Below, one piece after another: positions 1 through 64,000 of a stretch of DNA of 64,000 nt. The translations under genes were made by a program, and so were the position numbers. The DNA comes from Ensifer adhaerens. Lineage in GTDB: Bacteria; Pseudomonadota; Alphaproteobacteria; Rhizobiales; Rhizobiaceae. Position 1 is the stretch's first letter. Each line of letters opens with the position of its first letter. The stretch lies in NCBI RefSeq assembly GCF_002007205.1, contig NZ_LAZS01000005.1, positions 1,178,001 through 1,242,000 on the forward strand. The letters are read 5' to 3'. A model generated the notes under the pieces. The model saw nothing but the letters and a program-made list of their open reading frames with translations, made no database searches and was not told the origin of the DNA.

Positions 1-956
1 TATCGGAATTTGAGTTCCGGCATGTCGTCGAAGTTCATGCCGTAGATGCCGGCAATCGCCGTCGGCACGGCGAGGATCGCGGCCCAGGACGCCAGCTTGC
101 GGGAAATCTCCGTCTGCTCCGATTGCCCGACCATCAGGCTCGCCTCGAAGGTGAAGGCCAGGACCTCGCGCAAGGCGTCGATATCCTCCTGCACGCGACG
201 CACGTGGTCCGTCACGTCGCGGAAGAGCGGCTGCAGGGCCGCATCCATGCCGGGCAGATCGATATGCTCATGCCGTCGGCAGACGTCGACGAGCGGCACG
301 ACCGCGTTGCGCAGCCTGAGCAGATTGCGCCGCATCAGATAGAGGCGTTCGATGTCGCCCTTGACCAGCCGCTCCCTGAGCAGCCGGTCCTCCAGCTCCT
401 CGACTTCCTCATGGATCGCCTCGATCACCGGCATGTAGTTGTCGACGATGAAGTCGAGGATCGAATAGAGGATGTAGTTCTCGCCATGAGCAAGGGCCGT
501 CGGCGAAGCCTCGCAGCGCTGGCGAACGGCCATGTAGGAGGTCGAGGCGCCGTGCCTGACGGAGACGACGTAGCCGCGACCGACGAACAGATGGGTCTCG
601 CCAAAGGCGATCTCGTCGCCGACCATGTGGGCGGTGCGGGCAACGACGAAGATCGAGTCGCCGTAGATTTCCAGTTTCGGCCGCTGGTGCGCCTTGCAGG
701 CGTCCTCGATCGCCAGGTCGTGCAGGTCGAATTCCTGCTGTATCTGCCTCAGCAGATCCGCATCGGGCTCATGCAGGCCAATCCAGATCACCGTGCCCGG
801 GCGTTCCCGCCACTTGCCGGAGTCTTCGATGCGAATGTCGCGCACGCGCACGCCGTTCTCGTAGACGGCCGCGGCAACGACGCCTGGTCTCTGCTCCGAT
901 TGCGGCACGTCTCCGTCGGACTGCGGCACAACCCTGTTCGTCAGCTCCAGTCCCAT
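1..956 (-). CDS. corA: CorA-family magnesium/cobalt transport protein (3' end beyond window)
   Basis: Inner-membrane divalent cation channel of the CorA family, normally a homopentamer that takes up Mg2+ or Co2+. The protein starts with MGLELTNRVVPQ at an ATG (956) preceded by the strong site GGGAGGG. A long cytosolic domain of about 290 residues follows, and the reading frame reaches the signature YGMNFDDMPEL at the window edge. That GMN motif closes the first transmembrane helix, so the second helix and the C-terminus lie outside the window. It is divergent from sthA, with about 200 bp between the starts. The family call is firm from the GMN motif; which metal is carried cannot be read from the sequence. 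Confidence 0.9.
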   Translation of the reverse strand, partial: MGLELTNRVVPQSDGDVPQSEQRPGVVAAAVYENGVRVRDIRIEDSGKWRERPGTVIWIGLHEPDADLLRQIQQEFDLHDLAIEDACKAHQRPKLEIYGDSIFVVARTAHMVGDEIAFGETHLFVGRGYVVSVRHGASTSYMAVRQRCEASPTALAHGENYILYSILDFIVDNYMPVIEAIHEEVEELEDRLLRERLVKGDIERLYLMRRNLLRLRNAVVPLVDVCRRHEHIDLPGMDAALQPLFRDVTDHVRRVQEDIDALREVLAFTFEASLMVGQSEQTEISRKLASWAAILAVPTAIAGIYGMNFDDMPELKFR

Positions 957-1158
957 CGCGACCCTCCCAGGCGAATACGACACCGATGGGCTCGGCATGT
1001 CGTAACGAAGCCAAGCTTACGCGCATTCCCTTATATATTCTCATCTGGCTGTTTCGGCTATGAAAACCACTTCATCAAATCGTGCCATTGACGGTATAGA
1101 GGCTTGCAAGCGAGAGTTTTCGCGGCGCACAAGATTCCACCTTCTAACGGAAACGCAC

Positions 1159-2574
1159 ATGAACCAGTTCGATCTCATCGTTGTCGGAAGCGGACCTGCC
1201 GGCCGCCGCGGCGCCATCCAGGCGGCCAAGCTCGGCAAGAAGGTTCTCGTCATCGAACAGGGAAAACGTGTCGGTGGCGTTTCGGTTCATACCGGCACGA
1301 TCCCCTCCAAGACCTTGCGCGAGACGGCGCTCAATCTTTCGGGCTGGCGCGAGCGCGGTTTCTACGGACGCTCCTATCGCGTCAAGCAGGAGATCAGCGC
1401 CGACGATCTCAGACAACGGCTGATCATCACCCTCAATCACGAGGTCGAGGTTCTCGAACATCAGTTCGCGCGCAACCGCGTGCAGCAGATGCGCGGCAAG
1501 GCAAGCTTCGTCGACCCGACCACGCTTGAGGTCGTCAAGGACGACGGCGAGACCATGCTCGTCTCCGGCACCAGCATCATGCTCGCCGTCGGGACCAAAC
1601 CCTTCCGCCCGGACTACATGCCGTTCGACGGCAAGACCGTGCTCGACAGCGACGAACTCCTCGATATCGCGACCCTGCCGCGCTCGCTGGTGGTGATCGG
1701 CGCCGGCGTCGTCGGCATCGAATACGCGACGATCTTCAGCGCGCTCGACACGCAAGTGACGGTCATCGATCCGAAGACGACGATGCTCGACTTCATCGAC
1801 AAGGAAATCGTCGAGGACTTCATCTATCAGCTGCGCGACCGCAACATGAAGCTGCACCTTGGCCAGAAGGCCGACACGGTCGAGCGGCTCGACGACGGTA
1901 AGGTGCTACTAACGCTAGACAACGGCCGCAAGATCACAACCGACATGGTGCTTTTCGCCGCCGGTCGCATGGGCGCGACCGATACGCTGAACCTTCCGGC
2001 AGCAGGCCTCGAGGCCGACAACCGCGGGCGCCTCAAGGTCAACCCCGAAACGTTCCAGACCTCCGTGCCGAACATCTACGCCGCCGGCGACGTCGTCGGC
2101 TTCCCGAGCCTTGCCTCGACCTCGATGGAACAGGGCCGCATCGCGGCCCGCGTCGCCATCGGCGCGATTGCCATGGAGCCGCAGAAGTATTTCCCCTACG
2201 GCATCTATGCCGTTCCGGAAATTTCCACCTGCGGGCTTTCGGAGGAAGAGGTCAAGGAACGCGGAATCCCTTACGAATGTGGCATTGCCCGCTTCCGCGA
2301 GACCTCGCGCGGCCACATCATGGGTCTCGATTCGGGCCTGTTGAAAATGATCTTCTCGCTGAAGACCCGCCGCCTGCTCGGCGTCCACATCATCGGCGAA
2401 GGCGCAACGGAGCTGGTTCACATCGGCCAGGCCGTGTTGAACCTCAAGGGTACGGTCGAATACTTCGTCGAAAACACCTTCAACTACCCGACGCTCGCCG
2501 AAGCCTACAAGATCGCCGGCCTCGATGCCTGGAACCGCATGGGCGAGATCAAGCAGGAAGTGCCGAAAGCGTAA
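1159..2574 (+). CDS. sthA: Soluble pyridine nucleotide transhydrogenase (Si-specific NAD(P)+ transhydrogenase)
   Basis: Cytosolic FAD enzyme that moves reducing equivalents between NADPH and NAD+. The N-terminal FAD site GSGPAGRRGA lies at about residues 11-20, a second dinucleotide motif IGAGVVGIEYA near residue 180, and the FAD-contact motif YAAGDVVGFPS near residue 315. It has the fold of dihydrolipoamide dehydrogenase, but the redox cysteine pair is replaced by GGVSVHTGTIPSKTLRE; this absence separates SthA from lipoamide dehydrogenase and glutathione reductase. The 471-residue length fits SthA (about 466). The frame is open upstream to 1060, but the ATG at 1159 gives the canonical MNQFDLIVVGSG start. 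No clear terminator follows. Confidence 0.95.
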   Translation: MNQFDLIVVGSGPAGRRGAIQAAKLGKKVLVIEQGKRVGGVSVHTGTIPSKTLRETALNLSGWRERGFYGRSYRVKQEISADDLRQRLIITLNHEVEVLEHQFARNRVQQMRGKASFVDPTTLEVVKDDGETMLVSGTSIMLAVGTKPFRPDYMPFDGKTVLDSDELLDIATLPRSLVVIGAGVVGIEYATIFSALDTQVTVIDPKTTMLDFIDKEIVEDFIYQLRDRNMKLHLGQKADTVERLDDGKVLLTLDNGRKITTDMVLFAAGRMGATDTLNLPAAGLEADNRGRLKVNPETFQTSVPNIYAAGDVVGFPSLASTSMEQGRIAARVAIGAIAMEPQKYFPYGIYAVPEISTCGLSEEEVKERGIPYECGIARFRETSRGHIMGLDSGLLKMIFSLKTRRLLGVHIIGEGATELVHIGQAVLNLKGTVEYFVENTFNYPTLAEAYKIAGLDAWNRMGEIKQEVPKA

Positions 2575-2771
2575 GCTGCTGACGACATAGCCGGGGCTCA
2601 TCGAGAACGACGACGCCGTTAGACAGACTCCGACACGCGAGGAGCGCAGTGCCCTCACCTGTCGAAGTCTGCACGTCCAGCTCGCGAACCGGCGCGCAGA
2701 AACTGCGTCCATCTCCCAGATGCCTGCGAATCGGGTAGTTTCCCCTCTCCTGAGGAAGAGACACGAACGCC

Positions 2772-3575
2772 ATGCGCATCCTTTCGCTCAATGCCTGGGG
2801 CGGCAAGCTCCATTCGCCGTTGATAAACTACCTCGCGGGCGTCGACGCCGATGTTCTCTGCCTGCAGGAAATCGCCCGCTCACCGACGACAAGGGCCGAG
2901 TGGCTGACCTATCGCGATGGTGACCTCGAACTGCCGCAGCGAGCCAACCTCTTCGACGAGATCGCGGCAGCACTTCCAGGCCATGACGGCTTCTTCTGCC
3001 CGACGGCGCGAGGCACGCTCTTCGACGACGACCGGCTTGTGGCCTCAGAATTCGGGCTTGCAACCTTTGTCCGGCGATCTCTTTCCGTCATCGGCCAGGC
3101 CCTCGGCTTCGTGCATGGCAGCTTCTCGTCCGGCGGATGGGGGCCACACCCGCGCGCGCGCAATGCGCATTGCATCCGCCTGTTCGACCATGACGCCGGC
3201 ACGACAATCACCATTGCGCAGATGCACGGTCTCAGGGAGGTCGGCGGCAAGCATGACACGCCGGCAAGGCAAGCGCAGGCAAGCGCATTGGCGGACCTCA
3301 TCCGCCGGGTATGGCCGGGCAACGAGCGGCTCGTCGTGTGCGGCGATTTCAACGTGCTGCCCGGCAGCTCCACGTTTCAGGTACTCGGCGAACTGGGGCT
3401 GACGGACCTCGTGGTCTCGCGCGGGCACGAGGACACGCGGACCTCGCACTATACGAAGGATGGTCGCTTTGCCGACTATCTTCTGGTCAACGAGCAGGTC
3501 GATATCGCAGGTTTCGATGTCGTCGCCCAGCCGGAAGTCTCCGACCATCGAGCGCTCCTGCTCGACATCGCTTAG
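2772..3575 (+). CDS. Endonuclease/exonuclease/phosphatase (EEP) family hydrolase
   Basis: A 267-residue member of the metal-dependent EEP superfamily (DNase I, exonuclease III and sphingomyelinase fold). Visible fold motifs are RILSLNAWGG at the N-terminus, DVLCLQEIA with the metal-binding Glu, CGDFNVLPGS with the catalytic Asp-Asn pair, and the terminal VSDHRALLLDI with the Asp-His pair. No signal peptide or extra domain is visible, so it is probably cytosolic. The superfamily is certain but the substrate (nucleic acid, phospholipid or inositol phosphate) is not. It stands alone between sthA and the convergent tig gene and probably shares the hairpin terminator at about 3690. Confidence 0.85.
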   Translation: MRILSLNAWGGKLHSPLINYLAGVDADVLCLQEIARSPTTRAEWLTYRDGDLELPQRANLFDEIAAALPGHDGFFCPTARGTLFDDDRLVASEFGLATFVRRSLSVIGQALGFVHGSFSSGGWGPHPRARNAHCIRLFDHDAGTTITIAQMHGLREVGGKHDTPARQAQASALADLIRRVWPGNERLVVCGDFNVLPGSSTFQVLGELGLTDLVVSRGHEDTRTSHYTKDGRFADYLLVNEQVDIAGFDVVAQPEVSDHRALLLDIA

Positions 3576-3677
3576 AGCGGTTTTGTTGCCGTTGGACGAC
3601 GCCTCGAGAAGCGCGAAGTCCGACCGGTGACGGCGTGGCATTTCAGTATTTTCGCCGGGCAGAAACGCCCAAACGAA

Positions 3678-3707
3678 GAAGGCCCCGCCGCGAGCGGCAG
3701 GGCCTTT
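3678..3707. terminator. Hairpin terminator between tig and the EEP hydrolase
   Basis: The inverted repeat AAGGCCCCGCCGC / GCGGCAGGGCCTT has a 3-base loop. Read on the minus strand it is followed by TCTTCGTTT, so it fits best as the tig terminator. It may also serve the convergent plus-strand hydrolase gene. Confidence 0.7.
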
Positions 3708-3730
3708 CAATTCTCAAGGCTTCGACCCGA

Positions 3731-5209
3731 TTACTCGGCGCTGTCGTCAGCGGCCTTCTTCTTGGCCGGAGCCTTCTTCTTCGGAGCGGCAGCTTCTTCG
3801 CCTTCGGCGGCTTCAGCCTTGGCAGCGGCCTTCTTCTTGGCCGGAGCCTTCTTGGCAGCCTTGCCTTCGCCCTCTTCGTCGTCAGCCGTCAGCTCTTCCT
3901 TGGAAACCGTCTTGTCGGTTACCGAGATTTCGCCGAGCAGATGGTCGACGACCTTTTCTTCGAACAGCGGAGCGCGCAGCGATGCGGCAGCGCCGGGGGT
4001 GTTCTTGAAGTAATCGAGGATCTGCTTTTCCTGGCCCGGGAACTGGCGGAGCTGTTCGAACAGCGAACGCTGCAGTTCGTCGTCGCTGACCTGAACGCCG
4101 GCCTTCTCGCCGATTTCCGAGAGAACGAGGCCGAGGCGAACGCGACGCTCAGCGAGCTTGCGGTATTCGGCGCGGGCTTCTTCTTCGGTGGTCTCTTCGT
4201 CAGCGAAGGTCTTGCCGGCCTGCTGCAGGTCGGTGTTGATCTGGCGCCAGATGTTTTCGAATTCGGCTTCGACGAGGCGCTCCGGCGTTTCGAACTGGTA
4301 GAGTTCGTCGAGCTGGTCGAGGATCTGACGCTTGACCTTCTGACGGGTCAGGTTGCCGTACTGGCTTTCGATCTGGCCGCGAACGATTTCCTTCAGCTTG
4401 TCAGCCGATTCGAGGCCGAGCTTGGTGGCCAGTTCGTCGTTGATTTCGATCTCCTGGGCGGCGGCAACGTCCTTGACGGTGATGTCGAAGGTCGCTTCCT
4501 TGCCGGCGAGGTTTGCAGCCGGGTATTCAGCCGGGAAGGTAACGGTGATGACCTTCTCGTCGCCAGCCTTGAGACCGACGAGCTGCTCTTCGAAGCCCGG
4601 GATGAAGCGGTTGGAGCCGAGAACCAGCTCAGCGTCTTCGTCCTTGCCGCCGTCGAAGGCTACGCCGTCGACCTTGCCGAGGTAATCGATCGTGACGCGG
4701 TCGCCGTTGGCGGCCTTGCCCTTCTTGGATTCGTAGCTGCGGGCGCTTTCGGCGATCTTCAGGATCTGCTCGGTGACTTCATCTTCAGCAATCTCGACGA
4801 CTTCGCGGGTCACCTTGATGCCGCTGACGTCCTTGAGTTCGATCGCCGGAATGATTTCGTAGGCAACGGTAAACTCGAGGTCGGCTTCAGCGTTGAGGAT
4901 CTTGTCGGCTTCGGCCTCGTCCTCGGTCATCGCGATTTCCGGCTGGGTCGCCGACTTTTCGCCACGGCCCGACAGGATCTCGGTCGGCTTGTCGCGGACG
5001 ATCTCGTTGACCAGGTCAGCCATGATCGACTTGCCGTAGACCTTCTTCAGATGCGCAACCGGCACCTTGCCCGGACGGAAGCCGTTGATCTTCACACGGT
5101 CCTTCACTTCGGCCAGACGCTCGTTCATCCGAGCTTCCATGTCCTTGGCCGGGATAACGACCTTGAGTTCGCGCTTCAGCCCTTGAGCGAGCGTTTCGAT
5201 AACCTGCAT
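3731..5209 (-). CDS. tig: Trigger factor, ribosome-associated chaperone and peptidyl-prolyl isomerase
   Basis: Binds ribosomal protein L23 at the exit tunnel and shields nascent chains. The ribosome-docking signature GFRPGKVP is near residue 45. A central FKBP-type PPIase domain ([19 protein letters not shown], about residues 165-185) is followed by the helical C-terminal chaperone domain. The ATG at 5209 has an AAGG site 8 bases upstream and gives the family start [15 protein letters not shown]; an in-frame TTG two codons earlier is less likely. Length is 492 residues against 432 in E. coli. The extra length is a low-complexity tail with two [13 protein letters not shown]-like repeats rich in Lys, Ala and Glu, seen in rhizobial trigger factors and of unknown use. 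Confidence 0.97.
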
Positions 5210-5388
5210 GTTCAAACCTTCATTTCACGTTGACTGTGCTCTTCCCCTTCGAAAGGTCTGGCGAGCACGTGAGCCGATCCATTTGCCGGGAGTGGCTTTA
5301 CGCAGTTCTGCAACCGTTTTGCAAGCAAAATGGCACTCCAGCCGCCTTCATCCTCGCAGAATCCGGACTTTGGGCGCGATCGCTGATC

Positions 5389-5473
<85 letters not shown>

Positions 5474-5656
5474 GTTCAGACAATCGCACCGCCTGACCGT
5501 ATTCCCGCAAGACCAACCAGCGGAATACCGCGGATACAATGGGCATGCTGAAAGTTCAGGGCTTTCCCGAGCGCGGCGTCTCTATATCACTCGTTCTCGC
5601 GGGATCAAAGGGAAAATGCGGGAATTCCACGGCCGATCGGACACCCCGGGTGCGTA

Positions 5657-6244
5657 TCAATAGAGAGGTTCTTCGTAGACCGGGCTTCCATTGACCGCGA
5701 TCTCGCGGATCTGCGCCTTTCCCCTGGCGTCGACGCGTATGTTGACCGAGAGCGCCTCGGCGTTGCGCGCCTCTTCCAGCGTCCGCCCCTCGCCTTCCGG
5801 CACATAGAAGCGCTCGATCCCGTATTCGACATTGACGGACGATGGGGAGGACGAGGGATAGTAGACAAACGGCAAGGAGCGAAGGACGATGCTGTCGCCG
5901 GCCGGGCTAAGCGGCTGGAAGGACGCTTCGGTCGCGGCCCAGAAGCCGTCGAGCTGCTTTTCCAGGCGAACGTAGACCTGCGCCTCTTCCGTCTCCTTCG
6001 GCGTATCGCCCTTGAACAATTCCGGCTGGAGCCTGGAAATATCGTAGCTCAAGATCACATAATCGCCCCGAAGCAGATCACGCGGATCGACAGGCACGGT
6101 CTTCAGCAGCACGTCACGGCCGCTTCTGAGGATCGAAGCCCTGCCCTCTATCATGTAGCCAAGCGCCGCCGTCTGCACGCCCGCAACCAACAGGGCCGCG
6201 AGCAGCGGGTTCAGCCAACGGGATTTCTGCTCCGACTTCGTCAT
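5657..6244 (-). CDS. GDYXXLXY domain-containing membrane protein
   Basis: A 195-residue protein with one N-terminal membrane segment (about residues 11-30, WLNPLLAALLVAGVQTAALG), then a domain outside the cytoplasm containing the family signature GDYVILSYDI near residue 60. The biochemical role of the family is not known. The gene overlaps the upstream DUF2157 gene by 4 bases (ATGA), so the two are almost surely translated together; this pairing is typical of the family and suggests a membrane complex. The start is the ATG within the overlap. No terminator is obvious after the stop. Confidence 0.85.
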   Translation of the reverse strand: MTKSEQKSRWLNPLLAALLVAGVQTAALGYMIEGRASILRSGRDVLLKTVPVDPRDLLRGDYVILSYDISRLQPELFKGDTPKETEEAQVYVRLEKQLDGFWAATEASFQPLSPAGDSIVLRSLPFVYYPSSSPSSVNVEYGIERFYVPEGEGRTLEEARNAEALSVNIRVDARGKAQIREIAVNGSPVYEEPLY

Positions 6245-7350
6245 TGTGGCGCCTCCGTCCGGCGCGCATTCGCCAAGTGGCCTTCGATGCGGATGACGAT
6301 CCAGGCGATGCCTGCAACGACCAAGCCCGAAATCAGGAAGAAGCCTGACGTGCCGAGCATCGAGCCGAGGGTTTCGAAGGCAAGATAAAGTAGCTCGCCG
6401 GCAAAGGCCACGTAGCCGAGATAGCGCACCGCCCCGTTTTGCGCGCCGGCAAGCGCGATCCCGAGAAGAGCCACCAGCAACGTGCCTGCCCCGGTCAGGA
6501 CCTCCGTCGCCAGCCCCTCTGCCTCATATTGAAGGGTCGTGAAACCGAGCAGGGCCAGCGCGAAGGAATAGAAGGCGGGCGCCGAACCGGCATCGACCGC
6601 CAGAGCGCGAAGTGGCGAACCGGGCAGCGTCGCCGCCAGAAAGGCCAGGAGACCGAACGCCGCAAGGCCACCGGCAAAGGCGACCGACGCGTTGTCGAGG
6701 TAAAGCCAGGCGAGCCACGACAGGACGAGCAGATAGGCGAGATGACGGGCTCGGTCGGCGGCCGTGAAGCGGACCAGCAGAACGACGATCACGGCGAGCG
6801 CCGGAACGGACCACATGCGCCAGTCCGGCGTGGCGCTGAACCCGTCGTCTTTCAGCACCGTCCCGAAATAGAACCAGGCAAGCCCGCCCGCAACTGCGGC
6901 CATTGCTGCGGAGCGAAATGCCAGGGCGGAGAGGACGGCGCCGGCAAACCACAGCAGCGCGGCATCGGCCGCGTCCCCCGACAGGTGATACATCTGCCCG
7001 ATAAGTGCGATGCCGCCACCGAAAGCAGACGCCCCCAAAACGAGCGCCGCTGCGGCGAGTGTCGTTCGGCCGGTCTTAATCAGCCAGGCGGCGGCGAAAT
7101 GGAAGCCCCAGACCAGGGCGACGATGCCGGCCACCCGCGCAAGGCGCGGCAGCGCCTCCCAGTTGGCGGCGACAAGCAGGAGGATTGAAGCGGACAACAG
7201 GAGCGCGGCGAGAATGAGCAGGACGCGCCCGGCCCGGAACGTCGACTCGCGACCGTCATACTCGGCCAGCATTGCGCGTGCCGCATTCTCCTGCAGCAGT
7301 CCCTTGTCGATCCAGTGCTTGAAGTCTCGTTCGAGACGCGCGCGGTACAT
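6241..7350 (-). CDS. DUF2157 domain-containing polytopic membrane protein
   Basis: A 369-residue integral membrane protein. The first 40 or so residues are soluble and include the DUF2157 signature (LERDFKHWIDKGLLQ, then AARAMLAEYDGRE). About ten hydrophobic segments follow from residue 40 to the end, for example VLLILAALLLSASILLLVA. It is the first gene of a two-gene operon with the GDYXXLXY protein (4-base overlap). No catalytic motif is visible and the function is unknown. The 5' side faces the small-RNA locus, which is transcribed divergently. Confidence 0.85.
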   Translation of the reverse strand: MYRARLERDFKHWIDKGLLQENAARAMLAEYDGRESTFRAGRVLLILAALLLSASILLLVAANWEALPRLARVAGIVALVWGFHFAAAWLIKTGRTTLAAAALVLGASAFGGGIALIGQMYHLSGDAADAALLWFAGAVLSALAFRSAAMAAVAGGLAWFYFGTVLKDDGFSATPDWRMWSVPALAVIVVLLVRFTAADRARHLAYLLVLSWLAWLYLDNASVAFAGGLAAFGLLAFLAATLPGSPLRALAVDAGSAPAFYSFALALLGFTTLQYEAEGLATEVLTGAGTLLVALLGIALAGAQNGAVRYLGYVAFAGELLYLAFETLGSMLGTSGFFLISGLVVAGIAWIVIRIEGHLANARRTEAPQ

Positions 7351-7500
7351 CCTGCCCCCAGCCTAGAATCCGATGCTTGAAATGGTTCGGTTCAGCTCCC
7401 AACTAACCACGTATCGGCGCGGAAACACAATCGCCCTGCAGGAATTGCGCACCAAACCGATGAGGACGAATGAACGGCTTGCGCAATGCGCATATCTTCC
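7351..7500. other. Intergenic start of the small-RNA locus
   Basis: I see no gene in this stretch. It holds the divergent promoter region for the DUF2157 operon on the minus side and leads into the small-RNA locus on the plus side. The gap to the next large gene (trmFO) is about 1.75 kb, filled by two small RNAs and two DUF1127 genes. Confidence 0.6.
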
Positions 7501-7524
7501 ATGCGGATATTGCACTGCACAAAT
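7501..7524 (+). promoter_or_regulatory. TGCA-rich upstream element, copy 1
   Basis: ATGCGG, four bases, then TGCACTGCACAAAT. The 14-base core is repeated exactly at 8735-8748, also preceded by ATGCGG. The CTGCAC part coincides with the proposed -35 box of the promoter at 7515-7543. The core starts about 140 bp before the first hairpin of small RNA 1. Its role as a binding site is inferred. Confidence 0.4.
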
Positions 7525-7543
7525 CGATTTAAAGGTCCTATAT
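7515..7543 (+). promoter_or_regulatory. Candidate sigma-70 promoter for leader ORF and small RNA 1
   Basis: CTGCAC at 7515-7520 and CTATAT at 7538-7543 are 17 bases apart. CTATAT matches the -10 form common in Sinorhizobium and the -35 matches CTTGAC at 4 of 6 bases. Predicted start is near 7550, which would give about 100 bases of leader before the first hairpin. This is a prediction only; the mature RNA could also arise by processing. Confidence 0.4.
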
Positions 7544-7569
7544 TCAAATCATCAAAGGCGAACGAAGGC

Positions 7570-7620
7570 ATGAAGCCAGACGGTCGCCGGCGGAAATGGC
7601 CAACCGCCTCAGTTTTCTGA
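7570..7620 (+). CDS. Possible 16-codon leader peptide upstream of small RNA 1
   Basis: ATG at 7570 opens MKPDGRRRKWPTASVF and stops at TGA 7618-7620, about 30 bases before the first hairpin. AAAGG lies 11 bases upstream of the ATG, with a second purine run closer to it. It is rich in Arg/Lys. It does not match the DUF1127 signature. In Rhodobacter a small DUF1127-type ORF precedes the CCUCCUCCC-motif RNAs on one transcript, so a short ORF in this position is worth recording, but chance is a real alternative. Confidence 0.25.
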   Translation: MKPDGRRRKWPTASVF

Positions 7621-7639
7621 GAAAGGCCCGGGCAGAACC

Positions 7640-7774
7640 CGACGGAATTCGGACGAGCGCACTCCTCCTCCCAGCGCTCTTCCGATCAGATTGGCAACAC
7701 TCCTCCTCCCAGTTGCCAATCACTCCTAATGACGCTCGCTGGACCTCCTCCCCCAGCGGGCGTTATTCTTTTTT
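7640..7774 (+). ncRNA. Small RNA 1 with three anti-Shine-Dalgarno hairpins (cuckoo / CCUCCUCCC-motif family)
   Basis: Three consecutive hairpins. Hairpin 1 (7650-7684) pairs CGGACGAGCGC with GCGCTCTTCCG, one mismatch. Hairpin 2 (7689-7721) pairs GATTGGCAAC perfectly with GTTGCCAATC. Hairpin 3 (7732-7763) pairs ACGCTCGCTGG with CCAGCGGGCGT and is followed by TTATTCTTTTTT, a Rho-independent terminator. Every loop contains CCTCCTCCC, complementary to Shine-Dalgarno sequences. Two to four hairpins each showing this motif define the cuckoo RNA family of Alphaproteobacteria, which includes the Rhodobacter CcsR RNAs and often sits near DUF1127 genes, as here. The exact 5' end is uncertain. A role in sequestering RNA-binding regulators or blocking ribosome binding sites is inferred. 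Confidence 0.8.
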
Positions 7775-7813
7775 CGACCCCCCTTTCCACAAAGAAGCCT
7801 GCGTCTGCGCATC

Positions 7814-7830
7814 TGCACAATATTCGTGCA
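7814..7830 (+). promoter_or_regulatory. TGCA-rich upstream element, copy 2 (dyad)
   Basis: TGCAC-AATATTC-GTGCA, an inverted repeat with 5-base arms, begins about 120 bp before the first hairpin of small RNA 2. It shares CTGCACAA with copies 1 and 4. A binding role is inferred from its recurrence. Confidence 0.35.
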
Positions 7831-7927
7831 TAATTTCGTTGCGCCTGCTCTCTGCCATGCGCTGGATGCATAGGTGCCATTCTGGAACAGCGCTACCCTT
7901 CCGCCCTGCTCCATACTATCTTCAACT

Positions 7928-8060
7928 CATCGATCGGGGCGGCGCACTCCTCCTCCCAGCGCCCCTCGATTTGGATCGGCGACACTCCTCCTCCCGGTTG
8001 CCGATCAGAACAAAGCGACGCTCGCTGGATCTCCTCCCCCAGCGAGCGTTGTTTGTTTTT
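7928..8060 (+). ncRNA. Small RNA 2 with three anti-Shine-Dalgarno hairpins (cuckoo / CCUCCUCCC-motif family)
   Basis: Paralogue of small RNA 1, about 280 bp downstream on the same strand. Hairpin 1 (7933-7970) pairs ATCGGGG-C-GGCGC with GCGCCCCTCGAT with one bulged C. Hairpin 2 (7974-8006) pairs GATCGGCGAC with GTTGCCGATC. Hairpin 3 (8018-8049) pairs ACGCTCGCTGG perfectly with CCAGCGAGCGT and leads into TTGTTTGTTTTT. Loops 1 and 2 carry CCTCCTCCC; loop 3 has TCTCCTCCC, one base different. Stems differ between the two copies while loops and terminator stay the same, as expected if the loop is the working part. A -10-like CTATCT at 7916-7921 would place a start near 7928, but no convincing -35 precedes it. 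Confidence 0.8.
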
Positions 8061-8154
8061 GGTCCCAGATTTCGGGCAGCATCCCCAGCCGCTAAAACTC
8101 GATTTTTGCCACGCGTTCTAACGTCACCCGCGATCGCACCATGGCGCAGAGGCT

Positions 8155-8180
8155 TGCACGGTCTGCATGGGTGCGATGCA
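8155..8180 (+). promoter_or_regulatory. TGCA-rich upstream element, copy 3
   Basis: TGCAC, TGCAT and GTGCGATGCA follow within 26 bases, about 130 bp before the start of the first DUF1127 gene. It is the least similar of the four elements. A CTATAT (-10 form) lies downstream at 8212-8217, about 70 bases before the ATG; its -35 is weak. Confidence 0.3.
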
Positions 8181-8286
8181 GCATTGTCTCTGTAACTTCT
8201 GCTCAAAACGACTATATTCCAGAGCATCAGATGACGGCCAGCAAGAGAGATGAGCGCTGGCACACGACCCTAGAAAGGATAGGATC

Positions 8287-8430
8287 ATGAACCTCGCACG
8301 TTCTTTCAACAATTGGCGCAAGTATCGTCAGACCTGCAACGAACTCGGCCGGATGACCGACCGCGAACTGTCTGACCTCGGCATCGGCCGCGGCGACATC
8401 CCGTACGTTGCCCGCCAGGCGATCAAGTAA
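8287..8430 (+). CDS. DUF1127 small arginine-rich protein, copy 1
   Basis: A 47-residue protein made of one DUF1127 domain. It begins MNLARSFNNWRKYRQT and has the family signature ELxxLxDxxLxDIGxxRxDI as ELGRM...ELSDLGIGRGDI. The AGGATAGGATC site directly precedes the ATG. It is followed by a hairpin terminator at 8467-8502, so it is a single-gene unit. About 38% of residues are identical to the second copy at 8860. DUF1127 proteins are abundant, often stress- or phosphate-responsive, small proteins; roles in RNA turnover and carbon/phosphate metabolism have been reported in Agrobacterium and Rhodobacter. Its position next to CCUCCUCCC-motif RNAs is conserved in other Alphaproteobacteria. Confidence 0.92.
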   Translation: MNLARSFNNWRKYRQTCNELGRMTDRELSDLGIGRGDIPYVARQAIK

Positions 8431-8466
8431 TTCAGGCTGCGCTTTAAGCGCAACCGACCTCCAGTA

Positions 8467-8502
8467 AACGCCCTCCGGTTGATTCCGGGGGGCGTTTTCT
8501 TT
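8467..8502 (+). terminator. Rho-independent terminator of DUF1127 copy 1
   Basis: AACGCCCTCCGG, a 6-base loop, then CCGGGGGGCGTT followed by TTCTTTT. It is a strong GC stem with a T run. Confidence 0.85.
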
Positions 8503-8859
8503 TGCCACAGCCAGTACGATCCAGTGACGCCTTCGCACGTGCGAGATACACCGTATGCTTCGCCATCTGCGACTACCGACGCGGCCGAACCGCGTCCATC
8601 GACAGACACTACGTCGTCGCTCGCTATCGGCTCGTAAATTCCTTTGAAAACAATCTCTTATCGGCATGCAATTAAGATTTTAATCAATCGTTAATCGATG
8701 CCGCCTTTTGAAGCGCTGCCCATCTATGCGGCGATGCACTGCACAAATGCATAGCAGCTGCATTTTCTTTGCACTCCACCTTCTAATTAGACAAGCGTAT
8801 AAGAACCTCAACGACGCAGACAGATGGCTGTCGCGACAACCTGATTTGAGGAAAAGACC
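8503..8859. other. Intergenic region upstream of DUF1127 copy 2
   Basis: 357 bases without a gene. It holds an AT-rich tract at about 8640-8700, a cluster of five TGCA words between 8735 and 8775 (including the element at 8726-8748), and TATAAG at 8798-8803 about 60 bases before the ATG. The short minus-strand ORFs crossing it have no family features and no convincing ribosome binding site. Confidence 0.5.
8726..8748 (+). promoter_or_regulatory. TGCA-rich upstream element, copy 4
   Basis: ATGCGG, three bases, then TGCACTGCACAAAT, the same 14-base core as at 7511-7524. It begins about 130 bp before the ATG of the second DUF1127 gene and runs on into TGCATAGCAGCTGCAT. A regulator site is inferred from the repetition. 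Confidence 0.4.
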
Positions 8860-9003
8860 ATGAACCCGATTCGTATCGCAAAAAGCTGGATCAACTACCG
8901 CCGCACCGTCAGCGAGCTCGGCAACCTGTCGAACCACGCTCTCAATGACATCGGCATCACCCGCTACGACATCCGCAACATTGCGGCCCGTTCCTTCCGT
9001 TAA
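8860..9003 (+). CDS. DUF1127 small arginine-rich protein, copy 2
   Basis: A 47-residue single-domain DUF1127 protein, [16 protein letters not shown]..., with the signature ELGNL...[12 protein letters not shown] and a basic C-terminus ending RSFR. TTGAGGAAAAGACC precedes the ATG, a good ribosome binding site. It has its own terminator at 9031-9058. It is the same length as copy 1 with conserved Trp, Tyr-Arg, ELG and DxG-IxRxDI positions, consistent with an old local duplication. The gap to trmFO is about 100 bp and the terminator separates the two. Confidence 0.92.
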
Positions 9004-9030
9004 TCGGAACGAACGACCAGGACTTCCAAG

Positions 9031-9058
9031 ACGGCGCCTTCAGGGCGCCGTTTTCGTT
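9031..9058 (+). terminator. Rho-independent terminator of DUF1127 copy 2
   Basis: ACGGCGCC-TTCA-GGGCGCCGT followed by TTTCGTTT. It lies between the second DUF1127 gene and trmFO. Confidence 0.8.
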
Positions 9059-9103
9059 TATAGGCGTTGGAACCAAGGGCCGAGCCGTGATAGGAAGCCG
9101 GCC

Positions 9104-10522
9104 ATGAGCAAAGACACCTCTTCCCACTCCCCCATCCACGTCGTCGGCGGCGGCCTTGCCGGATCGGAAGCCGCCTGGCAGATCGCCGAAGCCGGCGTGC
9201 CGGTCGTGCTGCACGAAATGCGCGGCGTGCGCGGCACCGACGCGCACAAGACGGACGGCCTCGCCGAACTCGTCTGTTCCAATTCGTTCCGCTCGGATGA
9301 TGCGACCAGCAACGCGGTCGGCGTGCTGCATGCGGAAATGCGGCTTGCCGGCTCGCTGATCATGAAATCGGCCGACGCCAACCAGGTTCCGGCCGGCGGT
9401 GCGCTCGCCGTCGATCGCGACGGCTTCTCCGACGCCGTCAGCGCGGCGATCGCCGCCCATCCGCTGATCACGGTCGTCCGCGAGGAGATCACCGGCCTGC
9501 CTCCCAAGGAATGGGATCTCGCTGTTATCGCGACCGGCCCGTTGACCGCTCCCGGCCTTGCTGAGGCGATCCGCTCGGAAACCGGCGCCGATGCGCTCGC
9601 CTTCTTCGACGCCATCGCGCCGATCGTCTATACCGAGACGATCGACATGGACGTCTGCTGGTTTCAGTCCCGCTACGACAAGGTCGGCCCCGGCGGCACC
9701 GGCAAGGACTACATCAACTGCCCGATGAACGAGGAGCAGTACAACGCGTTCGTCGACGCGCTTGTTGCCGGCGACAAGACCGGTTTCAAGGAATGGGAAG
9801 GCACGCCCTATTTCGACGGCTGCCTGCCGATCGAGGTGATGGCCGAACGCGGCCGCGAGACGCTGCGCCACGGGCCGATGAAGCCGATGGGCCTCACCAA
9901 TGCCCATAACCCCACGGTCAAGCCCTATGCCGTCGTACAGCTGCGCCAGGACAACGCGCTCGGCACGCTCTACAACATGGTCGGCTTCCAGACGAAGCTG
10001 AAGTATGGCGCGCAGGCCGAAGTCTTCCGGATGATCCCCGGCCTGGAGAATGCCGAATTTGCCCGCCTCGGCGGCCTGCACCGCAACACCTACATCAACT
10101 CGCCGACGCTGCTTGACGGAACGCTGACGTTGAAGTCGCGGCCTGGCCTGCGCTTTGCCGGACAGATCACCGGCTGCGAGGGCTATGTCGAAAGCGCCAG
10201 CATCGGCCTGCTCGCCGGCCGCTTCGCCGCCGCCGAGCGCAAGGGCGAAACGCTGGCCGCACCGCCGGCGACGACCGCCTTCGGCGCGCTGCTCAACCAC
10301 ATCACCGGCGGACACATCGTTTCCGACGACGAGCCGGGCAAGCGCTCGTTCCAGCCGATGAACGTCAATTTCGGGCTGTTCCCGCCGCTCGATCCGGGCG
10401 CAATCACCAAGCCGGAAGGCGTCAAGCGTTTCCGCGGCAAGGAAAAGGCCGTCGCCAAGAAGCAGGCAACGGCCGCGCGTGCGCTTGCCGATTGCGCCGC
10501 CTGGCTCGGCAAGTCCGCCTGA
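9104..10522 (+). CDS. trmFO: Methylenetetrahydrofolate-tRNA-(uracil-5-)-methyltransferase
   Basis: Folate- and FAD-dependent enzyme that makes 5-methyluridine at position 54 of the tRNA T-loop (once called Gid). The FAD site is [13 protein letters not shown] at about residues 13-25, the conserved [10 protein letters not shown] with a catalytic Cys is near residue 55, and [20 protein letters not shown] near residue 350 is the family block holding the second functional Cys. Length is 472 residues, normal for the alphaproteobacterial form. The ATG at 9104 gives [17 protein letters not shown]; the frame is open upstream into the DUF1127 gene but those codons lie before the terminator. It is a single gene closed by the terminator at 10550-10586. 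Confidence 0.95.
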
Positions 10523-10549
10523 CGCTCGAACGGACACCAATGCAACGAC

Positions 10550-10586
10550 AAAAGGCCCGCCTGCAGCGATGCAAGCGGGCCTTTTG
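10550..10586. terminator. Bidirectional terminator between trmFO and the sec-operon tail gene
   Basis: AAAAGGCCCGC ... GCGGGCCTTTT is an 11-base perfect stem with T runs in both directions. It lies between convergent trmFO (plus) and the small anchored protein gene (minus), so it can serve both. Confidence 0.85.
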
Positions 10587-10606
10587 TCATGGAAGAGCGG
10601 CGAGAG

Positions 10607-11074
10607 CTATTCGGTCGCCTGCGCCGGGTGCGACGGCTCGGCAACGGGCTGCTCGAACTCCGACTTCGGGCTGAAGCTGCCGAGCAGCCAGAGCGAAACC
10701 TCGGCCGCCTCGCCAGCGCTCTGAAACTCGAAGTCGTTGTCGAGATAGGCAAAGTCCGGGAAATGCACGATCAGGCCGCGGCCGGACTCGGAACTATTGA
10801 CCCGAACCTTTCCGGGCTGGATCACGTGGCAGACATAGTGGGTGCCGTGCGACTGGATGAAGCCCGCCTTGCCGTCATGCAGCCGCAGGAAGATCGCCGT
10901 GCGGTCCGCCGTCGAATGCAGGGCCCGGATCGCCTCGTCCGGAAAGGCGCGTCCGAATTCCACCATCGCGGAGCCCGCATCGGGATTGTCCCAGTCCCGC
11001 TCGGCACGGGCGTTCATCCACATGTAGAATGCGCCGACCAGGACGATGACGGCGATGAGCAATAACCAAAGCAT
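10607..11074 (-). CDS. Small membrane-anchored protein of unknown function
   Basis: About 155 residues with one N-terminal hydrophobic segment (MLWLLLIAVIVLVGAFYMWM), then a soluble domain likely facing the periplasm with one Cys (HYVCHVIQPGKVRV) and an acidic, proline-containing tail. I do not recognise a family. ATG 11074 is preferred because GGGGAG lies about 9 bases upstream; an earlier ATG at 11101 would add nine residues with a poor site. It lies about 145 bp after the NDUFAF6-like gene at the end of the yajC-secDF run and ends at the bidirectional terminator. A link to the Sec or complex I genes upstream is possible but unproven. Confidence 0.7.
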   Translation of the reverse strand: MLWLLLIAVIVLVGAFYMWMNARAERDWDNPDAGSAMVEFGRAFPDEAIRALHSTADRTAIFLRLHDGKAGFIQSHGTHYVCHVIQPGKVRVNSSESGRGLIVHFPDFAYLDNDFEFQSAGEAAEVSLWLLGSFSPKSEFEQPVAEPSHPAQATE

Positions 11075-11217
11075 CCGCGGGCGCTCCCCTTCGCTCGGCA
11101 TGACGCCGATAAAGCGCTTCTATACGCTGCGAGGCTTGTGCCAATTTGTCGTCAGGGCAGGTGCGCCGAACCGAAATGCAGGAATGGACGTGAACCGCTG
11201 GCCGATGATCCGGCCTA

Positions 11218-12060
11218 TCAGAAGCGGCGGCGCCGCGCGGCACGCCACATCCACCATTGCCGTTGCCATTGGGCCGGGCGGATGGGTTTCTGCAGAAGCC
11301 CGGCGCCCGCAGCCTCCGCGCGATCAAGGACCGGCTCGACGAGCGCAAGCGGAATGAAGGCGGGGAAATTCGACGGCGCGATCGTTGCCATCTGTGCACG
11401 CGCCCTGACGAGATGATCCCGCCCGAAGCCCGCGAAGGCCCGGATCGCCTGGCTGATCGCAGCGCTGTCTTCGCCGGCGATCAGCCTTTCGCGATCGAGA
11501 CCGGTGGCGCGCAGCAGTTCGGCCGGCAGGTAGACCTGGCCACGTCGCAAATGCATTGGCAGCAGCATGAGGAGGCCTGCGACCGTCTGCGCGACACCGC
11601 CGTGACCGGCAACCTCGGCCGATTTCGCAGCATTCTCCGGATCAAGCACCAGGGACGAGAGCTGGATCAGCGCCGAAGCGGTTTCGCCGGCATAGCCCTC
11701 GAGCGCCGAGCGATCTTCCATCGGATCGTCGTAGAGATCGTAGATCCGTGCATCGATCATATTCTCGAACACGGAGACCGGCAGCCGGTGCGCACGAATG
11801 CAGCCAAGGAGGGCTTCGGCGAGCGGGTGCCCTTCCCCGGTCGATGCGTCGTTGCCGATGAGATCCCGCCACCATTGCATGCGGATCTCGCCGGGGATCG
11901 GTTCATGCACAAGATCGCGGATGCGGGCAATCTCGGCATTGAAGGCATAGAGTGCTGCAAGCGCTGGCTGCTTGTCGGCAGGCGCAAGCAGGCAGGCGAG
12001 ATAGCGGTCGCGGTCCGTGTCCCGGAGGTCGGCCAGGATCTGGGCGGTGTTGTCGTGCAC
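11218..12060 (-). CDS. Squalene/phytoene synthase-like protein, NDUFAF6-type
   Basis: A 280-residue all-helical protein of the squalene/phytoene synthase superfamily. The first aspartate-rich motif of true synthases (DxxxD) is not intact: the matching stretch reads AEIARIRDLVHEPIPGEIRM followed by QWWRD. This form resembles mitochondrial NDUFAF6, a complex I assembly factor, more than CrtB or HpnC/HpnD. Start is GTG at 12060 with GGAGA 9 bases upstream. It follows the Mth938-like gene by 20 bases in the yajC-secDF run, and Mth938 proteins are the bacterial relatives of NDUFAF3, another complex I assembly factor. A carotenoid or hopanoid role is unlikely: no other terpenoid gene is nearby. Confidence 0.8.
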   Translation of the reverse strand: MHDNTAQILADLRDTDRDRYLACLLAPADKQPALAALYAFNAEIARIRDLVHEPIPGEIRMQWWRDLIGNDASTGEGHPLAEALLGCIRAHRLPVSVFENMIDARIYDLYDDPMEDRSALEGYAGETASALIQLSSLVLDPENAAKSAEVAGHGGVAQTVAGLLMLLPMHLRRGQVYLPAELLRATGLDRERLIAGEDSAAISQAIRAFAGFGRDHLVRARAQMATIAPSNFPAFIPLALVEPVLDRAEAAGAGLLQKPIRPAQWQRQWWMWRAARRRRF

Positions 12061-12080
12061 GTCGTCTTCTCCGGATCCGA

Positions 12081-12467
12081 TCAGACTGCGATCAGTGCGA
12101 CGGCGACGGCGCGCGATTCGGCCAGCATCACATTGTAGGTGCGGACGGCAGCCCCGGTGCTCATCGGATCCGACGATATGTTGGCGGCGCGCAAAGCTGT
12201 CTTCACATCGGCCGGCAGCGGGCGAATGTCCTTGCCGGTGCCGACCAGCAGCACCTCAATGTCCTTCGCCTCGTCGACGACCTTGTAAAACTTCTCGACC
12301 GTCAGCGCGTCGCCCTCAGCGACGTCCCATGCATAGACGCCCGAGGGCAGCATCAGGATCGAGCCGCGATGCGACATTTCTGCGAAGCGGAAGCCACCAT
12401 TTCCATAGGCATCGATTGGGGCACGTCCCGGAAAGTGGGCTTCGCGAATTTCAATTCCCTTGGGCAT
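12081..12467 (-). CDS. Mth938-like domain protein (DUF498, NDUFAF3-like)
   Basis: A 128-residue single-domain protein beginning MPKGIEIREAHFPGRAPIDA, with the Mth938 core blocks YGNGGFRFAEMSHRGSILML and VLLVGTGKDIRPLP. The start ATG at 12467 follows the secDF stop TGA with one base between (TGAAATG), so translation is coupled to secDF; the longer frame inside secDF is an artefact. The mitochondrial relative NDUFAF3 helps build the peripheral arm of complex I. In Alphaproteobacteria this gene is found next to secDF, as here, which suggests a role in membrane insertion or assembly. No catalytic residues are known for the family. Confidence 0.88.
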   Translation of the reverse strand: MPKGIEIREAHFPGRAPIDAYGNGGFRFAEMSHRGSILMLPSGVYAWDVAEGDALTVEKFYKVVDEAKDIEVLLVGTGKDIRPLPADVKTALRAANISSDPMSTGAAVRTYNVMLAESRAVAVALIAV

Positions 12468-12468
12468 T

Positions 12469-15039
12469 TCAAACAGCACCCTTTGCTGCGCCGGCAGCAC
12501 CCGTATCCGCGCCGGGGGCGTCTTCGTCCCCCGGAATGTGGTCGGTCCTCTTCCTGAAGAGAATGAGGATCGGTCCGGCGATGTAAATGGATGAGATCGT
12601 TCCGACGACGACGCCAAACAGCATCGTAACACTGAAGGCGCGGATAAGGCCTCCGCCGAAGAGATAAAGCGCCGTCAGAGCGAGAACCGTCGTCAGCGCC
12701 GTCAGGATCGTGCGTGACAGCGTCTGATTGATCGAGGTGTCGATCAGCACCGACAGCGGCATGCGCTTGTAGCGGCTGAGATTTTCGCGGATGCGATCGT
12801 AGATCACGACCGTGTCGTTCAGCGAGTAGCCGACGATCGTCAGAACCGCGGCAATACTGCCGAGATTGAACTCGATGCCGGTCAGCACGAGGAATCCGAT
12901 TGTCAGCAGGACGTCGTGCGTCGTGGCGATGATCGCACCGACGGCGAAGCGCCACTCGAAGCGTAGCCATACGTAGAGCAGGATCGCCAGGAACGACACG
13001 GCGAGCCCAATGGTGCCGGCGCGCGTCAGTTCGCCCGACACAACGGGACCGACCACCTCGACGCGGCGGAAATCGTACTCGTCCGAAAGTTCCGCCCGGA
13101 TGACGCCGGCGGCCGTCTGCTCGGCGTTGTCGCCGGCTTCCTGCGACGGCACCCGCACCAGAACATCCTCGCCCGAGCCGAGCTGCTGCACCTGCACTTC
13201 ACCGAAATTCAGCTCGTCGAGGCGCGCGCGAAAATCGGCGACATCGACCGGTCCGCCCTTGGAATGCAGCTCGATGATCGAACCGCCCTTGAAGTCCACG
13301 CCGAGGTTCAGCCCAATGCCTGCAAGCAGCAGCACGGAGGCGAGCGACAGGGCCGCCATCAGGATGAAGACAGGGTTGCGGATCCGCATGAAGCGAATGT
13401 CCAGATCGCTGAAGCGGCCGGTCCGGATGCCCTTCGGCAGGCGTTCCGACTTCCAGTGGCGCAGCCAGCGTTTCACGATCAGGCGGGTGACGGTGTAGGC
13501 GGTAAACAGCGTCGTGACGCTGCCGATCGCGAGCGTCACGGCAAAGCCTCGCACCGATCCGGAGCCGAGATAGAAGAGAATGGCACTTGCGATCAACATC
13601 GTCAGGTTGGCGTCGAAGATGCTGCTGAAGACGCGCGAAAAGGCGTCGTTGATCGTGCGCCGCAGAGGTTCGGCGCCGCGCACCTCTTCACGCAGGCGCT
13701 CGTAGATCAGCACGTTCGAATCGACGGCAACGCCGATCGTCAGGATGATGCCGGCGATGCCCGGCAGCGTCAGCGTCGCGCCCGAGACGGAGAGCGCCGC
13801 GATGATCAGAACAATGTTCAACGCCAGCGCAATGACGGCAAAGACGCCGAAGACGCCATAGAAAAAGATCATCGACGCAGCGACGGCGACGGCGGCAACC
13901 AGGCCAGCCGTCAGTCCATCTGCAATGGCGTCGCCGCCGACGCCGGGGCCAACGGTCCGTTCCTCGACAAAGGTCAGAGGCGTCGGGAGCGGCCCTGTGC
14001 GGACGAGAGCGGCAAGGTCGGTGGCGCCTTCGGTCGGCAGGTCCGCAGAGATGCGCAAGGTGTCGCCACTGACAGCCTCCGACAGCTTGAGCGTCGCGAT
14101 GACCTGTCCATCGAGAACGATCGCTGCGTCCCTTGGCGGCTGCTGCGCCGCAAGGTCGGCGACGCGCTGCTGCGAGGCGGCATCGATCTTGATGGCGACC
14201 GACGCACTTTCGCCGGAGGCATCGGCTTCCGGCTGGGCTCCAACAAAATTAGCCGCGGCAAGCAGCGGCGCCTTTTCGACGAGATAGGGCACCGGCGGAT
14301 CGTCGAAGGAGTAGAGAACTTCCGTTCCGGCAGGAGGCTGGCCCTCGACGGCGCGCTGCACCGGCACGGACGTATCCAGCATCCGCAGCGCCAGATTGGC
14401 TCTTTGGCTGAGCAGATCCTTCAACCGCTGCGGATCGCCGAGACCCGGCACCTGCACAATGAGCCGGTCTTCGCCGCGACGCTGGATCAGCGGCTCGGTG
14501 GCGCCAACTTCCGCGGCGCGGCGGCGCACGACGTCGATGGACTGCGCCACGGCCAGCGAAAGCCGGTAATCGATGCCTTCGTCGGTCAAGCGCAGGCGAA
14601 CCAGTTCATCCGGTTCCGCGCTGTCGAACACAACCTCCGAAATGGGTTCGGAGCCGAAGCCGCCGATATCGACAGGTGCCGTCAGCGGCTTCAGTCGTTC
14701 GCGGGCGGCTGAAAGCTGCGACCGGTCGCGAACCCGAAACCCAATCGACTGGCCTTCACCGGAAAGGCCGATATAAGCGATGTCGGCATCGCGCAGTGAT
14801 TTGCCGACCTCGTTGGCGATCGTCTCGAGCCGTTCCGCGACGATATCGCTGCGCGCGGCCCGCAGCATGAAATGGGAGCCACCCTGGAGATCGAGCCCCA
14901 GCGCCACCTGGCGATGAGGCAGCCAGGACGGAAGTTCGGCTGCCTCTTCGCGGGAAAGAACATTCGGCAACGCAAAGGCGATGCCGGCAAGCGCCACCAG
15001 CCAGACAAGGATACGTTTCAACGGCGGTAATCTGCGCAT
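12469..15039 (-). CDS. secDF: Fused protein translocase subunit SecDF
   Basis: An 856-residue fusion of SecD and SecF, proton-driven helpers of SecYEG that pull exported proteins across the inner membrane. N-terminal helix RILVWLVALAGIAFALPNVL, SecD motif ALGLDLQGGSHFML near residue 45, periplasmic P1 domain, then six SecD helices. SecF starts near residue 550 with its own motif GVDFKGGSIIEL, followed by its helices (for example FAVGAIIATTHDVLLTIGFL). Separate secD and secF genes are usual in enterobacteria; the fusion is common in Rhizobiales. yajC lies 44 bases upstream, and the next gene starts one base after the stop. Confidence 0.97.
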   Translation of the reverse strand: MRRLPPLKRILVWLVALAGIAFALPNVLSREEAAELPSWLPHRQVALGLDLQGGSHFMLRAARSDIVAERLETIANEVGKSLRDADIAYIGLSGEGQSIGFRVRDRSQLSAARERLKPLTAPVDIGGFGSEPISEVVFDSAEPDELVRLRLTDEGIDYRLSLAVAQSIDVVRRRAAEVGATEPLIQRRGEDRLIVQVPGLGDPQRLKDLLSQRANLALRMLDTSVPVQRAVEGQPPAGTEVLYSFDDPPVPYLVEKAPLLAAANFVGAQPEADASGESASVAIKIDAASQQRVADLAAQQPPRDAAIVLDGQVIATLKLSEAVSGDTLRISADLPTEGATDLAALVRTGPLPTPLTFVEERTVGPGVGGDAIADGLTAGLVAAVAVAASMIFFYGVFGVFAVIALALNIVLIIAALSVSGATLTLPGIAGIILTIGVAVDSNVLIYERLREEVRGAEPLRRTINDAFSRVFSSIFDANLTMLIASAILFYLGSGSVRGFAVTLAIGSVTTLFTAYTVTRLIVKRWLRHWKSERLPKGIRTGRFSDLDIRFMRIRNPVFILMAALSLASVLLLAGIGLNLGVDFKGGSIIELHSKGGPVDVADFRARLDELNFGEVQVQQLGSGEDVLVRVPSQEAGDNAEQTAAGVIRAELSDEYDFRRVEVVGPVVSGELTRAGTIGLAVSFLAILLYVWLRFEWRFAVGAIIATTHDVLLTIGFLVLTGIEFNLGSIAAVLTIVGYSLNDTVVIYDRIRENLSRYKRMPLSVLIDTSINQTLSRTILTALTTVLALTALYLFGGGLIRAFSVTMLFGVVVGTISSIYIAGPILILFRKRTDHIPGDEDAPGADTGAAGAAKGAV

Positions 15040-15083
15040 GCCTCAAACGCTCCAGTTGCTCGGCTGGTGGTGGCTGTTCCTGC

Positions 15084-15419
15084 TTATTCCTTGACAGGTT
15101 CGCCCTTGACGCGAACTTCCGACACGCCGCTGCGGACGACGCGGATCTTCACGCCTTCGGCGATCTCGACTTCGAGTTCGTTGTCGTCAACGACCTTGGT
15201 GACCTTGCCGACGATGCCGCCGCCGGTCACGACCTGGTCGCCGCGACGGATGTTCTTCAGGAGCTCCTCACGGCGCTTCATCTGAGCGCGCTGCGGACGG
15301 ATGATCAGGAAATACATAACGACGAAAATCAGCAGGAACGGCAGGATGGACATGAGAATGTCCGCGCCGCCGGCGGAAGGGGCGCCGGCAGTCTGCGCAA
15401 AAGCTTCGGTAATGAACAT
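15084..15419 (-). CDS. yajC: Preprotein translocase subunit YajC
   Basis: A 111-residue accessory subunit of SecDF-YajC. One membrane helix (ILMSILPFLLIFVVMYFLII), followed by the family block RPQRAQMKRREELLKNIRRG, and a small cytosolic domain with VTGGGIVGKVTKV. The start codon follows AGGAGTGATC. It is the first gene of the run yajC-secDF-Mth938-NDUFAF6-like-anchored protein. The promoter lies in the 300-bp divergent gap shared with the DUF815 gene. Confidence 0.95.
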   Translation of the reverse strand: MFITEAFAQTAGAPSAGGADILMSILPFLLIFVVMYFLIIRPQRAQMKRREELLKNIRRGDQVVTGGGIVGKVTKVVDDNELEVEIAEGVKIRVVRSGVSEVRVKGEPVKE

Positions 15420-15721
15420 CGATCACTCCTTGAGTTCAAATATCGGCGGTTCCTCCGCGCCAATTCGGGCGGAATATAGGGACGCCCGGCCGCTCTGCAA
15501 AGCCGCGGGCACCCGTACCCGTTCCTGTGCCTCTGACACAATTTACACAAGAGGAGAACCCCTCGTGCGGGCCTCGGTGACCTTTTCCAGCGTAAACCTG
15601 CGTGCTACCGGGTTTCCGGTGGGACCTGGCCGCGACGCGGTTACGGTAAACACCAGGGCCACGCCGCCTCGAATCATGAAGGCACGGCCAAACACCTGGA
15701 TCAGCGAGTGGAGAGAGACAA

Positions 15722-16591
15722 ATGCCGGAAGCAAAGATCGACGTTCTCATCAGGGAAATGCAGAAGCTTTCCGCGGCGATCGAGCGCATGGCAGGGCCTG
15801 GCGCCGCAACCAACGACTGGACTGCCGCCGAGTGCTTCGTCTGGGCCCCGGCGACGCACCATCTGCAGCCAGTCGCCAAGCCGAACCGCATCGAATTGTC
15901 CCTGATCACTGGGGTCGACCATGTCCGCGACATCCTGCTCGACAACACACTGCGTTTTGCCGAGGGCTACACGGCCAATAACGTGCTTCTCTGGGGCGCA
16001 CGCGGCATGGGCAAATCCTCGCTGGTGAAATCGGTTCATGCGCAGGTTGCGCGCGACACCGGGGTTGCGGTCAAGCTGGTCGAGGTGCATCGCGAAGATA
16101 TCGCCACGCTTCCGGCGCTGATGGACATTCTGAAGTCGGCACCGGTCCCGGTTATCGTCTTCTGCGATGACCTGTCCTTCGATCACGACGATACGTCCTA
16201 CAAGTCGCTGAAGGCCGTACTCGACGGCGGCGTCGAGGGACGTCCTTCCAACGTGCTCCTTTACGCCACCTCGAACCGGCGCCACCTGCTGCCGCGGCAT
16301 ATGATGGAGAACGAGCAGTCGACCGCGATCAACCCGTCGGAAGCGGTCGAGGAGAAGGTATCACTGTCCGACCGTTTCGGCCTGTGGCTCGGCTTCCACA
16401 AATGCAGCCAGGACGACTATCTGGCGATGATCGACGGCTATGCCGCGCACTATGGCTTCAAGCTCGATCGCGAGACCCTACACGCCGAAGCGCTGGAGTG
16501 GGCAACGACCCGTGGCGCAAGGTCCGGCCGCGTCGCCTGGCAGTTCATCCAGGATCTCGCCGGCCGCCTGCGCCACAGGATCGACGGATAA
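15722..16591 (+). CDS. DUF815 AAA+-type ATP-binding protein
   Basis: A 289-residue P-loop ATPase of the DUF815 family. Walker A is LWGARGMGKSSLVKSV near residue 90, Walker B is VPVIVFCDDLSFD near residue 145, and sensor-1-like VLLYATSNRRHLLP follows near residue 180. C-terminal helices resemble the AAA+ lid. No membrane segment is present. The start is at 15722 after AGAGAGAC. The family has no settled function. It is divergent from yajC and convergent with the NlpD-like gene; the divergent 300-bp region (15420-15721) holds no further gene. Confidence 0.85.
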   Translation: MPEAKIDVLIREMQKLSAAIERMAGPGAATNDWTAAECFVWAPATHHLQPVAKPNRIELSLITGVDHVRDILLDNTLRFAEGYTANNVLLWGARGMGKSSLVKSVHAQVARDTGVAVKLVEVHREDIATLPALMDILKSAPVPVIVFCDDLSFDHDDTSYKSLKAVLDGGVEGRPSNVLLYATSNRRHLLPRHMMENEQSTAINPSEAVEEKVSLSDRFGLWLGFHKCSQDDYLAMIDGYAAHYGFKLDRETLHAEALEWATTRGARSGRVAWQFIQDLAGRLRHRIDG

Positions 16592-16639
16592 TCTTGGCGC
16601 CTGGCGAACGCGAGGCTACGCAGACATCAGGAAAACGAG

Positions 16640-16671
16640 AGCACCGCCTGCCCAAAAGGACAAGCGGTGCT
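16640..16671. terminator. Hairpin between DUF815 gene and nlpD-like gene
   Basis: AGCACCGC ... GCGGTGCT with a 16-base loop sits between two convergent genes. The T run is weak on both strands (CTCGTTTTCC on minus), so terminator function is only probable. Confidence 0.4.
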
Positions 16672-16723
16672 GTCAAACATCGGATCTGGATCGCTCCGCG
16701 AGCCGATCGCGGCTGCGGCGTGA

Positions 16724-18277
16724 CTATTCGAGGAAGGTCGCCGGGTTTACCGCGGTCGCGTTCTTGCGCACCTCGAAGTGAACCTGCGGCTGGCTGGCGC
16801 GACCGGTCATGCCGGAAGCAGCAAGCGTCTGGCCGCGCTGAACCTTCTGGCCGCGCTGAACCTTGAGCTCGGAAGCGTTGCCATAGACCGTGACCGTGCC
16901 GTCGTCGTGGCGCACCAGAACGGCATTGCCGAGTTCCTTCAGGCTGCTGCCCGAGTAGATGACGACGCCGTTTTCGGCCGCCTTGATCGGCGTGCCCTCG
17001 GGCACGGAGATGTTGATACCGTCGTTGCGGTTGCCATCGACATTGGCGCCGTAGCCGGCGACCACTGCGCCGCGCACCGGCCAGCGATACTTGCTGATGC
17101 CCGTCGACTTTGGAGAATCTTCGTCGATTTCCGTCGTCTTGCTGGCGACTTCCGTGACGCTCTGCTTGGCGACCGGCGCCTGGTATTCCGCCGGCTTGTT
17201 CTTGTCGAGCGAAGCAACCTGCGGCTGCTCGGCCTTCTTCGGAACGGATGCCGTCTTGACCTGGTCCGGCGCGGCACCGCCTGCTCCCGGCACCTGCAGC
17301 GTCTGGCCGACGCGGATCGATTCGGCCGTCAGGCCGTTTGCCTGCTTGAGGGCGGAAACGGACACGCCCGTCGCCTTGGCAATGCGGTTGAGCGAGTCGC
17401 CCGGCTTGACGGTGTAGGATCCACCGCCGGCGCCCTCGCCATTCGTTGCCGGCTTGCCCGCAACGACGTCGGACTTGCCTTCACCCTTCTCGCGGGACTG
17501 GGACGAACCCGGCAGGATCGCAACGTCGCGCTGGTTGACCGGCAGCGGCGAAGGCTGACGGTTGCTGCCGTCGAGGTCGGCGATCGAGTTGGTCGCGGCC
17601 GCCTTGGCAGCGCTGCCTGCGACACCGAAGGTCGGGATGACGAGACGCTGGCCGGTCTCGACCTGCGCTGCGGACTGCAGGCCGTTGGCCTTGAGGATTT
17701 CCTTTTCCGGAACACCGAAACGCTTCGAGAGAGCCGCAACGTTGTCGCCCGGGCGGACCATGATGGTCGGGGCGTTCTGCGTCGTCCAGCCGCTCTTGCT
17801 GGCCGTTTCCTTGACCGTTGCGGGAAGCGTCTGCTGCGTGGCGAGTGCGGCCTGCTGGCGCGCTGCCGGGAACGGCTGAGCTTCGGGGCGCTGGCGCGCA
17901 GCCATGCTCGGGTCAGCCAGAGTGGTGCGCTGAACGGAGATCGGGGTCGAGGCGACGCGGGCGTTGGATACCGGCGTGGACGCCGTGTTTACCGGATCAT
18001 AGGCGCCCTGCCCGGCGGCCGCCGGATAGGGCTGACCGAGAGCCGAACCGCGGCTATCAACCGGCGACGATGCCATCTGGCCGACGGCCACGTCACCGCG
18101 CGGAACCGGCGTTGCGTCTCGGGGTATGGAATTGGTGGTGATGTTGTCGGATCGGGAGAACAGGCCGTCAAACCGGCTGGCATCCGAACTGCAGCCTGTT
18201 GCGACGCCTGCCAGCAGGACCGCCACACAAAGGCGGATCGTCGACTTTCCAACCCCGGGAGATACAAACTTACGCAT
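16724..18277 (-). CDS. LysM/LytM lipoprotein, NlpD-type murein hydrolase activator
   Basis: About 517 residues. A signal peptide (MRKFVSPGVGKSTIRLCVAV...) ends in GVATGC, a likely lipobox. Two LysM domains follow (MVRPGDNVAALSKRFGVPEK and YTVKPGDSLNRIAKATGVSV), then a C-terminal LytM (M23) domain. The zinc ligands are lost: NDGINISV replaces HxGxD, VYGNASEL replaces YAHL, and QPQVHFEV replaces the HLHFE type. A dead LytM domain is the hallmark of NlpD/EnvC proteins, which bind and switch on amidases at the division site. ATG 18277 is chosen; a TTG 24 bases upstream would spoil the signal peptide. It lies downstream of surE-pcm, as nlpD does in enterobacteria, but with one extra gene between and no rpoS after it. 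Confidence 0.85.
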   Translation of the reverse strand: MRKFVSPGVGKSTIRLCVAVLLAGVATGCSSDASRFDGLFSRSDNITTNSIPRDATPVPRGDVAVGQMASSPVDSRGSALGQPYPAAAGQGAYDPVNTASTPVSNARVASTPISVQRTTLADPSMAARQRPEAQPFPAARQQAALATQQTLPATVKETASKSGWTTQNAPTIMVRPGDNVAALSKRFGVPEKEILKANGLQSAAQVETGQRLVIPTFGVAGSAAKAAATNSIADLDGSNRQPSPLPVNQRDVAILPGSSQSREKGEGKSDVVAGKPATNGEGAGGGSYTVKPGDSLNRIAKATGVSVSALKQANGLTAESIRVGQTLQVPGAGGAAPDQVKTASVPKKAEQPQVASLDKNKPAEYQAPVAKQSVTEVASKTTEIDEDSPKSTGISKYRWPVRGAVVAGYGANVDGNRNDGINISVPEGTPIKAAENGVVIYSGSSLKELGNAVLVRHDDGTVTVYGNASELKVQRGQKVQRGQTLAASGMTGRASQPQVHFEVRKNATAVNPATFLE

Positions 18278-18465
18278 GACGCTTACCCACTCCGAACGCA
18301 ACTCGATGTGGGATTATTAAAGCGTATTAGAGTTACCGCGTGGTTAAGGTAGACCCCACCAAAGGACTAATTTGACCAAATGCTAACCATAGGTCGACCG
18401 TCGCCTTACAAGGACATGCCAGCGGCATCCGCCGCAGGCGCTGCACGGCCTCAAAGAGCCCAATC

Positions 18466-19110
18466 CTAGATCAGTTCGGAATAGAGGCGCTCGATCTCGG
18501 ATACGGATCGCCGTTCCGTCTGCTCCTCTTCATAGCTGACGCTTGTCAGGTCCCAGGCAAAGATCTGGCGCCCGGCCGGATTAGCCAAGGTTTCGGACTG
18601 CGCCGTCTTGTCCTCTTCGAGCAGCACGCTGACCAGCGTCTGGAACGCGGCGTCTCCGTCGGCACCGCTCGCCTCTTCGTATTCGAGCGACCGCAGGCCG
18701 GCGACAGCCGCCTCGCGTGTCCCGAAATAGCGCAGACTGTTCTGGTCCTCCGGCCGAAGGCCGTCGTAATAGTCGATAAAGTTCTTGTAGTAGGCCTGAT
18801 GGTCGCCGGAATCGAGAAACTTGCCAAAGGCCTGGTACTCGCGCGAAGCCAGCTGCGGCGACAGGCGATTGTTCCACTCGTCGCGCGTGAGCGCCGGCTG
18901 CCCGTCCGATGCCTTCTTCGTCTGGCTCAGATAAAGCAGGGCGTCGGCCGAAAGCGAGATGCGCGGCGTCGGATCGAAGAAGGTCGCGGCAAGCGCCTGT
19001 GCCGCCTGCTCATCCTTGCCTGCGGAATTCGTCTGGCCGGCATTGCGCCCGGCAAGATTGTTCAGCCCGTCGCCGGATGCTGCCGCCGTCAACCTGTTCG
19101 CGATCTGCAT
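18466..19110 (-). CDS. Conserved-looking hypothetical protein between pcm and nlpD
   Basis: 214 residues, acidic, without membrane segment, signal peptide or a family motif I recognise. The N-terminal 45 residues are low complexity (Ala, Asn, Gly, Gln); the rest looks helical, with blocks such as LSPQLASREYQAFGKFLDSG and FIDYYDGLRPEDQNSLRYFG. ATG 19110 has GGAG 7 bases upstream, and codon use matches its neighbours, so it is a real gene. It sits about 195 bp after pcm and about 190 bp before the nlpD-like gene, so it may have its own promoter. I assign no function. Confidence 0.75.
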   Translation of the reverse strand: MQIANRLTAAASGDGLNNLAGRNAGQTNSAGKDEQAAQALAATFFDPTPRISLSADALLYLSQTKKASDGQPALTRDEWNNRLSPQLASREYQAFGKFLDSGDHQAYYKNFIDYYDGLRPEDQNSLRYFGTREAAVAGLRSLEYEEASGADGDAAFQTLVSVLLEEDKTAQSETLANPAGRQIFAWDLTSVSYEEEQTERRSVSEIERLYSELI

Positions 19111-19304
19111 GTGCCGTCTCCGTACCTCGCGACCGATGTCCGCCGACGTCGCAAGGCAAGCGACGACTCGCAGGCGGAACCCTGTCCGTGCACGGCAGGC
19201 GTATGGCGCGAAGCTTGCGCGAGGCTGGAGAAGGTTAAGGGAACGTTAATAATCGGCGCCGGCGCGACCGGCGCTCCTCACCCGCGCGGACGGGAGTTCA
19301 ACGT

Positions 19305-19958
19305 TTAGAGAAACGACGCCAGTTGCGGCACGATCGGAAGGTAAGGCGCGTCGAACAGATCTTCGCGATCGAAGCGGCTGCCCGTGCGGCTGACGCGCAC
19401 GACCCGGCAAAGCGTCTCGCTCATCATGATCGGCACCAGCAAAGTGCCGCCGGAAACGAGATGATCGGAGAACATGCGCGGCAGGCTATTGAAGGCGGCC
19501 GTGATGAGAATTCGATCGAAAGTGCCCTCGCCCGGCACGCCGGCGCTGCCGTCAGCATGCCGGACGATCACATTGCGAACGCCCGATTTTTCAAGGTTCT
19601 TCTGCGCCGCGCCGACAAGCGTCTGGTAACGGTCGATCGTCAGCACACGCTCGGCAACGCGCCCCATGACCGCTGCGGTGAAGCCGCTGCCGGTGCCGAC
19701 TTCCAGAATACGCTGACCGGATTTCAGATTGAGGCTGTGCAGCAGCCGCACCGCAAAGTCGTATCCCTCCATGAACGAGCCGCAATCGAGCGGGATCGTG
19801 CGCTGCGAATAGGCATCGGCCTGATACTGCGGTGGCGTAAAATGGCTGCGCTGCGTCTGCTCGACCGCCTTCAGCAGGTCATGGTTCACGATGCCTTCGG
19901 CGCGCAGCCGCAGCACCATCTTGGCAAAGCCTTCCTGTTCCGTCACCCGCGCGCTCAA
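19305..19958 (-). CDS. pcm: Protein-L-isoaspartate O-methyltransferase
   Basis: SAM-dependent repair enzyme that methylates isoaspartyl residues in aged proteins. 217 residues with motif [17 protein letters not shown] near residue 82, the acidic post-I strand [10 protein letters not shown], and the family-specific substrate block [20 protein letters not shown] before it. The start is uncertain: TTG 19958 has GGAG 7 bases upstream and overlaps the surE stop, while ATG 19919 would remove 13 residues. It is coupled to surE, the same pairing as in E. coli surE-pcm. A second pcm-like gene lies at 45772-46437. Confidence 0.93.
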
Positions 19959-20725
19959 TCAACGGCTCCGTCGCTAAGCGCCCGCGCCAGCCGGTCCTGG
20001 ACGCTGTAGTCGGTGAGGTCGAGTTTGAGCGGCGTGACCGAGATCATGTTTTCGCGCAGGGCATGAATGTCGGTTCCAGCGCGGAAATCGCCAAAACGTT
20101 CGCCGAAACGCAGCCAGAAGTAGGGAAAGCCGCGGCCATCGGTTCGCTCGTCGATCGACAGGCCGAAGTCGAGCTTGCCTTGCGACGTGACCTCGGTACC
20201 GGCGACGGTGTCCGCCGGGCAGTTCGGGAAATTGACGTTGAGCAGCGTACCGTCAGGCAGATCCACCTTCATAAGCTTCTTGATCAAGGCCGGCGCGTGC
20301 GTTTCGACGACATCCCAGGGCACGGTCTTTCCCGGCGCGTGATGGTAGGCCTGGCTCAGCGCGATCGAGCGGATGCCCTGCAGCGTCCCTTCGATGGCGC
20401 CGGCGACGGTGCCGGAATAGGTCACGTCGTCGGCCATGTTGGCGCCGATGTTGACGCCGGACAGCACGAGATCGGGCTTGCGGTCGAGTACCTTGCGAAC
20501 CGCCATGATGACGCAATCGGTCGGCGTGCCGCGAAGCGCAAAGCGCCTTTCCGTGATCTGGCGGAGCCGCAGCGGCTCCGACAGCGTCAGCGAATGGGCA
20601 AGGCCGCTCTGGTCCGCCTCCGGCGCGACGACCCAGACATCGTCCGAGATCGTCCGGGCGACCCGCTCAAGCACCGACAGGCCTTCCGCGTGAATGCCGT
20701 CATCGTTTGTCAGCAGGATCCGCAT
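19955..20725 (-). CDS. surE: 5'/3'-nucleotidase SurE
   Basis: Metal-dependent survival nucleotidase of 256 residues that removes phosphate from nucleoside monophosphates. The N-terminal motif [14 protein letters not shown] gives the two metal-binding Asp residues, SGLAHSLTL the conserved Ser, and SGVNIGANM the Asn. The C-terminal extension is the swapped dimer arm. It overlaps pcm at the 3' end by 4 bases and starts 26 bases after serS, so serS-surE-pcm is probably one transcript. Confidence 0.96.
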
Positions 20726-20751
20726 GGTGCCGTACTCCCTTCGACGTCTAC

Positions 20752-22035
20752 TCAGGCAACCTTTTCGATGCGCGTCTGGCCGCCCATGTAGGGCACCAGC
20801 ACTTCCGGCACCGACACCGAACCATCGTCGTTCAGATAGTTCTCGATGACGGCGATGAGCGCACGGCCGACGGCAACGCCCGAGCCGTTCAGCGTGTGAA
20901 CGAAGCGCGTGCCCTTGTCTTCCTTGGTGCGGTAGCGGGCGTTCATCCGCCGCGCCTGGAAATCGCCGCAGACCGAGCAGGACGAGATTTCGCGATAGGT
21001 GTCCTGTCCCGGCAGCCAGACCTCGAGGTCATAGGTCTTGCGCGCGCCGAAGCCCATGTCGCCGGTGCAAAGGGTCATGACGCGGTAATGCAGGCCGAGG
21101 CGCTTCAGCACCTCCTCGGCGCAGGCGGTCATACGCTCGTGCTCGGCAACGGACGTTTCGGCATCGGTGATCGAGACCAATTCCACCTTGTTGAACTGGT
21201 GTTGGCGCAGCATGCCGCGGGTGTCGCGACCGGCAGAACCAGCTTCCGAGCGGAAGGACGGGGTCAACGCCGTGAAGCGCAGCGGCAGCTTTTCGCCTTC
21301 CAGGATCTGCTCCCGGACGATGTTGGTCAGCGGCACTTCCGCCGTCGGGATCAGCCAACGGCCATCCGTGGTGCGGAAGAGGTCCTCGGCAAACTTCGGC
21401 AGCTGGCCCGTGCCATACATCGGATCGTCGCGCACCAGAAGCGGCGGCTGCACTTCGGTGTAACCATGTTCCTGTGTGTGCAGGTCGAGCATGAACTGGC
21501 CGAGCGCGCGCTCGAGCCGCGCCAATTGGCCCTTCAGGATCGTGAAGCGCGAACCGGAAATGCGGGCCGCACCCTCGAAATCCATCAGGCCGAGCGCTTC
21601 GCCGATTTCGAAGTGCTCGCGCGGCTGGTGGTTCCAGGTGGGCTTCTTGCCAACGACGCTCTTGACGACGTTGCCGGTCTCGTCGGCACCGACGGGTACA
21701 TCGTCCAGCGGGATGTTCGGAATGCGCGACAGGGCGTCGTTGAGCTCTGCCTCGATCTTGCGGCTGTCCTCTTCGAGCGCCGGCATGGCGTTCTTCAGGT
21801 CGGCCACCTCGGCCTTCAGCTTATCGGCGAGCTCGGCGTTCTTCTGCGCCATGGCGGCGCCGATATCCTTCGAGGCTGCATTGCGGCGCGACTGCATGTC
21901 CTGCAGCGCCTGAAGGTTCGTGCGGCGGCGTTCGTCGAGAGCGATTAGAGATGCCGACAAAGGCTCCGCGCCCCGCTTCGCCAGGGCGGCGTCCAGCATC
22001 TCGGCATTCTCACGGATCCATTTGATATCAAGCAT
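20752..22035 (-). CDS. serS: Seryl-tRNA synthetase
   Basis: Class II aminoacyl-tRNA synthetase of 427 residues, cytosolic. The N-terminal antiparallel coiled coil (about residues 30-100) that reaches for the long arm of tRNA-Ser is visible as alternating charged and Ala/Leu residues. Motif 2 is [20 protein letters not shown] near residue 265 and motif 3 is [19 protein letters not shown] near residue 380. It starts about 46 bases after tatC, within the long minus-strand run. Confidence 0.97.
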
Positions 22036-22081
22036 TGTCGTTCCACGCGTTGGTCAGATCACGGCGCGAAATCTCGAATGC

Positions 22082-22924
22082 TCAGCCCTTGGCGGGGCCG
22101 ACCTCTCCGGAAGATCCTTCCTGCGACTCGGCAACCTCGCTCTTGAGCGCGTCCGCTGCCCTCTGCCTTTCGACGAGTCGCGCCGTATAGATCGAAATTT
22201 CGTAGAGAAGGATGGCTGGCAGTGCAAGGCCGATCTGGGAAATCGGATCGGGCGGCGTGAGCACGGCTGCGACAACGAAGGCGATCACGATCGCGTATTT
22301 CCGCTTCTCCGCGAGGCCCTGCGAGCTCACGAAGCCGACGCGAGCAAGAAGCGTGGTGACTACCGGAAGCTGGAAGACAAGGCCGAAGGCGAAGACCAGC
22401 GACATGATCAGGCTCAGATATTCCGAGACTTTCGGCAGGAGTTGGATCGCCACCTGCCCTTCACCGCCACCCTGCTCCATGGCCAGGAAGAACCACATCA
22501 CCATCGGAGTGAAGAAGAAATAGACAAGCGCGCCGCCGAGCAGGAACAGGAGCGGTGACGCGATCAGGAACGGCAGGAACGCCGCACGCTCGTTCTTGTA
22601 GAGCCCTGGTGCCACGAACTTGTAGACCTGCGCCGCGATAACAGGAAAGGCGATGACCAGCGCACCGAACATCGCCACCTTGATCTGGGTGAAGAAGAAC
22701 TCCTGCGGCGCCGTGTAGATCAGCTCGACATTTCGATGGTTCAGGCCCGCCCAGCTCACGGCCCATTTGAAGGGCAGCACCAGCAGGTTGAACAGGCCCT
22801 TGGCGAAGTAGAAGCAGATGAGGAACGCAATGAAGAATGCGCCGACGGCCCACATCAAGCGCCTGCGCAATTCGATCAGATGCTCGATCAGCGGCTGCGG
22901 CCGATCCTCGATATCGCCGCTCAT
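22082..22924 (-). CDS. tatC: Sec-independent protein translocase subunit TatC
   Basis: Polytopic inner-membrane receptor for twin-arginine signal peptides; 280 residues with six hydrophobic helices. Family features seen: the early block LIEHLIELRRRLMW, with the Glu used in signal-peptide binding, AAQVYKFVAPGLYKNERAAF in the first cytosolic loop, and FQLPVVTTLLARVG. The charged C-terminal tail is about 35 residues longer than in E. coli. Overlaps tatB by 4 bases (ATGA). Confidence 0.97.
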   Translation of the reverse strand: MSGDIEDRPQPLIEHLIELRRRLMWAVGAFFIAFLICFYFAKGLFNLLVLPFKWAVSWAGLNHRNVELIYTAPQEFFFTQIKVAMFGALVIAFPVIAAQVYKFVAPGLYKNERAAFLPFLIASPLLFLLGGALVYFFFTPMVMWFFLAMEQGGGEGQVAIQLLPKVSEYLSLIMSLVFAFGLVFQLPVVTTLLARVGFVSSQGLAEKRKYAIVIAFVVAAVLTPPDPISQIGLALPAILLYEISIYTARLVERQRAADALKSEVAESQEGSSGEVGPAKG

Positions 22925-23622
22925 GCTTCACCTTTCTTGCGCGCGCTGGTGCGCGGCTTTGACGTCTTGGCAGCAGGTTCTGCCGCGGTCGGCGTCACTT
23001 TTCTCTTTTCGGCGGCCGGCTTCGCGGGCGCCTTGGCAGCCGACTTTTCCGTGGCAGTTGCCGCCTTTGGCGCTACCGTTGTCGACTTGGGCGCGATCTT
23101 TTTTGCTGCCGGCGCCGCATCGGCTTTCGCCCTAGTCGCGCGTTTCGGCTTTTCTGCCGGTACGGCTACGGCCTCGGCCCGCTCGATCTGGCGATTGGCC
23201 GAACCGATTGCCGCGGCGGCAACCGCGTCTGCGGGCTTCGTTTCCACCGCTGCAGGCGCAACAGCCGGCTCGGCCGCAGTCACCGGATCGACGCTGCTCG
23301 GTGTCGCAGGCACGTCGGGTGTTGCCGCCTTCTGCAGGTCCGCCTTGATGTCGTTGCCCATCTGGCGCAACGGATTGATTGCATCGCGCAATGCATTGGC
23401 CGGATTGAGACTTTGCGCGTCACTGATGGTCTTGCGAACCTCCTCGAGGTCCGCTTCACGCAGCGCTTCATCGAACTGCTGACGGAAATCCGACGCCATG
23501 CCGCGCATCTTCGCGGTCATGCGGCCGAAAGCCCGCAACATTGGCGGAAGGTCTTTCGGCCCGACAACCACGATCAGAACGATTGCGATGACGACGAGCT
23601 CGGTCCAGCCGATATCAAGCAT
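22921..23622 (-). CDS. tatB: Sec-independent protein translocase subunit TatB
   Basis: 233 residues. One N-terminal helix (MLDIGWTELVVIAIVLIVVV) with the GPKDLP hinge, then the amphipathic helix MLRAFGRMTAKMRGMASDFR that marks TatB. From about residue 115 the protein is a low-complexity Ala/Pro/Lys tail ending TSARKKGEA, which makes it about 60 residues longer than E. coli TatB. Middle gene of tatABC. Confidence 0.95.
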   Translation of the reverse strand: MLDIGWTELVVIAIVLIVVVGPKDLPPMLRAFGRMTAKMRGMASDFRQQFDEALREADLEEVRKTISDAQSLNPANALRDAINPLRQMGNDIKADLQKAATPDVPATPSSVDPVTAAEPAVAPAAVETKPADAVAAAAIGSANRQIERAEAVAVPAEKPKRATRAKADAAPAAKKIAPKSTTVAPKAATATEKSAAKAPAKPAAEKRKVTPTAAEPAAKTSKPRTSARKKGEA

Positions 23623-23696
23623 GCGATATGTCCTGCAAACCCTTGATGCCGCCGGCCCGGTATGGACACCGGACAGGCTTCACCGACACCAGACCG

Positions 23697-23903
23697 TTAG
23701 CGAACTTCGTCAGACTTGTGATCTACGGTCTTGCCGTCGAGCGTCTTGTCGGTAGCAGCCGCCTCATCGTCGGTCATGCCCTTCTTGAAACTCTTGATGC
23801 CCTTGGCAACGTCACCCATCAGTTCGGGGATCTTACCGCGACCGAACAAGAGCAGCACCACGACCAGAACGATCAGCCAGTGCCAAATGCTTAACGAACC
23901 CAT
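23697..23903 (-). CDS. tatA: Sec-independent protein translocase subunit TatA
   Basis: 68 residues. One membrane helix ([20 protein letters not shown]) with the FGRGKIPEL hinge, then amphipathic helix [15 protein letters not shown] and a short acidic tail. TatA forms the pore-like assembly recruited by TatBC. ATG 23903 is chosen: it gives [13 protein letters not shown], whereas the open frame upstream adds 14 polar residues unlike the family. The gene starts about 90 bases after the ABC ATPase stop and leads tatABC. Confidence 0.95.
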
Positions 23904-23994
23904 GCTCTTACTCCTCTGAGCCTTCCCCGATTTAGGCTCTATCACATGTCAATTTTCAGGCGTGCCCCAAGCACGCGTTACATCGTGACAGAAC

Positions 23995-25107
23995 CTAAGA
24001 TGCAGAACCGTCTTTTTCAAACAGTAATATATCCCGCTCGTTAACTGAAAGCATTACATCGCGCAATCCATGCGGCAATCGGTCCGCACGGATGCGAGCC
24101 CGAACCACCTCTTCGCAACGCGGCACGGCGAGTTCCAGCAGCTCGACCACACCGATGAAGCGCCGCGAGAGTATGCGGGCGGGAATGTCGCCGTCCTCTT
24201 CGCCGACGCGCACCCCAGACAGCCTGACGGCAACCGACAGACGCTTGCCTTCCGGATACCGCCCGGCGGCAACACTCCCAACCGGCGTTTCGACGCGGCC
24301 GCCGTGGACCTGGGCATCGAAGACGTTGATTTCCGAGAAGAAGCCGGCGGCAAAGAGGTTGCTGGGCTCGCGGTAGAGTTCGTCGGCGGTTCCGACCTGA
24401 ACCAGCCGGCCGTCCTTCAAGAGCGCAATGCGATCCGCCATGCGCATCGCCTCTTCGGCATCATGCGTGACGACGATCGCCGTTGCCCGCGTTTCCCTGA
24501 GGATGGCAAGCGTATCGGCACGGATCGAATCCTTGAGGCGCGAGTCGAGGCCGGAGAAAGGTTCGTCCATCAACAGAACCGCCGGGCGCGGCGCGAGCGC
24601 GCGGGCGAGCGCCACGCGCTGCTGCTCGCCGCCGGAAAGCACATGCGGATACTGATCGGCATAGTGCGAAAGACCGACACGCTCCAGCGCCGCGTCCGCC
24701 TGGATCAGGCCTTCCTTCTTGGGGATCGCCGTCAGGCCGAAGCGGACATTGTCGCGGATCGTCATGTGCGGGAAGAGTGCGAAGTCCTGGAACATCAGCC
24801 CGACGCCACGCTTTTCCGGCGGCAGGAAGACGGAGGGGCCTGAAATTTCCTGGCCGTTCAGCATCAAACGTCCGGCGCTCTGCCGCTCGATGCCTGCGGC
24901 AATGCGCAGCAAGGTCGTCTTTCCGGAGCCAGAAGGCCCGAGCAGGCACAGAACCTCGCCGGCCTTGGCCGCCAGGCTGACACCCTTGATCGTTTCCTTG
25001 GCGTGATAGCTGTGGTGGATATCGTCGAAGGTCAGGCTCGCCGCGAAGGATACACCCGCTGTCCGTCGCGTGGTCATGACGGGAGCGTCCTGCGGATCTG
25101 AAGCCAT
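23995..25107 (-). CDS. ABC transporter ATP-binding protein, iron/spermidine type (orphan)
   Basis: About 370 residues. Walker A LGPSGSGKTTLLRIAAG near residue 60, Q-loop FQDFALFPHM, signature LSGGEQQRVALARAL, Walker B AVLLMDEPFSGLD, H-switch VTHDAEEAMR, then a C-terminal TOBE-like domain of about 110 residues. This resembles FbpC/PotA/MalK-type importers. No permease or binding-protein gene is nearby, so its partner must be elsewhere. ATG 25107 has AAGGAA about 10 bases upstream; an ATG at 25077 is the alternative. It lies between scpB and tatA on the same strand. Confidence 0.85.
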   Translation of the reverse strand: MASDPQDAPVMTTRRTAGVSFAASLTFDDIHHSYHAKETIKGVSLAAKAGEVLCLLGPSGSGKTTLLRIAAGIERQSAGRLMLNGQEISGPSVFLPPEKRGVGLMFQDFALFPHMTIRDNVRFGLTAIPKKEGLIQADAALERVGLSHYADQYPHVLSGGEQQRVALARALAPRPAVLLMDEPFSGLDSRLKDSIRADTLAILRETRATAIVVTHDAEEAMRMADRIALLKDGRLVQVGTADELYREPSNLFAAGFFSEINVFDAQVHGGRVETPVGSVAAGRYPEGKRLSVAVRLSGVRVGEEDGDIPARILSRRFIGVVELLELAVPRCEEVVRARIRADRLPHGLRDVMLSVNERDILLFEKDGSAS

Positions 25108-25190
25108 GCTCTTGTATTCCTTGACACCAGTTGCGCAGGGCCCGCGCGGCCCCAACGCCTTGGAAAGCCGATATCTATAATCAGGTTTTT

Positions 25191-25919
25191 CTAATCGGCT
25201 TCTTCGCCCTTCGGTGTCAAGAGCCCCAGTTCTTCGAGATCAAGCTGGGTGATCGGATCCTCGTTCTCGGCCAGCTCGTCGTCGCCGGTGGGAACGGGGA
25301 TATTGAGGTTGGAAGGCACGCGTCCCGAGAGTAGGCCTGCCCCCTTCAACTCCTCGATACCCGGTAGGTCGCGCAATTCCTCGAGCCCGAAGTGATCGAG
25401 AAAGTCGCGCGTCGTGCCGAACGTAACCGGACGCCCGGGCGTGCGCCGGCGCCCACGAAAGCGGACCCAACCCGCCTCCATCAATACGTCGAGCGTGCCC
25501 TTAGAGGTCTGCACGCCTCTGATATCCTCGATCTCGGCGCGCGTGACCGGCTGATGGTAGGCGATGATCGACAGAACCTCGAGGGCGGCGCGCGAAAGCT
25601 TGCGGACCTCCTGCTCGTCCGTCTGAACGACGAAGGAGAGGTCGGCGGCGGTGCGGAAGGCCCAATGGTCGGCCACCTGAACTAGGTTGACGCCGCGTGC
25701 CGCATAGAGCGCCTTCAGCCGCAGCATGATCCCGTGAACATCGGCGCCGCGTGGCAGGCGGCTCTCGATATAGGCCTCTGACACCGGTTGCGCCGAAGCG
25801 AAGACCAGGGCTTCTGCAATCCGCTCGGCTTCCTGCTCGAGCCGGGGATCGAAGGATGCCGCCTCGATCTCGTCCTCCTCGTCGGGAACGCCAGGCAGGT
25901 ACTTCTGGGCTTCAGCCAC
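25191..25919 (-). CDS. scpB: Segregation and condensation protein ScpB
   Basis: Winged-helix partner of ScpA in the SMC-ScpAB condensin; 242 residues with paired winged-helix regions (AEALVFASAQPVSEAYIE and LEVLSIIAYHQPVTRAEIED, the latter the family hallmark). The start is GTG 25919, which has a perfect GGAGG 7 bases upstream inside the scpA end; the frame stays open 132 bases further into scpA, but no good site lies there. The 8-base overlap with scpA indicates coupled translation. The acidic C-terminal tail is typical of rhizobial ScpB. Confidence 0.92.
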   Translation of the reverse strand: MAEAQKYLPGVPDEEDEIEAASFDPRLEQEAERIAEALVFASAQPVSEAYIESRLPRGADVHGIMLRLKALYAARGVNLVQVADHWAFRTAADLSFVVQTDEQEVRKLSRAALEVLSIIAYHQPVTRAEIEDIRGVQTSKGTLDVLMEAGWVRFRGRRRTPGRPVTFGTTRDFLDHFGLEELRDLPGIEELKGAGLLSGRVPSNLNIPVPTGDDELAENEDPITQLDLEELGLLTPKGEEAD

Positions 25920-26778
25920 GGGCTGCCTCCATTTCGGCAAGGGTCTCCGCATCGATCGGGTTTGGTCCGCGCCGGAGATAGATCGGCGCAAAGGCCTCCT
26001 CCTGGCGGATCTCCAGGCGGCCCTCGCGGACCATTTCGAGCGAGGCGGCAAAGGAACTGGCGATGGCCGTCGCTCGCTCCTTAGGCGTTGCCATGTAGCG
26101 GACCAGAAAATGATCGAGCGCGGTCCAGTCGTCGAGGTCGCCGATCATGCGCGCCAGGATCAGCCGCGCATCGGACAGCGACCAGACATGGCGCTTCTCG
26201 ATCGTCACCTGGGTTACGGCCTGCCGCTGGCGCAGGCTCGCATAGGCGCTCAGGAGATCGTAGAGCGAGGCGTCGAAACCGGATTTCCTCTCGGTGACGA
26301 TATGTTCCGGTGCGCCGCGGACGAAAACGTCGCGGCCGAGCCGGTTTCGGTTGATGAGCCGGGTTGCCGCCTCGCGCATTGCCTCGAGGCGCTTCAGCCG
26401 GAAGGCCAGCGCCGAAGCCATCTCCTCGCCGGAGGGCCCCTCGTCCTTCGCCTGTTGCGGGATCAGCAGCCGCGATTTCAGGTAGGCGAGCCATGCCGCC
26501 ATGACGAGATAGTCAGCCGCGAGCTCGATGCGGATGCTGCGCGCCCGTTCGATGAAGGCGATATATTGCTCGGCAAGCGCCAGAACGGAAATGCGCGAAA
26601 GGTCGACACGCTGGCTTCGGGCGAGATGCAGCAGGAGGTCGAGCGGGCCTTCGAAGCCGGCGATATCGACCACCAGCGCTTCCTCGTGCAATCCGCGCTC
26701 GGCAGTCTCGTCCTGCCACAGGGGCTCCATCGGCGCCTTCGACGCAGGCTTGCCTTGTCTTTCGCCCGCATTGCTCAC
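25912..26778 (-). CDS. scpA: Segregation and condensation protein ScpA
   Basis: Kleisin subunit of the bacterial condensin, which bridges the SMC heads and compacts newly replicated origins. 288 residues with the N-terminal kleisin block GFEGPLDLLLHLARSQRVDL near residue 42, and the C-terminal winged helix with SFAASLEMVREGRLEIRQEE and FAPIYLRR. The start is a GTG at 26778 with GGAAAGGG upstream; an internal ATG 16 codons later is possible. It follows nagZ by 36 bases and overlaps scpB. Confidence 0.93.
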   Translation of the reverse strand: MSNAGERQGKPASKAPMEPLWQDETAERGLHEEALVVDIAGFEGPLDLLLHLARSQRVDLSRISVLALAEQYIAFIERARSIRIELAADYLVMAAWLAYLKSRLLIPQQAKDEGPSGEEMASALAFRLKRLEAMREAATRLINRNRLGRDVFVRGAPEHIVTERKSGFDASLYDLLSAYASLRQRQAVTQVTIEKRHVWSLSDARLILARMIGDLDDWTALDHFLVRYMATPKERATAIASSFAASLEMVREGRLEIRQEEAFAPIYLRRGPNPIDAETLAEMEAARG

Positions 26779-26814
26779 TGGTAGCCCGACCCTTTCCTTC
26801 CGTCCCTGTTTGCC

Positions 26815-27831
26815 TCAGACCGTTGCAAACAGGGCGTTGAACTCCGCCCGCAGATCGATTTCGCTCGCACTGTCAGGCGTCCGGAACGCGGCTTCCGCAG
26901 CCCTCGCCCGGCGCAAGCTCTCGCCCGCCAGAACCGGCACGACATCCGCGACGGCCTTCATTTCCTCCATTATGCCATGACAATGCAAGACGAGATCAAG
27001 TCCTGCAGCGATGATGTTGCGCGCGCGGGTCGTCATGTCGCCGGCCAGCGCGTTCATCGAAACGTCGTCCGACATCAGCAGGCCATCAAAACCGATATGG
27101 CCGCGGATGATTTCGCGCACGACCTTGGCGGAGGTGGTCGCAGGATTGTCCGGATCGATCGTCGTGAACACCATGTGCGCCGACATCGCCATCACCTCGT
27201 CCTTCATCGCAACGAAGGGCAGGAAGTCGCTCACGGCAAGCTCATCGAATGTAGCGCTGACGACCGGGAGGTTGTGGTGCGAATCGACGAAGGTGCGACC
27301 GTGACCGGGCATGTGCTTCATCACAGGCAGCATGCCGCCGGCCTTCAGCCCCTCGCCCATCGCGCGGCCGATTGCCGTGACGGTCTCGGGATCATGGCCA
27401 TAGGCGCGATTGCCGATGACGTCGTGGCTGCCGGGCACCGGAACGTCGAGCACTGGCAGGCAATCGACGGTGATGCCGAAGCGCATCAGGTCAAAGGCAT
27501 GCAGGCGGCCCATTAGCCAGGCGGCGCGCAAGCCGAGTTCCGCATCGCAGCGATAGATCTCGCCGATCGCGGCGCCATTCGGATATTGCTGAACGAGCGG
27601 CGGGCGGATGCGCTGAACACGTCCGCCTTCCTGGTCGATGAGCACCGGCGCGTCCGGATTGCCGATGCTGTCGCGAAGGGCGGCCACGAGATCCGAGATC
27701 TGCTGCGCTTCGCCGATGTTGCGACCGAACAGGATGAAGCCCCAGGGGCGTTCTCCTGCGAAGAAGGCGCGCTCGTCGTTCGTGAGGGAAAGGCCCTTGC
27801 AGCCGGAGATAAATGCTTTTGATTCGCTCAT
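26815..27831 (-). CDS. nagZ: Beta-N-acetylhexosaminidase (family GH3) NagZ
   Basis: Cytosolic glycosidase that removes GlcNAc from anhydro-muropeptides during cell-wall recycling. 338 residues from ATG 27831 (MSESKAFISGCKG). The GH3 signature MKHMPGHGRTFVDSHHNLPV near residue 165 supplies the NagZ-type catalytic Asp-His pair, and LIDQEGGRVQRI lies near residue 65. MSDDVSMNAL near residue 245 carries the nucleophile Asp. Upstream in-frame codons to 28062 run into the SPOR gene terminator and are not coding. First of nagZ-scpA-scpB, with 36 bases before scpA. Confidence 0.95.
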   Translation of the reverse strand: MSESKAFISGCKGLSLTNDERAFFAGERPWGFILFGRNIGEAQQISDLVAALRDSIGNPDAPVLIDQEGGRVQRIRPPLVQQYPNGAAIGEIYRCDAELGLRAAWLMGRLHAFDLMRFGITVDCLPVLDVPVPGSHDVIGNRAYGHDPETVTAIGRAMGEGLKAGGMLPVMKHMPGHGRTFVDSHHNLPVVSATFDELAVSDFLPFVAMKDEVMAMSAHMVFTTIDPDNPATTSAKVVREIIRGHIGFDGLLMSDDVSMNALAGDMTTRARNIIAAGLDLVLHCHGIMEEMKAVADVVPVLAGESLRRARAAEAAFRTPDSASEIDLRAEFNALFATV

Positions 27832-27956
27832 TGAAAGAGCATAGAGCGCGCGCCGCCCGGCGCGAAGCCACAAAGACGATGCCCGGCCACTCATACACAA
27901 GGCCCGGCACAAGGCCCTAGCAACCGGACGCTTGCGACAATCAAAGCCCTGAAAAG

Positions 27957-27992
27957 GAGAAGGGCGCGGCTCCTGAGCCGCGCCCTTCTCCA
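27957..27992 (-). terminator. Rho-independent terminator of the SPOR-domain gene
   Basis: GGAGAAGGGCGCGGCTC and its complement form a 16-base GC-rich stem with a short loop. On the minus strand TTTTC follows. It separates the SPOR gene from nagZ. Confidence 0.85.
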
Positions 27993-28013
27993 ACTCTATC
28001 CGTCGTGCCAGGC

Positions 28014-30845
28014 TTACTTGGTGACCAGGCAGCTGCCGCCGGCGCCCTTGTACTTCGTGCACAGAGCGTTGGCCTCTTCCTTCGAACCGGCCGGGATACG
28101 GACGCGGTAGTAGGTGCCCTTGCCGGCGATCTCCGCCTTGCGGATATCGACGCCACGGCCGCCAATCACGCTTCCAAACTTGCTGGAAAGGCTGTTGTAG
28201 GACTTCTGCGCCTCTGCCTCGGACGGCAGGGATGCGACCTGGATGAAGTAGCCACCAGCGGGAACCGATGCGGTGGCAACCTGCTGGGCGGGTTGCGTCT
28301 CGGCCGGGAGAGCGGCCTGCTCCTGCGCCGGCTGGACATTTTCGACCGGCTGCGCGGCCGGGCGCGACTGCGGCGTCGGAGCCTTCTCGCCAGTGGCGGC
28401 CGTCGTTGTCACATTACGAACCGGAACCTGTTCGATGTTGGCGTTGCCGGTTGCGGCAAGTGCTACCTGGTCGGTGTTGGCCGAGGCCTGACCGGCGGCG
28501 GCGACTTCGTTCGAAGGCGTTGCGGGCAGCGGCTGGGTCGTGCCAGCGACGTCGGTCGCAGGTGCGGCCACCGGCTCTTCGCGAGCGACGAGCGTTCCAT
28601 CCGGCTTGACGATCATCGTGCGCACCTTCCTCGGTGCGACGGCGGGCGTCTTGTCTTCGTCCTGGGCAGCGGTCTCGGCATTGGCGCCATCCGGCAGCAA
28701 GCGATCGCCGTCCTCGTCCGTGGGCAAGGCCGTCTGCAGGTTTTCGCCGTCGTCGCTGCCTTCGAGCGGCAGGGTCTCCGGCGTCAGCGTCTTCTGGACG
28801 ACATCCATCGGCTCTTCGGTCGAAGAAACCAGTGCTTCCTGCTGCGGCGCTCCGGCCTGTGCACCGGCGACGCGGTCATAAACTGCCTTGTCCTGGTTCG
28901 GAACGGTCTTGCCGCCCTTCTCCTCGGGAACGATCTTCACCGGAGCCTTGTCGGCAAGGATGATCTTCGGACCTTCCGCCGAGGTTACGGCATCGCTACC
29001 GCCCATCCAGGCGTAGACGGCAGCGCCGCCAAGGATGATGACGCCGGCAACACTTGCCGCCAGCAACATCGTGCGCTGCGAGCGCCGGCCGGTGCCAAAC
29101 TCGCGGTATTCGCCGGCATCCTGCTGGCTCTGCGCTGCCGAAAGCCGTTCTGCATCGCGGGCAACGGCCGGACGCTCGACGATCGAGCGGCGGAAGTCCT
29201 CTTCCATCGCCTTTTCAAACTCATCGAAATCGTCGAGCGAACCTTGACCAAAGCCCGGAGCGGCGGCTGCGGCCGGCGCCGGACGGGCCGGTTCCGCCTT
29301 TTCGACGGCAGCCGGACGACTTTCCTTGACCGGGGCCGGCGTTCCGAAGAGCTGCGCCATTTCCGCATCGATATCGAGATCGTAGTCAGCCGGATAGGCG
29401 ACGGGTTTTTCCGTTTCGATGACCGGCAACTGCGGCACGTCCATGTCCGCGATGGGTGCGACGCCGTTTTCGGCTTCGGCAATCATCGACGGATCGAAGG
29501 GCAGCGAGCTCTCGGGCTGTGCGTGCTCCCGCTCGACCGGCGCGGGCGCCATGTAGGGCTCGACGAACGGCTCGCGCTGAGGAACAGCGGCCTGCATGAC
29601 CGGCTGCACCGGCGCTTGCGGTAGGACGGCGGCGACAACCGGCTCATCTGCGGCGACATCGGCGAAGTCGAGCTTCAGCGCCTCGTCCGAGAGCTCCATT
29701 TCGAAGTTCTCGATGTCGAAGCTCGGCTCGTGCTCCGGCTGTGCGATCGGCTTGGCCACCTCGGCCACAGGTTCTGCGACCTGAACGGGGGCGGCAGCTA
29801 CTGCGGCAACCGGCGCTGCAACAACGGCGACCGGTGCAGCAACCGACGACACCAACGGGCCCGCAAAGGCACGCTGCTGGCTGGCACCCGAAGCGGATGC
29901 GACCGGCGTCGCCCGGCTGAAGGTCGGCGTAAACGGATAGGGGCTCTTCTTTACCGGAGCCGCGGCGGCGGGCGTTACCACCGGCGCCACGACGGGATGC
30001 GCTTCCGCATGGAGGGCCGGATGCGAATGGACCGCAGCGGCAACCATCGCGGTGACCGGAGGAACCGGGAACCGTTCGATATCCGCCAGCAGATCGTCAC
30101 GAGCGGCGACCTGCTCGACCGCCTGTGTTGCGGCTCCGTCGTTCTGGTAGGAGAGCTCGACTTCGTACTGCTCGGGCGCCACATCGAGGCTCGGCTGTTC
30201 AAAGGTCGGCAACGCGTCTTCAACCTGAGCCGGCTCGGCCCAGGCCGAAACAACTTCGGCGGCCGGCGCCTGCCAGGCATCCACGAACTGATCCTGCGGC
30301 TCGATCTCCGCCGCAACCTCGGCAACGTCGTCCGACAACAGGTCGGCTTCGCCAAGCGACATTTCGAGTTCGCGTTCCAGGTCGAACGCCGGCTCATCTG
30401 CGAAGGCCTCGGCGTTGCCGGCTTCGGCAACCTGCGGCGCTACGGAGAAGGCGTGAACCTCGGCATAGTCCTCGTCAGCGACGGGAACTGGCGCCGCCTC
30501 GACGCGTTCGGGCTGGAGGAACACCGGCTCGTCAAGCTCGACGGCCGACTCAGCCACCGGCTCTTCGTGCACGACGACGTGCTCGGCCACCGGCTCGAAC
30601 CGGGGCTCTTCGACCGGCGCTGGCTGCGGCGCATCGTAGCTGTCGAACGCCCGAAGAAGCTCGTCTTCGAGATCGAAGGCGGGGTCTTGGCGCACCGCCT
30701 CCTGGTGTCGCTGCAGTTCCTGCAACTGTTGGACGGCCGGCCGGGCATCGTAACCGACGATCCGGGCGAGTTCGGCCAACGGATCATCGTCTGCCAATAC
30801 ATCGAATTCAGCCGGCCCGCTTCGTGCGAATTGTTTGTCTGCCAT
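28014..30845 (-). CDS. Large SPOR-domain membrane protein
   Basis: About 943 residues. The first 590 or so are cytosolic, low-complexity and rich in Ala, Pro, Glu and Val. One membrane helix (TMLLAASVAGVIILGGAAVY) near residue 595 is followed by a Pro/Ala/Thr-rich periplasmic linker and a C-terminal SPOR domain of about 75 residues (GGYFIQVASLPSEAEAQKSY ... YYRVRIPAGS ... ALCTKYKGAGGSCLV). SPOR domains bind peptidoglycan with stripped stems at the septum, so this is a division-site protein analogous to FtsN/DamX. ATG 30845 is used; a GTG three codons earlier is the alternative. It is flanked by argS and nagZ, an arrangement common in Rhizobiales. Confidence 0.9.
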   Translation of the reverse strand: MADKQFARSGPAEFDVLADDDPLAELARIVGYDARPAVQQLQELQRHQEAVRQDPAFDLEDELLRAFDSYDAPQPAPVEEPRFEPVAEHVVVHEEPVAESAVELDEPVFLQPERVEAAPVPVADEDYAEVHAFSVAPQVAEAGNAEAFADEPAFDLERELEMSLGEADLLSDDVAEVAAEIEPQDQFVDAWQAPAAEVVSAWAEPAQVEDALPTFEQPSLDVAPEQYEVELSYQNDGAATQAVEQVAARDDLLADIERFPVPPVTAMVAAAVHSHPALHAEAHPVVAPVVTPAAAAPVKKSPYPFTPTFSRATPVASASGASQQRAFAGPLVSSVAAPVAVVAAPVAAVAAAPVQVAEPVAEVAKPIAQPEHEPSFDIENFEMELSDEALKLDFADVAADEPVVAAVLPQAPVQPVMQAAVPQREPFVEPYMAPAPVEREHAQPESSLPFDPSMIAEAENGVAPIADMDVPQLPVIETEKPVAYPADYDLDIDAEMAQLFGTPAPVKESRPAAVEKAEPARPAPAAAAAPGFGQGSLDDFDEFEKAMEEDFRRSIVERPAVARDAERLSAAQSQQDAGEYREFGTGRRSQRTMLLAASVAGVIILGGAAVYAWMGGSDAVTSAEGPKIILADKAPVKIVPEEKGGKTVPNQDKAVYDRVAGAQAGAPQQEALVSSTEEPMDVVQKTLTPETLPLEGSDDGENLQTALPTDEDGDRLLPDGANAETAAQDEDKTPAVAPRKVRTMIVKPDGTLVAREEPVAAPATDVAGTTQPLPATPSNEVAAAGQASANTDQVALAATGNANIEQVPVRNVTTTAATGEKAPTPQSRPAAQPVENVQPAQEQAALPAETQPAQQVATASVPAGGYFIQVASLPSEAEAQKSYNSLSSKFGSVIGGRGVDIRKAEIAGKGTYYRVRIPAGSKEEANALCTKYKGAGGSCLVTK

Positions 30846-30908
30846 GCTCTCCACTCACAATTGCCTGTATCGCTGTGCCAGTGCATTGTGGGAAAATGGT
30901 GACAATAC

Positions 30909-32669
30909 TTATCGCATTTCCTCCGGTGCGGAGGTGCCTGTAATAGACAGGCCGGATTTCAATACCGAAGCGACAGCATGCACCAGCCCGAGTCTGGCAG
31001 TACTTAATTCTCTATTTTTATCGTTAACAAAACGTAATTCTGGATTCTCTTTACCTTTGTTCCAATGTCCGTGGAAGGCGGCGGCAAGATCATACAGGTA
31101 AAACGCGATGCGATGCGGCTCCTGAGCGAGTGCCGCAGCTTCAATGACTCGCGGATATTCTGCGAGCTTGGCGACGAGCTGGAGCTCCGCCGGATCCGTG
31201 ATCTGGCCCAGAACGGCACTGGCGAAATCGACCGATTCGAGGTTCAGGTTCGGGAATGCTTCTGCTGCCTGGCGGAAGACTGAGCGGCAGCGCGCATGCG
31301 CATACTGCACGTAGAAGACCGGGTTATCCTTCGACTGTTCTGTTACTTTAGCAAAGTCGAAGTCGAGCGGTTCCGAGTTCTTCCGATAGATCATCATGAA
31401 TCGAACGGGATCCCGGCCGACTTCGTCGACGACCTCGCGCAGCGTGACGAAGTCGCCGGAGCGCTTCGACATCTTCACCGGCTCGCCGTCGCGGAAGAGC
31501 TTGACGAGCTGGCACAGCAGAACCGTAAGCTTCGACGAACCGCCGGAGACGGCGCGCGCCAGGGCTTCCAGGCGCTTGACGTAACCGCCATGGTCAGCGC
31601 CGAGCACATAGATCATCTCGTCGAAACCACGGTCGAATTTGTCCTTGAAGTAGGCGACGTCGGCGGCAAAGTAGGTGTAGCTGCCATCCGACTTGATCAG
31701 CGGGCGGTCGATATCGTCGCCGACTTCGGTCGAACGGAACAGCGTCTGCTCGCGGTCTTCCCAATCTTCCGGGAGCTGCCCCTTCGGCGGCGGCAGCGTG
31801 CCCTTATAGACGTGCCCCTTGAAAGTCAGATCGTTGATCGCCGTGCGGATGGCGGCAGCACCGTTCGCGTGCAGCGTACGCTCGGAGAAGAAGACGTCGT
31901 GGTTGACGTTCAGGGCCGCGAGATCCTCGCGGATCATCACCATCATCGCGTCGATCGTCCGGTCCTTGACGAGCGGCATCCACTTGTCTTCGGGCATCAG
32001 CCTGAGGCTGGTGCCGAATTCGTCGGCCAGCGCCTCGCCCACCGGCACGAGATAATCGCCCGGATAAAGACCCGGCGGAATCTCGCCGATCTCCTCGCCG
32101 AGCGCCTGGCGATAGCGCAGGAAGGCCGAACGCGCCAGCACGTCGATCTGCGAGCCGGCGTCGTTGATGTAGTATTCCTTCGTCACCTCGTAACCGGAAA
32201 AGGCTAAGAGGTTGGCGAGCGCATCACCGACGACGGCGCCACGGCAATGGCCGACATGCATCGGACCGGTCGGGTTGGCGGAGACGTATTCGACATTGAC
32301 CTTGCGACCGCCACCAGCGGTGCCACGGCCATAGTCGAGACCGGAACGCACCATGGCCGACAGCAGCTTCTGCCAATAGGAGACCGAAAGTCGGACGTTG
32401 ATGAAGCCCGGACCGGCGACCGAAACGTCGGTGACTTCCGGATCCTGCTTGAGCTTGTCGACGATAAGCTCTGCGAGCGAGCGCGGGTTCATGCCGAGCG
32501 GCTTGGCCAGCACCATGGCTGCATTGGTCGCGACGTCACCGTGGCTCGGATCGCGCGGCGGCTCGACATTAACACGGCCGAAGTCAAGCTCGGATCGCTT
32601 TTCTCGAACGCTATCAAGCGTTTCGAGAATGTCCTTAATTCTTGATTCGAAGTCCGTGAAGAGATTCAT
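30909..32669 (-). CDS. argS: Arginyl-tRNA synthetase
   Basis: Class I synthetase of 586 residues, cytosolic. HIGH-type motif [19 protein letters not shown] near residue 125; KMSK-type motif [15 protein letters not shown] near residue 360; a C-terminal DALR anticodon domain (for example [20 protein letters not shown]). The N-terminal Arg-S tRNA-recognition domain starts [23 protein letters not shown] 32669 fits the family start; the open frame above it is not conserved. Lies between dgt and the SPOR gene. Confidence 0.97.
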
Positions 32670-32715
32670 CTGATCCGTCCGCTTTTCCCGGCCACGAGTG
32701 ACCGGCGCAAAACTC

Positions 32716-32752
32716 AAAAAGGAGGCTCGGTTCGGCCGAACCGCAAGCCTCC
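32716..32752 (-). terminator. Rho-independent terminator of dgt
   Basis: GGAGGCT...GGTTCGGCCGAACC...AGCCTCC forms a long stem. On the minus strand TTTTTGAGTTTT follows. It lies between dgt and argS, so argS probably has its own promoter close by. Confidence 0.8.
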
Positions 32753-32765
32753 GGGCGGGGCGTCC

Positions 32766-33983
32766 CTACCGCAAATCCGGCGTATGGTCAAACAAGCGCT
32801 TGTGAACGCTGATCGCGAAGGTGTCGGTCATGCCGGCGAGGTAATCGCCGACGTGCCGCGCCCGCGCCGGCTCGGCCATGCCGGCAATCTGGTCGATCCA
32901 ATAATGCTCGCGCATCAACTGCGGATCGTTCATGAAGGCGCGGTAGAGATCGCAGACGATCGAGGCGGCGTTCTCGCGCACGCGCATGACTTCCGGATGG
33001 CGGTAGATCCGGGTCATCAGCAGGCGCTTGATCTGCTTGTCCGTCTCGCCCATCTCCTCGGAGAAGGTCGCCATCACCGTGCCGGCCTGGCGCACGTCGG
33101 CAACGCTCTGCGGGCGTATCTCGGCGATCCGCTGTTGCGCGACACCGATCACGTCCTCGACCATCGCGGTGATCTGACGCCGCATGATTTCATGCGTGAA
33201 GCGGCTGCTTTCAAGACCGGGATAGCGGTCGTGAACCTCGCGCATCAGGCGCGCGAGAAAAGGCACGTCTTCGAGCATTTCGAAGGTGAGATAGCCGGCC
33301 CGCAGACCGTCATCGATATCGTGGGTGTTGTAGGCGATGTCGTCGGCGATGGCAGCAACCTGCGCCTCGAGGCTCGCAAAACTCGCCAGTTCCAGATCGT
33401 GCAGCGCGCAATAATCGAGGATCGGCTGCGGCACCGGCCCCCGCGTGCCCTCGCCGTCCGCGGCCAGCAACGGCCCATTGTGCTTGACCAGACCCTCCAG
33501 GCTCTCCCATGTCAGGTTCAGCCCGTCGAACTCGGCGTAGCGCCGCTCGAGCTTGGTGACGATGCGAAGGGACTGGGCATTGTGATCGAAGCCGCCATAG
33601 GGCTTCAGCATCTCGTGAAGCGCATCCTCGCCCGTATGACCAAAGGGCGTGTGGCCAAAATCGTGCACGAGGGCGACGCCTTCGGCGAGATCTTCATCGA
33701 GCTTGAGGGCACGCGCCAGGGCCCGGGCGATCTGCGCCACCTCGATCGTGTGCGTCAGGCGCGTGCGATAGTGATCGCCGTCAGCGGCGATGAAGACCTG
33801 CGTCTTGTGCTTCAGCCGGCGAAACGCCGTCGTGTGCACGATGCGGTCGCGGTCGCGCTGAAAATCGGAGCGTGTGGCACTCGTCGCTTCGGGAAAGAGC
33901 CTGCCGCGCGTCATCCAGGGATTCGACGCGAACGGCGCATGTTCACCATAACCGAAGCCGAGCGCTTTTTTGTCGAATGTCAT
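32766..33983 (-). CDS. dgt: Deoxyguanosinetriphosphate triphosphohydrolase-like protein
   Basis: HD-domain hydrolase of 405 residues, normal for the short alphaproteobacterial form of dGTPase. Metal ligands: [13 protein letters not shown] and [18 protein letters not shown] near residue 115, with the HD pair; a later Asp lies in [17 protein letters not shown]. The N-terminal block [20 protein letters not shown] is the family substrate region. Start [13 protein letters not shown] follows AGGTGGAAG. It cleaves dNTPs to nucleoside and triphosphate in studied members; the substrate range here is inferred. Divergent from erpA. Confidence 0.93.
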
Positions 33984-34195
33984 CTTCCACCTAATTCATC
34001 GTCCCATTGACGGGGCATTCAAGCCTTCATACCTATAGTGAAAGCTACGGAAACGCGCGATGCAAGATCGACCGATTCCGCAAGCGGAAGCAACGGCTTG
34101 GCCGCCGGTCTTGAAAGAGGCCCCGGAAGTGGCAAGATCGAATGCTAAAACGCAGAGCAATTCTCTCCGGTTCTTGACCCCGGCAGGAGGCAGAA

Positions 34196-34528
34196 ATGAC
34201 GCATGAAACCGTGACCCTCTCGGACGCTGCAGCGAAGCGGATCGCCACGATCCTGCGCTCCGACAACCATAACAACGCCATGCGAGTGTCCGTCGAGGGC
34301 GGCGGCTGCTCCGGCTTCTCCTACAAGTTCGACCTCGTCGACAGCAGCAATGACGACGACCTGGTGCTCGAAAAGAACGAAGCCAAGGTGCTGATCGACA
34401 GCCTGTCGCTTGTCTATATGGGCGGCTCGGAAATCGACTTCGTCGACAACCTGCTCGGCCAGTCGTTTCAGATCAAGAATCCGAACGCAGTTGCAAGCTG
34501 CGGATGCGGAACGAGTTTTTCCATCTGA
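34196..34528 (+). CDS. erpA: Iron-sulfur cluster insertion protein ErpA
   Basis: A-type carrier of 110 residues that delivers Fe-S clusters to apoproteins. The three ligand cysteines are present: C38 in GGGCSGFSYKF and C102/C104 in SCGCGTSF at the C-terminus. GGCAGGAGGCAGAA precedes the ATG. A single gene, divergent from dgt and convergent with cls. Rhizobia often have one such gene in the suf cluster and this one apart, so the erpA name rests on context as well as sequence. Confidence 0.93.
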   Translation: MTHETVTLSDAAAKRIATILRSDNHNNAMRVSVEGGGCSGFSYKFDLVDSSNDDDLVLEKNEAKVLIDSLSLVYMGGSEIDFVDNLLGQSFQIKNPNAVASCGCGTSFSI

Positions 34529-34555
34529 CGCCAGCAGCCGTAGGCCTCTCTTGGT

Positions 34556-34583
34556 CGGTTCCGTTTCACTGAACGGAGCCGTT
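34556..34583. terminator. Hairpin between erpA and cls
   Basis: CGGTTCCGTT-TCACTG-AACGGAGCCG (one G-T pair) then TTTGC lies between convergent genes. It is a plausible erpA terminator with a short T run. Confidence 0.5.
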
Positions 34584-34587
34584 TGCA

Positions 34588-36051
34588 TCAGAGATAGGGT
34601 GATCCAAGCCAGAGAATGCGGTTCGCCAACCGATCGGCGAAGGAGTTCTTGCGCAGCCGCTCGAGCGTGACCGGTTCGGCCGAGCCGAGAATGTCGGAGA
34701 TCGTGCCGTTGATCGCCTCGGCGAAGCCATGGTCGAGAACCTCAAGGTCGAATTCGAAGTTGAGGCGCAGCGAGCGCGGGTCGAGATTGGTGGACCCGAC
34801 ATAGGCCCAACGCTCGTCCACCGTCAAAAGCTTGGAATGGTTGAAGGCGCCCTTCGCCCGCCACACGCGGCAATGCCCCTTCAGCACCTGGTCGAACTGC
34901 GCGGTCATCGCCCGGTCGACCAGCAGCAGATTGTTGACCGCGGGGACGATGATATCCACCTCCACGCCTCGGCGCGCGGCGGTAACCAGCGCGCTTATCA
35001 GTTCGCGGTCCGGCAGGAAATAGGGTGACATCACGCGGATGTTTTTCTGCGCGACCGAAAACGCGCCCATGAGCATCTTGTGATTGGTCTCGTTGGTGGC
35101 ATCGGGTCCTGATGGTACGGCGCGCATCTGTACTGACGGCTCGCTTGCCGGCAACGGCGCCTCTTCGATCGTCCATGCTGCGCCCGCCAGGACCTCGCCG
35201 CTTGAGAACTGCCAATCTTCGGCAGAGACCTGGAAGATGTCGGCGACCACCGGTCCGACCATACGGAAATGCGTATCCTGAGCGGGCTGCTGTCCGTCGA
35301 CCTCGCTGGTGAAGCCGGCGCGGATGTTCATTCCTCCGGCAAAGGCGACCTGGCCATCGACCACGAGGATCTTTCGGTGCGTGCGCAGGTTGGCATAGGG
35401 AAGCCGCAACCCCATGATGATGTTGCCGTTGAAGACTGCCGTCGGAACGCCGGCCGCCTCCAGATGACCGACAATGCTCGGCACCGAGTAGCGCGCGCCG
35501 ACGGCGTCGATCAGCACGCGCACCTCGACGCCGCGCGCCACCGCCGCGATCAGGGCGTCGGCAAAGCGCAGGCCAATGACGTCGCGATCGAAGATGTAGC
35601 TTTCAAGCAGGATCGAACGCCGCGCGCCGGCGATCGCGTCCAGCATCGCGGCATAGGCGGCATCGCCGCCGGCGAGCACCGAGATGCGGTTTCCCGTGCA
35701 CATGCGATGGCGCGAAACGCGGTCGCCGAGAATCTTCATCGCGGCAAATCGCTCACCGAATCGCCCGGATATGTCTGTCTCCGAAACATCAAAGCGACCG
35801 AACTGATCCGGCCCCTGCCCGCGCAACAGGGCGCGCTGCGAGCCGATCGACGAACGCCGGATGCGGTTGATGCCGGCAACGGCATAGATGAGCGCGCCGA
35901 CGATCGGTGAAAGCAGGACGACGCCGACCCAACCGGCCGCAGCGCGTACGTCGTCCTTCGTCATCGCGGCATGAATGGCCGCGGGAATGCCAAGCGCGAA
36001 GGACAAGAGCGCCAGGATATGCGGCCAATAATTCTGCACGAGATCGATCAT
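34588..36051 (-). CDS. cls: Cardiolipin synthase (phospholipase D type)
   Basis: Inner-membrane enzyme of 487 residues that joins phosphatidylglycerol molecules into cardiolipin. Two N-terminal helices (NYWPHILALLSFALGIPAAI and AAAGWVGVVLLSPIVGALIY) are followed by two PLD domains with intact HxKxxxxD motifs: RTHRKILVVDGQVAFAGGMN near residue 235 and FNHSKLLTVDERWAYVGSTN near residue 405. ATG 36051 (MIDLVQNYWPHILAL) is chosen; the frame remains open a further 378 bases but enters the xthA promoter. Divergent from xthA. Confidence 0.94.
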   Translation of the reverse strand: MIDLVQNYWPHILALLSFALGIPAAIHAAMTKDDVRAAAGWVGVVLLSPIVGALIYAVAGINRIRRSSIGSQRALLRGQGPDQFGRFDVSETDISGRFGERFAAMKILGDRVSRHRMCTGNRISVLAGGDAAYAAMLDAIAGARRSILLESYIFDRDVIGLRFADALIAAVARGVEVRVLIDAVGARYSVPSIVGHLEAAGVPTAVFNGNIIMGLRLPYANLRTHRKILVVDGQVAFAGGMNIRAGFTSEVDGQQPAQDTHFRMVGPVVADIFQVSAEDWQFSSGEVLAGAAWTIEEAPLPASEPSVQMRAVPSGPDATNETNHKMLMGAFSVAQKNIRVMSPYFLPDRELISALVTAARRGVEVDIIVPAVNNLLLVDRAMTAQFDQVLKGHCRVWRAKGAFNHSKLLTVDERWAYVGSTNLDPRSLRLNFEFDLEVLDHGFAEAINGTISDILGSAEPVTLERLRKNSFADRLANRILWLGSPYL

Positions 36052-36258
36052 GGGCGGGACTATAGCCGGCCATCGGGCGGAATCAATTCGATGCCAGCGG
36101 CGTATACCGTACCGGCCGCGGCTTTCTGATGCAAAGCGCCGGTGGGCGCTGCTCGTCCCGTTGAAAAACCCGCAGGTAACGGATTTGTCAAAAGAATCCG
36201 GAGCGGCTAGAAATGAGCCCGCCAAGGACTTAACCGACATGGAAGGGCGTTTCGAGCC

Positions 36259-37056
36259 ATGAAGATTGCCACCTGGAACATCAATGGCGTCAAGGCGCGA
36301 ATCGACAGCCTGCTGGCCTGGCTGAAGGAAAGCGGGCCGGATATCGTCTGCCTGCAGGAGATCAAGTCGGTGGACGACGGCTTTCCGCGTCTCGAGATCG
36401 AGGCGCTTGGCTATCACGTCGAAACGCACGGCCAGAAAGGCTTCAACGGCGTCGCGCTGCTTTCCAAGCTGCGGCCGGACGAGGTCAATCGCGGCTTGCC
36501 CGGGGATGAGACGGACGAGCAGTCGCGCTTCATCGAAGGTGTCTTCTCGGTCGAGGGCGGTGTGATCCGCGTCTGCTCGCTCTACCTACCGAACGGCAAT
36601 CCGGTCGACAGCGAGAAATACCCCTACAAGCTCGGCTGGATGCGCCGGCTTGAGGCCTATGCGAAGCAGAGGTTGTTGCACGAGGAGCCGTTCATCCTTG
36701 CCGGCGACTACAACGTCATCCCGGAGGAGCACGACTGCTGGGACATCAAGGTCTGGCAGAACGACGCCCTCTTCTTGCCGGAAACGCGCGCTGCATTTCG
36801 GCGGTTGCGCAATCTCGGCTTCACCGACGCGGTGCGCGCGACATCGGACGCCGTGCCCCTCTATACGTTCTGGGATTATCAGGCTGGCTGCTGGCCGAAG
36901 AATTTCGGGATCCGCATCGACCATCTGATGCTGTCCCCGGAGGCGGCTGATCGCTTGGTGTCGACGTCCATCGACAAGCATGTCCGCGCCTGGGAAAAGC
37001 CGTCGGACCACGTGCCCGTTATCGGGAAATTCGCGTTCTCGCCCGCTTCAGCTTAA
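36259..37056 (+). CDS. xthA: Exodeoxyribonuclease III
   Basis: AP endonuclease/3' exonuclease of the EEP fold, 265 residues, used in base-excision repair. Motifs in order: KIATWNINGVKAR, DIVCLQEIKS with the metal Glu, LAGDYNVIPEEHDC with the Asp-Asn pair, a DYQAGCWPKNFGIRIDHLML loop typical of XthA, and the terminal KPSDHVPVIG with the Asp-His pair. It has a good ATG start at 36259. Its nearest paralogue in this window is the EEP hydrolase at 2772-3575, which lacks the DYQ loop. Convergent with exoR. Confidence 0.95.
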   Translation: MKIATWNINGVKARIDSLLAWLKESGPDIVCLQEIKSVDDGFPRLEIEALGYHVETHGQKGFNGVALLSKLRPDEVNRGLPGDETDEQSRFIEGVFSVEGGVIRVCSLYLPNGNPVDSEKYPYKLGWMRRLEAYAKQRLLHEEPFILAGDYNVIPEEHDCWDIKVWQNDALFLPETRAAFRRLRNLGFTDAVRATSDAVPLYTFWDYQAGCWPKNFGIRIDHLMLSPEAADRLVSTSIDKHVRAWEKPSDHVPVIGKFAFSPASA

Positions 37057-37133
37057 GGCGCGCTTTTCCAATCTGGTTTTGCGGAGAATGGTCCCCGGGC
37101 CGGAGCCGGATTGGGGATCGTCCGACGAGACAA

Positions 37134-37940
37134 TCAGTCGTCGTCGCCTTGCATATGCAGGTTCTGCGACAGCGCGATTGCCGTGCGCCGGTCGTCCTCG
37201 CTGGCAAGCGAGAAGGCCTGCTCCTGCATCGACTGCATCCAGGGCCGATCCTTCGGCGAACACTGGTCGAGTGCCGCGGTCATGAACGCAAGGCCACGAA
37301 CGGTCTGGCCTTCCTGGAAAATCACGTTGCCAAAGACACCCATGGCACCTGCGTGACCGCTCTTGCGCGCACGGTTGAGCCACTTCTTGGCCTGCTGGAC
37401 ATTCACGCTGCCGCCCTCTCCGGAAAGCAGCATGCGCGCGAGCTGGAACTGCGCCTCGGAGACGCCGAAGGTCGATGCCGCCTGGAAATAGAGCTGGCGC
37501 GCCTGGGCCATGTCGGACTTGATCGGGCTGTCGGGGATGCCGCGGCGATAGTAGCCGGCAAGGGAGATCAACGCGTTGACGAAGTAACCGGTGTCTTCCG
37601 AGCCCGGTTCCACGCCCTGCTGGGCGATTTCGCTGTAGATCTTGAAGGCTTCGAGATCGTTCTCCGTGACGCCATCGCCATAGGCATACATGTTGGCAAG
37701 AGCCCAGCGGGAGCCGGTGTGGCCTTTCTCGGCCGCGTATTTGTAGGCCTCTACGGCCTCGTCCTTGCGGCCATTCTTGTAGGCGGAAAATCCGAACTTG
37801 AAGAGCGCGAACGGACCTGATTCCTTGGTGACACCCGCACCGGGATCAAAAGCGTAGGCCGGCATGGCGAAGGTCCCGCAGACCGCCAGCGACACGCCGA
37901 GTATCGCAACCTTTAGTGACTTTAGTTCACCCGCAAGCAT
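37134..37940 (-). CDS. exoR: Periplasmic exopolysaccharide regulator ExoR (Sel1 repeats)
   Basis: 268 residues, the family length. Signal peptide MLAGELKSLKVAILGVSLAV... ends AYA at residue 30. The mature protein is made of Sel1-like helical repeats (EAVEAYKYAAEKGHTGSRWA, ARQLYFQAASTFGVSEAQFQ, AKKWLNRARKSGHAGAMGVF). In Sinorhizobium meliloti ExoR holds the sensor ExoS inactive in the periplasm; its loss or cleavage frees ExoS-ChvI, raising succinoglycan and lowering motility. The reported cleavage point between A80 and L81 is present as RWA-LAN. ATG 37940 is chosen; the GTG just before it would add one residue. Flanked by xthA and fadL, the gene order known in Sinorhizobium. Confidence 0.93.
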   Translation of the reverse strand: MLAGELKSLKVAILGVSLAVCGTFAMPAYAFDPGAGVTKESGPFALFKFGFSAYKNGRKDEAVEAYKYAAEKGHTGSRWALANMYAYGDGVTENDLEAFKIYSEIAQQGVEPGSEDTGYFVNALISLAGYYRRGIPDSPIKSDMAQARQLYFQAASTFGVSEAQFQLARMLLSGEGGSVNVQQAKKWLNRARKSGHAGAMGVFGNVIFQEGQTVRGLAFMTAALDQCSPKDRPWMQSMQEQAFSLASEDDRRTAIALSQNLHMQGDDD

Positions 37941-38363
37941 CACAGTCTAATTCTTCCGTTCCAGCCGGCCACGCCGAACCCATCACCGCTGCAAACACAC
38001 AAGCCCGGACGACCCGCCGCCGGGAACTTTACAAACTTCGCCGACAGAGCCGGCGCAACCTTTCCACAATGAAACTTCGACAAAGTCTCCGAAGCAATCA
38101 TTTCAGCGGACCACTTGCACGGGCGTGCCGGAGGCCACATCTTTCATGACGATCATCGGTCCAAGTTTCATTTCACCCCAAACGCTGCAGGTATCGCACT
38201 CACATTGCAGGCTTGTCCCTATATCGCTGCTCCCTGTTTGTGGCGGGAAATGGACATAGCCGGGACGAGTCTGATCCTAGCAAACTCTAGCATTAAAAGT
38301 GTTGCTGAATCGTCACATTGCCGGACAGTGCGGACGCTTGGTTAAGGGGCTCCACACAAAAGA
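37941..38363. other. Intergenic region upstream of exoR
   Basis: About 420 bases with no convincing gene. It should hold the exoR promoter and any regulator site. A 76-codon plus-strand ORF at 38115-38345 lacks a ribosome binding site and family features. I see no strong -35/-10 pair. Confidence 0.5.
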
Positions 38364-38389
38364 AAGGCCCGGTAAAAACCGGGCCCTTA
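38364..38389 (-). terminator. Rho-independent terminator of the fadL-family gene
   Basis: GGCCCGGT-AAAA-ACCGGGCC. On the minus strand TTTCTTTTG follows the stem. It lies 21 bases after the stop codon. Confidence 0.85.
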
Positions 38390-38409
38390 ATTGCTAGATG
38401 AGCGAAAGA

Positions 38410-39633
38410 TCAGAACTTGATCTTGATCGAGGTCGAGACGGCCGCGAAGAAATCGTCGTCGAAATCATACTTCACGTCGTTGCCGACGGGCTCACCGTTG
38501 AAGGTTTGCGGGCCTGAGCTGCCGCCCGTCAGGATGCCGACTGCACCTGCAAGTCGGAACTCGAGGTTTTCGGTCGCCGCATACGAAAGGCCGCTGCCGA
38601 AACTCCAGGTGTCAGTCTGCGTGCCGAAGCCGTGGCTGGTGCCTCGGTCCCAGGTGATGCTGGCCGCGCCGCTGAGCTTGTCGGTAAACTTGTGACCGAT
38701 ACCGCCCGAGATCGTCCAGCCGTCGCGATAAAGCAGGTTGAGGCTCGTGCACGGCTGAGTAATCGGATTCGCGCCCGGGCCAGGGCAGAACTTCAGGACC
38801 TGAAGCTGGCTCCAGTCGGTCCACTTGACCGAACCGAAGGCCACCCAATCCGGAGCGATACCGGACTGCACCTTGAGTTCCAACGAGTCAGGCATCGAAG
38901 CAAAGCCCGAGACCCCATACTTCGTTCCGACGACCGGAAGCGCATCTCGCAGATCGATCGAGCCCGAGAGATTATCGAGATCAACAGCGCTATTGTAGAC
39001 GAGGCTCGCGCGAACGGCATATTCCGGAATTTCGTAGGCCACGCCCGCACGCCAGCCCCAGCCGTCCCCTTCGAGATCGAGACGGCCTATGCCGCTCGTT
39101 CCAAAGAAAGGAACCGGCGGCCGAACAAGGCGCTCCTTGAAGCCGCTGACTTCCTGGTAGAAGACGCCGCCGATGACGCGGAACTGGCCCGGACCGACCG
39201 CCCACTTATAGGAGCAGGTCGCAGCGTAGTTGTCGCTCTCAACCTTGGTTTCGGTGTTGTCATTGGCACCGGCCCAGTTCACGCCGGGCTTGGAGTGCGC
39301 GCCCCAGGGCTGCGAATAGTCAGCCATACAGTCAAAGCCTTCACCGATCGCGGCCTTGATGCCAACGCGCGGCACCCAATAGCTCTCGGTATCGCGAACG
39401 CCGTCAGACGGACCACCGGGCGCGCCGTTGGCCGGATTGATATCTTCAACGTTATTGAGTTCGCGCTGCGGATTGACATAGGTCGCTGATGCTTCTGCGG
39501 CATAGTCCGACGGATCAAACAGCAGATCGATGTTGTAACCACCGCGCTCGAGACCGCCCGCGTGGGCTGCCGATGCGAACAGCAAACCAGCCGCAACCGA
39601 CAGAACGCCCCGCTTAAAATTCATGTGAGCCAT
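38410..39633 (-). CDS. FadL-family outer membrane transport protein
   Basis: 407 residues with a signal peptide (MAHMNFKRGVLSVAAGLLFA... cleaved after AHA). FadL-type barrel: N-terminal GGLERGGYNIDLLFDPSDYA region, amphipathic strands to the end, and a final strand ending with an aromatic residue (AVSTSIKIKF), as for BAM substrates. FadL proteins take up long-chain fatty acids and other hydrophobic molecules; rhizobial homologues have been reported to help perceive long-chain acyl-homoserine lactones. ATG 39633 is chosen because GGGGGAGGAG lies 4 bases upstream; an ATG three codons later is less well placed. Single gene with its own terminator. Confidence 0.88.
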   Translation of the reverse strand: MAHMNFKRGVLSVAAGLLFASAAHAGGLERGGYNIDLLFDPSDYAAEASATYVNPQRELNNVEDINPANGAPGGPSDGVRDTESYWVPRVGIKAAIGEGFDCMADYSQPWGAHSKPGVNWAGANDNTETKVESDNYAATCSYKWAVGPGQFRVIGGVFYQEVSGFKERLVRPPVPFFGTSGIGRLDLEGDGWGWRAGVAYEIPEYAVRASLVYNSAVDLDNLSGSIDLRDALPVVGTKYGVSGFASMPDSLELKVQSGIAPDWVAFGSVKWTDWSQLQVLKFCPGPGANPITQPCTSLNLLYRDGWTISGGIGHKFTDKLSGAASITWDRGTSHGFGTQTDTWSFGSGLSYAATENLEFRLAGAVGILTGGSSGPQTFNGEPVGNDVKYDFDDDFFAAVSTSIKIKF

Positions 39634-40041
39634 CCAGCTCCTCCCCCTGCACTGCAAACTGCGACATTCCACCTCATGTCGTGTGGGCCGAAGTATTCTC
39701 ACGATCCCGTGAAATCGCAAATGCGAGATCTTGCAGGTGGCAGCCTCGATCGGTCACAGAATTTACGTAAGATTCTCATGATTTAGACACAATGGGGTCA
39801 AATCGGAACCATTTTTCTAAAGATGGATGCAAAATCCACCAAATTAGAATGAATTTCCAAACCACCAAAAACCTGTGTCTCCCGAACAACATTATCGCTT
39901 TTTGCGGTAGAACAGCGAAAAACTCCGTTGAAGTTCCGCTCAGCCACCACGGGCGCTTAATGGCCGGGCCATCAGATTGAACTGATCGAATCAATGCCAA
40001 ATCTCGATAAGCGAAGTATATCTTTCATTTCTAAAATAAAA
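39634..40041. other. AT-rich intergenic region upstream of the fadL-family gene
   Basis: About 400 bases without a gene, clearly richer in A and T than the surrounding coding DNA. It contains the dyad at 39758-39776. A 62-codon plus-strand ORF and a 74-codon minus-strand ORF cross it but have no coding features. Confidence 0.5.
39758..39776. promoter_or_regulatory. Dyad-symmetric operator candidate upstream of the fadL-family gene
   Basis: AGAATTTACGTAAGATTCT: arms AGAAT/ATTCT around a central TTACGTAA palindrome, about 125 bp before the start codon. Symmetry and position suggest a dimeric regulator site, perhaps for fatty-acid control; the regulator is unknown. Confidence 0.35.
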
Positions 40042-40070
40042 AAATCCGCGGCATTTCCGCCGCGGATTTC
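40042..40070. terminator. Rho-independent terminator of valS
   Basis: AAATCCGCGG-CATTTC-CGCCGCGGATTT. On the minus strand the stem is followed by TTTTTATTTTAG, a strong T run. It lies about 60 bases after the valS stop. Confidence 0.85.
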
Positions 40071-40128
40071 AATCTTTTGTCGTCGGGCGCCCATTGGCGC
40101 CCTCGTTCATCCGGTCGAACGGCTTGCG

Positions 40129-42969
40129 TCAACCGGCCTCGGCGACGCGTGTGAGCGCAACGCCGAGCGAGTCTTTCTGTAGGTCGAGCTCGACGAGGCG
40201 TTCGCGCTCCGCTTCGACCAGTTCCGGCTTTGCGTTGGCCACGAACTTTTCATTGGCCAGTTTTCCGAGAATCCGCTCGCGCTCCGCCTCCACCTTGGCG
40301 ATGGCCTTCTCCAGCCGTGTCTTTTCGGCGGAAAGGTCGATCAGGTTGCCGAGCGGCAGGCAGGCCGTCGCCTCGCCAACGACGATCTGGGCGCTGCCGC
40401 GCGGCGCAACCGCGGCGTGGTCGATATGCTCGACGCGCGCCAGGCGGCCGATGGCCTGGGCATGCTGCAGCAGGCGTTCCCGCGTCAGGCTGTTGGCGCC
40501 GACAACGATCAGCGGCGCGGTTGCCGCCGGCGGAACGTTCATCTCCGAACGAACGGAGCGAATGCCCGAAACGAGATCGATCAGCCAGTTGATCTCGTCG
40601 GCCGCCGTGTCATCGGCGTAGGACGGCGCCGGCCATTCCGCGTGGCAAAGCAACGTCGGACGCTCCTGCCCTTCGCCTGCCGTCTGCGCCCAGAGTTCTT
40701 CCGTCATGAACGGCATGAACGGGTGCAGCAGCTTGTAGATCTCGTCGAGAACATAGGCGACACAGGCCTGCGACTCGCGTTTTGCCGCTTCGTCCTCGCC
40801 ACCAAAGACGGGCTTCAGCAATTCGAGGTACCAGTCGCAGAACTGGTTCCAGACGAACCGATAGAGGCTGCTGGCCGCGTCGTTGAAGCGATAGGCATCG
40901 AGCGCCTCGCTGACGTCGAGGATGGTGCGCGACAGTTCCGTCAGGATCCAGCGGTTGATGGTCAGCGACGCAGCTTCGGGAATGAAGCCTTCGCTGCTGG
41001 TCACGCCGTTCATCTGGGCAAAGCGCGTCGCGTTCCACAGCTTGGTGCCGAAGTTGCGATAGCCGGCGATACGGGCCGGATCGAGCTTCACGTCGCGTCC
41101 CTGGGCCGCCATGATCGCTAGCGTGAAGCGCAAGGCGTCGGCGCCATACTCGTCGATCAGTTCGAGCGGATCGATGACGTTGCCCTTCGACTTCGACATC
41201 TTCTGGCCGTTCTTGTCGCGAACGAGCGCATGGACATAGACCGTATGGAAGGGCTCGACCGGGGTGCCGTCTGCATCCTTCATGAAATGCAGGCCCATCA
41301 TCATCATTCGGGCGACCCAGAAGAAGATGATGTCGAAGCCGGTGACCAGCACGTCGGTCTGGTAGTATTTCTCCAGCTCCGGCGTTTCGTTCGGCCAGCC
41401 GAGCGTGGAGAACGGCCAGAGGGCCGAGGAGAACCAGGTGTCGAGAACGTCTTCGTCGCGCGTCAGGATCTCGCCCGGCTTGAAGTTTTCAAGCAGGTCC
41501 TCGACATAGGCCTTCATCGGGCCTTCATGCGCCAGATAGTGCTGGATCGCCGCATGCAGCGCCTCTTCCTCGGTCTTTTCGACGAAGACCTGGCCGTCCG
41601 GACCGTACCAGGCCGGAATCTGGTGCCCCCACCAGAGCTGGCGCGAAACGCACCAGGGCTGAATGTTCTCCATCCACTCGTAGTAGGTCTTCTCCCAGTT
41701 CTTGGGAACGAAGTTGGTCCGCCCTTCCTTGACCGCAGCGATCGCCGGCTTGGCGAGCGTCTTGGCATCGACGTACCACTGCTCCGTCAGGCGCGGCTCG
41801 ATCGGCACGCCACCACGGTCGCCATGGGGAACCATGTGCTTGTGCGGCTCGATCCTGTCGAGAAGACCGGCCTCTTCGAAGATACGAACGATGATCCTGC
41901 GCGCTTCGAAGCGATCCTTGCCCTCAAGCTCGTCCCAGGCGCCATGGAGGGCAGCCGGTTCAGCCAGTCCCTCGAGGAAGTCCTCGTTGTCCTTGATGGT
42001 GATGCGCCCCTCGATCGTCAGGATGTTGATCGCACGCAGACCTGCACGCTTGCCGACGTCGAAATCGTTGAAATCGTGTGCAGGCGTGATCTTCACCGCG
42101 CCTGTACCGGCGGTCGGGTCAGCATAGTCGTCCGCGACAACAGGAATGCGACGACCGACGATCGGCAGGATGACGTGCTTGCCGATCAGCGGCTTGTAGC
42201 GCTCGTCCTCCGGATTGACGGCGATGCCGCTGTCTCCGAGCATGGTTTCGGGACGCGTGGTGGCGACGACGAGGTAGTCACGCTTCTCCCACTCGGTCGC
42301 CTTGCCGTCTTCATCGAAGGCAACCGGGTAGTCGAAGGTCACGCCGGGCTCGAGCGGATAGCGCAAGTGCCAGAGGTTGCCATTGATCTCGTGCTGTTCG
42401 ACCTCCAGATCCGAAATCGCGGTCAGAAGCTTCGGGTCCCAGTTGACGAGGCGCTTGTCCTTGTAGATCAGGCCTTCCTTGTAGAGCGAAACGAAGACCT
42501 CCAGAACGGCCTCGGACAGCCCTTCATCCATGGTGAAGCGTTCGCGCGACCAGTCGCAGGAGGCGCCAAGCCGCTTCAGCTGGTTGAAGATCAGGCCACC
42601 GGATTCGGCCTTCCATTCCCAGACCTTCTCGATGAAGGCTTCGCGGCCCATCTGCCGGCGGTGCTGCTGGCTCTCCATCAGCTTGCGCTCGACAACCATC
42701 TGGGTGGCGATGCCGGCATGGTCCATGCCCGGCTGCCACAACACGTCCTTGCCGCGCATGCGTTCGAAGCGAACCAGCACGTCCTGCAGCGTGTTGTTGA
42801 GCGCGTGTCCCATGTGCAGCGAGCCGGTCACGTTCGGCGGCGGGATCACGATGCAGAAGCTATCGGCGCCGGGCTTGGCACCCGCCCCTGCACGAAACGC
42901 GTTTTCTTCGTCCCACTTCTTGGCGATACGCGGGTCGACGGATGCGGAATCGTAGGTCTTATCAAGCAT
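40129..42969 (-). CDS. valS: Valyl-tRNA synthetase
   Basis: Class I synthetase, 946 residues (E. coli 951). HIGH-type motif PPNVTGSLHMGHALNNTL near residue 48; editing (CP1) domain with TTRPETMLGDSGIAVNPED; KMSKS motif GQKMSKSKGNVIDPLE near residue 580; a C-terminal coiled coil (ARRLEKAIAKVEAERERILG-like stretch, from about residue 880) that binds tRNA-Val. Start MLDKTYDSASVDPRIAKKWD is the family start. It has its own terminator; popZ lies upstream with a separate terminator. Confidence 0.97.
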   Translation of the reverse strand: MLDKTYDSASVDPRIAKKWDEENAFRAGAGAKPGADSFCIVIPPPNVTGSLHMGHALNNTLQDVLVRFERMRGKDVLWQPGMDHAGIATQMVVERKLMESQQHRRQMGREAFIEKVWEWKAESGGLIFNQLKRLGASCDWSRERFTMDEGLSEAVLEVFVSLYKEGLIYKDKRLVNWDPKLLTAISDLEVEQHEINGNLWHLRYPLEPGVTFDYPVAFDEDGKATEWEKRDYLVVATTRPETMLGDSGIAVNPEDERYKPLIGKHVILPIVGRRIPVVADDYADPTAGTGAVKITPAHDFNDFDVGKRAGLRAINILTIEGRITIKDNEDFLEGLAEPAALHGAWDELEGKDRFEARRIIVRIFEEAGLLDRIEPHKHMVPHGDRGGVPIEPRLTEQWYVDAKTLAKPAIAAVKEGRTNFVPKNWEKTYYEWMENIQPWCVSRQLWWGHQIPAWYGPDGQVFVEKTEEEALHAAIQHYLAHEGPMKAYVEDLLENFKPGEILTRDEDVLDTWFSSALWPFSTLGWPNETPELEKYYQTDVLVTGFDIIFFWVARMMMMGLHFMKDADGTPVEPFHTVYVHALVRDKNGQKMSKSKGNVIDPLELIDEYGADALRFTLAIMAAQGRDVKLDPARIAGYRNFGTKLWNATRFAQMNGVTSSEGFIPEAASLTINRWILTELSRTILDVSEALDAYRFNDAASSLYRFVWNQFCDWYLELLKPVFGGEDEAAKRESQACVAYVLDEIYKLLHPFMPFMTEELWAQTAGEGQERPTLLCHAEWPAPSYADDTAADEINWLIDLVSGIRSVRSEMNVPPAATAPLIVVGANSLTRERLLQHAQAIGRLARVEHIDHAAVAPRGSAQIVVGEATACLPLGNLIDLSAEKTRLEKAIAKVEAERERILGKLANEKFVANAKPELVEAERERLVELDLQKDSLGVALTRVAEAG

Positions 42970-43043
42970 TTTGGAGCCAATTTAGGAGATTGATGTCAGC
43001 GTCTTGTAAACCGGAACGGCCGGTGCAAGTCAACACGAACGCA

Positions 43044-43072
43044 AAAAGCCGCGACGATCGCGCGGCTTCTTT
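43044..43072 (-). terminator. Rho-independent terminator of popZ
   Basis: AAGCCGCG-ACGATCG-CGCGGCTT region. On the minus strand the stem is followed by TTTTTGCGTT. It lies just after popZ and before valS. Confidence 0.75.
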
Positions 43073-43090
43073 CATTTCCGGGGTGGGGTT

Positions 43091-43903
43091 TTAGCGGCGA
43101 GGACCGCGCGCGACGCGCTCGATCTCCTCGCGAACGAGCCGCTCGACTAGCGTCGGCAGATTGTCGTCCAGCCATTCCTGCAGCATCGGCCGAAGCATGT
43201 CTTCGGCGATTTCATCGAAAGATCGGCGCGAGCCCTGGTCCATGGCGTGGGCGAGATCGCCGAAGGACTGCGCGACCTTGCGGCCAACTTCAGGAGAGAC
43301 GATTGCAGCCAGCGATTTCTCCGGCGCCGACGCTTCCAGCGGAACGGTGGGCATGGGGGCAGCAGCGCTTGCCACTTCCCGGAGCTCCACGACTGGCGGC
43401 GCTGCGACAACCTCCGGCTCCGCCCGCCCTTGCGCGGCAGAAACCGGCTCGACGACCGGCGTCTTCGGCGCGGAAACCGCCGCCATGCGAGAGGTGACGA
43501 CCGGGCTGTCCTGGATGGCTACGACCTGCGGCGCAGGCTGCACCTCGCGCCCGGTAAAGCCCGTGGCATGGCGCTCGGATGCGGCGCGGACCCGTGCCGC
43601 GACATCGGCGAGCGAAAGCGGCGGCTGCCCCACGGACGACGCCTCCGACAGAGCAGCCGAGTTCTCGCTGGGCGGCGCGACAGACACCGGCGGCTGCGCT
43701 TCGTCGCGTTCGTCCCGCCGGCCAAAGGCGATCGTCTCGATCTCGCTATCGATGGTCAGCTCGATCTCGTCGCTCGCCTCGTCCTCGAATTGCTCCTGCG
43801 GCGAAAATCCGGCTTGCCCGGGTTCGTTGCTCTCAATGATCTTGCGGATGGACGCCAGGATTTCATCCATCGAAGGTTCGCGCGCGACATTGAGCTGTGC
43901 CAT
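43091..43903 (-). CDS. popZ: PopZ-family polar organizing protein (DUF2497)
   Basis: 270 residues. The N-terminal amphipathic helix MAQLNVAREPSMDEILASIR is the conserved hub that recruits client proteins. A long Ala/Pro/Glu/Val-rich disordered middle (about residues 40-190) follows, then C-terminal helices used for self-assembly (SFDEIAEDMLRPMLQEWLDD and PTLVERLVREEIERVARG). In Rhizobiales PopZ marks the growing pole and tethers the centromere complex. Longer than Caulobacter PopZ (177) because of the middle region. ATG 43903 has GAGG 6 bases upstream; an ATG two codons earlier is possible. Confidence 0.9.
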   Translation of the reverse strand: MAQLNVAREPSMDEILASIRKIIESNEPGQAGFSPQEQFEDEASDEIELTIDSEIETIAFGRRDERDEAQPPVSVAPPSENSAALSEASSVGQPPLSLADVAARVRAASERHATGFTGREVQPAPQVVAIQDSPVVTSRMAAVSAPKTPVVEPVSAAQGRAEPEVVAAPPVVELREVASAAAPMPTVPLEASAPEKSLAAIVSPEVGRKVAQSFGDLAHAMDQGSRRSFDEIAEDMLRPMLQEWLDDNLPTLVERLVREEIERVARGPRR

Positions 43904-44045
43904 TTCCATCCTCGTTTGACGCGGTCGACATGTGCCAAAAGCGAACATGCGCCGATTTACGACAAACCTTAAGTGAGTTCGCAGCCGAAACAAACGCCAC
44001 GAATCAGCCACTCAGATTCTTGCACAGATTTGTTTTCAGGGGAAA

Positions 44046-44076
44046 AAATAGAAACGCCCCGGGGGAATCGGGGCGC
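44046..44076 (-). terminator. Rho-independent terminator of tolC
   Basis: GCGCCCCG-ATTCCCC-CGGGGCG; on the minus strand TTTCTATTTTTTCCCC follows. It lies about 35 bases after the tolC stop. Confidence 0.85.
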
Positions 44077-44109
44077 TGCTGAAATTTATGGAAAGACGAG
44101 AGGCCGCTC

Positions 44110-45483
44110 TTAGCGACCATCAACAGTGCGCAAACCGAACCACTTGTCCTTGACGGCTTCGTAGTGCTCTTCGGCACGGTACTCGGCAACCTGCAGTCCC
44201 TGATCCCTCACCGTCAGACGCGCTGAAGCGGCAAGCAGCGAGTAGCTGGCAACGACCGCATCGCGCTGCGCGAGCGCCAGGAGTTCTTGCGCCTGAAGCA
44301 CGTCCTGCTGCGAATCGAGCACGTCGAGGGTCGTGCGCTGGCCGACCTTGCGCTCTTCGATAACGCCGTCCAATGCCAGCTTGGCGGCCGAAATCTGTGC
44401 CTTGTTCGCCGAGATGCGCGCAATCGCGGCTTCGAGCTGGGCATAGGCGGAAACGATGGTCTGCTCCACCGCAGCACGAGCGGAATCGACCAGAATGCGC
44501 TGCTGCCCCAGACGTTCCTTGGCCTGGCGGATCTGGCCGTATTCGCGGCCACCCTGGTAGATCGGCACTTCGAGGCGCGCCGTAATGCTTGCACTGTTGC
44601 TGTCGAGACCGTCGGTGCCGGTATTGCCGGTGGTGCGGCCGACCTGGCCCTGCAGGGTCACGCCGGGAAGCATCGAGCCTTCCGCCGACTTGACCTGATA
44701 GCCGGCCGAATCAACGGCGTACTGCGCCGAGAGAATGATCGGGCTTTCCCGCAGTCCGGTCGCGACCGCCTGATCGAGCGTGCGCGGCAGGCTCTTGGAA
44801 GCAGGCGATGCCTGCTTGATGCCGCGCGGCACGTCGCCGACGATCTGGACATAGGTCGCTTCGCTCTGCTTCAACTGGGCGACGGCGACGATAAGCTGCG
44901 ACTGGGCGTTGGCGAGCGACGCTTCGGCGAGGCTCACGTCCGTGCGGGTGCCCTCACCCACGTCGAGGCGAGCCTTCGCGGCGTTCACCTGCTCCTGAAG
45001 GAAGGCGATGTTCTGCTTGCGGATCGAGACGAGCTGCTGGTCGCGCGCAATGTTGGAATAGATCGTCGCGGCCGAAAGCAGAATCGAGATCTCGTTGGCG
45101 CGCAACGATTCGCGGGTCGAAAACACGTTCGATTCAGCGGCGCGAACATTGTTCAACGTCTGGAAGCCGTCAAAAACCATCTGGTTCACGGTGACGCCAA
45201 CTTGTCCCTGGTGAAAGTCTCGGGAGCGAGTCTTTTCGGCTTCGACGTTGGAAAGCGTTCCTGAAGCGAAAGCCGCGACCTGGGGCCGAAATCCGGACTT
45301 GGCGATCGGAACGCTTTCGTCCGTGGCGCGAAGGCCGGCCCGCGCAGCGTTCAGGTCCGGGTTGTTTGCGTAGGCTTTGGCCATTGCGCCGAAGATCGTT
45401 TCGGCCAGCACTGCCTGCGGGGCAAGCAGCAAACTTGTCGAAACGGCGGCCAGGAGGGCCGCTTTGCGGACAATCGACACCAT
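44110..45483 (-). CDS. tolC: TolC-family outer membrane efflux/secretion channel
   Basis: 457 residues, type I secretion and multidrug efflux outer-membrane duct. A signal peptide (MVSIVRKAALLAAVSTSLLL... after VLA) is followed by two OEP repeats of paired long helices and strands: ETIFGAMAKAYANNPDLNAA at the N-terminus and the family block KVGQRTTLDVLDSQQDVLQA near residue 380. ATG 45483 follows GGAGAGAGAAGTA; the open frame upstream is not coding. In Sinorhizobium TolC is needed for protein export and symbiosis; that role is known of the family, not shown here. It has its own terminator. Confidence 0.93.
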   Translation of the reverse strand: MVSIVRKAALLAAVSTSLLLAPQAVLAETIFGAMAKAYANNPDLNAARAGLRATDESVPIAKSGFRPQVAAFASGTLSNVEAEKTRSRDFHQGQVGVTVNQMVFDGFQTLNNVRAAESNVFSTRESLRANEISILLSAATIYSNIARDQQLVSIRKQNIAFLQEQVNAAKARLDVGEGTRTDVSLAEASLANAQSQLIVAVAQLKQSEATYVQIVGDVPRGIKQASPASKSLPRTLDQAVATGLRESPIILSAQYAVDSAGYQVKSAEGSMLPGVTLQGQVGRTTGNTGTDGLDSNSASITARLEVPIYQGGREYGQIRQAKERLGQQRILVDSARAAVEQTIVSAYAQLEAAIARISANKAQISAAKLALDGVIEERKVGQRTTLDVLDSQQDVLQAQELLALAQRDAVVASYSLLAASARLTVRDQGLQVAEYRAEEHYEAVKDKWFGLRTVDGR

Positions 45484-45771
45484 TACTTCTCTCTCCGATC
45501 GGGGCGGCAGAGCCTGCCCTCTATTTCCGCGGCGCCGCTCTTTTTGCAAAAAGCGACCCCAACTAGACACGGCGATGAAGCGCTCACACCGCCCACTGGT
45601 GAGCAAATCACTACCACTGCACTCTTTGAAACCCGGAATCAGCATTCCGACAACTGGCGAGCCATACTCTGCGCAGCCATTTCAAAAAGAAACAAGTACC
45701 CCGTTGCGAATTGGCAACATTGTTATTTTAGCAGCGCATTTAATTGTTGATATCCCTCAATAAGAGGGACC

Positions 45772-46437
45772 TCAAAAAACAAATTCCTGTGCACGGCGGA
45801 AGCCGGGAAGTGGCTTGACCGCGGTGTTGAAATCGGGTCGCTCGGAAGTCTTTCCGTGCTCGTGTACATAGAGTTTAGCGCGAGAAGCGTTGCCAAATCC
45901 TTCAACGACGACAAGCCGTCCGCCATCGCGCAGTTGCGCGAAAAGATCGGTCGGCAGAACTTCGACCGAGCCGTGAACGAAGATGACGTCGTAGGGCGCC
46001 TCGGCGGCATATCCCTTCTCGAGTTCGCCGGTCACGACGGCGATGTTGTCGTAGCCGAGGCGGGACAGCGTTTCCGTCGCGGTGGCCGCGAGGCCTTCAT
46101 CGCTTTCGAGCGCAACGACCGAACCGGCAACCTGCGACAGCAGTGCGGACGCGTAGCCGGTGCCGCAGCCGATCTCCAGGACGACATCGGACTTGGCGAT
46201 TTCGGCCAACTGGAGAAGCTTGGCGAGCGGCGACGGCTCCATCAGGAAGCGCGGCGCGCTGCCATTGGCAACGTCGAGCGCGATATCGGTATCGATATAG
46301 GCGAGTTCCTTCATCTTGGCAGGCACGAACTCCTCGCGCGGCACGGTGAGGAACGCGGACAGGACCGAATGGGACGTGACATCGGTCGTCCGGATCTGGT
46401 TGTCCACCATCTTGGTGCGCGCTGCTTCGAAATTCAT
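45772..46437 (-). CDS. Protein-L-isoaspartate O-methyltransferase family protein, second copy
   Basis: 221 residues from ATG 46437 (MNFEAARTKMVDNQIRTTDV), which has GAGGG 8 bases upstream. It has a SAM motif I VVLEIGCGTGYASALLSQVA near residue 85 and the post-I acidic residue VVALESDEGL. The N-terminal block VPREEFVPAKMKELAYIDTD matches the Pcm substrate region only loosely; there is no TIPLDCGS-like block as in the pcm at 19305. It may therefore methylate a different substrate. A weak hairpin (GTCCCTC/GAGGGA) lies just before 45772. It lies upstream of tolC with a 288-bp gap that holds no other gene. Confidence 0.82.
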   Translation of the reverse strand: MNFEAARTKMVDNQIRTTDVTSHSVLSAFLTVPREEFVPAKMKELAYIDTDIALDVANGSAPRFLMEPSPLAKLLQLAEIAKSDVVLEIGCGTGYASALLSQVAGSVVALESDEGLAATATETLSRLGYDNIAVVTGELEKGYAAEAPYDVIFVHGSVEVLPTDLFAQLRDGGRLVVVEGFGNASRAKLYVHEHGKTSERPDFNTAVKPLPGFRRAQEFVF

Positions 46438-46618
46438 GGTAGTGCCCTCGTGTCCGGATAGGCGCGGCGCCCGTCTTTCGAGCAAGCGCGCACGATCGTC
46501 TTCTGGCTCCCATCGGAAAGCCTTTGAGGTAAGCTCATAAAACGGCGTCCGGCCGGTTTCAAGCGACAGCGGCAAAATGCGCCGGAAAAACGGGAGGGAA
46601 TTGTACGGCAAACGGCGA

Positions 46619-46637
46619 AGCCGCGGACAACGCGGCT
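46619..46637 (-). terminator. Hairpin after exbD
   Basis: AGCCGCG-GACAA-CGCGGCT begins 13 bases after the exbD stop on the minus strand. The T run is poor (TCGCCGTTTG), so termination is possible but not sure. Confidence 0.4.
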
Positions 46638-46649
46638 ACCGCCCCGGCA

Positions 46650-47075
<426 letters not shown>

Positions 47076-47078
47076 GGG

Positions 47079-48176
47079 TCACCCGATCCTTGCGATGGTT
47101 GTCTCCGCATGACCGAAGTCCTGACGGCGCGGTTGCGCCTTGCGGGCCAGGCGATGGTCGAGATCGCGACTGACCAGCCGCTCCACGGCAGCAGCCGCAT
47201 CGGCGAGAATCACCTTGTAGCCACCAACCGACCGGGCAAAATAGTTGTAGATGACGACGGCGGGGATTGCCGCCACCAGGCCAATGGCAGTCGCCAGCAG
47301 CGCTTCGGCGATACCGGGCGCCACGATCGCCAGATTGGTCGTCTGCGCCTTGCTGATGCCGATGAAGGAATTCATGATCCCCCAGACCGTGCCGAACAGG
47401 CCGACGAACGGGCCGACCGAGCCGATCGACGCGAGAATGCCGGTGCCGCTCGTCATGCGCTTGCCAGCGCGAACTTCGATGCGGGTCAAGAGGGAGGCAA
47501 CACGTTCCTTCACGCCGCCTGCCGGCGCATGATCGATCACCGCCTCCGAGCGGGCCATTTCGTCGATCGCAGCAGCAACCATCTGAGGCGCCGGTCCCGA
47601 CTTTCCGTCGAAGGCTGCCTTCACGTCCGACAGGCCGTTGGCGGCCGACAGGAGGCGAACCGCCCGCGTGAGGCGCGCCTTGGCACCCAGGAGCTCCAGA
47701 AACTTGACCAGGAAGATCGCCCAGGTGGCGACGGAGGCCAACGCAAGGCCGATCATCACGCTCTTTACCACGACGTCGGCGGCCATGAACATGCCGATGG
47801 GCGAGAGGTCGTGTGGCAAGACCGGGCTTGCCCCGCCTTCGGCAGCCGCAGGTGCGCTTTCCACCGCGGTCGCGGCACCCGCCGTGGGAGACCCGTTGCC
47901 CGAGGTTGCCGGAGCGACTTGCAGTGGCTGCGCCTGTGGGGCCGGCTCGTTCACCGGAACGGTTTCTACCGTGCGCTGGCTTTCGACCTGCCCCGATGCG
48001 GACGGCGCCGTTGCTACCGGCGCGGTTGCGCTGTCCTGCGTGCCGTTGACCACGGGCGCCGTCGTTGTTCCCTCGGTGGTTGCCTGAGCAAAGGCGACCG
48101 TCGGGGAAGCGGCCGATGACAGGACCAACATCGCGGCTCCCAGCAAATTGATCGTCGGTCGGGCTCGTCTCGGCAT
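47079..48176 (-). CDS. exbB: TonB-system energizer ExbB with extended N-terminus
   Basis: 365 residues. Signal peptide (MPRRARPTINLLGAAMLVLS... to AFAQA), then about 90 residues of low-complexity Ala/Thr/Val/Pro/Gln, then the MotA/TolQ/ExbB domain with three helices: MFMAADVVVKSVMIGLALAS near residue 125, TGILASIGSVGPFVGLFGTV and IVAPGIAEALLATAIGLVAA. ATG 48176 has GAGGAACGAG directly upstream. E. coli ExbB (244 residues) lacks the extension, which is known in rhizobial ExbB and of unclear use. Operon with exbD. Confidence 0.92.
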   Translation of the reverse strand: MPRRARPTINLLGAAMLVLSSAASPTVAFAQATTEGTTTAPVVNGTQDSATAPVATAPSASGQVESQRTVETVPVNEPAPQAQPLQVAPATSGNGSPTAGAATAVESAPAAAEGGASPVLPHDLSPIGMFMAADVVVKSVMIGLALASVATWAIFLVKFLELLGAKARLTRAVRLLSAANGLSDVKAAFDGKSGPAPQMVAAAIDEMARSEAVIDHAPAGGVKERVASLLTRIEVRAGKRMTSGTGILASIGSVGPFVGLFGTVWGIMNSFIGISKAQTTNLAIVAPGIAEALLATAIGLVAAIPAVVIYNYFARSVGGYKVILADAAAAVERLVSRDLDHRLARKAQPRRQDFGHAETTIARIG

Positions 48177-48359
48177 CTCGTTCCTCACGTACTGGTCGAT
48201 ATCGTCATGTCGGGGCGAAGGGTCTTGCCGTCGTCCGCCGCTACCCTTGCGCGTTCCGGGGCTCTTTACGCAAAGGGAAACCGGATGACAAGGATTTGTG
48301 GAGTTTATCAATCAAGAATAATTTCGCAACCTTCCATTGCCGGAACTGGACGGGCGTTT

Positions 48360-50834
48360 TCAGAGCGCAGGCTGATCTTCGACAAAGGTGCCGCTGCGCC
48401 ACTCATAGGTGCGATGGCGCTCCCAGGGACGGGCAAGCGTTGTGAACGCTGGTTGGAACTGCATGGGAGGCGTGTCCTGCCCTTCCCGCCATTCCGCTCG
48501 AATTTCGATCGCGCCCGTGCGGCGAAGCGTCCGCGCGTCCACGATGCGAGCGCGGCGCGCCGGGCAGGCTGCGACATCGACCCGAGCGGCAACCACGACC
48601 AGGTCCGCCTGATCACACAAGACAGGAAAGAGGCGCGGGTTTTCGAGAGTGACGATCGTCCAGCCAATGCTGTTGCGCGCCGCGCACCACTGCTTTTCGC
48701 GGCAGATGAAACTGCCTGCCGTGCTTGTGTTGACGGCCGATGAAAAATACACGCGGATCGCAGCGGCCTTTTCCTCGCCGATCGGCGGCGCTTTTCCGGC
48801 CGCCCGTTCCATAGCCGGATAAAGATCGCCGGCCGTGGGGGCAAGCGTGGTCGGCGGCGCGTGTTTTCCCACGGCGAGCGCCCGTTGCCATTGTGAAAAG
48901 ACGAAGTCCGGCGGGCGCGGCCGGTTCGTTGCGATAGCGCCATCCGCAACCAGGCCGACGAGCCGGCCGTCCTCGGCGATCACGACGTCGGGCAAGCTGC
49001 CATCTTCCAGTGCCAGGCTGAGGAAACCCGCACAGATCAACACCAAGCCGCAGATCGCGAGCCAGCTGCGCAGCACGCAGAGAACGACGCCGCCGACAGC
49101 AATCAGCACGAAGCCGATAGGCCCGATGCGGCCGGTGACGACTTCACCATCAAGCGAGGTCACGAACCGGGCGACGTCGAGCATCCGGTCGAGACCCCAG
49201 GCCATCGCCGCCAAAGGCAGTTGCTCGAGCCCGAACGGCATCAACAGCATGGCGAACAGCCCGAATGGCATGATCACGATGCTGATCAGCGGCATGGTGA
49301 GAATGTTCGCGAGCAAGCCGTAGGCCGGCAGCCTATGGAAATAGGCGATCGAATAGACCGATGTCGCCAGGCCGCCGATGAGCGATGTGACGAGGATGCC
49401 AGCGGCGACGCCGGCAAGAAGACGCCCTTTCGCGCCGCGGTCGGCCGCTTCCGTGCGCGTGGCACGCCGCTCGCGCCAGCGTCCGTAGCCGGCAACGAGC
49501 GCCAGGGTCGCAGCGAACGACATCTGGAAGCCCGGCCCCGCCACTGCCGAAGGCATGAGGACCACGATGACGATTGCGGCAAGCGCAACGTTGCGCAGGC
49601 TGATCGACATGCGATCGAAGAACACCGCGACCAGCATGATCGAAATCATGATCCAGGCGCGAAGCGCCGACACGGCGCCGCCGGAGATGAGAATATAGAG
49701 GCAGACCATCAGCAGCGCGCCGGCCGCGGCGATCTTCTTGATCGGCACACGATGCGCCAGCCTCGGAACCATGCTGAGGGCCGTGCGCGCGCCGATCAGG
49801 AACGTTCCGGCCGCCAGCGCCATGTTCAGACCGGAGATCGCCAGCACATGGGCGAGCCCCGCCTGCCGCAGCACCTCGACCGTTTCCCGGCTGATCGCCC
49901 GCTCCTCGGCGGTGACCAGCGCCGCGGCCAGCGCGCCGGTATCGCCGCCGATCGCCGCGCGGATCCTCTCGCCGACCGCCTCGCGCATTGCAGCCATCTT
50001 CGTCTCCACCGCCTGAAGCAGCGAAGCCGCCGTGTCGGGATCTTCGATCGCGGCCTTCTCGGATTGCCTGGGCGCGCCGTAGAAAAATCCGACGGCGCCG
50101 ACGCCCTTGAAATAGCTGTCGAAGGCGAAGTCGTTCAGGCCGGGCAGCGCCGGGCCTGACGGCGGAGACAGGCGCGCCCTGCCCTCGATCGAGGCGCCGA
50201 GCGCGAACGGATCCCCGGAGTTCCGCGTCACCAGCGTCACCTTCAGCGGCTGGCGGCGCAGCTTTGGCCTGCTCGTTTCCTCGACCTCTACCCCATAACG
50301 CCATCGGCCGCGGTCATCCTGCTCGCGGGAAAACACCACGCCCCGCACATTCGTGGTGACAGGTGCGTCGAGAACAACCGTGTCGGTGCGCCACGTCTCG
50401 ACCGCGACCAGCAACATGCCGGTCATGAACAGCGTCACGGCGATCAACGGGCCCCTCAAGGGCACGAGCCTCCCCCTGCACGCCAGCGCTGCCATACCGA
50501 AAATGCAAAGCAGCACTGCAAGATTGGCAATCCGGAGGTCGAAGGGCAGCGCCAGCCAGGCGAGCACGCCGAAGATCAAGAACACGGGGATCAACACGAA
50601 ACCGTGACCGAATGCCCGCTCCTCTTCGATCGCCGCGAGGAACGCCGGCTGGAGCACAGCGGGCCGCAAGCGCGCCGCGCGTGCCGCGATTTCCCGCCAT
50701 GGCTGCCGGAGAAACAGGGCACGCCGCCCGCTTGTGGCCAAGGTCGCGGCGACAGCGGCGGCATCGGATCCGGGCAGCCTGAAGCTGCCGCGTTCGACGT
50801 CGAGCGACGCTTGCCGCATTTCCGTTTCGCTCAT
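48360..50834 (-). CDS. comEC: ComEC/Rec2-family DNA-uptake channel protein
   Basis: About 824 residues, polytopic inner-membrane protein. An N-terminal DUF4131 region with two or three helices is followed by an OB-like soluble part and the ComEC competence core (ALAAALVTAEERAISRETVE, LAHVLAISGLNMALAAGTFL, SGGAVSALRAWIMISIMLVA), with about seven helices. The C-terminal 200 residues correspond to the beta-lactamase-like part, but I see no HxHxDH metal motif, so nuclease activity there is unlikely. In competent bacteria ComEC passes single-stranded DNA into the cytoplasm; competence is not established for Sinorhizobium. ATG 50834 (MSETEMRQASLDVERG) is preferred. Single gene, divergent from gltA. 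Confidence 0.87.
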   Translation of the reverse strand: MSETEMRQASLDVERGSFRLPGSDAAAVAATLATSGRRALFLRQPWREIAARAARLRPAVLQPAFLAAIEEERAFGHGFVLIPVFLIFGVLAWLALPFDLRIANLAVLLCIFGMAALACRGRLVPLRGPLIAVTLFMTGMLLVAVETWRTDTVVLDAPVTTNVRGVVFSREQDDRGRWRYGVEVEETSRPKLRRQPLKVTLVTRNSGDPFALGASIEGRARLSPPSGPALPGLNDFAFDSYFKGVGAVGFFYGAPRQSEKAAIEDPDTAASLLQAVETKMAAMREAVGERIRAAIGGDTGALAAALVTAEERAISRETVEVLRQAGLAHVLAISGLNMALAAGTFLIGARTALSMVPRLAHRVPIKKIAAAGALLMVCLYILISGGAVSALRAWIMISIMLVAVFFDRMSISLRNVALAAIVIVVLMPSAVAGPGFQMSFAATLALVAGYGRWRERRATRTEAADRGAKGRLLAGVAAGILVTSLIGGLATSVYSIAYFHRLPAYGLLANILTMPLISIVIMPFGLFAMLLMPFGLEQLPLAAMAWGLDRMLDVARFVTSLDGEVVTGRIGPIGFVLIAVGGVVLCVLRSWLAICGLVLICAGFLSLALEDGSLPDVVIAEDGRLVGLVADGAIATNRPRPPDFVFSQWQRALAVGKHAPPTTLAPTAGDLYPAMERAAGKAPPIGEEKAAAIRVYFSSAVNTSTAGSFICREKQWCAARNSIGWTIVTLENPRLFPVLCDQADLVVVAARVDVAACPARRARIVDARTLRRTGAIEIRAEWREGQDTPPMQFQPAFTTLARPWERHRTYEWRSGTFVEDQPAL

Positions 50835-51149
50835 TGCGCCCGCACTTTGGCCCCTTGGTTCGCGGCCGATCATGCAACCAACGTCACGCAACTGCAACCG
50901 AGGCGGTATCTGCCGAAAAAAGCGGCAAACCTATATAGAATGGTACCGCACCATCATCGGGCGAGCTTATTGATCTCTTTGGACTTATTGCCGTAACATG
51001 CCATTATTGCGTCGCCATATGCACGTTTTCGCATCGCACAATTTGCCTTTCGTACAGCTTGGCAGTCGAAAATAAATCATATAGCAAATTCGCAACGTTC
51101 ATTGTCGTGGCATGTCTCTATGTCACGTTGCCATAAGACGGAGGGTCCG
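50835..51149. other. Divergent promoter region comEC/gltA
   Basis: 315 bases without a gene, AT-rich at 50925-51110. A weak plus-strand pair TTGGCA (51059-51064) and TATAGC (51080-51085), 15 bases apart, could serve gltA. No operator is obvious. Confidence 0.4.
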
Positions 51150-52439
51150 ATGACTGAAAAAACCGCGGTTGTAACACTCGATGGAAAGTCTGCGGATCTT
51201 CCGGTGCGATCGGGGTCCATCGGCCCCGACGTCGTGGACATCGGCTCGCTCTACAAGCAGACGAAGATGTTCACTTACGACCCGGGCTTCACGTCCACGG
51301 CGTCGTGCGAATCCAAGATCACCTATATCGACGGCGACGAAGGCGTTCTCCTGCACCGCGGCTACCCGATTGAGCAGCTTGCAGAACATGGCGACTTCCT
51401 CGAAGTCTGCTACCTGCTGCTCTACGGCGAACTGCCGACGAAGGCGCAGAAGGCCGACTTCGACTATCGCGTCACGCACCACACCATGGTGCATGAGCAG
51501 ATGTCGCGCTTCTTCACCGGCTTCCGCCGCGACGCCCACCCGATGGCCGTCATGTGCGGCTGCGTCGGCGCGCTCTCGGCGTTCTACCACGACTCGACCG
51601 ACATCACCGATCCGCACCAGCGCATGGTCGCTTCGCTGCGCATGATCGCCAAGATGCCGACGATCGCGGCAATGGCCTACAAGTACCACATCGGCCAGCC
51701 CTTCGTTTACCCGAAGAACGATCTCGACTACGCCTCGAACTTCCTGCGCATGTGCTTTGCCGTTCCGTGCGAAGAATATGTCGTCAACCCGGTTCTGTCG
51801 CGCGCCATGGACCGTATCTTCATCCTGCACGCCGACCACGAGCAGAACGCTTCGACTTCGACCGTTCGCCTCGCCGGCTCGTCGGGTGCCAACCCGTTCG
51901 CCTGCATCGCGGCCGGCATCGCCTGCCTCTGGGGCCCGGCCCACGGCGGCGCCAACGAAGCGGCGCTCAACATGCTTGCCGAAATCGGCACGGCCGACCG
52001 CATCCCGGAATTCATCGCCCGCGCCAAGGACAAGAATGACCCGTTCCGCCTGATGGGCTTCGGTCACCGCGTCTACAAGAACTACGACCCGCGCGCCAAG
52101 ATCATGCAGAAGACCACGCATGAAGTGCTCGCCGAGCTCGGTCACAAGGACGATCCGCTTCTCGAAGTGGCGATGGAACTGGAGCGTATTGCGCTCACCG
52201 ACGAGTACTTCATCGAGAAGAAGCTTTACCCGAACATCGACTTCTACTCGGGCATCACGCTGAAGGCACTCGGCTTCCCCACCACCATGTTCACCGTGCT
52301 CTTCGCGCTCGCCCGCACCGTCGGCTGGATCGCGCAGTGGAACGAGATGATCGAAGATCCGGAACAGCGCATCGGCCGCCCGCGCCAGCTCTATGTCGGC
52401 GCTCCGCAGCGCGACTACGTGCCGGTCTCCAAGCGCTGA
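51150..52439 (+). CDS. gltA: Citrate synthase, type II (hexameric)
   Basis: First enzyme of the TCA cycle, condensing acetyl-CoA and oxaloacetate; cytosolic, 429 residues as in other Gram-negative bacteria. Catalytic regions: [20 protein letters not shown] near residue 270 (His), [17 protein letters not shown] near residue 305 (His) and [20 protein letters not shown] near residue 390 (Asp region). The N-terminal beta domain of NADH-regulated type II enzymes is present ([20 protein letters not shown]). ATG 51150 follows GGAGGGTCCG; the upstream in-frame codons are not conserved. Single gene with its own terminator. Confidence 0.97.
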
Positions 52440-52462
52440 GATCACGGCCAGCTCCGAAAGAC

Positions 52463-52497
52463 AAAGCCCGGTCAGCGATGACCGGGCTTTTATTTTT
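52463..52497 (+). terminator. Rho-independent terminator of gltA
   Basis: AAAGCCCGGTCA-GCG-ATGACCGGGCTTT followed by TATTTTT. It lies 25 bases after the gltA stop. About 165 bases of DNA with no visible gene follow before lpxB. Confidence 0.9.
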
Positions 52498-52660
52498 CTG
52501 GATACGGGAAGTTCCGTTCGAACGTCGTTCACCAGCGGGTCGAGCGGGTTGTCCGAGGCGACATCGCGCAACGCGGCCGCGGCATGCCCGGTGCGCGAAG
52601 GTTTGTTCTCATCGAGCGAGGCACTGAGGAGCATAGCGCTCGCCCAAGGATCGACGAAGC

Positions 52661-53836
52661 TTACCGATTGCTCTTGTTGAGATAGCCAAGCACGATCTTG
52701 GCGGCGATCTCGCCGGGCGGCTGATCGGTCGTCATGCGCTGCTGCACCAGTGCGTAACCGTCGAGCATCGAGGCCCGCTGCGCCGTTGCGCCCGAAAGCC
52801 GCTCCATCCAGCGCGTCAGAGCGCCCGGACGGATGGACTCGCCGAAATATTCCGAGACGATCGGGAAATCCGCGATCAGGTTGGGCAGCGCTCCGCTCCA
52901 GATGCGGATACGCTTGTGCAGGAGCTTCACCAGGAAGTCAGGCGCATAGGTCGAAACGACGGGCACGCCGGCCAGAGCGAGTTCCAGAATGACCGTGCCC
53001 GAAGCGGCGATCGCCGCGTCGGCTCGGTCGAAGGCCGCCCATTTGTCGGCCGCACCGACGGAAATCTCCGGTTGGATCGCCCAGGACGCGGTAATTTCCC
53101 GCACCAGTCTCTCCTGGCGCGGCACGGTCGGCAGCAGAAAACGAATGCCCGGATGGCGGGCAGCGAGTTCGTCGACCGTCGCGCGGAAGATCGGCAGCAG
53201 GCGGCCAACTTCGCTTGAGCGCGAGCCCGGCAGGAGAAGGCACGTCGAAACACGCCCGTCCTTGGCGCCCACGAGGCGTTGCTGCCGGCTGGCGCGAACG
53301 GCAAGCACATTGGCATCGCTTGCAAGGCGATGGCCGACATAGGTGGTCAGCGGGCCCTGCAGCCGTTCCATTGCTTCCGGCTCGAACGGCAAGACCGCGA
53401 GCACGTGATCGACATAGCCGCGCATGCGCGGCGCCCGCTCCGGCTTCCAGGCCCAGACACTTGGGCAGACGTAGTTGATGACAGGCAGATCCGGCAGCGC
53501 GGCGCGCACTTTTCGCGCGACGCGGTGGGTGAAATCCGGGCTGTCGATGATCAGAAGCGCATCGGGCCGGGCCGCGATGATCGCCTTTGCCGTCTGGCGT
53601 ATGCGCATGATCAGCTTCGGCAGGCGCGCCAGCACCTGGGTGAAGCCCATGATCGACAATTCGGAATAGTCGAAGAGCGAGCGAAGGCCTTCGGCCTCCA
53701 ATGCCTCGCCGCCAACGCCAACCAGTTCGACCTCGGAGCGGCTTTGCGCCCGCAGCGCACGGACGAGGTCGGCGCCGAGGAGATCGCCGGAAACTTCGCC
53801 CGCGATCACAGCAAGCTTGTAGCTTGGCGCATTCAT
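52661..53836 (-). CDS. lpxB: Lipid-A-disaccharide synthase
   Basis: Peripheral inner-membrane glycosyltransferase (GT19) that joins UDP-2,3-diacylglucosamine to lipid X. 391 residues; N-terminal block VIAGEVSGDLLGADLVRAL, FTHRVARKVRAALPDLPVIN with YVCPSVWAWKPERAPRM near residue 115, and C-terminal SGTVILELALAGVPVVSTYA with the sugar-nucleotide site. ATG 53836 sits in a 4-base overlap with the lpxI stop, so it is coupled to lpxI. Last gene of the envelope cluster; no terminator is clear after it. Confidence 0.96.
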   Translation of the reverse strand: MNAPSYKLAVIAGEVSGDLLGADLVRALRAQSRSEVELVGVGGEALEAEGLRSLFDYSELSIMGFTQVLARLPKLIMRIRQTAKAIIAARPDALLIIDSPDFTHRVARKVRAALPDLPVINYVCPSVWAWKPERAPRMRGYVDHVLAVLPFEPEAMERLQGPLTTYVGHRLASDANVLAVRASRQQRLVGAKDGRVSTCLLLPGSRSSEVGRLLPIFRATVDELAARHPGIRFLLPTVPRQERLVREITASWAIQPEISVGAADKWAAFDRADAAIAASGTVILELALAGVPVVSTYAPDFLVKLLHKRIRIWSGALPNLIADFPIVSEYFGESIRPGALTRWMERLSGATAQRASMLDGYALVQQRMTTDQPPGEIAAKIVLGYLNKSNR

Positions 53837-54720
53837 CGCCGTATGCCTCTGGACGCGCGCTCCACCCCGACGACAAACAGCCCCGCCCGATCGGCGACCT
53901 CGACCACTTCGCCGCGTTCCAGCACCAGAGCACGCCCGGCCTCGACGGCAACACCGGCAAGACCGGCGCGCTCGGCCAGGGCTATGGTGGACGGGCCGAT
54001 CGACGGGAGGTCGGCCCGCAGATCCTGTCCGGGCTTGCAAAGCTTGACGAGAACGCCGCGCCGACGGGAGGAAACTCGGCCCTCGGCCTTCAGCATGACG
54101 ACGCGCTCCAGCATGGCATCCGTGCCCTCGGCCCCCTCGAGTGCCACGACACGTCCGCCGATCGCCACCGCCCCCTGCCCCACGTCGAGCGCGCCGAGCG
54201 CATTGGCGGCAGCAATTCCCGCTTCTATATCGCGGCGGTCGTCGCCGTCGGGGGTTACGGTCCCGATGGGGCCCGGTTCGGCCAGGAGATTGGGAACCAC
54301 CTCGTGCACGCCGATGACGTGCGCACCGCTTGCCTCGATCAGTTGCATCGCCATGCGCAGGACCGCATCGTCGCCGCCCGAAACCAATGTCTTTAGTACA
54401 GAGGGTATCTTTGCGAGGGTGCGCAGCGTCGGGCGGATATCACGCCATTCCGGCCGGCGCCGAACCCAGCCGGACAAGACGACGCGATCAATCCCCTCGT
54501 CACGAAACGTGCGGCTGATATTGGCGAAATCGCCGATCCCCAGCACCGAATGGTCGAAGCCGACCCAATCGGCTTCTTCCGCTTCCCGCGAGAGCGCAAT
54601 GATAAAGGGATCTTCGCCGCGCGCACGAACCGCTTCGGCGACGTGGTGGGGCAAAGTGCCGCCACCAGCGATGATTGCGAGCCGGCCGCCGGTCGCTGCG
54701 CGGCTCGCAGCAGAAGACAT
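53833..54720 (-). CDS. lpxI: UDP-2,3-diacylglucosamine pyrophosphatase LpxI
   Basis: DUF1009 enzyme of 295 residues that removes UMP from UDP-2,3-diacylglucosamine, replacing the unrelated LpxH of enterobacteria. N-terminal RLAIIAGGGTLPHHVAEAVR, central GIGDFANISRTFRDEGID, and a C-terminal domain with DLRADLPSIGPSTIALAE, the conserved DLP-x-IG block. ATG 54720 begins 5 bases after the lpxA stop. It supplies the step between lpxA/lpxD products and LpxB, exactly where it sits in the operon. Confidence 0.93.
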   Translation of the reverse strand: MSSAASRAATGGRLAIIAGGGTLPHHVAEAVRARGEDPFIIALSREAEEADWVGFDHSVLGIGDFANISRTFRDEGIDRVVLSGWVRRRPEWRDIRPTLRTLAKIPSVLKTLVSGGDDAVLRMAMQLIEASGAHVIGVHEVVPNLLAEPGPIGTVTPDGDDRRDIEAGIAAANALGALDVGQGAVAIGGRVVALEGAEGTDAMLERVVMLKAEGRVSSRRRGVLVKLCKPGQDLRADLPSIGPSTIALAERAGLAGVAVEAGRALVLERGEVVEVADRAGLFVVGVERASRGIRR

Positions 54721-54725
54721 CACGG

Positions 54726-55535
54726 TCAGGCCTTGCCGCGCTGCGGCGACGACAGCGCCCGGTCGCTTTCGGCGGCGATGAAATCGAGGATTTCGATGAC
54801 CGGCGCACAATCAATATAGTCTTCGCGAATCGCTGCGGCGTTGGCGCGGATCGATTCCGGCCCTTCGAAAATCTGCTTGTAGGCGCGGCGAACCACATGG
54901 ATCGTGGCACGATCGATGCCGGCCCGGGTCATGCCGACAACATTCAGTCCGCTCAGCAGACCGGGATTGCCGTTGAGCATGCCATAGGGAATAACATCGT
55001 AGCTGACAGCCGACAGACCGCCGACAAAGGCCTGGCGGCCCACGCGCGTGAACTGGTGCACCGCGCAGCCACCGCCGAGAATGACGCGGTCCTCGACCGT
55101 GACATGGCCGGCCAGCATCACATTGTTGGACAGGATGATGTTGTTGCCGAGCTGGCAATCATGCGCCACGTGCGAATTGGCGAGAAAGAGGTTGTTGTCG
55201 CCGACGACCGTCTTGCCGCCATGTTCGACGGTCCCCGTGTTCATCGTCACGCCTTCGCGGATCGTGCAATTGGCGCCGATCAGCAGCTCGGTATCGACGG
55301 CGCTGTGATGAACGCTCTGGGAATCGCCACCGATTGCGGCGTTCGGAAAAATCTTTGTTCCCTTGCCAACGGTCGTCCGGCCGGACACCACAACATGGCT
55401 AAGAAGCTCGATATCGTCGCCCAGAACGACTTTCGGCCCGATATAGCAAAACGGGCCGATCTTGACGTTCTCGCCGATCACAGCCCCGCTCTCGACGATC
55501 GAGGACGGGTGGACCTTCGCAGATGCTGCAATCAT
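54726..55535 (-). CDS. lpxA: UDP-N-acetylglucosamine acyltransferase
   Basis: First step of lipid A synthesis, adding a 3-hydroxyacyl chain to UDP-GlcNAc. 269 residues: a left-handed beta helix of hexapeptide repeats ([20 protein letters not shown]) followed by a C-terminal helical part. The catalytic His lies in [20 protein letters not shown] near residue 125. It starts 2 bases after the fabZ stop and is followed by lpxI. Confidence 0.96.
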
Positions 55536-55537
55536 GT

Positions 55538-56002
55538 TCAGGCGTCTTCCTTGCTGACTATCATCGCGCCGATATCAGCTTCTGCGACAAGTTGCCCGTC
55601 AACTTTTGCATCACAGTGAAATTTCCAGATATTGCCGCGCTGCTTCTGCTTGACGACATGGAATTCGACGCGATCGCCGGGCACGACCGGCTTGCGGAAA
55701 CGCGCATTGTCGATGGTCATGAAATAGACCAGGTTCGTGCCCGTTCCGACCTTGCGGGCGCAGATCGCGCCGGCCGTCTGCGCCATGCCCTCGACGAGCA
55801 GGACGCCAGGCATGATCGGCTGCTCGGGGAAGTGGCCGGTGAAATGCGGCTCGTTCGCCGAGACGTTCTTGATGCCGATCGCCGAATTGTCACCGTCGAT
55901 CTCGATGATGCGATCGACGAGCAGAAATGGGTAGCGATGGGGAAGCAGTTTCAGGATTTCCTGAATATCCGCCGTACCGAGAACCGTTGCTGCTTCACTC
56001 AT
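55538..56002 (-). CDS. fabZ: 3-hydroxyacyl-[acyl-carrier-protein] dehydratase FabZ
   Basis: Hot-dog-fold dehydratase of 154 residues in fatty acid elongation, competing with LpxA/LpxD for the 3-hydroxyacyl-ACP pool. Active site His in [20 protein letters not shown] and Glu in the same block. N-terminal [17 protein letters not shown] is the family signature. ATG 56002 lies inside the end of lpxD (8-base overlap), which is a tight translational link; longer upstream frames are lpxD shadow. Confidence 0.96.
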
Positions 56003-57062
56003 TCGCGCCGCCCTTCTTCTTTTTCTGTCTTTCCTCTGCCCGCATGGCCATTTCCGCAACGTCGCGCAGGAAATCACGCATCGGGCGCGCAGGAATACCG
56101 CCATAACGTTCGCCGGCGGGAACATCGGCCGCCACGCCGCTCATGGCGGCGATCTGGACGCCGTCGCCGACGGTAATGTGGCCATTGACGCCGCTGCCGC
56201 CGCCGATCATGACGCCATCGCCGATCTTCGTGCTACCGGCGATGCCGACCCCGCTGACGATGCCGCAATAGCGACCGATGCGCACGTTGTGACCGACTTG
56301 AACGAGATTGTCGATCTTGGTGCCCTCACCGATCACCGTGTCATCCATCGTGCCACGGTCAATCGTCGTATTCGCGCCGATCTCGACGTGATCCTGGATG
56401 ATCACGCGCCCGACCTGGACGATCTTGATCATCCCGCCCTTCGGACCCGGTGCATAGCCAAAGCCGTCCTGTCCGATCCGAGCACCGGGGTGAATGATGA
56501 CGCTGTTGCCGACGAGCGCACAGAGCACGCTCGCGCCTGCGGCAATCGTGCAGTCACGACCGATGCGCACGCCCGGACCGATGATAGCGCCCGCCGCGAT
56601 CCGCGTGCCGCGGCCGATCTCTGCGCCGGCGCCAACGACAGCCATCGGCTCGACCTCGACATCGTCTTCAAGCCGCGCCGTCGGGTCCACGAAAGCGCCG
56701 GGCGCGATGCCGCGCAGGCTCGTATTGCGTGCCGGACGCATCGCAATCTCGTGCAACAGCGTGCCGGCAAGCGCAAAGGCCGTATGCGGGCGGGCCGTCA
56801 GAAGGACGGGTATATGGGAAGGAACGAGCGACGCAATCGCCTTGTCGCAGATGATCGCCGACGCCTCGCACGTTTCGAGTTCGGCGCGGCTCTTGCGAGA
56901 CAACATGTAGCAGACGTCACCGGGCTTTGCCCGATAGACCGGCGCTACGGAACGAACGGCGCGGTCTGCGACCGCGACATCCACCAACTCCGCCCCAATT
57001 TGATCCGCCAGGTCACCCAGGCGGATCCCATCATGGGGCGGAAAAAACCAGTTCTGTTCCAT
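55995..57062 (-). CDS. lpxD: UDP-3-O-(3-hydroxymyristoyl)glucosamine N-acyltransferase
   Basis: Third step of lipid A synthesis. 355 residues: an N-terminal uridine-binding domain ([20 protein letters not shown]), the left-handed beta helix of hexapeptide repeats, and a C-terminal helix. The catalytic His is in [20 protein letters not shown] near residue 255. ATG 57062 has GGAG 5 bases upstream; the GTG at 57068 is an alternative. bamA lies 47 bases upstream; no skp gene lies between. Confidence 0.95.
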
Positions 57063-57108
57063 GGACACTCCAGAACGATCTTCTCTGGCAGTTCTGGACT
57101 GCTTCTTA

Positions 57109-59442
57109 TCAGAACGACGAGGAAATACCGAACTTCAGGTTCTGTACCCGGTCGAAATCTTCCTTGGCAATCGGCCATGCATAGTCGACACGCAGCGGAC
57201 CGAAGGGCGATGCCCAGATCAGACCGACGCCAACCGACGCACGCAGCGACGAATTGTTGCCTTGCACGGTTTCGCCCGGAGCCATCTTGACCTGGTTGCT
57301 ATAGAGCGTGCCGGCATCAGCGAAGACCGCGCCGCGGAAGCCGCTGTCACGCGGAATACCCGGGAGCGGGAACGTCGCTTCGGCCGAAGCCGTGAAGTAG
57401 GTCGTACCGCCGAGCGAGTCGCCTGTCGCCTTGTCGCGCGGGCCGATACCATTGCGCTCGAAGCCGCGGATGTCGCTGGTGCCAAGCTGGAACTGGTCGA
57501 AGACCTGCAGGTCGCTGCCGGTTTCGAAGATATGGCCGGCGCTACCGCCGAGCGAAGCGATGATGTCGGCTTCGTCGTTGACCGTGTAGTACCACTTGGC
57601 CTTGCCGGTCATCTTGTAGAAGTCGGAATCACCGCCGAGGCCGGCGAATTCATGCGTGAAGGTCGCGAGAATACCGTCGTGCGGCAGCTGCGCATCGTCG
57701 AGCGTGTTGTAGGTGATCGACTGCGACACCGACGAACGAACCCAGTTTCCGCCTTCAACCGCACGAACGTAAGGCGAAGAAAGCTTCGCGACGTTGCCGC
57801 TATAGTCGAACTGCGTGAAGTTGTAACGCAGCGTCGTCGACAGGTTCTCGGTGATCGGCGCCGTTACGCGCAGGCTGAAGCCCTGGTCTTCGTAGCTGTA
57901 GTTGTCGTCATCGAAGTCGTTTTCGTTCTTGAAGACGTCGAAACCCGCGGCCAGACGATAGCCGAGGAAGTACGGCTCCGTGAACGAAACGTTGTAGGTA
58001 CGGCTTTCGTCACCACGACCGGCGGCGACGCGAATGTACTGACCGCGACCCAGGAAGTTCTTTTCTTCGATCGAAGCTTCGACGAGGAAACCACCACCGC
58101 TACCGGCGGAGTAACCCGCGCCGATACCGAACGAACCGGTCGACTGATCCTGAACGTCGACGATCACGACGACGCGGTCAGCAGCACTGCCCGGCGCGGT
58201 CGAGATGTTGACGCTCGAGAAATAACCGAGCGCTTCCAGACGGCGCTTGGCGCGCGCGACCATTTCCTGGTTGAAGGCGTCACCTTCGCCCATGTCGAAC
58301 TCGCGACGGATGACATAGTCGCGCGTGCGGGTGTTGCCGCGGATCTCGATGCGCTCGACGTAAGCACGCTCGCCCTGATCGACCAGGTAGTCGACGGCGA
58401 TCGTGTGATTGGCGAGGTCGCGGTTGCCGCGCGGCGTAACGCGCGCAAAAGGATAGCCCTCCGAAGCGACGCGCTTCGAAATCTCGCTCATCGTCGCCTG
58501 AACGTCCTTGGCCTTGTAGACCGAGCCCTCACGGCTCAGAACGAGACCCTTCAACTCTTCGGCGTTGACGCCTTCGACCGTCGATTCGACGTTGACGGCG
58601 CCGAAATCATAGCGCGGACCTTCTTCGACGGTGATCGTCACCGTGTACTCGTTGGTCGCTTCGTTGAGCGCGGCATCCGAGGAAACGACCTGGAAGTCGG
58701 CAAAACCGCGGTTGTAGTAGAACTGGCGCAGCAGTTCTTCGTCGGCGCGCAGCTTGTCCGGATTGTAGACGTCCTTGCGGGTGATGAAGGAGAAAATGCC
58801 CGATTCCTTCGTCGCGATAACGGACTGCAGGCGACCGTCGCTGTAGGCCTCGTTGCCGACGAAATTGATCTGGGAAATCTTGGTGCGCTCGCCTTCGTTG
58901 ATGACGAATGCAAGGTTGACCCGCCCTTCGGCGACCGGAACGACCTGCGTCGTCACCGTGACGTCGCCGCGACCGATCGCGGAATAGGCGTCCTTGATGT
59001 TCTGGATGTCCGTCTCGACCGTCGCTTCGCTGTAAGGACCAAGCGGTTGCGTGCGCACGATGCCCTGGAGCTTGTCGTCCTTGATCTTGCGGTTGCCGTT
59101 GAAGACGACCTGATTGACCAGCTGATTCTCGCTCACGCTGACGACCAGCGTTCCGCCGGAAACGTTGATGCTGACGTCGGAGAAATAGCCGGTCGCATAC
59201 AGGCGCTTCACGGAAGCGTCGATGTCGGTGTTGCTGAAGCTCTTGCCGGGAACGATCGTGATGTTGGCGCGAACCGTCTCAGCGCTGACGCGCGTGGCGC
59301 CGCGAACTTCGACACGATTGATGACCGCAGCTTCTGCAACGGACGTGCCTGCGAGCAACCCAACACCAGCGCCGGAAACAACAATGCTTGTTGACAGCGC
59401 AGCCGCCGACACCGCGTTCAAAAACCTTGAACCAGCTTTCAT
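57109..59442 (-). CDS. bamA: Outer membrane protein assembly factor BamA
   Basis: Omp85 insertase of the outer membrane, 777 residues. A signal peptide ([20 protein letters not shown]... to AEA) precedes five POTRA domains (for example [60 protein letters not shown]) and a C-terminal 16-strand barrel from about residue 420. The L6 signature [15 protein letters not shown] is present and the protein ends with Phe (FGISSSF). The start is ATG 59442; a TTG two codons upstream has a better-spaced AAGG and may be the true start. Confidence 0.96.
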
Positions 59443-59692
59443 GTTCAAATCTTACCTTTTCCAAACGTCGCGCGGCAATTTCGTGCCGACTCCGGTCACG
59501 GTTGCCGTTTTAACCGCTTTTCCCATACAAGCAAGCCAGCTCGTTAATTTCTGTTTACTTCAATTCGAACCGTGGCTTAACGGCCACTACAGCCTCGATT
59601 TATCGTAAACAAAACCTTTCGTCGCAAGCCGTTGAAAACCAATCGTTCACAGTATCCGTCGAAATCCCCCTCGCCGTTTCCCCGGCCGAACG

Positions 59693-60826
59693 CTAGCCGA
59701 AGAACATCGATATGTCGTTCCAGGTGGCAAAAACCATGAGCATCAGCACCATGGCAAAGCCGATCCGGTAGGCGACATCCTGCGCGGCCGGGCCCACCGG
59801 CCTCCCGCGCAAGGCCTCAACCGCATAGAACATCAAGTGGCCGCCATCAAGCACCGGAACGGGCATGAGGTTAAGCAATCCTATGGAAACAGACAGGATC
59901 GCAGCAATATTCAGCAAAAACGGAATTCCAAGCGTCGCCATCTGCCCCGAAACCTTGGCGACGCGGATCGGCCCGCCGATCTGGTCCGCCTTCATCCGCC
60001 CGGTCACGACATTGTAGAGATAGTCGAACGTGCCGGTGACGACGTGCCAGCTTTGCAGGACGCCCTGCCCGACGGCCTCGATCGGGCCATAGTTGACGGT
60101 GCGGAAGTTGCCGGCCTCCTGATCGGTCAGGATACCGATGACGCCGATTTCCATCTTGTTGCCGAACTGGTCCGTGAGTTCGGTGCGCTGCGGCACCATG
60201 GACAGATCGAGCATCGCGCCGTTGCGCTCGATTCGGATCGAAATCGGCATCTCCGGACGAACGCTGACATAGCGGCGAACGTCGTCGAAGGTGACGACCG
60301 GCGTATTGTCGATCGAGATCAGGCGATCCCCCGGAACGACACCAGCCTGTGCGGCGGCACTGTTCTCGTTCACCCGCGCAACGACGGGGTCAGCAACCTG
60401 ACGCCCGTAGACGGAGAACAGAACGGCAAAGATGGCGATGGCGAGGATGAAGTTCGCGATCGGCCCGGCCGCCACGGTTGCCGCCCGCTTCCACAGCTTG
60501 GCGCCGAGGAAGGTCCGGCTGCGTTCTTCCGGCGCCAGCGCCTCCAGCCGCGTGTAGTCCGGAGTGCTCGCCGCATCCTCGTCGCCGTAGAACTTGACGT
60601 AGCCGCCAAGAGGGATTGCCGCCAGCTTCCACCGGGTTCCATGCCGATCGGTCCAGCCGACAAGCTCGGGGCCAAAGCCGATCGAAAACGCGAGGATGCG
60701 AATGCCCGACCAGCGGCCGACGAGATAGTGGCCCATCTCGTGCACGAAGACCAGCAACGTCAGCACCAGAAGGAATGGGATAACGTAGCCGGTCAGAATC
60801 TGAAGGGCATCAAGCAGATATGTCAT
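59693..60826 (-). CDS. rseP: RIP metalloprotease RseP (M50 family)
   Basis: Inner-membrane site-2 protease of 377 residues that cleaves anti-sigma factors and remnant signal peptides. Zinc motif LVFVHEMGHYLVGRWSGIRI near residue 30, one PDZ domain (AGVVPGDRLISIDNTPVVTF near residue 155), and the second metal site LNLMPVPVLDGGHLMFYAVE near residue 320. Only one PDZ is evident, as is usual in Alphaproteobacteria; E. coli RseP has two. About 30 bases after cdsA and 250 bases before bamA, the latter gap holding no gene. Confidence 0.95.
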   Translation of the reverse strand: MTYLLDALQILTGYVIPFLLVLTLLVFVHEMGHYLVGRWSGIRILAFSIGFGPELVGWTDRHGTRWKLAAIPLGGYVKFYGDEDAASTPDYTRLEALAPEERSRTFLGAKLWKRAATVAAGPIANFILAIAIFAVLFSVYGRQVADPVVARVNENSAAAQAGVVPGDRLISIDNTPVVTFDDVRRYVSVRPEMPISIRIERNGAMLDLSMVPQRTELTDQFGNKMEIGVIGILTDQEAGNFRTVNYGPIEAVGQGVLQSWHVVTGTFDYLYNVVTGRMKADQIGGPIRVAKVSGQMATLGIPFLLNIAAILSVSIGLLNLMPVPVLDGGHLMFYAVEALRGRPVGPAAQDVAYRIGFAMVLMLMVFATWNDISMFFG

Positions 60827-60856
60827 GAACGTTCCTCAAGCACCCGCGGGCCTGGG

Positions 60857-61690
60857 TTAAAGGCTATACAGGACTGATCCGAAAGCGATCTGGCGCCCAT
60901 CGCTGACGAAATACTGAACCATGACCAGAATCAATGCCGCGACGCACGCGAATATCAACCCGTCGACCCGATCCATAACGCCGCCATGCCCTGGAATGAG
61001 GCGGCTGGAATCCTTCACCCCAAAACGGCGCTTGATGAAGGATTCGAACAAGTCTCCCACCTGGCTGGCGACGGAAAGCACCAGCGCGATAATCGGAATC
61101 CGGAGATCTTGCAGTGAAAAATAAGCCATAAAGACGGCAACGCCGGCAACGATGCCGCAAATTGTGCCACCGATGGCACCCGACCATGTCTTGCCGGGCG
61201 ATATGCGCGGCGCGAGCTTGGGGCCACCGATCGCACGACCGGTAAAATAGGCAAAAATGTCGGTCGACCAGACGACGGCGAAGACGAACAGCGTCGCCAT
61301 CAGGCCAAGGTCGTCGGCGCCACGCAGCGCTGCCAGCGAGATGCCGGTCAGTCCGGCATAGGCGACACCGCCCGGCAGCCACCAGCTGGTTTTCTGCAGC
61401 AATACCCAAAGTACGGTGAGGACGACGAACACGGCCAGCACCGGCAGGCTGTAGCCGATATAGCCGGTCACGATCAGTCCGGCGATCACGGCAATGGCCA
61501 GCCAGCCGACGGCATTGCCCTGGAAGTCCCGTTCGTGGAGACCCGTAATCGTCGACCACTCGTAATAGACGAGCAGCGCGATCAGCGCCGACAGGACCTG
61601 AAACGCCAAACCGCCGAACCAGGTCGCCGCCAGTGCCACCGCTGCGAGGACCACTCCCGAAGCGATGCGAAGCTTGAGTTCAGTCTGCAT
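60857..61690 (-). CDS. cdsA: Phosphatidate cytidylyltransferase
   Basis: Makes CDP-diacylglycerol, the branch point of phospholipid synthesis. 277 residues, about eight membrane helices. The family signature KDSSRLIPGHGGVMDRVD is near residue 225, and PGKTWSGAIGGTICGIVAGV precedes it. The start ATG shares a base with the uppS stop (TGATG), so it is coupled to uppS. Confidence 0.95.
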   Translation of the reverse strand: MQTELKLRIASGVVLAAVALAATWFGGLAFQVLSALIALLVYYEWSTITGLHERDFQGNAVGWLAIAVIAGLIVTGYIGYSLPVLAVFVVLTVLWVLLQKTSWWLPGGVAYAGLTGISLAALRGADDLGLMATLFVFAVVWSTDIFAYFTGRAIGGPKLAPRISPGKTWSGAIGGTICGIVAGVAVFMAYFSLQDLRIPIIALVLSVASQVGDLFESFIKRRFGVKDSSRLIPGHGGVMDRVDGLIFACVAALILVMVQYFVSDGRQIAFGSVLYSL

Positions 61691-62433
61691 CAGGAACCAA
61701 CCGCCAGCGTGGGCTCAGTGACGCCGCCGAAGCGGCGTTCCCGGCAGGCGTACTTCTCAAGCGCCGCGAGGAAGGTCTCGCGGGTAAAGTCCGGCCACAG
61801 CTCCGGTACGAAGATCAACTCCGAATAGGCGCCCTGCCACAGAAGAAAATTGGAGAGACGCTCTTCGCCGCTGGTGCGGATGATCAGGTCCGGATCGGGA
61901 ATGCCTGACGTGTCCAGCGTTGCGGCGATACGCTCAGGAGTGATGTCCTCCGGCCGCAACCTCCCTTCGGCGACGTCCGCCGCCAGGCGCCGCATGGCCC
62001 GTGTCATCTCGTCCCGCGCGCCATAATTGAAGGCGATGACGAGGGTGATCCCGGTATTTGCCCGCGTCGTCTCCTCGGCCTCCACCAGCAGCGGTAGAAT
62101 GTCGCCTCTGAGATTGGAGCGGTCGCCGATCACGCGGATGCGGACATTCTCGCGGTGCAGATCGGCAAGATCCCGGCGGATGAAGGTCTTGAGCAGCCCC
62201 ATGAGATCGCTGACTTCCGCCGCCGGCCTGCTCCAGTTTTCCGAGGAAAAGGCAAAAAGCGTGAGATAGCGGATGCCCAGCTCGCCCGCCGTCTTCACGG
62301 CGGCGCGAACGGTCTCGACGCCCTTGCGATGCCCCATGGTGCGCGGCAACCCACGCGCGTTTGCCCAACGTCCGTTGCCATCCATGATGATGGCAACATG
62401 CTGTGGAACGGTCGTGGCTGTGAGGTTTTGCAT
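61690..62433 (-). CDS. uppS: Isoprenyl transferase (undecaprenyl diphosphate synthase)
   Basis: Cis-prenyltransferase making the C55 lipid carrier of peptidoglycan and polysaccharide precursors. 247 residues: [20 protein letters not shown] at the N-terminus with the catalytic Asp, [14 protein letters not shown], and [20 protein letters not shown] at the C-terminus with the diphosphate-binding Arg residues. It starts 37 bases after frr and overlaps cdsA by one base. Confidence 0.96.
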
Positions 62434-62470
62434 AAGGCGTCCGCGAAAGGAGACTCAGATCACGAGCAGA

Positions 62471-63031
62471 TCAGACCTGCATGATTTCCTTTTCCTTCTC
62501 GACGAGCAAGCGGTCGATATCGGAAATCGTTTCGTCGGTCATCTTTTGCACGCGCTCGGACTGAGAACGGCTGATATCCTGGCCGATGTCGCCGTCCTTT
62601 TCGGCTTTTTTCAGGTCGTCCATGCCATCGCGGCGAACGTGACGCACGGCGACCTTCGCCTTTTCCGCATAATCATGTGCCACCTTGACGAGCGACTTGC
62701 GGCGCTCTTCGTTGAGCTCGGGCAGCGGAATGCGCAGGTTCTGGCCGTCGATGATCGGATTGAGGCCGAGATTCGATTCGCGAATGCCGCGATCGACGGC
62801 GCCGACCATCTGCTTGTCCCAGACAGAGACGGACAGCATGCGCGGCTCGGGAACCGTGATGTTCGCCACCTGGTTGAGCGGCACGCGCGAGCCGTAGGCT
62901 TCGACGGTCACCGGATCCAGAACGTTCGCCGATGCGCGGCCGGTACGGAGCGACGCGATATCGCTCTTGAATGCGGAAATGGCGCCATCCATGCGACGCT
63001 TCAGTTCCTTGAGGTCAACACCTTCACTCAT
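62471..63031 (-). CDS. frr: Ribosome recycling factor
   Basis: 186-residue two-domain protein that with EF-G splits post-termination ribosomes. Family start [20 protein letters not shown] and [37 protein letters not shown]-like block is present as [20 protein letters not shown] near residue 110. Good spacing after pyrH (54 bases) on the same strand, the usual pyrH-frr order. Confidence 0.97.
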
Positions 63032-63085
63032 GGTCGAAACTCCCGTTCTATCATACGCCGGCCCAAGGGGCCGTTCTGCAGCGTC

Positions 63086-63808
63086 TTAGTTGTCTGTAAC
63101 GATGGTCGCGCAACCGCCGCCGGTCAATATTTCCGCAAAGCCACCCTTCTCATGAATGGAGAAGACAACGATCGGAATGGCATTTTCGCGCGCAAGCGCG
63201 ACGGCGGCAACATCCATGACGGCAAGGCCCTTCTCGAGGACTTCGCTGTGCGTCAGGCGGTCGAAGCGGGTCGCAGTCGGATCCTTCTTCGGGTCGGCGG
63301 AATAGATGCCGTCGACCTGGGTGCCCTTGAAGATCGCCTGCGCGCCCATTTCGGCGGCGCGAAGAGCCGCGGCCGAATCGGTCGTGAAGAAGGGATTGCC
63401 GGTGCCGCCGGCGAAGATCACGACGCGGCCGAGGGAAAGGTGATAGAGCGTGGCGCGCTGCGAGAAGCTTTCGCAGATCTCGGGCATCGCGATTGCCGAA
63501 AGCACCACTGTGTCGATATCGAGCTTGCGCAGCGAGGTTGCAAGCGCCAGCGCGTTGATGACGGTCGCCAGCATGCCCATGTGGTCGCCGGTCACCCGAT
63601 CGCCGCCCTTGGAGGCAACGGCGACGCCGCGGAAGATGTTGCCGCCGCCGACAACCACGCCCACTTCGACGCCCATGGCGCGCGCTTCGGCGATATCTGC
63701 GGCGATGCGGTCAGCGACCGCAACGTCGATGCCGAAGCCCTGGCTGCCCATCAGGGCTTCACCGGAGGCTTTGAGTAGAACGCGTTTGTAGAGTGGCTCG
63801 GCCGGCAT
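63086..63808 (-). CDS. pyrH: Uridylate kinase
   Basis: UMP kinase of the amino-acid kinase family, 240 residues, making UDP. Motifs: RVLLKASGEALMG near the N-terminus, VGVVVGGGNIFRGVAV near residue 55, and VIFAGGTGNPFFTTDSAAAL near residue 135. Two ATGs lie in tandem (63811 and 63808) after AGGAG; the second has the better 5-base spacing and gives the 240-residue family length. First gene of the envelope cluster within the window. Confidence 0.96.
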   Translation of the reverse strand: MPAEPLYKRVLLKASGEALMGSQGFGIDVAVADRIAADIAEARAMGVEVGVVVGGGNIFRGVAVASKGGDRVTGDHMGMLATVINALALATSLRKLDIDTVVLSAIAMPEICESFSQRATLYHLSLGRVVIFAGGTGNPFFTTDSAAALRAAEMGAQAIFKGTQVDGIYSADPKKDPTATRFDRLTHSEVLEKGLAVMDVAAVALARENAIPIVVFSIHEKGGFAEILTGGGCATIVTDN

Positions 63809-63946
63809 CATCGCTCCTGAACAGATCGGCGCGCGTGCGCACAACGGCGGCGCACAGCGCATAAGGACACATTGCGCTCCATGGTTTCAACCGCAGCGGC
63901 GTATTTTCCGGCGGGTCCAGCGCATTGACGAAGCCGGATACACGAA

Positions 63947-63973
63947 GGGCACCGCGTTGTCACGCGATGCCCC
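63947..63973 (-). terminator. Hairpin upstream of pyrH, possible tail of the preceding operon
   Basis: GGGCA-CCGCG-TTGTCA-CGCG-A-TGCCC, an imperfect stem. In rhizobia tsf usually precedes pyrH, so this could be its terminator, but the T run is poor and the gene is outside the window. Confidence 0.35.
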
Positions 63974-64000
63974 AAGGTTTTCCCAATATGGGTGAAGAAA

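Follow-up and report, generated by a model that had tools for sequence, protein, structure and literature searches.

Two tandem ar14 (NfeR1-type) small RNAs and a DUF1127 gene of Ensifer adhaerens appear to share an LsrB-type promoter switch

A 64-kb stretch of the Ensifer adhaerens genome (hereafter the window) carries two small RNAs of the ar14 family in tandem on the forward strand, copy 1 at 7644..7768 and copy 2 at 7929..8054, each consisting of three hairpins with anti-Shine-Dalgarno (aSD) loops. We consider it highly probable that these are two trans-acting ar14 (NfeR1) RNAs with three aSD loops each, forming a single LsrB/VtlR-controlled cluster with a downstream DUF1127 gene. The RNAs themselves are ordinary members of an already known family. 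The part worth following is the LsrB-type switch that copy 1, copy 2 and the DUF1127 gene appear, from their promoter sequences, to have in common; a literature search reaching few subscription papers found none that places ar14 copy 1, NfeR1 and DUF1127 under one box, and in that sense the shared switch is a new detail.

A covariance-model search, proposed as a check when the locus was first described, places both units in Rfam family ar14 (RF02344, cut-off 58.8 bits), copy 1 with 115.4 bits (E 1.2e-20) and copy 2 with 103.7 bits (E 4.6e-18), and both matches are full-length, covering positions 1-123 of the 123 in the model. The family is present in 16 of 16 genomes of the genus and in 0 of 14 control genomes; counting the window's own genome, matches were found in 78 of 81 genomes of the bacterial family and in 40 of the 121 genomes of the order search. 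In each of the 16 genus genomes the two RNAs and the beginning of DUF1127 hold the same position (the protein could be read in 15 of them), and within the genus copy 2 is better conserved than copy 1, with 114 of 126 against 102 of 125 ungapped columns invariant over 16 loci. The extent originally given, 7640-8060, does hold both hairpin units, but the units reach further, with the copy-1 promoter at about 7480-7544.

The loops of both units, three hairpins each, read (C)CUCCUCCC, a sequence that we take to resemble the anti-Shine-Dalgarno end of 16S rRNA. By folding, hairpins a, b and c of copy 1 lie at 7649..7685, 7689..7721 and 7728..7767, and those of copy 2 at 7932..7971, 7974..8006 and 8009..8057, all on the + strand, the last with the loop UCUCCUCCC. 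Six CTCCTCCC loops fall in the region (positions 1522, 1560, 1602, 1807, 1845 and 1888 of locus sequence L001), and CCTCCTCC occurs six times on both strands of the 64-kb window, five of them inside the sRNA region, the sixth loop reading TCTCCTCCC instead. The original observation that all six loops carry CUCCUCCC and five of the six a longer form is therefore exact by motif count. As evidence the bare count is weak, at least six CCTCCTCC being reached in 3 of 100 shuffles of the window. Folding is far more distinctive, with z values of -10.3 for copy 1 and -7.1 for copy 2 and none of 200 dinucleotide shuffles as good, and together with the RF02344 matches this upholds the proposal of two tandem structured sRNAs with three hairpins each. 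As in ar14, the three hairpins carry CCUCCUCCC loops on variable stems, with one of the six loops being UCUCCUCCC; judged on loops and stems, the units are also of cuckoo type, that is, hairpin modules in which the CCUCCUCCC loop is conserved and the stem sequence is free. The pair of stems quoted earlier as an example of compensation was correctly read; one of its changes affects both sides of the stem (T-A to C-G), the other a single side (A-T to G-T).

In each unit the third loop-bearing hairpin is followed by an interrupted T tract, an arrangement that would serve as a terminator, and hairpin c is likely the terminator stem in copy 2 and likely has this role as well in copy 1. The strong terminators first proposed would be this combined element and are not separate structures. 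A simple terminator scan of the + strand, which allows loops of 3-8 nt, did not return the third hairpin, whose loop is 10 nt.

An alignment of 52 homologues, from which 15 loci below cut-off (L059-L073) and two weak copies of the window's own genome were excluded, gives a covariation score of 0.498; shuffles average 0.212, and sliding the partner columns brings the score no higher than 0.148. Stem cells are paired in 85.5% of cases (67.9% in shuffles, at most 48.3% with partners slid), and 292 cells show two-sided changes, where shuffles give 100.9 and slid partners no more than 123. Less telling is the number of pairs with at least one two-sided change, 29 of 31, slightly more than shuffles give (mean 25.0; level reached by 2 of 500). 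Pairing differs by hairpin, at 68.2% in a, 87.1% in b and 98.8% in c, and 16 of the 18 invariant columns fall in the three loops. Covarying stems around fixed loops, the pattern that an alignment of relatives had been expected to reveal, are thereby borne out, and the invariance of the loops fits the suggestion that they are the working part. That the repeats are instead part of a protein-coding gene, a 199-aa ORF at 7596-8195 whose frame is open in the window, is extremely improbable: over 18 loci the spanning ORF is not conserved in relatives, its open length over hairpin a ranging from 0 (7 of 18 loci) to 378 codons, and the stems covary as RNA. The coding reading was dropped; the RNAs are real by structure and by descent.

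The gene order of the window, tig, tRNA, two ar14 RNAs, two DUF1127 genes and trmFO, is that of the NfeR1 neighbourhood and of the Sinorhizobium meliloti Ak57 record CP090106 (locus L101). Both DUF1127 genes encode 47-aa proteins on the + strand, the first at 8287..8430 (PF06568, E 2e-16) and the second, an ORF just upstream of trmFO, at 8860..9003 (PF06568 match at G000:C18:1186872-1186976). Unlike L101, the window has two membrane-type genes, GDYXXLXY and DUF2157, separating the tRNA from the sRNAs (5657-7350, - strand); in L101 the tRNA and copy 1 are only 467 nt apart. Record CP090106.1 is titled S. meliloti plasmid pSymB, yet at 3.7 Mb and with tig and trmFO it is probably a mislabelled chromosome.

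Copy 2 is the orthologue of S. meliloti NfeR1 (Smr14C2, SmelC397; RF02344), as shown by the shared neighbourhood and by NtrC-type and LsrB-type boxes at approximately the published positions. SmelC397 and NfeR1 are equated in PMC7143759. The two have in common the family, the three aSD hairpins, tig and trmFO nearby, and both boxes at equal distances from the -10 element; they differ in that here the -10 is CTATCT, the LsrB-type box starts TGCG, and two extra genes separate tRNA and sRNAs. In L101 the sequences TGCATCACTTGCAT and TGCCCATTATTTCGGCA before copy 2 fit the LsrB and NtrC motifs given in PMC10746234, at about the positions reported there, and in the window the NtrC motif is exact while the LsrB motif TGCA-N6-GCAT has G for A at base 4.

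Copy 1 is most likely the orthologue of SmelC398 (sra38, Sm7), to which it was matched by table coordinates and length. In PMC2873474, SmelC397 is listed at 124 nt and SmelC398 at 217 nt, on the same strand and 151 nt apart, a spacing close to that of the ar14 matches in L101 (155 nt). Copy 1 has the position and strand of SmelC398 upstream of NfeR1, and the listed length fits a long leader. Since 217 nt would agree with a start just past the -10 element at 7538, copy 1 should carry a leader of about 95 nt before its three hairpins, giving a putative transcript of about 217-222 nt at 7551..7772 on the + strand. The transcript of about 130 bases expected earlier from either locus misfits copy 1 on this account. 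RNAalifold predicts hairpins in the leader (7551-7645, 18 loci), one of them with two two-sided pair changes; overall, two-sided changes occur in 3 of 18 pairs with a covariation term of 0.1, and folded as a single sequence the leader does not stand out (z -1.36; 21 of 200 shuffles do as well). Northern analysis in S. meliloti is reported to give a reliable signal from one of six ar14 copies (PMC7143759), so copy 1 may be weakly expressed.

Pattern matching places an LsrB-type box before all three genes on the + strand. Copy 1 has TGCG-N6-GCAT at 7480..7493, 58 bp before the -10 CTATAT (7538..7543); copy 2 has TGCG-N6-GCAT at 7858..7871, 58 bp before the -10 CTATCT (7916..7921), and an NtrC-type box TGC-N11-GCA (motif from PMC10746234) at 7814..7830, 102 bp before the same -10; and the first DUF1127 gene has TGCA-N6-GCAT at 8155..8168, 57 bp before the -10 CTATAT (8212..8217). 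These spacings of TGCR-N6-GCAT are kept at copy 1 in 18 of 18 loci, at copy 2 in 16 of 18 and at DUF1127 in 18 of 18, the loci being 16 from Ensifer (the window's included), which are close relatives and not independent trials, one from S. meliloti and one from Sinorhizobium sp. C101. For one locus (L008) an alternative -10, GTACCTT, was added to the pattern, and by the patterns used the copy-2 box is absent from two of the 18 (L011 and L013). Over the same loci the six bases of the box spacer vary freely at copy 2 and DUF1127. In 17 of 18 loci an NtrC-type box lies 102 bp ahead of the copy-2 -10, and the pattern used found none at the copy-1 promoter; TGC-N11-GCA alone is weak evidence, since the + strand of the window has 41 matches, including one at 8164 inside the DUF1127 promoter.

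It is the spacing that makes the LsrB-type box informative. Without it the box is no commoner than chance: the window has 9 matches where 7.75 are expected, and 39 of 100 shuffles have at least 9. Among the nine -10-like sites on both strands of the window, the only ones with the box 20-119 bp upstream are the three of copy 1, copy 2 and DUF1127. In the whole 6.87-Mb genome TGCR-N6-GCAT-N44-YTATMTT occurs twice and the N43 form once, all at this locus, and the backward patterns have no match; having been fitted to the known sites (R for A; YTATMTT/NTATMTT), the patterns show rarity elsewhere and are not independent finds. A shorter shared motif, TGCATRGGTGCNAT, was tried and rejected: its 2 exact matches are both at this locus, and with at most one mismatch it has 8 matches in total against 2 backward.

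The published VtlR/LsrB box is GCAT-N3-TG-N3-T (PMC8844928, PMC7486931). It overlaps the LsrB-type boxes of copy 2 (7868-7880) and DUF1127 (8165-8177), is exact in 17 of 18 loci at the former and in 18 of 18 at the latter, and is one mismatch (TT for TG) from the copy-1 box. Genome-wide, five sites combine it with a -10 at the right distance: copy 2, DUF1127, an ar14 copy on contig C21 and two other genes. One of the latter (L128, G000:C18:1769039-1769093, - strand) precedes a small ORF of about 50 aa, and the other (L129, G000:C19:81275-81327, - strand) lies before what by eye is a superoxide dismutase-like gene, which would fit the redox role reported for LsrB. The C21 copy (L130, from G000:C21:508002 on) has an LsrB-type box and -10; read by eye, it also has a fourth aSD hairpin upstream, of the kind described for SmelA099. 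Taken together, the boxes suggest that LsrB would act on copy 1 and on DUF1127 in this species as well. Control of DUF1127 genes in this way is not new in kind, since VtlR is reported to activate three DUF1127 genes in Brucella (PMC12595884) and the small-protein gene atu1667 in Agrobacterium.

The DUF1127 association extends well beyond the window. Of the 56 best-scoring ar14 loci examined, the order search supplied 29 and the family search 27. A DUF1127 gene lies within 1.5 kb in 39 of them (16 of 29 and 23 of 27, respectively), always on the same strand (39 of 39); the best match precedes the RNA in 28 and follows it in 11. Such a gene was not found within 1.5 kb in 17 of the 56 by a profile which, being built from two rhizobial sequences, may miss distant members. 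The window's genome has eight DUF1127 genes in 6.87 Mb, and if other genomes are similar, proximity by chance would be well under 1%. An LsrB-type box stands within 200 bp upstream of the DUF1127 start in 23 of the 39 loci, the backward pattern in none; by the pattern used, 16 of the 39 starts have no box, which argues against a universal rule. At two loci (L046, G084:C59; L097, G174:C10) a DUF1127 gene is followed by three ar14 copies in tandem.

Association of DUF1127 genes with aSD-loop sRNAs has been published as the CIN1 locus (PMC10253847), and both DUF1127 genes of the window (8287-8430 and 8860-9003) are so placed. The CIN1 example CcsR1-4/CcaF1 of Rhodobacter sphaeroides, also cuckoo RNAs, shares with the window aSD loops, tandem copies and a DUF1127 neighbour. 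There, four RNAs are reported to be co-transcribed with ccaF1 from an RpoHI/RpoHII-driven promoter and cut by RNase E (PMC10253847), whereas here the RNAs have separate -10 elements, precede DUF1127 and have three hairpins each, and on sequence the locus does not display the co-transcription with DUF1127 from a single RpoH-type promoter that marks CcsR proper. The original assignment to the cuckoo/CcsR family therefore holds for cuckoo-type RNAs, but not for CcsR itself, which is a different, Rhodobacter arrangement.

These neighbours raise the alternative of a chiefly protein-bound mode of action, through a DUF1127/CcaF1-like protein or Hfq, in which pairing with mRNA would come second. The adjoining DUF1127 gene here and in 39 of the 56 loci would fit such a role, as would the report that Rhodobacter CcaF1 binds RNA and matures the CcsR RNAs (PMC10253847). 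We nevertheless judge it unlikely: NfeR1 is reported to be Hfq-independent (PMC10746234), which weakens the earlier idea of an RNA-binding protein as far as Hfq is concerned; mutation of its three loops abolishes ntrB silencing in S. meliloti; no evidence was found that Salmonella YjiS binds RNA; and Agrobacterium DUF1127 proteins are reported to act on PhoR.

For trans-acting mRNA pairing, the published work on NfeR1 is the closest guide, and it renders outdated the earlier remark that function in these bacteria is little known, as targets, regulators and a mutant phenotype are in print (PMC10746234, PMC7143759). According to these two papers, the three loops of NfeR1 redundantly silence mRNAs by pairing where translation starts, most of the predicted targets are ABC transporters, ntrB is a tested target, NfeR1 is activated by LsrB and repressed by NtrC, and its loss impairs salt tolerance and nodulation. 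Multivalent pairing with mRNAs, as first suggested, is thus supported. Because loops and promoter boxes are the same in the window, the NfeR1 mechanism is the best reading for this species by analogy: each ar14 RNA would expose three CUCCUCCC hairpin loops, any of which could pair with the ribosome-binding site of a target and stop translation, the three providing redundancy, with transporters as the probable main targets. A candidate ntrB of the window's genome (best NF008293 match, 184.6 bits, below the cut-off of 240) has modest complementarity to the loop at its start region, -12.0 kcal/mol in a simple duplex fold with no control. AbcR1/AbcR2 (ar15) resemble the locus in being a tandem pair with aSD motifs, transporter targets and one LsrB-controlled copy, but belong to another family, are Hfq-bound and have two aSD motifs.

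Six near-identical aSD loops at one locus, and seven ar14 matches in the genome, five above cut-off, could also suggest a sponge that soaks up mRNA leaders or other pairing RNAs wholesale without regulating chosen targets. Target-specific reporter regulation by NfeR1 has been published, however, and the upstream sequences vary between the ar14 copies of this genome, so that a sponge is quite improbable. Under the preferred NfeR1-type mechanism the two genes, having different promoters, could differ in timing. LsrB likely activates copy 2, as NfeR1, and NtrC likely represses it; copy 1 would be a longer RNA from a conserved promoter with an LsrB-type and no NtrC-type box; and the downstream DUF1127 gene, with an LsrB-type box at almost equal spacing, would complete one LsrB/VtlR-controlled cluster.

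More tentatively, and as a reading less likely than not, we propose an LsrB/VtlR module conserved across much of the Rhizobiaceae, in which a redox- and nitrogen-linked regulator would switch on, in phase, both RNAs and a small arginine-rich helper, DUF1127, that may aid their processing or delivery as CcaF1 does for CcsR. If this is true, the box would predict members of the module in rhizobial genomes. That NfeR1, the neglected SmelC398 next to it and a DUF1127 gene are all preceded by one box in a common phase is a testable link, and suggests why DUF1127 genes and aSD-loop RNAs often co-occur in Rhizobiales. It would unite nitrogen control through NfeR1, host interaction through VtlR/LsrB and DUF1127/CcaF1 in a single regulatory unit.
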